From assembly GCA_012839845.1 (NCBI GenBank), contig DUMM01000046.1:1-34028 (forward strand): a DNA stretch of 34,028 bases, written 5' to 3'. Source of the stretch: Bacillota bacterium (GTDB lineage: Bacteria; Bacillota; Limnochordia; DTU087). Numbering within the stretch: position 1 is the first letter of the stretch; each line of letters opens with the position of its first letter. Positions 1-34,028 of the stretch are shown in pieces. The notes beneath the pieces were generated by a model. It saw nothing but the letters and a program-made list of their open reading frames with translations. It made no database searches and was not told the DNA's origin. Made by a program: the position numbers and the translations under genes.

Positions 1-847
1 CCAGCAGCTTGCCCCGGGAACGGAAATACGCCAGCCGCTCCTGCAGCTCTTCTTCGATGGCAACCAGGGCCCGCTTCATCTTCTCCTCGGACGTGACGTA
101 GTGGTTGGCGGGATAGATGGTTACTTGCTCAAGTTCTCCCAAGATCTCCCCGGTGATGGGATCTATCTCCAGGATCCGATCAACTTCATCGCCAAACAGT
201 TCAATGCGGATGATGTTCTCGTTGTAGACCGGAATGATCTCGATGACATCTCCCCTGACCCGAAAGGTACCCCGGGTAAAGCCCATATCATTCCGCTGAT
301 ACCGAATGCCAACCAGCCTCCGCAGGATCTTGTCCCGGTCCCGGAATTCTCCGTGCTGCAAAGACAAGGTCATCCCCACATAGTCTTCCGGTGACCCCAG
401 GCCGTATATACACGACACACTGGCAACGATAATCACATCCCGCCGCTCGAAAAGGGCACTGGTGGCGGCGTGCCGCAGCCGATCGATTTCATCATTAATC
501 GAGGCGTCTTTTTCGATATACGTATCAGTCTGGGGCACGTAAGCCTCCGGCTGATAGTAATCGTAATAGCTGACAAAATAGTGGACAGCATTGTGCGGAA
601 AGAACTGCCGAAACTCACTGCACAGCTGAGCTGCCAATGTCTTGTTGTGGGCGATGACTAAAGTCGGTTTCTGAACCCTAGCAATTACATGGGCCAGGGT
701 GAACGTCTTGCCTGTACCGGTGGCCCCCAGGAGGGTCTGCTCCCGCATACCCGCTTCAATGCCTGCTGCCAAGGCGTCTATTGCTTGCGGCTGATCGCCG
801 GAAGGACTGAAATCCGAAACCACCTGAAAAGGTCGGCTCTTGACCAT
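1..847 (-). CDS. uvrB: UvrABC excinuclease subunit B, N-terminal part (cut by left edge)
   Basis: UvrB is the damage-verifying ATP-dependent helicase-like subunit of nucleotide excision repair; it loads with UvrA and recruits UvrC. The ORF track misses this gene because no stop lies inside the window. Reading the minus strand from ATG at 847 gives [19 protein letters not shown], then the Walker A motif GATGTGKT near residue 40, the TLAAQL segment and the beta-hairpin region [18 protein letters not shown], which are hallmarks of UvrB. About 282 of some 660 residues are visible and the C-terminus lies beyond position 1. AAGGAG stands about 7 nt before the ATG. A 195-bp gap separates it from the upstream deacetylase gene and carries a promoter, a LexA-like box and repeats, so it is probably transcribed independently and SOS-inducible. 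Identity is near certain. Confidence 0.97.
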
Positions 848-865
848 CAAAGCTCAACTCCTTCG

Positions 866-918
866 AGGCTGTCTAGATACAGGCTGTCCCAGGGACAGAG
901 ATGGGACGATAGGCTGTC
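866..918. repeat. Three copies of AGGCTGTC plus a 15-bp palindrome in the uvrB leader
   Basis: The octamer AGGCTGTC occurs at 866-873, 881-888 and 911-918, with start-to-start steps of 15 and 30 bp. The middle copy runs into a perfect palindrome, CTGTCCC-A-GGGACAG, at 884-898. All of it lies between the predicted uvrB promoter and the start codon, so it would be in the mRNA leader. It could be a protein-binding array or an RNA hairpin. I know of no family that matches it. Confidence 0.6.
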
Positions 919-954
919 CTCCTACCTGCCGACGTATGCCTCGGGTAACATTCT

Positions 955-984
955 ATTATACCGCACAGAGGAATCCGCTGTGGA
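955..984 (-). promoter_or_regulatory. Predicted sigma-A promoter of uvrB
   Basis: On the minus strand there is a perfect -10, TATAAT (955-960), and a -35-like TCCACA (979-984, 4/6 match to TTGACA) with an 18-bp spacer. It would give a leader of about 100 nt before the uvrB ATG. The -35 is only fair. Confidence 0.5.
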
Positions 985-1002
985 AAACCGGCTGGATCTA
1001 TA

Positions 1003-1016
1003 CGAACATATATTCT
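1003..1016. promoter_or_regulatory. LexA/DinR-like SOS box upstream of uvrB
   Basis: The sequence CGAACATATATTCT fits the Gram-positive SOS box pattern GAAC-N4-GTTC with a single mismatch in one half-site (ATTC for GTTC). It is intergenic, 19 bp upstream of the predicted uvrB -35. uvrB is a classical LexA regulon member in Bacillota, which supports the call. Its position upstream of the promoter rather than overlapping it is a caveat. Confidence 0.6.
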
Positions 1017-1042
1017 TTCTCTGAAGGAAAAGTTATTCCTGC

Positions 1043-2242
1043 TCAGTCTTGTGGGTGGGAAGAGGCAGATACGAGCCGCGAGGCTGGAACCACCACTACC
1101 CCTTCTTCCTGAAAGCGGGGGATCATCTCTACCAGTGCGCGGTAGGTCTGGGGACGGACATGGCCGATGCCCAGAGCTTGTCCATCCCGTTTAGCCCGCC
1201 GGATGAGGCGTTCGATCTGGGCTTTGACTTTCTCTACGTCTGACTCATGGTCCAAGAACATCTGGTTGACAGCAGTCGGTATACCCATTTCCCCAGCAAT
1301 GCGTCCGGCCACAGACCCGGGAGATGTGCGGCTGTCCACAAAATACAAGCCCCGTTCCCGGACCACTTCTAAGACTACCCGCACCACCCGCTCGTCGGAG
1401 GTGGCTTTGGAACCCATATGGTTGTTTACACCTGCCACCTCACCCACCGATGCCAAGGCTTCTTCCACCCGGCGGCGGATATCAGCATCATCGAGATCGG
1501 TGGTAATAAAGCCGTCGTCCAGTTCAATCTCGGGATCCAGGGGCTCCATGGGCAAGTGCAGAATCACTTCATGTCCCCGCTGGCGGAGAAGCTCGGCCTG
1601 TTCCCTTGTCTTCTCCCTCCCGGGCAGTACCGCAGCGGTAAAGGGGAGATCGAGGCTGAGAAACCTTTCGGCCATCGCCCAATTGTAACCCCAGTCATCG
1701 ATGATCAGCGCAATCCGGGGCAGGAACCTGACCGTCAGCTGAACCTCCGGTAGTACACTTGAACCAGCAAGGTCCAAAGCGCTTCTTCGGGGACCATCCA
1801 AAGCAATCGACAGCTCTCCAGACAAGCGCCACTGAGCCGTACGCACTTGCTGCCCGTTCTTCTCCTCTGCAGGATCCGCAGATGGTGTATGGGAGGCGTC
1901 GGTGCAGCTGGCTCCAAACAGCGAGCTTGTCCCTAACACGGCCGCCTCCGGTGCAAGATCCCTGCCGAGCCCTGAGAACCCCAGAAGCCGGGGGCTGCCG
2001 TCTACCGGTCTCAGCAAAAGGGCCCCATGTCCTTCATTGGAAACAGCTGCAGGCAGCAGCGATGGCGACATAACCGCTTGGGACCGCACAAGCTGCAAAA
2101 GCTGGACAATAAAGACGGCGGTGACGGTAATTACAATCAAGATCACGGCAGTAAGCAATAAACAGCCGTTCTGCCGGACAACCTTGCGGATTTCATCCCC
2201 TGCTCGCGAACGTCTGTAAATCTGCCTCAAACTCAGCTGCAC
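1043..2242 (-). CDS. Divergent polysaccharide deacetylase family protein (YibQ/DUF610 type), membrane anchored
   Basis: This is a 399-residue protein with a single N-terminal transmembrane helix (about 27-50) and a C-terminal NodB-like barrel of the divergent polysaccharide deacetylase family. Diagnostic motifs are IALIIDDWG (177-185), HLPMEP (229-234) and NNHMGS (273-278), which place the active site outside the cell. Family members are assumed to act on cell-wall glycans or peptidoglycan, but the substrate is not established. The middle stretch, residues 55-165, looks like a low-complexity linker with little recognisable structure. The start is GTG at 2242, only 9 bp after the stop of the PDZ membrane gene, so the two are probably co-transcribed. 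The family assignment is strong and the function is inferred. Confidence 0.88.
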   Translation of the reverse strand: MQLSLRQIYRRSRAGDEIRKVVRQNGCLLLTAVILIVITVTAVFIVQLLQLVRSQAVMSPSLLPAAVSNEGHGALLLRPVDGSPRLLGFSGLGRDLAPEAAVLGTSSLFGASCTDASHTPSADPAEEKNGQQVRTAQWRLSGELSIALDGPRRSALDLAGSSVLPEVQLTVRFLPRIALIIDDWGYNWAMAERFLSLDLPFTAAVLPGREKTREQAELLRQRGHEVILHLPMEPLDPEIELDDGFITTDLDDADIRRRVEEALASVGEVAGVNNHMGSKATSDERVVRVVLEVVRERGLYFVDSRTSPGSVAGRIAGEMGIPTAVNQMFLDHESDVEKVKAQIERLIRRAKRDGQALGIGHVRPQTYRALVEMIPRFQEEGVVVVPASRLVSASSHPQD

Positions 2243-2251
2243 CCCTGTCGG

Positions 2252-3496
2252 TCACTTTTCACGCCTCTGCAGCCAGCGGCTGAAGGGACTCTGTGAGACT
2301 ATAGTCAAGCCTCCCTGTGCGTGGGGACCAGGTACAAATACTACTCCTAGAGGCGGCAGTTTTCCTTTGTACTGTACGGTGCGGTCGCCCTTCCCGCTCA
2401 ATCTGCCGTTTACAGTTATGGTGGGGTCTATCACCCAAGGCAGCATCGCCTGTCGGACATCGTCGGGAGAATAGACCGGAAATCCATTGATGGCTAGAAT
2501 AATATCTCCAGGCACCAATCCCATTGCCTCAGCCGGCGAACCTGGCTTTACACCCAGGACCATGGCGCCGTAATCAGAACGGAAAATGGGCGGGTTAGCC
2601 CGCTCCTCTTTCTGTCCCAAGTAAATCACCAACTCATGACCCAGGGGAGCACCCAACGCCGCCAGCCAGCGAAGCCACCGCACTGAAGCGGAAATCAAGG
2701 CGGCGGCAAGCAGGAGCAGGCTGTAGAGCGCCAGGCGGCGGGCAGAATAAACGGCTTTCTCCTTAGGCAGACGGGAAAGACAGACATCGCTGTAGCCTAG
2801 GACGGCCATCATGGGGAACAGCATATATAGGAACCCCCGGCCATCCTCTGGAACTACCTCCGGCCGGATCAGAGGCCACCAGTCGGGCATGGCAACTAAA
2901 TCCGCCCCGGTCAAATCGCCCACCGCGGTCACCAGCACCAAGGTCAGCATCGGCAGGGGCCAGAACTTCTGGAGGCTGAGGCCGCCCACTACCTCGCCCT
3001 CCCCAGTGCGAAGATACACGGGACTGGGATTTAGGTGACCCTGCCAGCGGATCAAAACCGCTTCCACCATGTGAAGTACAGCCACCAGCGAAATGACAGC
3101 CGGCACATTCAAAGCTGGCCAGCCCAGCGCCAGGTGACTCAAGCTCAAAATACCCCCGGCGTACGAAAAGCAGAGGTACCGGGGATGAACCAGCATCAAG
3201 AGTAAAGCCAGCGGCCAGACATACCAAAGGCCCGTTTCAGAAAGGGGAATCCCTATGCCGACAAAAGTCAAGGTGGCAAACAAGCCCCCCAATATCCCGT
3301 ACAGCAGAGTGTTTATGGTCTCTGAAGGCGGGTCGGTGAAGGCGGTCCCAAAGAGGCGCTCCTCCAAAACAGCCCGACGCCGGTACTGGCTGTAGCTCAG
3401 CATCACCAGCAGGCCGACGATAACAAGAAAATCGGGGCTCAAAAACATTCGCGGGATGGCCCGCCCGACCAAGCCTAAAAGCTCCCAGATCGGCAT
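2252..3496 (-). CDS. Multi-pass membrane protein with C-terminal PDZ domain, MinJ-like
   Basis: This 414-residue protein has about seven or eight hydrophobic segments between residues 20 and 295, followed by a PDZ domain at roughly 310-375 (GVKPGSPAEAMGLVPGDIIL). That architecture, directly downstream of a ctpB-type protease and near uvrB, is that of Bacillus MinJ (YvjD), which bridges DivIVA and MinD at division sites. The functional parallel is inference from topology and neighbourhood; sequence identity to MinJ cannot be judged here. Start ATG 3496 has a G-rich upstream stretch (GGGGGTGG) as its ribosome site. It sits 98 bp after ctpB and 9 bp before the deacetylase gene. An alternative is a generic membrane PDZ protein working with the protease. 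Confidence 0.8.
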   Translation of the reverse strand: MPIWELLGLVGRAIPRMFLSPDFLVIVGLLVMLSYSQYRRRAVLEERLFGTAFTDPPSETINTLLYGILGGLFATLTFVGIGIPLSETGLWYVWPLALLLMLVHPRYLCFSYAGGILSLSHLALGWPALNVPAVISLVAVLHMVEAVLIRWQGHLNPSPVYLRTGEGEVVGGLSLQKFWPLPMLTLVLVTAVGDLTGADLVAMPDWWPLIRPEVVPEDGRGFLYMLFPMMAVLGYSDVCLSRLPKEKAVYSARRLALYSLLLLAAALISASVRWLRWLAALGAPLGHELVIYLGQKEERANPPIFRSDYGAMVLGVKPGSPAEAMGLVPGDIILAINGFPVYSPDDVRQAMLPWVIDPTITVNGRLSGKGDRTVQYKGKLPPLGVVFVPGPHAQGGLTIVSQSPFSRWLQRREK

Positions 3497-3516
3497 TGAC
3501 GACCACCCCCGTCTGC

Positions 3517-3538
3517 TGAGCCGCGCAGCAGCGGCTCA
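3517..3538. other. Perfect 8-bp stem-loop between ctpB and the PDZ gene
   Basis: TGAGCCGC-GCAGCA-GCGGCTCA forms a perfect hairpin 20 bp upstream of the PDZ gene start on the minus transcript. There is no T run, so it is not an ordinary terminator. It could be an mRNA processing or stability element. Confidence 0.4.
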
Positions 3539-3594
3539 CAACACATAACAAATATGTGCAAACTGTCCTCGGCCGGCCATTCCTGCCTGGCCGC

Positions 3595-4833
3595 CTAGCT
3601 TGCCCTTCTCAGCTCCGCCGCCCGCAGCAAATTCAGGGCAGCCTGCAGCTGGATATCCTTGGCAACATCCACCGTATTTCCGCCTTCGTAATCCGAAAGG
3701 TAATAGGGCGGTTCCTCTCCCTCCGGCAGACTGACCACCACATCGGGCTCGATGCCCACAGAGTGAATATCCCTGCCGCCGGCCGTTTGGTATCGGGCAG
3801 TGGTCAACGAAAGGGCTGAACCGTCCCGCAGGGGAATCACCGTCTGCACCAGTCCCTTGCCAAAGGTCTTGGTGCCGACCAGGGTCGCAACTCCCCTGTC
3901 CTGCAGCGCTCCCGAAACTATCTCCGAAGCGCTGGCGCTGTACCCATCTACCATGACCACCATGGGGTAGTTCCTGGCAGCGTCATCTCCCTGGGCTTCG
4001 ATGGTCTGCACGACGCCGCTGCGGCCCACCACATGGAGTATTGGTCCCTTCCCCAGGAACTTGTCGGCAATGTCAATGGCAGCTGTCAAAAGTCCGCCGG
4101 GATTGCCCCTCAGGTCCAGGATAAGGGCCTCCATCCCCTGCTTCTCCAGGGCCTGCAGGGCCTGTTCCAATTCCTGGGCAGATCGCTCGCTGAAACTGGA
4201 CAGGCGGATATAGCCGATGCTGCCGTCCAGCAGTACCTGTCTGGTCACACTCTTCACTTGGATGATCTCCCGGATGATGGTGACTTCCTGGAACTCGCCG
4301 TTTTTCTTGCGGACCCCCAGCACCACCTTGGCGCCAGGTTCTCCCCGCATCAGACTGACCGCTTCATCCTGGGACATGTTCTTGGTCGGTTTGCCGTCGA
4401 TATACTCGATGACATCGCCGCCCCGAAGCCCAGCATAAAAGCCTGGGGTCTGTTCAATGGGGGCGACTATAGTCAGTTTGTTGTCCCGCATCCCCACGAC
4501 TATACCTATTCCGCCGTAAACGCCGGTAGTATCAACCTGCATTTGCTTGTAAGCCTCAGGATCCATATACCGAGTGTAGGGGTCATTGAGGCTCCCCAGC
4601 ATACCGTTGATGCTGCCGGTTGCAACATAGGCTCTGAAAAGGTCTGTTAAGCTTACTGGATCCACATACTGGGTCCTAATCAATGCGGCAACTTCCAATA
4701 CGGTCCTCAGATCGGCAAATCTGCCATCATCGGCGCCAGCCCTGCCCAAAAGAGAGTCAAAAACCCCTACCGCCAGTACTGTGACCAGAATGAGGGCTAA
4801 AAGGACTCTGCGTTTATTGGTCAATTGGCTCAC
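3595..4833 (-). CDS. ctpB: C-terminal processing peptidase, S41 family (CtpA/CtpB)
   Basis: This secreted, membrane-anchored serine protease recognises substrates through a PDZ domain and cleaves near exposed C-termini. In spore formers CtpB cuts SpoIVFA during sporulation. The 412-residue protein has an N-terminal transmembrane anchor (10-28), a PDZ domain (about 105-190, GGIGIVVGMRDNKL) and the S41 core. The Ser-Lys dyad is intact: S301 within SASASEI and K326 within TKTFGKG, with Q330 in the expected position. The size is normal for the family. The start is GTG 4833, preceded by GGAAGG at good spacing. A promoter lies about 100 bp upstream, making this the first gene of a ctpB-PDZ-deacetylase operon. 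The symbol ctpB rather than ctpA rests on its place next to the MinJ-like gene. Confidence 0.95.
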   Translation of the reverse strand: MSQLTNKRRVLLALILVTVLAVGVFDSLLGRAGADDGRFADLRTVLEVAALIRTQYVDPVSLTDLFRAYVATGSINGMLGSLNDPYTRYMDPEAYKQMQVDTTGVYGGIGIVVGMRDNKLTIVAPIEQTPGFYAGLRGGDVIEYIDGKPTKNMSQDEAVSLMRGEPGAKVVLGVRKKNGEFQEVTIIREIIQVKSVTRQVLLDGSIGYIRLSSFSERSAQELEQALQALEKQGMEALILDLRGNPGGLLTAAIDIADKFLGKGPILHVVGRSGVVQTIEAQGDDAARNYPMVVMVDGYSASASEIVSGALQDRGVATLVGTKTFGKGLVQTVIPLRDGSALSLTTARYQTAGGRDIHSVGIEPDVVVSLPEGEEPPYYLSDYEGGNTVDVAKDIQLQAALNLLRAAELRRAS

Positions 4834-4936
4834 CTGTCCTTCCCCACTGTTTGCTTATCCTATATGCGAACCGGCACGGGGCTATGCTCTCGTAACCAGC
4901 TGCGTCAAGGCAATATCTTAAGAAAAGTTACTTTTA

Positions 4937-4965
4937 ATTATAGCCCAGGCTACCAGCCAGCGCAA
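4937..4965 (-). promoter_or_regulatory. Predicted sigma-A promoter of the ctpB operon
   Basis: On the minus strand, -35 TTGCGC (4960-4965), a 17-bp spacer and a perfect -10 TATAAT (4937-4942). The transcription start would be near 4930, about 97 nt before the GTG of ctpB. Confidence 0.65.
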
Positions 4966-5186
4966 GGCGACATCCCGCCGCTGAGAAGCCGCCGTGCCCC
5001 GTCAAGAGCGATCCTCACGGTATTCATGTAAGAATTCCCCACCGCCTCCCGGCCTCCTCCGCTGGAATGAGACTTCAGTTAGGATCTTTTTCCTGCGAGT
5101 CCTAATAGGGACACCGCTTCCGGCGTTGAATAATAAACATTGCAGATCTGGGGCAGGTTTAGTGGGACGCCGGGCAAGTTAAGACT
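4966..5186. other. Intergenic stretch between divergent units, no supported gene
   Basis: Together with the ctpB leader this forms a 367-bp gene-free gap between ctpB (minus) and the small ORF at 5201 (plus). The short ORFs in the track here have no recognisable product, no good ribosome site and no consistent codon bias. I see no tRNA-like fold or clear plus-strand promoter. Confidence 0.5.
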
Positions 5187-5200
5187 AAGGAGAGATGAGT

Positions 5201-5272
5201 ATGCTTGAGTTGATTGGTGCCGTAGTTGTGATTTGGATCATCATCACATTCCTGAACACCCACGCACTCTAG
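5201..5272 (+). CDS. Very small hydrophobic (single-helix) peptide, 23 residues
   Basis: An ATG at 5201 follows AAGGAG at 5187-5192 with an ideal 8-nt spacing. It opens a 23-codon frame, MLELIGAVVVIWIIITFLNTHAL, ending in TAG. An in-frame ATG at 5195 also exists but lies too close to the ribosome site. Almost the whole peptide is one predicted transmembrane helix with a polar tail. A perfect 10-bp hairpin begins 8 bp after the stop, so the gene has its own translation signal and a possible end signal. I do not recognise it. Possibilities are a small membrane-protein regulator (of the exporter downstream or the protease upstream), a type I toxin-like peptide, or a leader peptide. It is shorter than the ORF track cutoff. 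Confidence 0.5.
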   Translation: MLELIGAVVVIWIIITFLNTHAL

Positions 5273-5279
5273 GCCTTTG

Positions 5280-5303
5280 GAAATAGCCCCCCCGGGCTAT
5301 TTC
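5280..5303 (+). terminator. Perfect 10-bp hairpin after the small ORF
   Basis: GAAATAGCCC-CCCC-GGGCTATTTC is a perfect inverted repeat just behind the 23-codon ORF. The downstream tract (CTCTCTA) is only partly T-rich, so it is a possible but not textbook terminator. It may also shield the 3' end of a short transcript. Confidence 0.5.
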
Positions 5304-5386
5304 CTCTCTACGGCAAATCCAGCTGGCCCCTGCCTCCCCCAGCAGGTGGTGCAGGCAGGCAGGCCGGCAGCCGGAGCGATGGATGT

Positions 5387-6418
5387 ATGAACATCGGGCG
5401 CATAACTGCCATCGTGTGCAAAGACTTTCTCGAGGCCCTGCGGAACAAGACTGTCTTGATCGCCGTCTTGTTACCGCTGGTTGCCTCCCTGTTTCTCGCG
5501 GCCGTAGACAACCCCCAGCAGCCCCAGATGTTTTTGGTGGGGGTAACCGGAAGCGAAAGCCGCCAGCTGACTCTGTTCCTGAAAGAGGCTGCCGCTGATG
5601 CCATCGTCGTGTCCCCTTACAGGGATGCAGCCGCCGGCAAAGAGGCGGTAACCCAGGGACAGATCCATGCTCTGATCGTGGCCGAACCGGGAGAAAGGTT
5701 CATCGCCTACCTAGACGGAGCTAATCCGATGAATTACTTTCCCTTGAAAGACGTTCTACAAACGGTGCTGTCTGCCTACAAGGGCCGCAGGTTTGAACCG
5801 GTGGTCGACCTGGTGATCCTCAATCAGGGCAAGACCAGTACTTCCCTGCTGCCTCTGTGGCTGACTGTCACCGCTGTGATGATCGGGGTTATGGTTTTGT
5901 CCGGCAGCTTCGCCGAGGAGAAGGAAAAGGGCACGCTGGACAGCATTCGGGTCTCTTCGGCCGTCGATGGGGAGATTCTCTTGGGGAAAGGCATTTTTGG
6001 TACCCTGCTGGTGCTGGTGGTCTCGTCCATCATGCTTTGGCTGAATAAAGTTGAACTCAAGGGTGAGCCGGCAGCAGCCGCTGCCCTACTTCTCATCTTG
6101 GGAGCTGTGAGCTTTACTGCTATAGGACTCATTATCGGGCTTCATGCCCGCTCACAATCGGCGGCCAGAGCCATCAGCACTCTTGTCTATCTTCCCTTGA
6201 TCTTCCCCGCTGTAACAGCGGACTTATCCCCTATCACCAGAAGGGCGGCGGAGGTACTGCCCAGCTTTTACTTGTACCGGGGTTTGAGGAAGGCGCTGCA
6301 GTATCAGGCGGATTGGGAGAGTGTGGGCGGCGAGATTCTGCCTTTGGCGGGATTTGCCCTGGTGCTTTCCCTCCTCACCCTCCTGGCCTACCGGCGCACC
6401 CTTGATCGGGAGCGCTGA
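5387..6418 (+). CDS. ABC-2 type exporter permease
   Basis: This 343-residue membrane protein has the ABC-2/NatB-like layout: an N-terminal transmembrane helix (about 22-40, TVLIAVLLPLVASLFL), a large extracytoplasmic domain (about 45-155) and a cluster of five or so helices in the C-terminal half. The coupling segment GSFAEEKEKGTLDSIRVS after the second helix is typical of ABC-2 permeases. The start is ATG 5387 with GGAG 11 nt upstream; nearby ATGs at 5379 and 5383 are out of frame. It is followed after 2 bp by its ATPase gene, so the pair is one transporter, probably exporting. The substrate is unknown. The pair is plus-strand in an otherwise minus-strand region, which suggests an insertion or rearrangement. 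Confidence 0.88.
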   Translation: MNIGRITAIVCKDFLEALRNKTVLIAVLLPLVASLFLAAVDNPQQPQMFLVGVTGSESRQLTLFLKEAAADAIVVSPYRDAAAGKEAVTQGQIHALIVAEPGERFIAYLDGANPMNYFPLKDVLQTVLSAYKGRRFEPVVDLVILNQGKTSTSLLPLWLTVTAVMIGVMVLSGSFAEEKEKGTLDSIRVSSAVDGEILLGKGIFGTLLVLVVSSIMLWLNKVELKGEPAAAAALLLILGAVSFTAIGLIIGLHARSQSAARAISTLVYLPLIFPAVTADLSPITRRAAEVLPSFYLYRGLRKALQYQADWESVGGEILPLAGFALVLSLLTLLAYRRTLDRER

Positions 6419-6420
6419 GC

Positions 6421-7356
6421 ATGCAAAGGGCGGTGATTGCCATGACCCAGCCGGCGATTGCGGTGGAAAATTTAGTGAAGCAATACGGCCAGACTCTAGC
6501 CCTGCAAGGGATCAGCTTTCAGGTGTACCCGGGGGAGGTTTTCGGTTATTTGGGCCCCAACGGCGCCGGCAAAACCACTACCATCAGGCTCTTGGCAGGC
6601 CTCAGCAGCCCTACCAGCGGTGCCTGCTGGGTGCTGGGGCAGCCGACCTTCAAGAATCCTGCCCTTTACCGGCATCTGGGGATAGTCTTCGAAGAAAGCC
6701 ATCTGTACGAGCGGCTTACGGGGATGGAAAACCTCCGGTTCTTTGGCGCGCTCCACGGCGTACCCACCGCTAGAATACAGGAGCTCCTGGAGACTTATGA
6801 CTTGGTCAAAGCTGCCAAGCGGCCGGTGAGGACCTATTCCAAGGGGATGAAAAGGCGGCTTTTTATCTGCCGGGCGCTGCTCCACGACCCAGAAGTGCTG
6901 ATCATGGACGAACCTACCAGCGGCCTAGATCCCACTTCAGCTGCGGTGATTCATGCCGCCATCGATCACTACCGAAAGCAGGGGAAGACCATTTTCCTGA
7001 GCACCCACGATATGTCCGAAGCGGAAGCACTCTGCGACCGGGTCGCTTTCCTCAGCAAAGGCAGAATTGCCGCGCTGGACCAGCCTAAGGCCCTCATGCG
7101 CAGGTACGGTCAGCCGGTTGTGGTGATACAGCTCAAGCCTGCGGCTGAGGCTGTAGACACCTTGGAGAAGGCAGTTTCTTCAGACCAAGTCTCCTGGGAG
7201 GATGAACTGCTCACCGTTAGGCTGCCTCTAGATGAACCCGGTCTGGGTGCCAAGATCGATCAGCTGAGAGACTGGGGGCAAATTATCTCCATCCACACTC
7301 AAGAAGCTTCCCTGGGCGAGGTATTTCGCCAAGTTACCGGGACAAAACTGCCCTAG
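6421..7356 (+). CDS. ABC transporter ATP-binding protein (exporter type)
   Basis: This is the nucleotide-binding subunit that drives the adjacent ABC-2 permease. All motifs are present: Walker A GPNGAGKT (45-52), a signature YSKGMKRR (about 139-146, a usual ABC-2 variant of LSGGQ), Walker B LIMDEPTSGLD (160-170) and the H-loop STHD (194-197). The C-terminal 80 residues form the extra domain common in NatA/CcmA-like subunits. The start is uncertain: ATG 6421 has GGGAG some 10 nt upstream, but homologues usually begin at the internal ATG 6442 (MTQPAIAVENLVKQYG). I kept the longer frame. It overlaps nothing and follows the permease stop by 2 bp. Confidence 0.93.
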   Translation: MQRAVIAMTQPAIAVENLVKQYGQTLALQGISFQVYPGEVFGYLGPNGAGKTTTIRLLAGLSSPTSGACWVLGQPTFKNPALYRHLGIVFEESHLYERLTGMENLRFFGALHGVPTARIQELLETYDLVKAAKRPVRTYSKGMKRRLFICRALLHDPEVLIMDEPTSGLDPTSAAVIHAAIDHYRKQGKTIFLSTHDMSEAEALCDRVAFLSKGRIAALDQPKALMRRYGQPVVVIQLKPAAEAVDTLEKAVSSDQVSWEDELLTVRLPLDEPGLGAKIDQLRDWGQIISIHTQEASLGEVFRQVTGTKLP

Positions 7357-7452
7357 TGTGCAACCAGACCTCGGACAACTCACTCACTCCCGCGCCCAAC
7401 TTACTTTACCAAGCTTACCCTAAGGGAAAAGGGCCCCCTTATCCCACCAATG

Positions 7453-7500
7453 AAAAACCACCGCCATCCAGCGGCCCTTTGGCACCGGACAGCGGTGGTT
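7453..7500 (-). terminator. Rho-independent terminator of the secA-to-transketolase unit
   Basis: On the minus strand AACCACCGC ... GCGGTGGTT, a perfect 9-bp stem with an internally folding loop, is followed by a TTTTT run. It lies 46 bp past the tktC stop and closes the long minus-strand unit. Confidence 0.85.
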
Positions 7501-7546
7501 AGCTGATTATCCTCCGCTTACATACTGTGGGAAAACCCGTTGAGAA

Positions 7547-8494
7547 TCAGCCTTTCGCCTTCCGCTCTACTACCCGCTTTACTGCCCCGACAATTCCCTC
7601 AGCCGTCAGACCGTAGAACTTCTGAAGTTCATCGGGTTTTCCTGACTGACCGAACACATCCTTAACGCCTACCCGTTCCATGGGGACGGGACAGTTTTCC
7701 ACCACAATCTCAGCCACGGCCCCGCCCAGACCCCCGATGATGTTGTGTTCCTCGGCAGTCACAATGGCACCCGTCTCCCGGGCAGCTTTGACCACGGCTT
7801 CAGCATCAATTGGCTTGATAGTAGCCATATCCAAAACCCGCACCTTGACGCCTTCAGCTTCCAGCATTTCGGCGGCCTTGAGGGCTTCACCCACCATAAT
7901 GCCGCAGGCGATAACGGTCGCAGCATCACCATCTCTGAGCTGGACTGCCTTGCCGATCTCAAACTTGTGGTCTTCATCGAAAATCACCGGCCAGGCGCCT
8001 CGACCCATCCGCAGGTACACAGGCCCTTTATGTTCCGCTGCTGCCTTCACCGCCAGCTTTGTCTCCACGGCGTCAGCTGGAACGATCACCGTCATGCCCG
8101 GCAGTGCCCGCATCAAAGCTATGTCTTCCAGCATCTGATGGGAGCCGCCGTCTTCGCCCACAGTCACACCGGCGTGGGTTGCGGCGATCTTGACATTCAG
8201 TTTGCCGTAAGCCACGGAATTGCGGATCTGATCATATGCCCTGCCTGCTGCGAAGACGGCAAACGTACTGGCAAAGGGAATTTTGCCCGCTGCAGCCAGA
8301 CCGGCTGCGGTTCCGATGAGATCCTGCTCAGCGATACCGATCTGCACAAAACGCTGCGGAAACGCCTTGGCGAAGTTTGCTGTCTTCGTTGATGCCGACA
8401 GATCAGCATCTAATACCACTATGTCGGGATTTACCTGCCCCAGCTCTACTAAAGTCTCTCCATATGCATCTCTCGTTGCCTTCTTTACAGCCAT
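7547..8494 (-). CDS. tktC: Transketolase, C-terminal subunit
   Basis: This is the second half of a split transketolase: the pyrimidine-binding domain and C-terminal domain that pair with the subunit encoded just upstream. Together they move two-carbon ketol units in the non-oxidative pentose phosphate pathway with thiamine diphosphate. The 315-residue protein has GIAEQDLIG, whose Glu (about 56) activates the cofactor, plus EDGGSHQ (114-120) and PVYLRMGRG. The start is ATG 8494, 6 bp after the tktN stop, with GGAG of the tktN end acting as ribosome site. Split transketolase genes are common in Clostridia and archaea. A 1-deoxyxylulose-5-phosphate synthase-like role is less likely because DXS is normally one chain. 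Confidence 0.93.
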   Translation of the reverse strand: MAVKKATRDAYGETLVELGQVNPDIVVLDADLSASTKTANFAKAFPQRFVQIGIAEQDLIGTAAGLAAAGKIPFASTFAVFAAGRAYDQIRNSVAYGKLNVKIAATHAGVTVGEDGGSHQMLEDIALMRALPGMTVIVPADAVETKLAVKAAAEHKGPVYLRMGRGAWPVIFDEDHKFEIGKAVQLRDGDAATVIACGIMVGEALKAAEMLEAEGVKVRVLDMATIKPIDAEAVVKAARETGAIVTAEEHNIIGGLGGAVAEIVVENCPVPMERVGVKDVFGQSGKPDELQKFYGLTAEGIVGAVKRVVERKAKG

Positions 8495-8500
8495 TTCCCC

Positions 8501-9340
8501 TCACTCCTCTCCAGCAGCCAGCTCCAGCAAGGCTGCCTCGGCCTGTTCTTTGGAAGGGGCGGTACCGTGCCAACCCACCTGATTCTCCATGAAGGAAACA
8601 CCCTTGCCCTTTACTGTATGGGCAACGATGACAGTTGGCTTTTCCTTTATGCCTCTGGCCAGGCGCAGAGCCGCAATAATCTGGCCGATGTCGTGGCCGT
8701 CAATCTCCACCGCGTACCAGCCGAAGCTGCGGAAGCGGTCAGCGATATGGTTAACGCCTATGACTTCCCGCACATCGCCGTCGATCTGGAGGTTGTTGTT
8801 ATCGATGATGGCCACTAGGTTGTCCAGCTTGTAATGGGCAGCGGTCATAGCTGCTTCCCAGATCATGCCCTCTTCGATTTCGCCATCGCCCAGGAGGGCA
8901 TACACCCGGTAGCTCCGCCCGTCCATTTTGGCTGCCAAAGCCATACCGTTGGCTATGGACAGGCCCTGGCCCAAGGAGCCGGTGGGAACCTCAACTCCCG
9001 GGGTCTTATTGCTGTCCGGATGACCCTGAAGATGGCTGCCCAGCTTGCGGAGGGTCATAAGGTCTTCCAGAGGGAAATAGCCCTTTTCCGCCAGTGCGGC
9101 GTAGAGAATCGGCGCCGCATGCCCTTTTGACAGGACAAATCGATCCCGCTCCGGCCAATCGGGCCTCTTCGGATCGATCTTCATCTCATGCCAGTACAGT
9201 ACCGTGATAATATCCGCTGCGGAGAGGGAACCGCCGGGATGCCCCGAGCCTGCCTCTCCCAGCATCTCAATGACCCGTCTTCTCAAAACCCTTGCCTGTT
9301 TCGCCAATGCTTTTACAACCTGCTCATCAGCGCTGGCCAT
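8501..9340 (-). CDS. tktN: Transketolase, N-terminal subunit
   Basis: This is the first half of the split transketolase and carries the thiamine diphosphate diphosphate-binding domain. The 279-residue protein shows SGHPGGSLS (32-40), SKGHAAP (71-77) and the cofactor motif GDGEIEEG (151-158) continuing to IIDNNNLQIDG (178-188), which ends in the expected Asn pair. The length is normal for a stand-alone N-subunit. The start is ATG 9340 with AAGGAG about 7 nt upstream. It lies 68 bp after the YitT-family gene and 6 bp before tktC and appears to be read from the upstream unit; no convincing separate promoter was found in the gap. Confidence 0.95.
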   Translation of the reverse strand: MASADEQVVKALAKQARVLRRRVIEMLGEAGSGHPGGSLSAADIITVLYWHEMKIDPKRPDWPERDRFVLSKGHAAPILYAALAEKGYFPLEDLMTLRKLGSHLQGHPDSNKTPGVEVPTGSLGQGLSIANGMALAAKMDGRSYRVYALLGDGEIEEGMIWEAAMTAAHYKLDNLVAIIDNNNLQIDGDVREVIGVNHIADRFRSFGWYAVEIDGHDIGQIIAALRLARGIKEKPTVIVAHTVKGKGVSFMENQVGWHGTAPSKEQAEAALLELAAGEE

Positions 9341-9408
9341 GCTATCACTCCTTCGCTTCCTGCTCTTGCTTCTATTCCCTGGGAAAATCCACTTTTCCTG
9401 CCGCCGGT

Positions 9409-10251
9409 CTACATCCCTCTAAAACCTTCCCCCAATACTTCCCGCACATCGCTGATTACCAAGAAAGCCTTGGGATCGATTTCCCGTACCAGGTCCTTGA
9501 CAGCGCTTACCTCTCGGCGGCTGACGATGACCATCAGTACCTGCCGATCGCTTCTCGTAAACATGCCGATCCCCCTAAGAGCCGTCACTCCCCGCTCCAA
9601 CCGGTACATGATCTCCCGGGCGATCTCCTCTGGATAATCTGAAATGATAAACGCCGCTTTATTGTAACCTGTTCCTTCTTGGACCAAATCTATGGCTCTA
9701 GAGGAAACCGCTAGGGCGAGAAAGGCATACAGCCCCAGCTCCGGGCCGAAGACCAAACCGGCCAAGGCGATTATACAGGCATCAATGATCAGCACCGCCT
9801 GCCCCAGCCGTATATGAGTGAAGTGGTTAATCAGCAGCGCAGCTAGATCCGTCCCCCCAGTGGAGCCCTGAAACCGCATGGTGATGCCGATGCCGATTCC
9901 CACCAAAGCACCGCCGTAGATGGCGGCCAGCAGGGGATCAGAGGTAACGGGACCGGTGACCGCTGACAAAAGGTCGATGAGCAAAGACAAAGAGATGGCA
10001 CCGTAAACGCTCTTCACCCCAAATTTAGGCCCCAGCAAAAAAGTCACAGATAAAAACAGCGGAATATTGAGGGACAGCATGACCACACCAACCGGCCATC
10101 CCCACAGATAGTGAAACACAGTGCCTATACCGCTGACGCCGCCAGCGGCGATTTTATTGGGGATCAGAAACCAGTTGTATCCGAGGGCAGTCAGGACCAC
10201 ACCAATGGTAATCATAATGTACTCATATCCTATCCGCTGCCACCGGGACAT
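9409..10251 (-). CDS. YitT family membrane protein (DUF161 with C-terminal DUF2179)
   Basis: This multi-pass inner-membrane protein has five or six helices in the first 200 residues, including the family motif FQGSTGGTDLAA, and a soluble DUF2179 domain at about 205-275 that resembles PII-like ligand-binding folds. Its molecular role is not established. The ORF track starts at 10386, but that would overlap tagA by 127 bp. The ATG at 10251 has AGGTGA just upstream, starts MSRWQRIGYEY as homologues do and sits 8 bp after the tagA stop, giving 280 residues. Bacillus yvjA, also YitT family, lies near prfB and ctpB, so this may be a conserved neighbour. Confidence 0.92.
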   Translation of the reverse strand: MSRWQRIGYEYIMITIGVVLTALGYNWFLIPNKIAAGGVSGIGTVFHYLWGWPVGVVMLSLNIPLFLSVTFLLGPKFGVKSVYGAISLSLLIDLLSAVTGPVTSDPLLAAIYGGALVGIGIGITMRFQGSTGGTDLAALLINHFTHIRLGQAVLIIDACIIALAGLVFGPELGLYAFLALAVSSRAIDLVQEGTGYNKAAFIISDYPEEIAREIMYRLERGVTALRGIGMFTRSDRQVLMVIVSRREVSAVKDLVREIDPKAFLVISDVREVLGEGFRGM

Positions 10252-10259
10252 TCCTTCAC

Positions 10260-11051
10260 CTACTTCCCCTGCCAATTCCTCCCGCACCGGCGCAGACATT
10301 TCCGCCTGAGAACCTGCCGCACAAACCTGGGCAGGGCCAGCATTCTTCCAGCCCGCCGGGGTTGGATAAGGAGACGGAAAAGCCACTCCAGGCCTAAATC
10401 TCCCATCCAGGCGGGTGCCCGCTTGACCCGTCCTGCCCAGACGTCAAAACTGCCTCCCACACCTACCGCAACGGGAACCCCCAATTCCCTCTGATGCTGT
10501 GCCAGCCACAGCTCCTGCCTGGGGGCTCCCAAGGCCACCAGCAGAATATCCGGCGCGGCTTCCTTAATGTCCTCCAGGATGTCCTCTTCCTCCTCGGGGG
10601 TGAAGTAACCGTGCCGGCACCCCGCCGTCACAAGACCGGGATATCGCCGGCGCAGCCGCTCCACCGCCGCTTCCGCCACACCGGGCTCTGCACCTAGAAA
10701 ATACACAGTAAGCCCCGCCTCGGCTGCCCACCTAACCAGCTCCTCCCCGATTTCCACACCGGGCAGCCGTTCAAGCTCAACACCTGCCAGGGTCCGGGCC
10801 GCCCATACAACACCGGCTCCATCTGCGACCAGAATGTCTGCCTTGCGCAAAGCAGCCGCCACCATTGGGTCATCGCCCGCCCTGACCACAAGTTCGGCAT
10901 TGGCTGTCACCAGCCACGTAGCAAGGCCCGCTTCTACCCGTTCCCGTAAGAGCTGCAGCAGCTCACTGCGGGTCAATCGATGAATAGGAACCCCGAGGAT
11001 GTCTACAATGCCACCGTGTTTTTCGCCGACGGAAAGAAACGTGTCCTTCAT
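10260..11051 (-). CDS. tagA: WecG/TagA/CpsF family glycosyltransferase
   Basis: TagA-type enzymes transfer N-acetylmannosamine from UDP-ManNAc onto undecaprenyl-PP-GlcNAc, the committed step in linkage-unit synthesis for wall teichoic acids or secondary wall polymers. The 263-residue protein has TANAE (49-53), VADGAGVVWAAR around the catalytic Asp77, and GAPRQELW in the C-terminal half, all typical of the family. The start ATG 11051 overlaps the csaB stop in an ATGA junction, indicating translational coupling, and the YitT gene follows within 8 bp. Next to csaB this suggests synthesis of the pyruvylated polysaccharide that holds S-layer proteins. The family call is firm and the exact sugar is inferred. 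Confidence 0.93.
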   Translation of the reverse strand: MKDTFLSVGEKHGGIVDILGVPIHRLTRSELLQLLRERVEAGLATWLVTANAELVVRAGDDPMVAAALRKADILVADGAGVVWAARTLAGVELERLPGVEIGEELVRWAAEAGLTVYFLGAEPGVAEAAVERLRRRYPGLVTAGCRHGYFTPEEEEDILEDIKEAAPDILLVALGAPRQELWLAQHQRELGVPVAVGVGGSFDVWAGRVKRAPAWMGDLGLEWLFRLLIQPRRAGRMLALPRFVRQVLRRKCLRRCGRNWQGK

Positions 11052-12220
11052 AGTCTAACACCAGCCGCAGCCAGCTCCTCCCTCAGGCGGCGGTTAGCTT
11101 CCGCTACCCGAACTGCCATTTCTCCGACCTTTTGGTGGATTTTCGCAGTCAAGGCTTCCCTCTCTGCCTTGAGCCAATGCAGTCTAGCTAAGAGTTCCTG
11201 ACTGTCTATGCTCCTGCTCTTATCCCGCGGCAGGTAAAAAACTGCATCCTGCAGGTCCAGCTCCAGTAAGAAGTTCTCAACTTTGGGATCGTAGGCCAAC
11301 CCCAGCATCGGCCGCCTGTGCACTGCGGCAAAGATCAGGGCATGAAGCCGCATGCCCAAGCAGTAATCAGCTTCGCCAAAGAGTTTGAGGGCTTCCTGCA
11401 CCCTCAAAGGCCTGGGCCAAAGAAAAGCCCTTTCCCGCATCAAATCTGCACACTGCAGGCAGACTACGCGGTCCGCATCGAATTGGAACGGTACGAACAC
11501 CACCTGCCAGCCCTCCCGGCTGAGCTGATCCAGGGCTTCGGCAACCGCGGACAGACAGCCACTGACAAGCGGCCACGGACGTAGGGAAACCAAGAGCACC
11601 GGTCCCTCCTGCGGGAACTCACTGCCGAAGGTGCGGCGGAGCAAGAACCGCGACCCCCCGACTGACGGAGCTTGGTCAGGAGAGGGGTTCCACAGCGCGA
11701 CCGCGGGATCAGCTGCCAGGTACAGCTGCTCTTCATCGAAACCCCACTCCACCAGCTGCCTATAGGCCTCCCGCTCCCGGACAATTATCAGCCGGCAAAG
11801 TTTCAGAACTCTGCGGGTGAGAAGCGAGTTCAACTTGGACCCAAAGGGCCCGATTCCCTGCCCGTAGATCACCACCGGCAGGCGAAATGCCCTAGCGAGG
11901 ATGACCATCAAGAGATAGTAGTACAGCGAGCGGGTGCTGGTAACATCCTGAAAGAGGGTTCCCCCTCCGCTGATAAACACCATCCCCTGCCGCAGCGCTG
12001 TCCACAGGCCTTTGATATCAAAGCGGGAGACGGCCTCCGCACCGTGTTCTTCCGCTGTACTTGCGGGATTGCCGGAGATGACAATGCAGCGGGAGCCGGG
12101 AGCAAGATTTCCCAACTGGTGAAGAATGGCGGCTAAAACCGCCTCATCTCCCAGATTGTCAAAGCCGTAGTAACCGGAAATCACAAAAACTACCTCTGAT
12201 CTTCTTCCCACTGGCAACAC
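11048..12220 (-). CDS. csaB: CsaB-type polysaccharide pyruvyl transferase
   Basis: CsaB adds ketal-linked pyruvate to ManNAc residues of the secondary cell-wall polysaccharide, creating the ligand for SLH domains of S-layer and other surface proteins. The 390-residue protein has GYYGFDNLGDEAVL (17-30), ISGGGTLFQD (83-92), YGQGIGPF (119-126) and GMRLHAL (289-295), whose Arg and His are the usual conserved active-site residues. The start is not certain: GTG 12220, the next codon TTG, or GTG 12211 are all possible and none has a strong ribosome site. It follows the DUF5693 gene by 20 bp and overlaps tagA by 4 bp. It predicts SLH-domain proteins elsewhere in the genome. Confidence 0.93.
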   Translation of the reverse strand: MLPVGRRSEVVFVISGYYGFDNLGDEAVLAAILHQLGNLAPGSRCIVISGNPASTAEEHGAEAVSRFDIKGLWTALRQGMVFISGGGTLFQDVTSTRSLYYYLLMVILARAFRLPVVIYGQGIGPFGSKLNSLLTRRVLKLCRLIIVREREAYRQLVEWGFDEEQLYLAADPAVALWNPSPDQAPSVGGSRFLLRRTFGSEFPQEGPVLLVSLRPWPLVSGCLSAVAEALDQLSREGWQVVFVPFQFDADRVVCLQCADLMRERAFLWPRPLRVQEALKLFGEADYCLGMRLHALIFAAVHRRPMLGLAYDPKVENFLLELDLQDAVFYLPRDKSRSIDSQELLARLHWLKAEREALTAKIHQKVGEMAVRVAEANRRLREELAAAGVRL

Positions 12221-12240
12221 CCCGCACCCCGCCGCACGCC

Positions 12241-14025
12241 CTACTTATCCGCCAAGTCCGGCCTCTTTCGGCCCAGCACCGAAAGGACCGCATAAAGAAG
12301 TGCGCCTCCCATACCGGCTCCCAATATCAGTCCCCAGAAAGAACGGGAGATAGAACCTGCCAGGGGTGAGTGAACATGGGCAAAGGTATTAAGCAGTGAA
12401 ATCTGGCCGATGGTTCCGGGTACAATGCACGCAAGCCCCAGCCGTTCTTCCCCCCAAATATACAACCCAAAGCCTAGAATGAGTAGGGGATGGCCGATGA
12501 GAAACTCTTTGGTTCTCGGCCGGTAGACGAAAGCCCGCTCCAAGAACACTCGCACCCTCATTTCCAGCTCCGGCACTGGGATAACAAAATTCCCTGTCCG
12601 GCCCACATAAATGACAACTGCACCCAGGACAGCTGCCGCAAGCACCACTCTTGCCCATACAGGTATCTCCCGCCACCGCTGTCTCACAGCCATAGGCTTG
12701 CCCAACGCCCGAGCAAAGCCCACCGCCCCAACGGCCGCACCCAAGACCGGCAGAATGGACATGGCCTTGACTCCCCTAAATTCGGCGATCTTCAGCATGA
12801 AGCGGAAATCCCCCAGGGCGGCCACCATCACTCCAGCGCCAACTGCCGCCAGTAAAGTAGAAACGAGAAACTGGCGCAGGCTCCATCCCACGACCTGCGC
12901 TCGAGACAGGCCGGTAAGTGCGGTGCCGCCGGCCAATCCGACCTTCATCCCCCTATCCTGCGGAGGGTTTTTCTGCGGCGGTACTGCCCAGCGCTGGGGA
13001 ATCACCGCCAGGAGGGGAAAGGTAACGGCGGCTGACAAGGCCAATGCCTGCCTGGCCAGTATTTGATCAACAAGGAAGTATAGAACCACGACGCCGACGG
13101 ACAGCGCCGCCGCTCCCAGCCGGCAAAGCAGCCTTAACCGACTGTCCAAGAAATCTACCAGCACCTCACCCAGCCACAGGACCGCCCCCGCCCAGGCTGC
13201 CAGAGCCCAAACGAAGTACATCCAATGGCTCTGCCAAGGGGGAAGGTAAGGAGCAGGTCCTCGGGAATAGCCCAAGGCCGCCAGAGCAGAGCTGAGAGTC
13301 TCCACCAAGCTGCCGCCGGCGTGGGGGTCCCCAGGCCACAGCCGCACATAAAGCAGGCGATAAGACCGCTCTTTGACAGCTCTAAGGAACCTGGCTGCAG
13401 CGCTTTCAACATCATAGCGGGTTAACTCCTTGGGATAGATGGTGTGGACCCTAACCACGTGGAGAGGAACTGAACTTGCCAGCTCCCTTTCGCCCCGCTG
13501 GCCGGAGAACTCCTGGAGCCCAAAGCGCAGGTCAGCAATTTTCAGAAGGGATGCCAGTTGGGCCACCTCGTAGGGATACCCGGCTACCTGTTCTCCTCCG
13601 AACAGAATCACTTTTGGCTCCACCGCAGACACCAAGGCGGCCGTCTCTTCTACGCTGAAGGTCTTTGAAGATCCGCTTTCACCGGCCTGCCTGCGGTTGG
13701 TTATATCGTGGGACTCATCGCCTTTTCCCACCTTGAGGAGCACCCGGTAACCCCTTTCCCTGAGGGCCTCCGCCATTTCCCCCACTTCCGGGAGCGTCCG
13801 TTCTCCATCAGGATCAGCTGTTACCACGATACTCTCCACATCCCAAGGCTCAATGAACTCCAAAGCGTCAGCAAGGCCTTTACAGCCGGATCCTGCCAGC
13901 AGGTCATCCAAGTCCAGCGCCAGCTCTACCGTCTTAAACTCCCTTTCCAACAGCAGCCGCTGGGCCCCCACCCCGACGCCGGCCGCAAGCCCCAGGAAAA
14001 GCAGTACTGCGATCAATTTCCGCAC
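12241..14025 (-). CDS. DUF5693 family multi-pass membrane protein
   Basis: This 594-residue protein has an N-terminal signal-anchor (5-22), an extracytoplasmic domain to about residue 250 (starting VELALDLDDLLAL-like) and about nine transmembrane helices in the C-terminal 340 residues. Two polar patches stand out: RPRTKEFLIGHP (about 497-508) and NTFAHVHSPLAG near the end, with His residues that could be catalytic or metal-binding. I recognise it as DUF5693, which has no known function but commonly sits with csaB in Clostridia. An envelope polysaccharide step (modification, export or acyl transfer) is inferred from this context only. The start is GTG 14025 with GGAGGG upstream. It follows the DUF2993 gene by 24 bp. 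Confidence 0.85.
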   Translation of the reverse strand: MRKLIAVLLFLGLAAGVGVGAQRLLLEREFKTVELALDLDDLLAGSGCKGLADALEFIEPWDVESIVVTADPDGERTLPEVGEMAEALRERGYRVLLKVGKGDESHDITNRRQAGESGSSKTFSVEETAALVSAVEPKVILFGGEQVAGYPYEVAQLASLLKIADLRFGLQEFSGQRGERELASSVPLHVVRVHTIYPKELTRYDVESAAARFLRAVKERSYRLLYVRLWPGDPHAGGSLVETLSSALAALGYSRGPAPYLPPWQSHWMYFVWALAAWAGAVLWLGEVLVDFLDSRLRLLCRLGAAALSVGVVVLYFLVDQILARQALALSAAVTFPLLAVIPQRWAVPPQKNPPQDRGMKVGLAGGTALTGLSRAQVVGWSLRQFLVSTLLAAVGAGVMVAALGDFRFMLKIAEFRGVKAMSILPVLGAAVGAVGFARALGKPMAVRQRWREIPVWARVVLAAAVLGAVVIYVGRTGNFVIPVPELEMRVRVFLERAFVYRPRTKEFLIGHPLLILGFGLYIWGEERLGLACIVPGTIGQISLLNTFAHVHSPLAGSISRSFWGLILGAGMGGALLYAVLSVLGRKRPDLADK

Positions 14026-14049
14026 AACAACGGCCCTCCCAGCTCTCCC

Positions 14050-14745
14050 CTACTTCTCATAATGACCGAAGGCGTACAGCTGGCCCTCTGCCAACCTGAT
14101 CTCATCTACTACCAGTGGCACCGGCAGCCCTCCAAGGTCGATGATCAACGCCTTATCTTGCACCACGCTCTGCAGGAGAAATTGAGGGATCTGCAGCTGC
14201 TCCACCGTCAAGGCCTTGGGGATAAACACAATTCTGGTTCCATCCCGAATCTCAAAGACACCCTGCAGGTTTATCTCCAGCTCCTGACCCAGTAGGGCCA
14301 GCGTTCCCTGCAGGACAGTTCCATCGGGCTTCAAGCGAATTCTAAACCTCTTGCTTGGGTCGACCTTTTCCCAGAAATAGTCGTTGATGCCTTCTTCCGT
14401 GAAGAGGACAGTAAGGCGCAGATCCGCCGCGTTCTCCAAAAGGAGCTCGCCCCTGCGATACAGTGCTCCGGGATCCAACCGCACTTCCCGCCCCTGCACT
14501 ATGAAAGCCCCAATTGGGAGATCATCGATGAAGAAGTCCCTGGCTTCGATATAGACCGAGTGGAAACGACCCAGCAAGCTGGCTGCCGCTGGCCAAGCCT
14601 CAATATCCACCTTGAGGTACTCCACCCCAGACAGCCTCTCTTCCAGGGCCTCTTCCACTCTGCTCTCCAGCACCGGGGGAAGCAGGAATTGGGATAAAAC
14701 CGCAACCAGCAAAGCAATGACCACTGCCCAGACAATTTCCCGCAA
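14050..14745 (-). CDS. DUF2993 (LmeA-like) lipid-anchored or membrane protein
   Basis: This 231-residue protein has one N-terminal transmembrane or signal segment (residues 3-22) followed by a beta-rich DUF2993 domain. In Actinobacteria DUF2993 proteins such as LmeA bind phospholipid and help assemble lipoglycans; the Bacillota versions are uncharacterised. The fold resembles lipid-binding (TULIP or LEA-like) proteins, fitting transport or presentation of a lipid-linked polymer. The start is TTG 14745, supported by GGGAGGAGG about 8 nt upstream; there is no ATG or GTG with a comparable site. It lies 72 bp after prfB and 24 bp before the DUF5693 gene. Confidence 0.82.
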   Translation of the reverse strand: MREIVWAVVIALLVAVLSQFLLPPVLESRVEEALEERLSGVEYLKVDIEAWPAAASLLGRFHSVYIEARDFFIDDLPIGAFIVQGREVRLDPGALYRRGELLLENAADLRLTVLFTEEGINDYFWEKVDPSKRFRIRLKPDGTVLQGTLALLGQELEINLQGVFEIRDGTRIVFIPKALTVEQLQIPQFLLQSVVQDKALIIDLGGLPVPLVVDEIRLAEGQLYAFGHYEK

Positions 14746-14817
14746 TTCCTAGACCTCCTCCCGGAACATGGAAGCTTCGCCATACCCGCGGCTTATCAAT
14801 CTGTCTCTATATCCTCT

Positions 14818-15967
14818 CTATTTGGCCTGCCGTCCATCTTGCATTGAATTGAGCCGCTGAGCATTCCAGCGCAGATAAGCGTGGATGAAAGGATCAATTT
14901 CTCCATCCATCACGGCTTGGACATTGCCGGTTTCGTGTTCAGTTCGATGGTCCTTGACCATGGTATACGGACAAAACACATAGGAGCGGATCTGGCTTCC
15001 CCAGGCGATTTCGCTTTGTTCTCCCCTCAGTTCGGCCAGCTTCGCCGCCTGCTCAGCCCGCTTCTTCTCCAGGAGGCGGGCTTTCAAAAGCTGCATGGCC
15101 CGTTCCCGGTTGGCGTGCTGGGACCGCTCCCCTTGACACTGCACCACTATGCCGGTGGGCAGGTGGGTGATGCGGACAGCAGATTCCGTCTTGTTGACAT
15201 GCTGCCCGCCGGCACCGCTGGATCGATAGGTATCGATCCGCAGCTCATTGGGGTCGATTTCAATATCATCGTCTTCCTGTACCTCAGGGATCACATCTAC
15301 TGAAGCAAAGGATGTGTGCCTCCGCCCCGAGGCATCAAAGGGGGATATTCTCACCAAGCGGTGAACGCCCTTTTCCGCCCGGAGGTTGCCGTAGGCATTC
15401 TCACCCTTGATCAGCAAAGTCGCGCTCTTAATGCCGGCTTCCTCTCCCGGCAGCAAATCGATGATATCCGTTTGGAACCCCCTGCTTTCCGCCCAGCGGG
15501 TGTACATCCGAAGCAGCATCTGGGCCCAGTCCTGGGCTTCTGTACCCCCAGCACCCGCATGGATAGATAGATACGCATTGGCCTTGTCGTGGGGATCGCT
15601 CATCAGCGTATTAAGCTCCAGCTCATCCAGCTGGCTTGCCACCTGGTCTAGTCCTTCCTTAACCTCGGCAATGGCGGCTTCATCTTTCTCTTCCCTGCCC
15701 AGTTCCAGCAGCACTGCCAGATCTTCCAGCTTGCTGTTAAGCTCCTTCCACTGGATCAGGGGCCGCCTCACAGCGTTGAGCTTATCTATAACCTTCTGGG
15801 CTGACTCTGGGTCATCCCAAAAACCTGGCTGCGCCATAACAGCCTCGTATTCGCTGACCTGTTTTTCCCGGTTAGCTACGTCAAAGATAATCCCTCATCT
15901 CAGCTGCTTTGGCCTGCAGCTCATCTAACCGCTGTTCGATCTCCGGCAACTCCACTTCCCAAATCAA
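14818..15967 (-). CDS. prfB: Peptide chain release factor 2, with programmed +1 frameshift
   Basis: RF2 releases polypeptides at UAA and UGA codons. The ORF track shows only the second segment (from 15837). The true start is TTG 15967 with AAGGAG 8 nt or so upstream. Twenty-eight codons are read in frame 0 to CTT at 15884-15886, then TGA at 15881-15883; skipping one T gives GAC and the rest of the protein, 382 residues in all. The stop-recognition tripeptide SPF (about 208-210) and the catalytic GGQ (about 253-255, GAGGQHVNK) are present. The gene sits directly behind secA, as in many Bacillota. The in-frame TGA is autoregulatory, not a sequencing error. Confidence 0.97.
15880..15895 (-). promoter_or_regulatory. 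RF2 programmed frameshift element
   Basis: On the minus strand AGGGATTATCTTTGAC carries an internal Shine-Dalgarno-like AGGG, the slippery CTT codon and the TGA-C context in the same spacing as the classic prfB element (AGGGGGTATCTTTGAC). Low RF2 slows reading at TGA and favours the +1 shift, so RF2 controls its own level. Confidence 0.93.
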
Positions 15968-16009
15968 CTACAGCACTCCTTCCTCGCTTCCCAGCAGCAC
16001 TTCCCGTCT

Positions 16010-18523
16010 CTACCGGCCGCAGCACCGCTTGTACTTTTTTCCGCTTCCGCAGGGACACGGTTCATTGCGGCCCACCTTTCTCTCCCGGCGAACCGGAACC
16101 CGCTTTTGCGCAGCGCCGTCGCCGTTCCGGTTGGTAACGGCCTGACGCAGGCGGTCCTGCTGCCTGCTCTGTTCTTCTGTGACCAGCCTCACCCGGAACA
16201 GGAGCTGAATCACATCGTGCTGCATCTCCTGGAGCATAGCCTGGAACATCTCATAGGCCTCGAACTTGTACTCCATCAGCGGGTCCCGCTGACCGTAGGC
16301 CCGCAGGCCGATGCCCTCCCGCAGGTCATCCATGGACCTCAAGTGCTCCATCCACTTGCTGTCCATGACCCGCAGCAAGATGAGACGTTCGAGCTCCCGC
16401 ATTTGCTCCTTCCCTATGAGCTGCTCCCTTTCCTCGTAAGCAGCAAGTACTTGGGTGACCAGAAGCTGCCGCAGTTCCTCCCGGGTCTTGCCAGTCAATT
16501 CCTCCGGCGATACCTTCACCGCCTGGTTGGTGAGTTCGCTCATCCGCTGGCTGAGGCCGGCTAGGTCCCAATCTTCCTGCGGGAGCTTTTCATCGGCATA
16601 CAGTTCGAGGGCGAAGTCCACCTGCCGCCTCAGCATATCCAAGATATTGTCCCGCAAATCGCCCCGTTCCAGCACTTTCCGCCGCTGGCTGTAGATAGTC
16701 TCTCGCTGCTGGTTTATGACATTGTCGTACTCCAGGACCTGTTTGCGGATGTCAAAATGGTAGGCCTCCAGGCGCTTTTGAGCATTCTCGATGGCCTTGC
16801 TGATTTGGGGATGTTCAATAGCTTCGTTTTCATCCCAGCCCAATCGATCCATGATGGCCGACACCCGCTCAGAACCGAACAGCCGCATCAGGTCATCCTC
16901 TAAAGAGACGTAGAACCGGGAGGAACCCGGATCACCTTGCCGACCCGCCCGGCCCCGCAGCTGGTTGTCGATACGCCGGCTTTCGTGGCGTTCTGTCCCA
17001 ATGATGTGAAGTCCTCCCAGCGCGGCTACGCCTTCGCCCAGAACGATGTCGGTACCTCGTCCGGCCATGTTGGTGGCAATGGTCACTGCTCCCTTCTGAC
17101 CGGCCTGCTTAATGATCTCCGCTTCCTTCTCATGGTACTTGGCATTGAGAACCGAATGGGGGATGCCCCGCTGCTGCAGCATTCTGCTCAGCATCTCTGA
17201 TTTTTCAATGGAAATTGTCCCCACCAAAACCGGCCGCCCCTGGGCATGGAGCCGGCAGATCTCCTCCACCACCGCGTCGAACTTGGCTTTTTCAGTCCGG
17301 TACACCGCGTCGGGATAATCGATGCGGATCATGGGCTTATGGGTGGGAATCACCACCACATCCATCCCGTATATCTTCAGGAATTCCTCTTCCTCTGTCT
17401 TAGCGGTACCTGTCATACCCGCCAGCTTCTCATACATTCGGAAATAGTTCTGGAAGGTGATGGTAGCCAGAGTCTGGCTTTCCCGTTCGATTTTTACACC
17501 TTCCTTGGCTTCAATGGCCTGATGGAGGCCATCGCTGTACCGGCGCCCGAACATCAAGCGCCCGGTGAATTCATCGACGATGATCACCTGACCGTCTTTG
17601 ACGATATAGTCCCGATCCCGCTTGAAGAGGGTGGCCGCTTTGAGGGCCTGGATAACATAGTGGTTCAGCTGAAAGTGCCTGTCATCAAAGAGATTATCGA
17701 TCCCCAGCAGCTCCTCAACCCTGGCTACTCCCGCTTCTGTCAGCGCCACGGTCCTGGCCTTTTCATCGACGGTGTAGTGGACATCCCGCTTTAGCTGCGG
17801 CACCAGTCTGGCAAACCTATAGTACTCCTCCGGTGCATCCTCCGACGGTCCGGAAATAATCAGCGGTGTTCTCGCCTCATCTATGAGGATGCTGTCTACC
17901 TCATCGACAATGGCATAATGGAGCTCCCGCTGCACCATCTGCTCGGGATAAAGGACCATGTTGTCCCGGAGGTAGTCAAATCCGAACTCATTGTTGGTTC
18001 CGTATGTGATGTCGGCGTTATATGCCCGGCGCCGCTCATCGAAATCCAGGCCGTGGACAATGACCCCAACCGTTAACCCCAAGAAGCGGTAAATCTCCCC
18101 CATCCACTCAGCATCTCGGCGGGCCAGGTAATCGTTCACTGTGACAATATGGACACCCTTGCCCGTCAAGGCATTGAGATAAGCGGGGAGAGTGGCCACC
18201 AAAGTCTTTCCTTCACCGGTCTTCATTTCAGCAATGCGGCCTTCGTGGAGCACAATACCTCCCATGAGCTGCACATCGAAATGGCGCATGCCTATGGTCC
18301 GACGGGCGGCTTCCCTGACAACTGCGAAAGCCTCGGGCAGTATATCGTTTAGGGCGGCGCCCCTGGCCAGGCGCTCCTTGAATTCTCCAGTCTTTGCCTG
18401 CAGCTCAGCATCGGAAAGGGCTTGAATCTCAGGTTCCAACCCGTTGATAATCTCCACATGCCCCTGCAGGCGCTTTAGTTCCTTGGCGTTGGTATCAAAC
18501 AGTTTCCGCAGCAAAGCCAGCAT
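16010..18523 (-). CDS. secA: Preprotein translocase ATPase SecA
   Basis: SecA is the motor that pushes unfolded preproteins through SecYEG. The 837-residue protein is full length. It has the Walker A motif MKTGEGKT (100-107), the DEAD-like [13 protein letters not shown], the helicase motif [10 protein letters not shown] with the [11 protein letters not shown] arginine-finger region, and a C-terminal zinc finger [13 protein letters not shown] that binds SecB or ribosomes in homologues. The start is ATG 18523 with AAAGGA about 9 nt upstream. A promoter with an extended -10 lies 60 bp upstream. It heads the long unit that continues into prfB after 42 bp. Confidence 0.98.
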
Positions 18524-18582
18524 CGCGGCTCATCCTTTCTGGTCAGCCCAGACCATTTCCCAGGGGTAGTTTATCAAATTTA

Positions 18583-18612
18583 ACTATACCATATCTCTCA
18601 CCTGCGTGAAAA
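18583..18612 (-). promoter_or_regulatory. Predicted promoter of the secA-prfB unit (extended -10)
   Basis: On the minus strand, TGG-TATAGT gives an extended -10 (18583-18591), with a weak -35, TTTTCA (18607-18612), at 18 bp. The start point would be near 18576, about 53 nt before the secA ATG. Confidence 0.5.
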
Positions 18613-18650
18613 CGCGGACAACCTAGAAAACAACTCCCTCTAGACGCGGA

Positions 18651-18674
18651 AAGTGGGCAGAAGCCTGCCCACTT
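18651..18674 (-). terminator. Hairpin after hpf, likely terminator
   Basis: AAGTGGGCAG and CTGCCCACTT form a perfect 10-bp stem with a 4-nt loop, 25 bp beyond the hpf stop. Only a short T stretch follows on the minus strand, so termination may be incomplete and some hpf transcripts may run into secA. Confidence 0.55.
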
Positions 18675-18698
18675 AAGACTTCGGTTTACTTGCGGAAT

Positions 18699-19265
18699 TC
18701 AGAACTCCGGCTCAATTAGTCCGTAATCGCCGCTGCGCCGTCGGTAGACAACATTGACCTGGCCGGTTTCTCCATTGCCGAAGACGAAGAAATCGTGACC
18801 CAACAGCTCCATTTGCAGCACGGCTTCTTCCACTGTCATGGGCTTGACGGGGAAGCGTTTGGTCTTCACAATTCGAGGCGGAGTGACTTCATCCTTGCGG
18901 TTTTCCAAATCTTCCGCGGAGTTGCTGCCGACAACCTCCCGCAGGCCGGGTCCCTGCTGGCGCCTGAGAATGCGGGTCTTGTGCTTCCGAATCTGCCTTT
19001 CGATCTTGTCAATAGCCTCATCCAGCGAGGCATACATATCATCTGTGGTGCCCACACCCCTCACCAACAGACCGCCCACCTGGAGAGTAATTTCCGCTAT
19101 CTGCCTATCCCGCTCGAGTTTGAACACTACTTCAGCTGAGGGGACGCGGCGGCCGTCAAAGAACTTCGCAGCTTTCTGAACCTTCTTCTCCGCATATTCC
19201 CGCAGTGCCTGAGTAACATCCACGTCCTTGCCCTTCACTACTACCGGGATTGCTTCAACAGCCAC
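18699..19265 (-). CDS. hpf: Long-form ribosome hibernation promoting factor
   Basis: Long HPF dimerises 70S ribosomes into inactive 100S particles in stationary phase or stress. The protein has the N-terminal S30AE domain (VVKGKDVDVTQALREYAEKKV) and the C-terminal dimerisation domain (VKPMTVEEAVLQMELLGHDFFVF, then VVYRRRSGDYGLIEP), so it is the long form. The track starts at TTG 19274, but AAAGGAG abuts that codon. GTG 19265 lies 9 nt from the ribosome site and is preferred, giving 188 residues. hpf next to secA-prfB is the standard Bacillota order. A possible promoter, TTGGGA-N16-TATTAG, lies far upstream and is weak. Confidence 0.95.
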   Translation of the reverse strand: MAVEAIPVVVKGKDVDVTQALREYAEKKVQKAAKFFDGRRVPSAEVVFKLERDRQIAEITLQVGGLLVRGVGTTDDMYASLDEAIDKIERQIRKHKTRILRRQQGPGLREVVGSNSAEDLENRKDEVTPPRIVKTKRFPVKPMTVEEAVLQMELLGHDFFVFGNGETGQVNVVYRRRSGDYGLIEPEF

Positions 19266-19488
19266 TCTCACCAACTCCTTTGAGCCTGAATTGCCCGACC
19301 TCTATCAGTATACTTCCTTGGGGTCCAACCGTATCCTGCAGGGACAGACATTATCGGGAAGGGCTCCTCTTTGGCTAATATGTACCCTGATTCTTGTCCC
19401 AATACACCACTTATCTGCGGATCTGGGACTATTTTACTGAAACGTTAATCGCACCGACATAGACCTGGCCGTTGATCAGCAAAGGGTG

Positions 19489-19521
19489 AAAAAATACTCC
19501 GCGGGAAACCCCACGGAGTAT
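19489..19521 (-). terminator. Rho-independent terminator of the cold-shock gene
   Basis: On the minus strand ATACTCCG ... CGGAGTAT (8 bp, extended by GGGG/CCC) is followed by TTTTTT. It lies 32 bp after the csp stop codon. Confidence 0.92.
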
Positions 19522-19552
19522 CTGCTCTCAGCTGTAATTTAACCTCGGGAAC

Positions 19553-19750
19553 TTACAACTTCACTACGTTAGCTGCTTGCGGGCCCCGTTCGCCTTCGAC
19601 GATGTCAAACTCGACTTCTTGCCCCTCTTCCAAGGTCTTGAAGCCTTCTTCCTGGATAGCGGAAAAGTGAACGAAAACGTCACCGCCATCTTCCCGTTCA
19701 ATGAAACCGTAGCCCTTTTCCGCGTTAAACCACTTGACTCTGCCTAGCAT
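19553..19750 (-). CDS. csp: Cold-shock protein (CspA/CspB family)
   Basis: This 65-residue single cold-shock domain protein binds single-stranded RNA and DNA and acts as an RNA chaperone. RNP1 (KGYGFI) and RNP2 (VFVHF) are intact and the length is normal. The start is ATG 19750; AGGAGG lies 11 nt upstream, slightly far, which suits a leader-controlled start. The gene has its own promoter (19880-19908), a structured leader of about 120 nt and its own terminator, so it is monocistronic. An out-of-frame ATG directly after AGGAGG could lure ribosomes. Confidence 0.97.
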
Positions 19751-19779
19751 TAGTAAACATTCCTCCTAGAAATTTCTCC

Positions 19780-19863
19780 AACTCTTTAGGTGCGGCAACA
19801 AGACCGAGAACAAGGGGACTATAAGGGCCCGATGTTGCCTTGCTACAGCTATGCCTAAGAGTT
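19780..19863 (-). ncRNA. Structured 5' leader of the cold-shock mRNA
   Basis: The leader contains two nested long-range pairings: CCTAAAGAGTT (19780-19790) with AACTCTTAGG (19854-19863), one bulge, and TGTTGCC (19794-19800) with GGCAACA (19833-19839), perfect. The helices enclose a G/C-rich loop and end 10 bp before the ribosome site. This fits a temperature-sensitive or otherwise regulated csp leader, as known for E. coli cspA, though the sequence is not obviously related. Confidence 0.6.
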
Positions 19864-19879
19864 TTTAACTTTCGAACTA

Positions 19880-19908
19880 ATGGTATCACGCCGGTATTGG
19901 CCTGTCAA
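19880..19908 (-). promoter_or_regulatory. Strong sigma-A promoter of the cold-shock gene
   Basis: On the minus strand, a perfect -35 TTGACA (19903-19908), a 17-bp spacer and -10 TACCAT (19880-19885). The predicted start is near 19873, giving a leader of about 120 nt. Confidence 0.8.
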
Positions 19909-19932
19909 GAACCAATACGTTTGCTGTACGGC

Positions 19933-19980
19933 AAAAAGGACCCGCTTCAGCACTCCCCGGCATTGTGCTGAGTGAGTCCT
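19933..19980 (-). terminator. Rho-independent terminator of the zinc-ribbon gene
   Basis: On the minus strand AGGACTCACTCAGCAC ... GTGCTGAAGCGGGTCCT is a long imperfect stem (about 15 pairs) followed by TTTTT. It lies 24 bp past the zinc-ribbon stop and just upstream of the csp promoter. Confidence 0.9.
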
Positions 19981-20004
19981 CCTGCTCATGATACGCTGTT
20001 AATA

Positions 20005-20301
20005 CTATCTATTCCGGTGTTTTGCAAAACAGCTGCGGCAGTACACCGGTCTGTCCAGCTGCGGCCGAAAGGGAACTTCAGTTTCCGCACCGCAGTCTGC
20101 ACAGACAGCCGCAAACATCTCCCGCTGGCGGGCTTGCGCCCCGCCGCTTCGCTGCTCCTTTCGGCTGCGGCGGCATTCCGGGCAGCGTACGGGATCGTGT
20201 TGAAATCCCTTCTCCTGGTAAAAGGCCTGTTCCCCAGCGCTGAATACAAACTCTCTGCCGCAGTCCCGGCAGACCAATACCTTATCAACAAAGGCAGCCA
20301 T
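20005..20301 (-). CDS. Double zinc-ribbon protein (zf-trcl / CxxC-x17-CxxC type)
   Basis: This 98-residue protein has two zinc-ribbon modules: CRDCGREFVFSAGEQAFYQ ... CPECR in the N-terminal half, and CADCGAETEVPFRP ... CRSC in the C-terminal half, eight Cys for two zinc ions. The first matches the small zf-trcl family and the second the CxxC-x17-CxxC family, both common in Clostridia and related bacteria and without known function. The basic C-terminus and linker suggest nucleic-acid contact. The start is ATG 20301 with AAGGGGATC upstream. It has its own promoter about 200 bp upstream and a strong terminator, so it is monocistronic with a long leader. Confidence 0.88.
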   Translation of the reverse strand: MAAFVDKVLVCRDCGREFVFSAGEQAFYQEKGFQHDPVRCPECRRSRKEQRSGGAQARQREMFAAVCADCGAETEVPFRPQLDRPVYCRSCFAKHRNR

Positions 20302-20338
20302 TGATTCTGATCCCCTTCTTTAAATCGGTTGTTATTAC

Positions 20339-20533
20339 TCACCACACCAACCCAGGGCGGGCCTGCCTTGCCTCATTGCCTACACCCCGCCGGGGAGGTG
20401 CCCCACCGACACCATCGGGGATCAAGACCTTGGCATTTAGGACTTTGTCTAGCAGGATGCCGTTGATAGGTACATCAGCCGCTAGGGCCCACACCTTCAG
20501 TCTGATTATACCCTGCCCCAAAGAATAACACAA
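20339..20533 (-). CDS. Possible 64-codon ORF in the leader of the zinc-ribbon gene (weak)
   Basis: The frame could start at TTG 20533, but the predicted promoter -10 lies inside that part, so a start at GTG 20494 (MWALAADVPINGILL) would be needed for translation from this promoter. The first half has purine-first, C/G-third codons like a real gene; the second half looks non-coding. No recognisable domain. It may be a short leader ORF, a remnant, or chance. Confidence 0.22.
   Translation of the reverse strand: MCYSLGQGIIRLKVWALAADVPINGILLDKVLNAKVLIPDGVGGAPPRRGVGNEARQARPGLVW
20505..20533 (-). promoter_or_regulatory. Predicted promoter of the zinc-ribbon gene
   Basis: On the minus strand, -35 TTGTGT (20528-20533), a 17-bp spacer and a perfect -10 TATAAT (20505-20510), just after the fapA stop. 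It gives a leader of about 200 nt before the zinc-ribbon ATG. Confidence 0.65.
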
Positions 20534-20543
20534 TAACCAACAG

Positions 20544-22391
20544 TCACATTACCAGCTGTCCCTCTTCGTTAACAAAGGCCCTGATATGCCGAATCGGATC
20601 CCTTACCACCCGCTTTTCACCCGCGATGGAAAGGGTCACATTGGGATAAACCTTCTGAGCGATGATGGTGCCTTTGGCCACTATAGTGACTTCAGTAGTC
20701 ACTCCGCCGGGGCCCCCAAGTTCCTTGAATTCCACATTGCCTTCGTGAACTGTAACCTGTCCGCCCCGCAGCAGCCCCAAAGGTGCCTTTACTCCTTTGC
20801 CTGCTGTAATGGTAGAGTGGTAGCAGCCGGCACCGTTGATTATCACTTTGCCGCTGGCTTCCAAGAACGCGTTCTGCAGGCTTTTCACCTCAATGTCTGC
20901 ATCGGCTGCCTGCATAGCCTCGAGATAAAGAGCTAGATCCTGCAGGGACTTAAGCAGCGGCTGCAGTTCCCGGATGGATCCAATGCTGGCTGGTCCCAAA
21001 CCGACCAGCTTTTTTCTCAAGGCGGGCACCAAATGGGAGAAATCCTCAAAAAGGTTGGGAGAAGAAGCCGCATGGTCTTCGAGCACTGCGATCTGCTTGG
21101 GGATCTCCTTGAACTTACCCTCCAAGAGCTGCTTAATTATCTGCCCTTCTGGTATTTTGGCCTCCTGTATCCGGGGATCTCGGTACAGCTGACGAAACGC
21201 ACGCAGCAGTCCTTCCAGCTGGGTGGTCAGAACCTGGACCACCGACAAGACCGCCCGGCATTCCGCCGAGATCCCGCCTGCACGGATCTGCCCTCCAATT
21301 ACTCCCTTCCGCACTATTACCCCCTGCTGGCCCATGACCTTGGCGTGGGAAACCAGACCGTGAATCTCCACCAGACCTCCAGCCATGATCTCGATGCCGT
21401 CCAAGACATCGCCGTTTATTACTACATCTCCTGAAAAGCGGATGTGGCCGGTACTGGCGTCGGCATTCTTGGGCAGGACAAAGGAAGGAATTACCTTGAT
21501 GGTTTTTCCATCCAGCACCGGGCGCCCCTCCCGGGCGGCCACCGCCTGGCGTCCTTCATTGGTCAGCTCAACGCCTTCCCCCACCGAAAGCACTGGGTTG
21601 CGGTAATTCCGGGGCCGGATTTGCTTGCCGTACACGTCCATACCGGGCTGCCCCGGCACCGGGTCGATCTTCTCCGCCAGCAGAGTACCGGGCTCCACCC
21701 AAGGGATGGAAATGCGGTCATAGAGGTCTACTCTGGTAGCATTGGGATCAATGTCTCTCTCCCCTATCTCGGTGAAATAAAACTTGAGCGACCCATCCAC
21801 TGGGTCCACCGGCGGCCGCCCCTGAGCCACCAGCGTGGGCAGGCTCTGCCTTTCTGCTACCAGGGTCTCCACCGCCTCGGCGTCAATTCCATACACAATA
21901 CCGGCTTCCTTCAGTTTTTCCATCACCATTTCCACCGTGGGTTCAGGAGGGTTCACGATCTCCACCTGCTCCGCAGTGACAATCCCAAAGGTTGTTTCCG
22001 GCAGATCGCGGATTCTGAACTTTCTGCCTACCTTGCGCCGCACCGCGGCAAAAGCACGCATCTTATATTCATCGACTGTGATCTCGATGTCGCAGACCGG
22101 CTCCTGATCCACAGGAAGAACTTCCACTACGTCTCCCGGAAATAAAGTGTACCTATCTTTGACCTCGACCCCATTTACCTTCACCAGTACATTCTTGTCC
22201 GGCTTAATCGACGGCCAGCTTCCACCCCCAGTGGGAGGTATAACTGTCACGCGACCGTCCTCAATAGAAATCCGCCCGTTGACCGCTGCTGCCGCTTGTC
22301 CTGACCCTGTATCTAAACCCTTTTCCCCTTCTGCAGCGCTATGGTTAAAAGGCGAGTCATCCAACCTCGTTCGGCCATCGTACGCAGTCAC
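20544..22391 (-). CDS. fapA: FapA (DUF342) family protein
   Basis: This 615-residue protein has the FapA layout: an N-terminal KH-like/RNA-binding-like half (about 60-250), a right-handed beta-helix of short repeats (for example DVVINGDVLDGIEIMAGGLVEIHGLVS around 345), a helical coiled-coil insert (about 400-500) and the helix resuming to the C-terminus. FapA proteins are annotated as flagellar assembly protein A, but many occur in genomes or loci without flagella and the function is not settled. The start is GTG 22391 with GGGAGGG upstream, 27 bp after the Ca2+ ATPase stop. A FlgN-like gene lies beyond the ATPase. Confidence 0.9.
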   Translation of the reverse strand: MTAYDGRTRLDDSPFNHSAAEGEKGLDTGSGQAAAAVNGRISIEDGRVTVIPPTGGGSWPSIKPDKNVLVKVNGVEVKDRYTLFPGDVVEVLPVDQEPVCDIEITVDEYKMRAFAAVRRKVGRKFRIRDLPETTFGIVTAEQVEIVNPPEPTVEMVMEKLKEAGIVYGIDAEAVETLVAERQSLPTLVAQGRPPVDPVDGSLKFYFTEIGERDIDPNATRVDLYDRISIPWVEPGTLLAEKIDPVPGQPGMDVYGKQIRPRNYRNPVLSVGEGVELTNEGRQAVAAREGRPVLDGKTIKVIPSFVLPKNADASTGHIRFSGDVVINGDVLDGIEIMAGGLVEIHGLVSHAKVMGQQGVIVRKGVIGGQIRAGGISAECRAVLSVVQVLTTQLEGLLRAFRQLYRDPRIQEAKIPEGQIIKQLLEGKFKEIPKQIAVLEDHAASSPNLFEDFSHLVPALRKKLVGLGPASIGSIRELQPLLKSLQDLALYLEAMQAADADIEVKSLQNAFLEASGKVIINGAGCYHSTITAGKGVKAPLGLLRGGQVTVHEGNVEFKELGGPGGVTTEVTIVAKGTIIAQKVYPNVTLSIAGEKRVVRDPIRHIRAFVNEEGQLVM

Positions 22392-22418
22392 TGCTATAAC
22401 CCTCCCATCTCATATCAA

Positions 22419-25166
22419 TCAGCGGAGTCTCGAGGTCTTTACAACCAGTTTCTGGATTTCACCGACAACCACTGGCACCAAAGCTAGCCCGATAACGACG
22501 TCCCAATGGGCTGCATCGAGAGGCGTTACCTCGAAAACACCCTGCAGGAACGGCACCAGCATAACCAACAGCTGCAGACTCGCGGAGGCAGCAATCGCCG
22601 CTATCATATATCTGTTGCTGAACAGTCCCACTCTAAACAGGGATTCGGAGGACCTGGCATTGAGGGCCTGGAACAGCTGGGCAAACGCCAGGGTGGCGAA
22701 ACTCATGGTGCGGGCAGCACTCACCGACAGCCCTTCCCGGATTCCCAGATAATAGGCAGCTACTCCCAGAAGACCAATGAGACAGCCGTAGAATATGATC
22801 CTGGCGCCCATGCCGCCGGCGAAAATGCTTTCCTTCAGCCTGCGGGGTTTGTGGCGCATTACTCCCGCCTCTGCTGGTTCCACCCCCAGCGCCAAAGCCG
22901 GAAAGCCGTCGGTTACCAAGTTGATCCAGAGAATCTGGATAGCGGTAAGGGGTCGTCCCCAACCCAGCATGATGGTGACAAAAATGGCCAAAATCTCTCC
23001 CACATTGCAGGACAGCAGATAGTAAATGGCCTTGCGGATGTTGTCGTAGATGGTCCGGCCCTCAGCCACCGCGGCCACGATGGTGGCGAAATTGTCGTCG
23101 GCCAGCACCATTTCCGATGCTTCTTTGGCAACATCGGTACCGGTGATCCCCATGGCCGCTCCGATGTCTGCTCCCTTCAAGGCGGGAGCATCGTTGACGC
23201 CGTCGCCAGTTACAGCCACCACGTGGTCTTTCCTCTTCAAGGCTTCGACGATTCTCATCTTATGCTCCGGCGAAACCCGAGCAAACACCCGCACCCTCTC
23301 GATAACCTCATCCAACTCGCCATCGCTCATCTTCTCCAGTTCCGGTCCTGAAATCACCAGCTGAGCGTCACTTTCCAAAATACCCAGATCTTTGGCGATG
23401 GCAGTAGCTGTCAGCTTGTGGTCGCCGGTAACCATAACAGTCCTGATGCCGGCCTCTTTAGCCTCCCTAACCGCATCCTTCACCTCAGGCCTAGGAGGAT
23501 CAATCATCCCGGCAAAACCAACAAAGATCATGTCGCTTTCCACCGTCTCCGGTGAGATATCCTCAGGGATTGCATCCCACTGCCGCATGGCTAGGCCCAG
23601 CACCCTCAAGGCCTGCTGCCCCATGGATCCATTGACCTCCAGAAGTCGCTGCCGGTCCGCATCGGTGAGCGGTCTGATCTTGCCGCCTGAGTAGATGCGG
23701 GTGCAGAGAGAAAGGAGCACATCGGGAGCCCCTTTGCAAAAAGAAACATATCCCGAGTTTATGACATCGATGCCGGATAGCCTCCCGGCGCCGTTGAGTT
23801 TATGGAATGTAGTCATCCGCTTCCTGCGGGAATCAAAGGGAATCTCTCCCACCCGGGGATAGTCGCCGTGCTCATTTTCCTGGAATGTCAAGCCGGCCTT
23901 GGCAGCCAGCACCACCAGTGCACCCTCGGTGGGATCGCCGATAATGCCGTATCGGTTGTCGCCGGCATCCAGTTTGGCGTCATTGGCCAGCGCAAATCCG
24001 TGGAGTAGAACGTTGAGGTGGTCATCCTGCAGGGGGTCCTCCAGCACTTCGCCATTCTGGCTGCGAAACTGGCCGACCGGTTCATAGCCTTGTCCAGTGA
24101 CCTGCAGCATCTGGCCGTTGACATAAACGCGAGTAACAGTCATCTCATTCTGGGTCAAGGTGCCTGTCTTGTCTGAAGCGATGACGGTGGCAGTACCTAA
24201 GGTCTCCACTGCCGGCAGTTTGCGGATAATAGCCCGCCGCTTGGCCATGCGCTGCACACCCAGGGCCAGCACGATGGTTACAATGGCCGGCAGTCCCTCA
24301 GGTATAGCAGCCACAGCGAGACTGATGGCAGTCATAAACATTTCGAAAGCCGGCTCTCCCCGCACAATTCCCAAAAGAAAGACCACCACAACCAGACCCA
24401 GTGCCACAATTCCCAAAGTCTTGCCCAATTCCCCTAGTTTGATCTGCAGAGGCGTAGGCTCCTGAGAAGCTTTCTGGATCATGCTGGCGATCTTGCCGAT
24501 TTCGGTCTTCATGCCGGTGCCCACTACTACCGCTTTCCCGCGGCCGTAGACCGCAGTGGTACCGCTGAAAACCATGTTCACCCTGTCACCCAGCCCAGCC
24601 TCAGCATCCTGCAGAGGAGCTGTAGATTTTTCCACCGGCACAGACTCTCCGGTCAAGGCTGCCTCTTCGCATCGGAGGTTGACAGCCTCCACCAGACGGG
24701 CATCGGCTGGAATATTGGCACCTGCCTCGAGGAGAATTACGTCCCCGGGAACCAGCTCCCGAGCAGGTATATGCTGAACCTTTCCATCCCGAATAACTGT
24801 AGCGATGGGAGCAGACAGCTGCCGCAGTGCAGCCAGTGAGTTCTCAGCCTTGCTTTCCTGCACAACTCCTAGGATAGCGTTCAACACAACAATGAGGAGA
24901 ATGATGAGGCTGTCCTCAACTTCTCCTACCAGGCCGGAGACCACCGCGGCGCCGATGAGCATCAGGACCAGAACTTCTTTGAACTGATCCAGCAGCATCT
25001 CCCATATGGTTCGGCCCCGCTGCGCCTCCAGCTCATTGGGTCCGTATCGTTCCAATCTGCGGGCCGCCTCTTCCTGAGTTAACCCGGTATTTAGGTCTGT
25101 TTCCAAGGCCGCTGCTGTATCTTCCTTGCTTATGAGGTACCAGGTTTGTTCATTGTCGCTGTGCAT
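22419..25166 (-). CDS. P-type Ca2+-transporting ATPase (SERCA-like)
   Basis: This ion pump exports Ca2+ with ATP. From ATG 25166 it has 915 residues with about ten transmembrane helices. TGES (172-175), phosphorylation site DKTGT (Asp332), and [11 protein letters not shown] are intact. Ca2+ ligands are present in M4 (AAIPEGLP), M5 (NVGEI) and M6 ([13 protein letters not shown]). M8 has QALN rather than the SERCA Glu, so one Ca2+ per cycle, as in PMCA/SPCA pumps, is likely. The track start at 25238 overlaps the upstream stop (TAATG) but has no ribosome site; ATG 25166 has GGGGGAG upstream and aligns with homologues. Mn2+ transport cannot be excluded. Confidence 0.94.
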
Positions 25167-25237
25167 TTGTACTATTGCTCCCCCCGTGTAGTGAAAGTTC
25201 GTTTTATGGTGAGATAATAAATTGTCCCGCCCCGGCA

Positions 25238-25708
25238 TTATTTCTTTTGATCGATAAACCGAGACCCCCGCAGATCCGGCCCGGCGTAGGCCTTGGCGGC
25301 TTTCCTGCCGAGGTCAAATTCCTTCAGCTCGGCCTGAACGGCCGCCACCAACCTCCGCAGCTTTGCCTCATTAGCTTGCTCCGTTTCCTGCAGTTCATCA
25401 AGGATGTCCATCAGCTCCTCTATGGTACCCTTCAGCTGAGCAGCAGCCGCTGTTTCCGGCAGCTGAGATAAGGAGAAGCTATCGAGTCCCAACTGCTCCC
25501 GGACCTCCTCCCGCAGCCGGCTCATCTCGGCCTCCTGGCCGTCGATGACCTGCATGATGCTCTGCTTTTTCGCCAGCAGAGCATCGACCTCTTTCCACTC
25601 ACCTGCAGCCAAGCTCTCCCCAACAGACTCTGCCAGACCCAACAGTTCTCGATACAGCTGCATCATGGTGCGGTAACCCGCGTCCATCTGGACGATTAAC
25701 TCATCCAC
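25238..25708 (-). CDS. FlgN-like coiled-coil protein (possible flagellar export chaperone)
   Basis: From GTG 25708 the protein has 156 residues, mostly helical and charged with heptad-like spacing, ending in SRFIDQKK. The size, coiled coil and FID-K tail fit the FlgN family, which chaperones the hook-filament junction proteins FlgK and FlgL. I chose GTG 25708 (MDELIVQMDAGYR) because AGAGG lies 9 nt upstream and a TATAAT at 25758-25763 would place the start of transcription between it and the longer alternatives (25717, 25759, 25795). No FlgK, FlgL or FlgM gene is visible beside it, so the chaperone role is inference. It overlaps nothing and precedes the ATPase by 71 bp. Confidence 0.6.
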   Translation of the reverse strand: MDELIVQMDAGYRTMMQLYRELLGLAESVGESLAAGEWKEVDALLAKKQSIMQVIDGQEAEMSRLREEVREQLGLDSFSLSQLPETAAAAQLKGTIEELMDILDELQETEQANEAKLRRLVAAVQAELKEFDLGRKAAKAYAGPDLRGSRFIDQKK

Positions 25709-25874
25709 ACTGTTCACCGCCTCTAGGTTATCCAATAAGGGCAAACACAGGCTTATCATTATAACCTTCGGCCTAAAGGAAAAAACTCCTACCAACGGGA
25801 ATCATCCAAGATGGGGTACAGGGGTACTCTGGAAAGCATCGCACAAGCAGGATATTAGGAGGATAAGACCCACC

Positions 25875-26579
25875 GTGAACGTCTTTGCCATCAGCGATCT
25901 TCATCTTCCCGGGGGGGACAATAAACCCATGGACGTTTTCGGACCTGAATGGTCCGGACACCAAGGGCGCATCGCCGCTGCCTGGCGGGAGGTGGTCAAA
26001 CCGGAAGACCTGGTGCTGGTCCCCGGGGACCTCTCCTGGGCCATGAAGCTGCCTGCGGTCCAGGAGGACTTGGATTTTCTGGGCAACCTTCCAGGCACCA
26101 TACTGCTGGTCAGAGGTAATCACGACCTGTGGTGGAAAAGCATCAGCCAGCTGCGGCAGCGCCTGCCCAAAAACGTCTTCGCACTGCAGAACGATTTTTA
26201 CCCGCTGCCGGGGAGACTAGCGGTATGCGGAACTAGGGGGTGGAAATCCCCGGGAGCAGCAGATTTTACTCCCGAGGATGAAAAGGTATATCGCCGGGAG
26301 CTGGCCCGCCTGCGTCTTTCTCTCAAAGCAGCTCAAGATGCGGGCTTTGAGCCATATATCGTCATGCTTCACTATCCTCCCACCGCGGAAGACCAGACAG
26401 ACTCTGAATTTACCGGGATCATGGAGGAGGCGGGAGTCAAATACTGCGTTTACGGCCACCTGCACGGCCCGGCCCAGCGCCAGGCCCTTACCGGAAAATA
26501 CCGGGGCATTTCCTACTACTTAGTGGCCTGTGATGCTGTTGGCTTTAGACCTGTGCACATTACCTGTCTCCCGGACTGA
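25875..26579 (+). CDS. Calcineurin-like metallophosphoesterase
   Basis: This 234-residue cytosolic phosphoesterase has all motifs of the dinuclear metal site: DLH (8-10), GDLSW (51-55), GNHD (81-84), the motif HYPP (about 162-165) and GHLHG (about 195-199). It resembles the YkuE/MJ0912-like family annotated as predicted phosphohydrolases. The substrate is unknown. The start is GTG 25875 with AGGAGG 12 nt upstream. It is a single plus-strand gene: divergent from the FlgN-like gene and convergent with the CoA-transferase, whose stop is 13 bp away. Confidence 0.92.
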   Translation: MNVFAISDLHLPGGDNKPMDVFGPEWSGHQGRIAAAWREVVKPEDLVLVPGDLSWAMKLPAVQEDLDFLGNLPGTILLVRGNHDLWWKSISQLRQRLPKNVFALQNDFYPLPGRLAVCGTRGWKSPGAADFTPEDEKVYRRELARLRLSLKAAQDAGFEPYIVMLHYPPTAEDQTDSEFTGIMEEAGVKYCVYGHLHGPAQRQALTGKYRGISYYLVACDAVGFRPVHITCLPD

Positions 26580-26592
26580 ACCTCCCTCATCT

Positions 26593-27912
26593 CTACAGCA
26601 ACCCCATTTTCTTTGCCGCGGCCGTCAGCTCATCCCGGAATTTGGGATGAGCAAGGCCGATGAGCAGCTTGGCCCGCTCCCGCATGGATTTGCCCTTCAG
26701 CTGGGCAACTCCGTATTCGGTGACAATGTACTGCACATCGGTCCTGGGAGTAGTGACTACCGCTCCCGGGCTCAAGGTGGGCACTATCCTGGATACCTCC
26801 CCTCCCTTGGCCGTCGAACAGAAAGCGATGATGGCTTTACCGCCCGGCGAGTCATAGGCTCCTCGGATAAAATCCAGCTGACCGCCGGTACCGCTGAACT
26901 GCTCAAACCCAACGGATTCGGCGCACACCTGGCCGGTGAGGTCTACCTCCAGAGCAGCATTGATGGCTATCTGTTGGTGGTTCTTGGCAATTACCGCCGG
27001 ATTGTTGACATACTGCACGGGGTGAGCCTCGATCATGGGGTTGTCGTCCATGAAATCGTATAGGCGCCGGGTACCGGCCGCAAAGGCAATGACTGCTTTG
27101 TACGGATGTATAGTCTTGCAGCGCCCGGTTGCTACCCCTGCCAGCATGAGGTCCATGAGGCCGTCGCTGAGCATTTCCGTATGAATGCCTAAGTCCTTGT
27201 GGTCCATAAGATACTTGATCACGGCGCTCGGTATACCACCGATACCCAGCTGCAGAGTGGCACCGTTGGGAATCATCTCGGCAATCAGCTGTCCTATCCG
27301 CTCCTCATCCGGCCCATAAGTGGGTACAGGCAGTTCTGGCAGGGGTGCCTCATTCTCCACAATGACATCGATCTCGTCTATGTGCAGAAAACCTGCTCCA
27401 TGGGTCCGGGGCATGTTGGGATTGACCTCTACGATAACTTGGCGGGCTTTGCGGCACACTTCCAGATTGTAATCTACGGATACCCCCAGGCTGAAGCAGC
27501 CGTGACGGTCCATAGGTGAAACAGCGGTAATAGCCGTATCTATCTCGCCCTTTTCAACAAAAATCCTGGGTGCTTGGTGGAACAGATTGGGTGTATATGT
27601 GGCCCTGCCGGCTTTGTAAGCTTTGCGGTCTACGCCGCTGAAAAAGTATGATTCCCAATTGATTTCCGGCGGCAGGTCGGGGCTCAAGACAGTATGCATC
27701 GTATGGGTCAGCGGCAGCATGGCATGCATGGTGATGTTTTTGAGCCTTCCTTCCCTGACGGCATTGGCAATAGCCGCCAGTAGTGCCGGAGGCTCGCCGG
27801 CGCCTAGAGGCTGAATAATTGTAGAATTGCTCTCTATCCTGGCTACCGCTTCTTCTGGCGTAGTTAGTTTGCTTTTGTACTTTTGCTGCACAGTTCGATC
27901 GATGATCAGCAA
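26593..27912 (-). CDS. Acetyl-CoA hydrolase/transferase family CoA-transferase (4-hydroxybutyrate/butyrate type)
   Basis: This enzyme transfers CoA between short-chain acids, for example acetate and butyrate or 4-hydroxybutyrate, a usual final step of fermentation. Starting at TTG 27912, which has GGGAGGAGG 7 nt upstream, it has 439 residues, the normal family length; the track start at 27981 adds an unrelated N-terminus. The substrate loop GIGGIPSAV (223-231) and HTEMLSDG (244-251), with the presumed catalytic Glu246, are present, as is SVGFEQFSGTGGQLDF near residue 340. The substrate cannot be fixed from sequence. A plausible promoter, TTGGTA-N16-GATAAT, lies 70 bp upstream. Confidence 0.9.
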   Translation of the reverse strand: MLIIDRTVQQKYKSKLTTPEEAVARIESNSTIIQPLGAGEPPALLAAIANAVREGRLKNITMHAMLPLTHTMHTVLSPDLPPEINWESYFFSGVDRKAYKAGRATYTPNLFHQAPRIFVEKGEIDTAITAVSPMDRHGCFSLGVSVDYNLEVCRKARQVIVEVNPNMPRTHGAGFLHIDEIDVIVENEAPLPELPVPTYGPDEERIGQLIAEMIPNGATLQLGIGGIPSAVIKYLMDHKDLGIHTEMLSDGLMDLMLAGVATGRCKTIHPYKAVIAFAAGTRRLYDFMDDNPMIEAHPVQYVNNPAVIAKNHQQIAINAALEVDLTGQVCAESVGFEQFSGTGGQLDFIRGAYDSPGGKAIIAFCSTAKGGEVSRIVPTLSPGAVVTTPRTDVQYIVTEYGVAQLKGKSMRERAKLLIGLAHPKFRDELTAAAKKMGLL

Positions 27913-27980
27913 TACAAGACCTCCTCCCTCGCCCGTCGGGCAAGACCTTCTGCGGCCTAAGTTTTTCCGGCATGCCAGCA

Positions 27981-28008
27981 ATTATCCTTAGTTTCTACAT
28001 GATACCAA
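27981..28008 (-). promoter_or_regulatory. Predicted promoter of the CoA-transferase gene
   Basis: On the minus strand, -35 TTGGTA (28003-28008), a 16-bp spacer and -10 GATAAT (27981-27986). The start is near 27973, about 60 nt before the TTG start codon. Confidence 0.5.
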
Positions 28009-28097
28009 TCTTCAATACTCCATATCCTTCCGTGATCCTGCTGTTCCTAAGTTCACATGCCTACTCCAGCAGCCGTCTACTTAGCTAGCCTCGGAAC

Positions 28098-28154
28098 CTG
28101 CACCCGGCGAAAGCAATGCATGATCCCATGCAGTGCCGGGCAACCTAAGCCCGG
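28098..28154 (+). ncRNA. Candidate structured leader with two mutually exclusive hairpins, upstream of the starch-binding gene
   Basis: One fold pairs CCCGGC (28103-28108) with GCCGGG (28135-28140), enclosing a hairpin TGCATG-ATCC-CATGCA and an asymmetric internal loop GAAAGCAA/GT. The other pairs CCGGGC (28136-28141) with GCCCGG (28149-28154). The shared strand cannot do both, and the second hairpin ends 10 nt before AAAGGAG. This is the layout of a leader switch controlling translation. It does not match a riboswitch class I can recall. There is no experimental or comparative support here. Confidence 0.4.
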
Positions 28155-28179
28155 AAACCAGATGAAAGGAGTTGGAACG

Positions 28180-28473
28180 ATGGAACTTATCCACGGCGTC
28201 TCCGTTTTTCCCAGCAGTCCCTATCAGAATCAGGATATAACCATCAGCTACGACGGCCTGCTGCACAAGAGCGGAGCCGATCAAGTGTATCTCCACTACG
28301 GAGTTGACGGCTGGAGAAACCCGACCACCATACCCATGATGCGGAGCGCTTCTGGGGCATTCGAAGCCATGATCAGGGCATCTGCCAGGAAGGAAATCAA
28401 CTTCTGTTTCCACGACAGTGCCATGAATTGGGACAACAACAACGGCCTGGACTGGACGATCCAGGTTCACTAA
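28180..28473 (+). CDS. Stand-alone starch/glycogen-binding module (CBM25/CBM53-like)
   Basis: This 97-residue protein consists of one carbohydrate-binding module. VYLHYGVDGWRNP (about 46-58) and FHDSAMNWDNNNGLDW (about 77-92) are the aromatic and Asn-rich sites that bind alpha-1,4-glucan in CBM25/53. There is no signal peptide and no catalytic domain, so it likely binds glycogen or starch granules inside the cell. The track frame starts at 28057, but ATG 28180 with AAAGGAG 8 nt upstream starts exactly at the domain (MELIHGVSV). A candidate RNA switch precedes it. Similar lone modules occur in other Clostridia; their role is unknown. Confidence 0.85.
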   Translation: MELIHGVSVFPSSPYQNQDITISYDGLLHKSGADQVYLHYGVDGWRNPTTIPMMRSASGAFEAMIRASARKEINFCFHDSAMNWDNNNGLDWTIQVH

Positions 28474-28491
28474 ATCTCCCTCTTGGCGTTG

Positions 28492-28507
28492 AGCCTGCTG
28501 TCAGGCT
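28492..28507 (+). other. Short hairpin after the starch-binding gene
   Basis: AGCCTG-CTGT-CAGGCT, a perfect 6-bp stem 19 bp after the stop codon. No T run follows, so termination is doubtful. Confidence 0.35.
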
Positions 28508-28531
28508 GAAGAGAACTCCAGTCTTATCTAT

Positions 28532-28576
28532 GAAGATGCCAGGCGGAATCCCCCGGCAGGATTTCGCCTGATCTTC
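28532..28576. other. 45-bp near-perfect palindrome / long hairpin
   Basis: GAAGAT-gc-CAGGCGGAATCC, a 7-nt loop (28552-28558), then GGATTTCGCCTG-ATCTTC pair over 18 positions with one G-U and a 2-nt bulge. No T run flanks it on either strand, so it is not a classical terminator. It could be a stable RNA 3' end, a transcript-processing site, a dispersed palindromic element or a protein-binding site. Confidence 0.6.
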
Positions 28577-28675
28577 TGAGCGGGTTCTATGAGAGGCTCA
28601 GACATAAGCTTCAGCTGCGGACGGCCGCTGCGCCGGTACTTGTGATAACAGCCGGCCGGGATCTTTCTCCAGAAG

Positions 28676-28728
28676 CCTAAGACTTAGGTGCCGGGCGACT
28701 GGGCCTTCATTTCGCAACCAGCAGCCCG
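28676..28728 (+). other. Palindrome and hairpin in the leader of the 57-residue zinc ribbon
   Basis: CCTAAG-A-CTTAGG (28676-28688) is a perfect palindrome. It is followed by a stem CGGGC-GA-CTGG ... CCAG-CA-GCCCG (28692-28728) with a symmetric 2x2 internal loop and a 15-nt terminal loop. Both lie between the starch-binding gene and the zinc-ribbon start and may be a structured mRNA leader. Confidence 0.4.
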
Positions 28729-28765
28729 CCGGGGTCCATAGAGTACTTGCGAGGAGGTACCGTTC

Positions 28766-28939
28766 GTGGGAAATGGGAACTACATCTGCATGCGGTGCGG
28801 CCAGGAAACCAATAACCCCCACTTTGACTTGGTGTCCGGCATCGTAAGCTGTCCAATCTGCCTTGAACAGGAAGGCTGGTTGTTGGGAAAACCGCGGGAC
28901 AACGGGGAAGACGAAGGTTCCGACACAGAAGAAGTCTGA
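28766..28939 (+). CDS. Small zinc-ribbon protein, 57 residues
   Basis: The gene is too short for the ORF track. GTG 28766 follows GAGGAGG at an ideal 8 nt and opens MGNGNYICMRCGQETNN, then GIVSCPICLEQEG and an acidic tail ending GSDTEEV, stop TGA at 28939. Two CxxC pairs (YICMRCG and SCPICL) 17 residues apart form one zinc ribbon. The fold is like rubredoxin/zinc-ribbon knuckles of regulatory proteins; no named family is recognised. The strong ribosome site and motif make a real gene likely. Its long leader carries several hairpins. The 111-residue unknown gene follows. Confidence 0.75.
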   Translation: MGNGNYICMRCGQETNNPHFDLVSGIVSCPICLEQEGWLLGKPRDNGEDEGSDTEEV

Positions 28940-29037
28940 TTTCAAAGTGGACAGGAGGAAACCGATCATCTCTCACGAAGACAATATCTGCCGCTGAAGC
29001 GAGAAGCGCAAGCTGGCAAAAAGCGCCGACGGGATGA

Positions 29038-29373
29038 TTGGCATTGGATGTCTACAAACTGCTGGATAAGGGAACCTGGACTCGCCCCACTGATAAAATG
29101 GCTGTCTACACGGAGATTCTCCCCGGTGATGTATGGGGAATCAGAGTGACGCTTTACAAAGATACCGCCCAGGTGGAAGCCATCGATGGGCCCAAGTGCT
29201 CCTGGTACAAGGCCCCGCGGGAAGTATCGGCCGAGGTTCATCCTCCCTCTTTGTGGGAGAGGATAAAAGGCATCACTTTCCAAGACAAGCTGATGGCGGA
29301 AGTAGCCAAAAAACGGGCGGTGGCTGAGGCGGAAAACCGCAAGCTCCGGGAAACTGCCCAGAGCCAGGATTAG
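29038..29373 (+). CDS. Hypothetical protein, 111 residues
   Basis: I do not recognise this family. The protein is soluble and charged, with a beta-rich first 70 residues (KMAVYTEILPGDVWGIRVTLY, then AQVEAIDGPKCSWYKAP) and a helical, Ala/Lys/Glu-rich C-terminal third that could be a coiled coil (EVAKKRAVAEAENRKLRE). A TGA directly before 29038 rules out a longer frame, so the start is TTG 29038 or TTG 29044; the only upstream purine run is GGGATGA, a weak site. The codon pattern and length support a real gene. Its stop overlaps the stop of the convergent FAD gene within TTAG. Confidence 0.6.
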   Translation: MALDVYKLLDKGTWTRPTDKMAVYTEILPGDVWGIRVTLYKDTAQVEAIDGPKCSWYKAPREVSAEVHPPSLWERIKGITFQDKLMAEVAKKRAVAEAENRKLRETAQSQD

Positions 29374-30875
29374 CTTAGGCCGGCCTCCCGGAGGATCAAC
29401 AGGGCGGCGTTTTTTCCCGACTGCATGGCACTGCTGATGCTACCAGAAGGGACATACCAGTGGCCGCACTGAAAGAGACCCAAGAGGGGCGTGGTCTCCC
29501 GTCTAAGCCAGGATACAGCCTGTACCGTAGGCAGCCAGCCCCGGCGGGAGCCTTTCCAGTTGCCGGTATAGCGGCGGTAGGTAATGGGCGTCGCCGCATC
29601 CGCCACCCTCACCCGCTTCCTCAGTCCGGGCAGGATCCGCTCAGCGGAAGCCAGCAAGGCCGCGGCAACCTCTTCCTTAAGGGCAGTATACTCCGGCCCC
29701 CGCATCTCGCTGATCGTTCGCCAGCGCTGTCGGTACTCAAAGGATACAGGGGCTCCTACAGCTATGCTGCGGTAGCCGGGCGGCGCGTGGAGGCTGTCGG
29801 CAAAGCTGTTATCTACTACGTTGATGAGCCAGTGGGTTGGGTCCTCGCTGTCCAAAGCGTCCATCAAGGCGGGACAGTAGGTTATGTGGTGGTACCATGA
29901 ACCCAGCTCGGTGACGCTGTCATCAACGCCGAGGGAAATCAGGAAGTAGGATGTCCAAGGCTCCATCTCTTTCAAATTCTCCAGGACGTGGTTCGGCACT
30001 GCACCTGCGGGCAGGAGCTCTTGGTAAAGCCGCATGGCATCGCAAGCGGCGACCACATAATTGCTGCCCACCGTTGCTCCTCCGGATAGCTTAACCCCAA
30101 CTGCTCGACCATCCTCCACCAAGATTTTCTCAACAGCGGTGCCGCAGCTAACTTCACCGCCGTGATCGGCGATCACCTGTCGGAGGCTGTCAATAATGGC
30201 CTGGCCTCCACCCACCGGATAGTGGAAGCGTCCTTCCTTAATCCAGCCGATGGTGGTCAGCAAGAGGAGAGAGGAGGCGCTGCCGACGGGGCACAAGGAG
30301 TAGAAAAAGGTGCGGACTTGAGGATCCCTAAACTCCTGCATTAAGAGGTCCTGGATGCTGATGCCCATATATTTGCGATACAGTCTCATGTTGAGAACGG
30401 CTGTCAAACCAATTCTCAGCTTCTCCCACCTGGTGAGCATGTCATTAGGCTTTCTCGGAGTGTCAGGTATCCGGCGGAACAGCTTGAGGGCATCTGCCGT
30501 TAGTCGCTGGATAGCCTCGGCCTCCTTGGGGAACAGCCGGCAAAGCTCTTCTACCCACTCCCGGATGTTGGAGGAAAGCAGCACATCGAAGCCGGGACCG
30601 ATCTGTCGGCTCCAGGGATCCAGCTGTCTGAAGCTGAGCGTCAGGTTCAGCTCCTCCCGGCAGGTAGAGATTGCTCCTCCAGGGTGGCAGCCCACGACCC
30701 ACTGCAGGGCCTGTTCGAACAAGAAATCTCCTCGGGAAAAAGCCCCAGCCAGGCCTCCCAGTTTATGCTGCTGTTCAAAGACGCCGACGTTCATCCCCGC
30801 CTTGGCCAGATAAGCAGCTGCCGTTAAGCCGGCAACTCCTCCGCCGATAACGATTGCATCGAAGTCCTTAGCCAT
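29370..30875 (-). CDS. FAD-dependent amine oxidase/phytoene desaturase-like oxidoreductase
   Basis: This 501-residue flavoprotein of the CrtI/CrtISO superfamily has the N-terminal FAD-binding motif IVIGGGVAGLTAAAYL (8-23) followed by FEQQHKLGGLAGAF, and the C-terminal FAD motif GLFQCGHWYVPSGSISSAMQSGKNAA. The real start is ATG 30875 (MAKDFDAIV), with AAGGAG 8 nt upstream; the track start at 30920 is too long. Relatives desaturate or isomerise carotenoids or oxidise other lipids, but no carotenoid genes are nearby, so the substrate is open. It lies 72 bp after the triple-XRE gene without a terminator between, so it may belong to the same operon. Confidence 0.87.
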   Translation of the reverse strand: MAKDFDAIVIGGGVAGLTAAAYLAKAGMNVGVFEQQHKLGGLAGAFSRGDFLFEQALQWVVGCHPGGAISTCREELNLTLSFRQLDPWSRQIGPGFDVLLSSNIREWVEELCRLFPKEAEAIQRLTADALKLFRRIPDTPRKPNDMLTRWEKLRIGLTAVLNMRLYRKYMGISIQDLLMQEFRDPQVRTFFYSLCPVGSASSLLLLTTIGWIKEGRFHYPVGGGQAIIDSLRQVIADHGGEVSCGTAVEKILVEDGRAVGVKLSGGATVGSNYVVAACDAMRLYQELLPAGAVPNHVLENLKEMEPWTSYFLISLGVDDSVTELGSWYHHITYCPALMDALDSEDPTHWLINVVDNSFADSLHAPPGYRSIAVGAPVSFEYRQRWRTISEMRGPEYTALKEEVAAALLASAERILPGLRKRVRVADAATPITYRRYTGNWKGSRRGWLPTVQAVSWLRRETTPLLGLFQCGHWYVPSGSISSAMQSGKNAALLILREAGLS

Positions 30876-30947
30876 CACTCTACTCCTTATCCCCCCGTCA
30901 TCACCAACCAGCGCCAACACAAGCAGCGGCCGAAGGAAGCTGTGCCT

Positions 30948-31739
30948 TTACTGCAGGCCGCTCCGCCTGAGCAGGCGTATAAACTGCAGCAAGAATTCAA
31001 ACTCCTTGTCTGTCATATCGCAGACCATCCTCAGTACCAGCTGCACTCTGGGTTCTTGCAGCAGCGCTCGGAGTTCAGGATTTAACCCCCTGATAATCTC
31101 CTCCGCTGAATCATCCTCCAGCAGCAAGTAACAGGGAGAAACATCAAGGCACTGGGCTATCCGCTTGAGAGTTGCCAGCGAAGCCTGGGTCTTGTTGTTT
31201 TCCAGCTGAGCGATGAATCCAGGAGTCACGCCTGCCATCTCCGCCAATTCCGCCCGGGAAAGCCCCAGCTGCTCCCGCAGCAAGCGCACCTTATCCCCCA
31301 CTGCACCGCAGTGAAAAACCTGAGACAGCGGCAGACTCACAATATCTGCCAACACCCGCAGGGTATCCACCGCCGGCTGTGCCTGCCCCCGCTCTATTTC
31401 GCTCAAATAACTAACCGAAATGCCCGCTGCCTCGGCGGCCTCGGTCAAGGACATGCCCTTTCGCTCCCGGGCAAGGCGCAGCCTGTCCCCCAGGGAGTCA
31501 CCGGTCAAGGTCTCGGCTTCTGCTTGCATACCCTCCTCCGGCAGCAGCGCATCCAGGGCAACGTTCAGCGCCGCCGCCAACGCCTCCAGTGTCTTAACTG
31601 AGGGCTGCTTCTTACCGTTTTCGATCTCGCTCAGATAAGACCGGGATAGGCCGCTGCGGCTTGCCACCTCCTGCAGCGTCAAGCCTCTCTTTTCTCTGAA
31701 TGTCCTGATCCTCTCGCCCAGCATCGCTGTTCTCTTCAC
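30948..31739 (-). CDS. Transcriptional regulator with three tandem XRE helix-turn-helix domains
   Basis: The 263-residue protein contains three Xre/Cro-type DNA-binding domains in a row: about 7-66 (SRSYLSEIENGKKQPS), 83-142 (SVSYLSEIERGQAQPA) and 147-207 (TPGFIAQLENNKTQAS), followed by a helical C-terminal tail (about 220-260, KEFEFLLQFIRLLR) probably used for dimerisation. Domains one and two are close to each other, suggesting internal duplication; the third is more divergent. One XRE domain is usual, two are less common and three are rare in my experience. The start is GTG 31739 overlapping the upstream Gfo stop by 4 bp (GTGA); ATG 31724 is an alternative. It probably regulates its own operon. 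Confidence 0.92.
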   Translation of the reverse strand: MKRTAMLGERIRTFREKRGLTLQEVASRSGLSRSYLSEIENGKKQPSVKTLEALAAALNVALDALLPEEGMQAEAETLTGDSLGDRLRLARERKGMSLTEAAEAAGISVSYLSEIERGQAQPAVDTLRVLADIVSLPLSQVFHCGAVGDKVRLLREQLGLSRAELAEMAGVTPGFIAQLENNKTQASLATLKRIAQCLDVSPCYLLLEDDSAEEIIRGLNPELRALLQEPRVQLVLRMVCDMTDKEFEFLLQFIRLLRRSGLQ

Positions 31740-32713
31740 CTAAGTCTCACTGGCCGGCCGGTCTTCGCCGATTCATAGGCACCAACTGCTACTTCCAGAG
31801 CCCTGATGCCGTCCAGGGCAGTAATGCTCGGTTCCCGGTCTTCCCGGAGACTATCGACGAATTCTTTAATTAAGTAGTAGTCCATATTTGCTCCCCAAAA
31901 GTCCCACTGGTAGGAAGGGTGAGCAAGGGCGATCCTCTCCATGCTCTGCCGCATCAGGTCTACCTCGGCTACCATGTCGGTACCCACCACTTCCATGTAA
32001 AGGTCACCCCAAGTATAAAAGCTGTCGGGCCTTGACCAGCTGGGATCGATGGTCATAAAAGCACCGTTGGCCAGCTCCAAAGTCAAAAGGCCGCAGTCCT
32101 CTGTGGGAATATCGTGGAAGCGGCGGTCCATCTCGCAATAGACCTCCACAAACTCCGTTTGGAAGATCCAACGGACCAAATCGGCTAAATGCACGGTGTG
32201 ATCGATGACAGCACCGCCTCCGGCAGCTTCGGGATCGGTAAAAAACCCACCGGGCATCTTGCCCCGGTTAGTACCTCGGATAGCCAGTATTCTGCCCAAG
32301 CGCCCTTCTTCGTAATGCTCCTTCAGCCGTTGCACCGACGGAATGAAACGGCAGGGAAACGCCATTTGGAATTTGATACCCGCCTCTTTGACGGCTTTCT
32401 CCATGGCATAGGCATCTTCAAGGGTTGTGGCGATGGGTTTTTCACAGAGGACGTGCTTCCCTGCGGCAGCAGCCATTTCCGTCAGCATCCTGTGGTCCCG
32501 GTTGGCTGACGTAATGACGACGCCGTCAACATCGGCCTTCAGCAGCTCAGCGAAGGATGGGAAATACCTGGTATTGAACTGCTGCGCCGCCTGTTTTCCC
32601 CGTTCCGAGTCTTCATCGGCCACCCCCACCAATTCCACATCGGGCAGTGAGCAGATGGCTGCGGCGTAGCTGTAGGCATGCATATGGGCAAAGCTCATGA
32701 TCCCCAATCTCAT
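31736..32713 (-). CDS. Gfo/Idh/MocA family oxidoreductase, variant dinucleotide motif
   Basis: This is a 325-residue NAD(P)-dependent sugar or inositol dehydrogenase-like protein. The catalytic CEKPI motif (about 93-97) is present and a C-terminal alpha/beta domain follows, with GGGAVIDHTVHLADLVRW carrying the usual Asp and His. The Rossmann glycine motif is altered: GIMSFAHMHAYSYA replaces GxGxxG, a variant I recall from a Gfo subgroup with unknown substrate. The start ATG 32713 overlaps the preceding Gfo gene by ATGA, and its own stop overlaps the XRE gene, so three genes are translationally coupled. Confidence 0.9.
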   Translation of the reverse strand: MRLGIMSFAHMHAYSYAAAICSLPDVELVGVADEDSERGKQAAQQFNTRYFPSFAELLKADVDGVVITSANRDHRMLTEMAAAAGKHVLCEKPIATTLEDAYAMEKAVKEAGIKFQMAFPCRFIPSVQRLKEHYEEGRLGRILAIRGTNRGKMPGGFFTDPEAAGGGAVIDHTVHLADLVRWIFQTEFVEVYCEMDRRFHDIPTEDCGLLTLELANGAFMTIDPSWSRPDSFYTWGDLYMEVVGTDMVAEVDLMRQSMERIALAHPSYQWDFWGANMDYYLIKEFVDSLREDREPSITALDGIRALEVAVGAYESAKTGRPVRLR

Positions 32714-33723
32714 CCTTCTACCCCCCTCTCTCCGCTAATTACCACAGGTTCACCAGTGGCAATTGATTCCAGCGCTGCCAAGGCTATATCCAGCGCCGCT
32801 AAAGCTTCTTCTCCTGTGATCAAGGGTTCTTTCCCCTGACGCAGGCAGTCCAGGAAATGCTCCAACTCCAGCGTGTACGGATCCTTGTCAAGGGGATTCT
32901 CCGGCACTGCAACACCTGGCGCCCCCGCCGAGCTTTCTTTCTGCACGTAACTGCGAAAACCGGCTGCCCTCTTGGAGTCATGGGTTAGAAGGCCCCTCTC
33001 ACAGGCAAACTCAAACTTGGTGCCGAAGCCGCCCAAGTTGAGCCAGCTGCCTTCAACGCTGCCGATGACTCCGCTCTTAAACCTGAGGCTTACCAGCACA
33101 TGTTCCAGGCGGTTGTACGCCCGGCCATAGGTACCTTTGGCATAGACCCTTTCCACATCGCCCAGGGTCCAGCGGAGGAAGTCAAAATCATGGATGATAA
33201 GGTCCAGCGTCAGACCGCCGCTCCAAGGGAAGTGGGCGTACCAATCCTGCCAGGCAGTGGGAAACCCCCCTCCGCCCCGGAAGGTGTAGACCGTTCCGAC
33301 CCTTCCCAGCTCTCCTGCCTGAATAATCTCCCGGGCGCGGCGGTACTCGGGGAAGAAACGGACAACATGGCCGACGCCGAAAGTCACCCCCGCTTTGCGG
33401 CAGGCCTCGATCATGGCTGCCCCATCTTCCCGAGTCCGGGCCAAAGGCTTTTCGCAAAAGACGTGCTTGCCCGCCGCAGCGGCCATTTCCACGTGCTCCC
33501 GGTGAAGATGGGTGGGAAGGCAAATATCCACCACATCCAGATCTTCGTTGGTCAACATGTCGGCCAAGGTGGCGTAGCCCCGTACTCCGTACTTTTGGGC
33601 CAGCCTATCCCGGCGATCCCTTTGAATGTCGGCGACTGCCACCAGCTCACAGCCGGGAATCTGCTGGTAACTGGCAGCATGGACGGTACCCATGGTACCA
33701 AGCCCGACAATGCCAACTCTCAC
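32710..33723 (-). CDS. Gfo/Idh/MocA family oxidoreductase
   Basis: This 337-residue NAD(P)-dependent oxidoreductase likely acts on a sugar, inositol or related polyol. It has a canonical Rossmann start VGIVGLGTMGTVHA (3-16), the catalytic CEKPL (about 94-98) and GGLTLDLIIHDFDFLRW (about 172-188) with the Asp/His pair. The start is GTG 33723, with GGAGGTG 8 nt upstream; an overlapping ATG is blocked at once by TGA. It lies 61 bp after the RNase HI gene and overlaps the second Gfo gene by 4 bp. A pair of unlike Gfo enzymes side by side often acts in one catabolic route, for example oxidation and later reduction of the same sugar. Confidence 0.93.
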   Translation of the reverse strand: MRVGIVGLGTMGTVHAASYQQIPGCELVAVADIQRDRRDRLAQKYGVRGYATLADMLTNEDLDVVDICLPTHLHREHVEMAAAAGKHVFCEKPLARTREDGAAMIEACRKAGVTFGVGHVVRFFPEYRRAREIIQAGELGRVGTVYTFRGGGGFPTAWQDWYAHFPWSGGLTLDLIIHDFDFLRWTLGDVERVYAKGTYGRAYNRLEHVLVSLRFKSGVIGSVEGSWLNLGGFGTKFEFACERGLLTHDSKRAAGFRSYVQKESSAGAPGVAVPENPLDKDPYTLELEHFLDCLRQGKEPLITGEEALAALDIALAALESIATGEPVVISGERGVEG

Positions 33724-33784
33724 ATTTCTTCACCTCCGTGAAGTCCTGAAACGGCCTGGAAGCTGTTCGCCTGAACATTCTTCA

Positions 33785-34027
33785 TTACTCCGTATTCTTT
33801 GAGCTGCAGATGTTTCCTCCATCCGGCGGCTGTCGATCGCCGCTAGAGCTCCCTCTGAGAGCCTGTCTGGCCAGGTAATCACAGCGGTTGTTGAGTTCAT
33901 CGCCGCCGTGACCCTGCACTTTTATCCACCTTACCCTATGGGTTCTAGTAAGTTCCAGGAGTCGCTTCCAAAGGTCTTGGTTTTCGACCGGCTCTTTACG
34001 GGAATTCAGCCAGCCGCTTCGCTGCCA
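33785..34027 (-). CDS. rnhA: Ribonuclease HI, C-terminal part (cut by right edge)
   Basis: RNase HI degrades RNA in RNA-DNA hybrids. The minus strand read from the right edge gives [20 protein letters not shown], then [25 protein letters not shown] and a stop at 33785-33787; 80 residues are visible. The GH loop and the final catalytic Asp (NRCDYLA) match RNase HI. The last 23 or so residues (after LRGSSSGD) are a family-unlike tail rich in Ser, Pro and Gly. The N-terminal half with the other catalytic residues lies outside the window. The ORF track misses it because the start is absent. Confidence 0.93.
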
Positions 34028-34028
34028 C

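Follow-up and report, generated by a model that had tools for sequence, protein, structure and literature searches.

A widespread, apparently undescribed family of Bacillota regulators with three XRE domains in one chain

What kind of DNA site would be read by a regulator that carries three XRE-type helix-turn-helix (HTH) domains in a single chain? The question is raised by a gene in a 34,028-nucleotide stretch of Bacillota DNA, which we refer to as the window. The gene occupies positions 30948–31739 of the minus strand, from a GTG start codon at 31739 to a stop codon at 30948–30950, and encodes 263 amino acids in 263 codons; its start overlaps the stop of the preceding gene by four bases. A Pfam search found HTH_3 (PF01381) as three separate stretches in the product (E = 3.4e-51), with a score of 171.5 bits against a gathering score of 23, which places the protein in the XRE/HTH_3 superfamily.

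The structure of the regulator was modelled with AlphaFold2 from an alignment of 42 sequences (mean pLDDT 88). Each of the Pfam stretches corresponds to a five-helix XRE domain in the model. The first domain, D1 (31542–31721, minus strand; residues about 7–66, Pfam stretch 11–64), has helices at residues 2–17, 22–29, 33–40, 48–58 and 62–65 and the recognition helix SRSYLSEIENG; its assignment also draws on conservation in the family. D2 (31317–31496, minus strand; residues about 82–141) has helices at 83–93, 98–105, 109–116, 124–133 and 138–141 and the recognition helix SVSYLSEIERG, while in D3 (31122–31304, minus strand; residues about 146–206) helices are located at 147–157, 162–169, 173–180, 188–197 and 202–206, and the recognition helix reads TPGFIAQLENN. 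D3 is followed by four C-terminal helices that make up a tail (30951–31121, minus strand; residues 207–263) conserved throughout the family, possibly a dimerisation or sensing part. Residues 70–79 are modelled with low confidence, and with a pTM of 0.45 the placement of the domains relative to each other is not confidently predicted. The view of the initial annotation that the 263-residue chain holds three complete HTH domains is thus borne out by both Pfam and the model, and none of the three domains is degenerate.

The same annotation had described two of the domains as near duplicates, which overstates their similarity. Over 56 residues, identity between D1 and D2 is 50%; it is 35% for D1 and D3, and 33% for D2 and D3. 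When the domains of the window protein were compared with homologs outside its own clade, the nearest matches were to the same-numbered domain in 60 of 60 cases for D1, 55 of 60 for D2 and 60 of 60 for D3. Each domain thus has its closest match at the same position in distant homologs, which makes all three old, separate entities and rules out a recent tandem duplication as the origin of D1 and D2.

To estimate the spread of the family, a profile built from homologs of the window lineage and of Thermosediminibacter was run on 399 genomes sampled across the phylum (E <= 1e-25). Strong matches were found in 108 of the 399 genomes, with as many as five in a single genome and most covering the full length; two-domain proteins are a minority of the matches listed. 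At E <= 1e-60, 64 of 113 genomes of one class have a match. Thus, the triple-XRE layout, initially thought to be rare, is common in Bacillota. All three domains and the tail are present in 155 of 156 collected homologs, HTH_3 is matched by 42/42 members of a diverse family subset, and D3 is the most conserved domain across the family. The window protein itself has the three XRE domains and the C-terminal tail, co-linear over about 260 aa, and matches the profile over its full length.

The sole exception among the 156 homologs comes from a relative within the genus (G003; L028:2589-3164), where a 191-aa ortholog in the same operon lacks exactly D2 through a clean in-frame deletion. Known from a single metagenome assembly, it may be a genuine two-domain form or may result from misassembly. 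A divergent group of triple-XRE paralogs (L030/L010, L204, L205, L333-L335) adjoins cobyrinate-synthase-like and sirohaem-type genes, and its first recognition helix is weakened.

No paper on three-XRE regulators was found in the literature searched, although one may exist elsewhere. None of the solved structures matches the protein over its entire length, a fold search with the full chain gave single-domain-type matches only, and no fitting model was found in NCBIfam. Identities as an RstR repressor, TrbA or a Y4mF-type antitoxin were rejected, as the NCBIfam cut-offs are exceeded only by summing the three stretches; the regulator is 263 residues long versus 58–121 for these models, and its neighbours are dehydrogenase genes rather than a phage, conjugation or toxin-antitoxin setting. 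We conclude that the gene encodes a transcription regulator of a widespread and apparently undescribed Bacillota family.

A potential DNA site of the family became visible in the promoters of the regulator genes. The words ATACTAT/ATAGTAT are enriched upstream of triple-XRE genes (29 of 66 regions, compared with 25 of 474 in the upstream control set; P about 1e-15). In one large clade (the class of G246 and the G119 group; hereafter the direct-repeat clade) the regulator's own promoter has the form TTGAC-N4-TAGTA-N6-TAGTA-N6-TAGTA: three same-strand TAGTA repeats with exact 11-bp spacing span the region from the −35/−10 spacer to just beyond the −10 box. With a period of 11 bp, 26 of 129 non-redundant upstream regions score at least 13 out of 15, versus 0 of 645 shuffled regions. 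This period is the peak; a period of 8 gives 13, mostly the same sites in another register, and other periods give 0–2. A test independent of the motif, in which TTGAC (the −35 box) served as the sole anchor for 31 non-redundant regions from the clade, returned the same arrangement: [TA]AGT[AG] is most frequent at offsets 9, 20 and 31 (17, 19 and 17 of the 31 regions, respectively), and self-similarity is highest at a lag of 11 (z = 10.8).

In whole-genome searches of 12 genomes, a copy of the triple with 0–1 mismatches was located at the regulator's own promoter in every one; a single additional copy turned up elsewhere. When the −35 box was included and up to three mismatches were allowed, the own promoter was found in 19 of 22 genomes. 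Counts with two mismatches do not exceed those of a reversed-pattern control, and no wider regulon of the three-repeat site was called. The expectation of the initial annotation that such a regulator could read a long composite operator therefore receives strong, if indirect, support in relatives of the window protein, whose own promoters carry TAGTA three times with a spacing of 11 bp; the TAGTA triple is absent from the window genome at up to one mismatch. The related proposal of up to six half-sites is not supported: the direct-repeat operator has exactly three, consistent with one half-site for each of three domains, and no fourth TAGTA repeat was found in promoters of this clade. A palindromic class of operator in another clade leaves room for dimer binding.

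These observations suggest a mechanism to which we assign about an even chance. The three domains of one chain would lie along one face of the DNA, each in a successive major groove of the long promoter site and presumably paired one-to-one with the half-sites. Because three domains arranged in this way would cover the promoter along one DNA face, binding would be expected to block RNA polymerase and thereby cause autorepression; the window protein would control its own operon via a different operator. That the regulator binds the three-repeat element is something we infer from sequence. Two observations sit less easily with this mechanism. Within the direct-repeat clade the recognition helices of D1 and D2 are identical and that of D3 is different, though the three repeats look alike. 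No clean two-repeat site was found for the two-domain relatives examined.

It could be argued that the three-repeat element belongs to the promoter itself, or is bound by some other regulator, and has been conserved through kinship of the genes. The sequences do come from related species, the element overlaps the −35/−10 region, and the evidence that ties it to the regulator is sequence evidence. Yet the element is nearly unique to the regulator's promoter in whole genomes, its half-site reappears upstream of homologs from other clades in different arrangements, and promoters do not normally carry a triple repeat with an 11-bp period, which together make this explanation decidedly improbable.

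One of these other arrangements bears on how the protein contacts DNA. In a Thermosediminibacter-like clade, which is among the closest outside relatives of the window protein, a palindrome (TACTATAA..TTATAGTA) built from the same half-site as the TAGTA repeats overlaps the −10 box of the regulator's own promoter and suggests that the protein may bind as a dimer there. Counts with three mismatches do not exceed the control, and no wider palindrome regulon was called. The class of operator tracks the protein tree. XRE proteins usually bind DNA as dimers, and the nearest solved structures include SinR and C.AhdI. Along with the palindrome and the strong conservation of D3, this would fit an ordinary XRE dimer, in which each subunit would read an inverted repeat with a single domain, leaving its other domains mainly to aid dimerisation or make weak contacts. 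We regard such a dimer as unlikely for the family, given that all three domains are intact in 155 of 156 homologs and that the direct-repeat clade has three same-strand half-sites and no palindrome.

In the window, the regulator is the third gene of a four-gene minus-strand run. It is preceded by two Gfo/Idh/MocA-type dehydrogenase genes (32710–33723 and 31736–32713), assigned by Pfam, and followed by a gene for a FAD-dependent oxidoreductase (29370–30920; amine-oxidase/carotenoid-isomerase-like by Pfam). Neighbours among the first three genes overlap by four bases. Seven related genomes preserve the gene order of this operon, two copies of the cluster being present in one, G005. The longest open reading frame of the oxidoreductase begins with GTG at 30920, with an alternative start at ATG 30875. 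The 30876–30947 interval, initially proposed for footprinting as intergenic DNA, is a gap only if the latter start is used; with the GTG start the frame extends into it. In most relatives, as in the window, the operon is followed a few genes later by a CoA-transferase gene (26593–27981 in the window), of butyryl-CoA:acetate type by best match and below the curated cut-off.

The best TAGTA-triple score upstream of the window operon genes is 9 out of 15, and no triple with 0–1 mismatches occurs in the window genome (G000). The window protein lies outside the direct-repeat clade in the protein tree, and its recognition helices are unlike those of that clade. As the element is absent and the helices differ, the TAGTA site rule reaches the window protein by homology only. 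Most likely, the window regulator controls the four-gene dehydrogenase/oxidoreductase operon through a different operator. The best candidate for the control region of this lineage is a 51-bp block upstream of the operon (33770–33820, minus strand) that is kept in eight related sequences, and this block is possibly the operator itself.

Within the genus, the block contains GARTA-like words at intervals of about 9 bp. Direct repeats are not claimed there: the 9-bp self-similarity is 30 versus 9.8 expected, but the eight sequences are related and not independent, and the spacing in the window differs. An RNase H reading frame crosses the block in the window and appears to end earlier in relatives. 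The block reaches beyond the 33724–33784 interval that had been singled out initially. In four related loci (L024, L025, L026, L027) a short inverted repeat (e.g. GGCGTTGGTGCAACGCC, GGTGTCAGTTCGACACC, GGCGCTGCGGGAGCGCC) is located just upstream of the regulator gene, and its arms co-vary between sister genera; it is absent in the window genus, where the regulator gene overlaps the preceding gene.

The family also shares cysteines. Cys203 (31131–31133), located in helix 5 of D3, is nearly invariant, being kept in 151 of 156 homologs including the window protein, and a second cysteine is found at positions 238–243 of the tail in 127 of the 156 (residue 240 in the window protein). A thioredoxin gene lies downstream of the regulator in most loci of the direct-repeat clade and divergently upstream in the palindrome clade, while in a third clade CcdA- and TlpA-like genes are located nearby. 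This hints at redox control in the largest clades via cysteine and thioredoxin, a lead rather than a result. In its full form the idea would be that dimerisation or binding to DNA is switched by the D3 and tail cysteines and that thioredoxin is either the partner or the target; it could be combined with binding of three domains in successive grooves. Besides the conservation of both cysteines, the presence of thioredoxin or CcdA/TlpA-like genes beside the regulator in three other clades speaks for it. However, the window lineage has no thioredoxin gene near the regulator, the cysteine could have a structural role, and adjacency is not function; we consider a thiol-redox regulator quite unlikely.

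A more complete picture can be drawn, which we consider less likely than not. One chain with three XRE domains would read three same-strand half-sites one helical turn apart, at a site nearly unique in the genome; binding would be gated by the conserved cysteine via thioredoxin; and the site rule would have diverged between clades, with proteins of one build now serving different operons. XRE proteins normally reach long sites by dimerising one domain, whereas here three domains are present in one chain. If binding is confirmed, the family would provide a simple system for studying how specificity grows with the number of domains per chain, as well as a function and a testable operator for a type of gene present in roughly one in four of the genomes sampled from the phylum.

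Each domain of the regulator shares its fold and sequence family with single-domain Cro/C1-type (HTH_3) proteins such as SinR, ClgR, C.AhdI and DdrO. Those proteins have one DNA-binding domain per chain, in contrast to three and a short helical tail in the regulator. More than one XRE domain per chain is also found in Wolbachia Wmk, a prophage-linked protein with two such domains. The NCBIfam Wmk model matches single domains of the regulator weakly, and the regulator is far below its cut-off (62 versus 300 bits). Among the closest outside relatives are the triple-XRE proteins of Thermosediminibacter and its relatives (L039-L041), which have the same length, three domains, the tail and the conserved cysteine, are about 44% identical to the window protein and bear no NCBIfam family name; they differ in their gene neighbours, which encode thioredoxin and a metal ABC transporter, and in the palindrome at their promoter. 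A precedent, at the level of binding mode, for the use of several domains of one chain is the immunity repressor of cluster A mycobacteriophages (TipsytheTRex/L5; PMC9283540), in which one chain places two binding domains in adjacent major grooves of an asymmetric site. The asymmetric direct-repeat site, of the type expected for monomeric multi-domain repressors, is found in relatives of the window protein only. The phage repressor has two domains, the second being a variant HTH, and many sites along the phage genome, whereas the triple-XRE family has three full XRE domains and, in those relatives, a nearly unique site at its own promoter.
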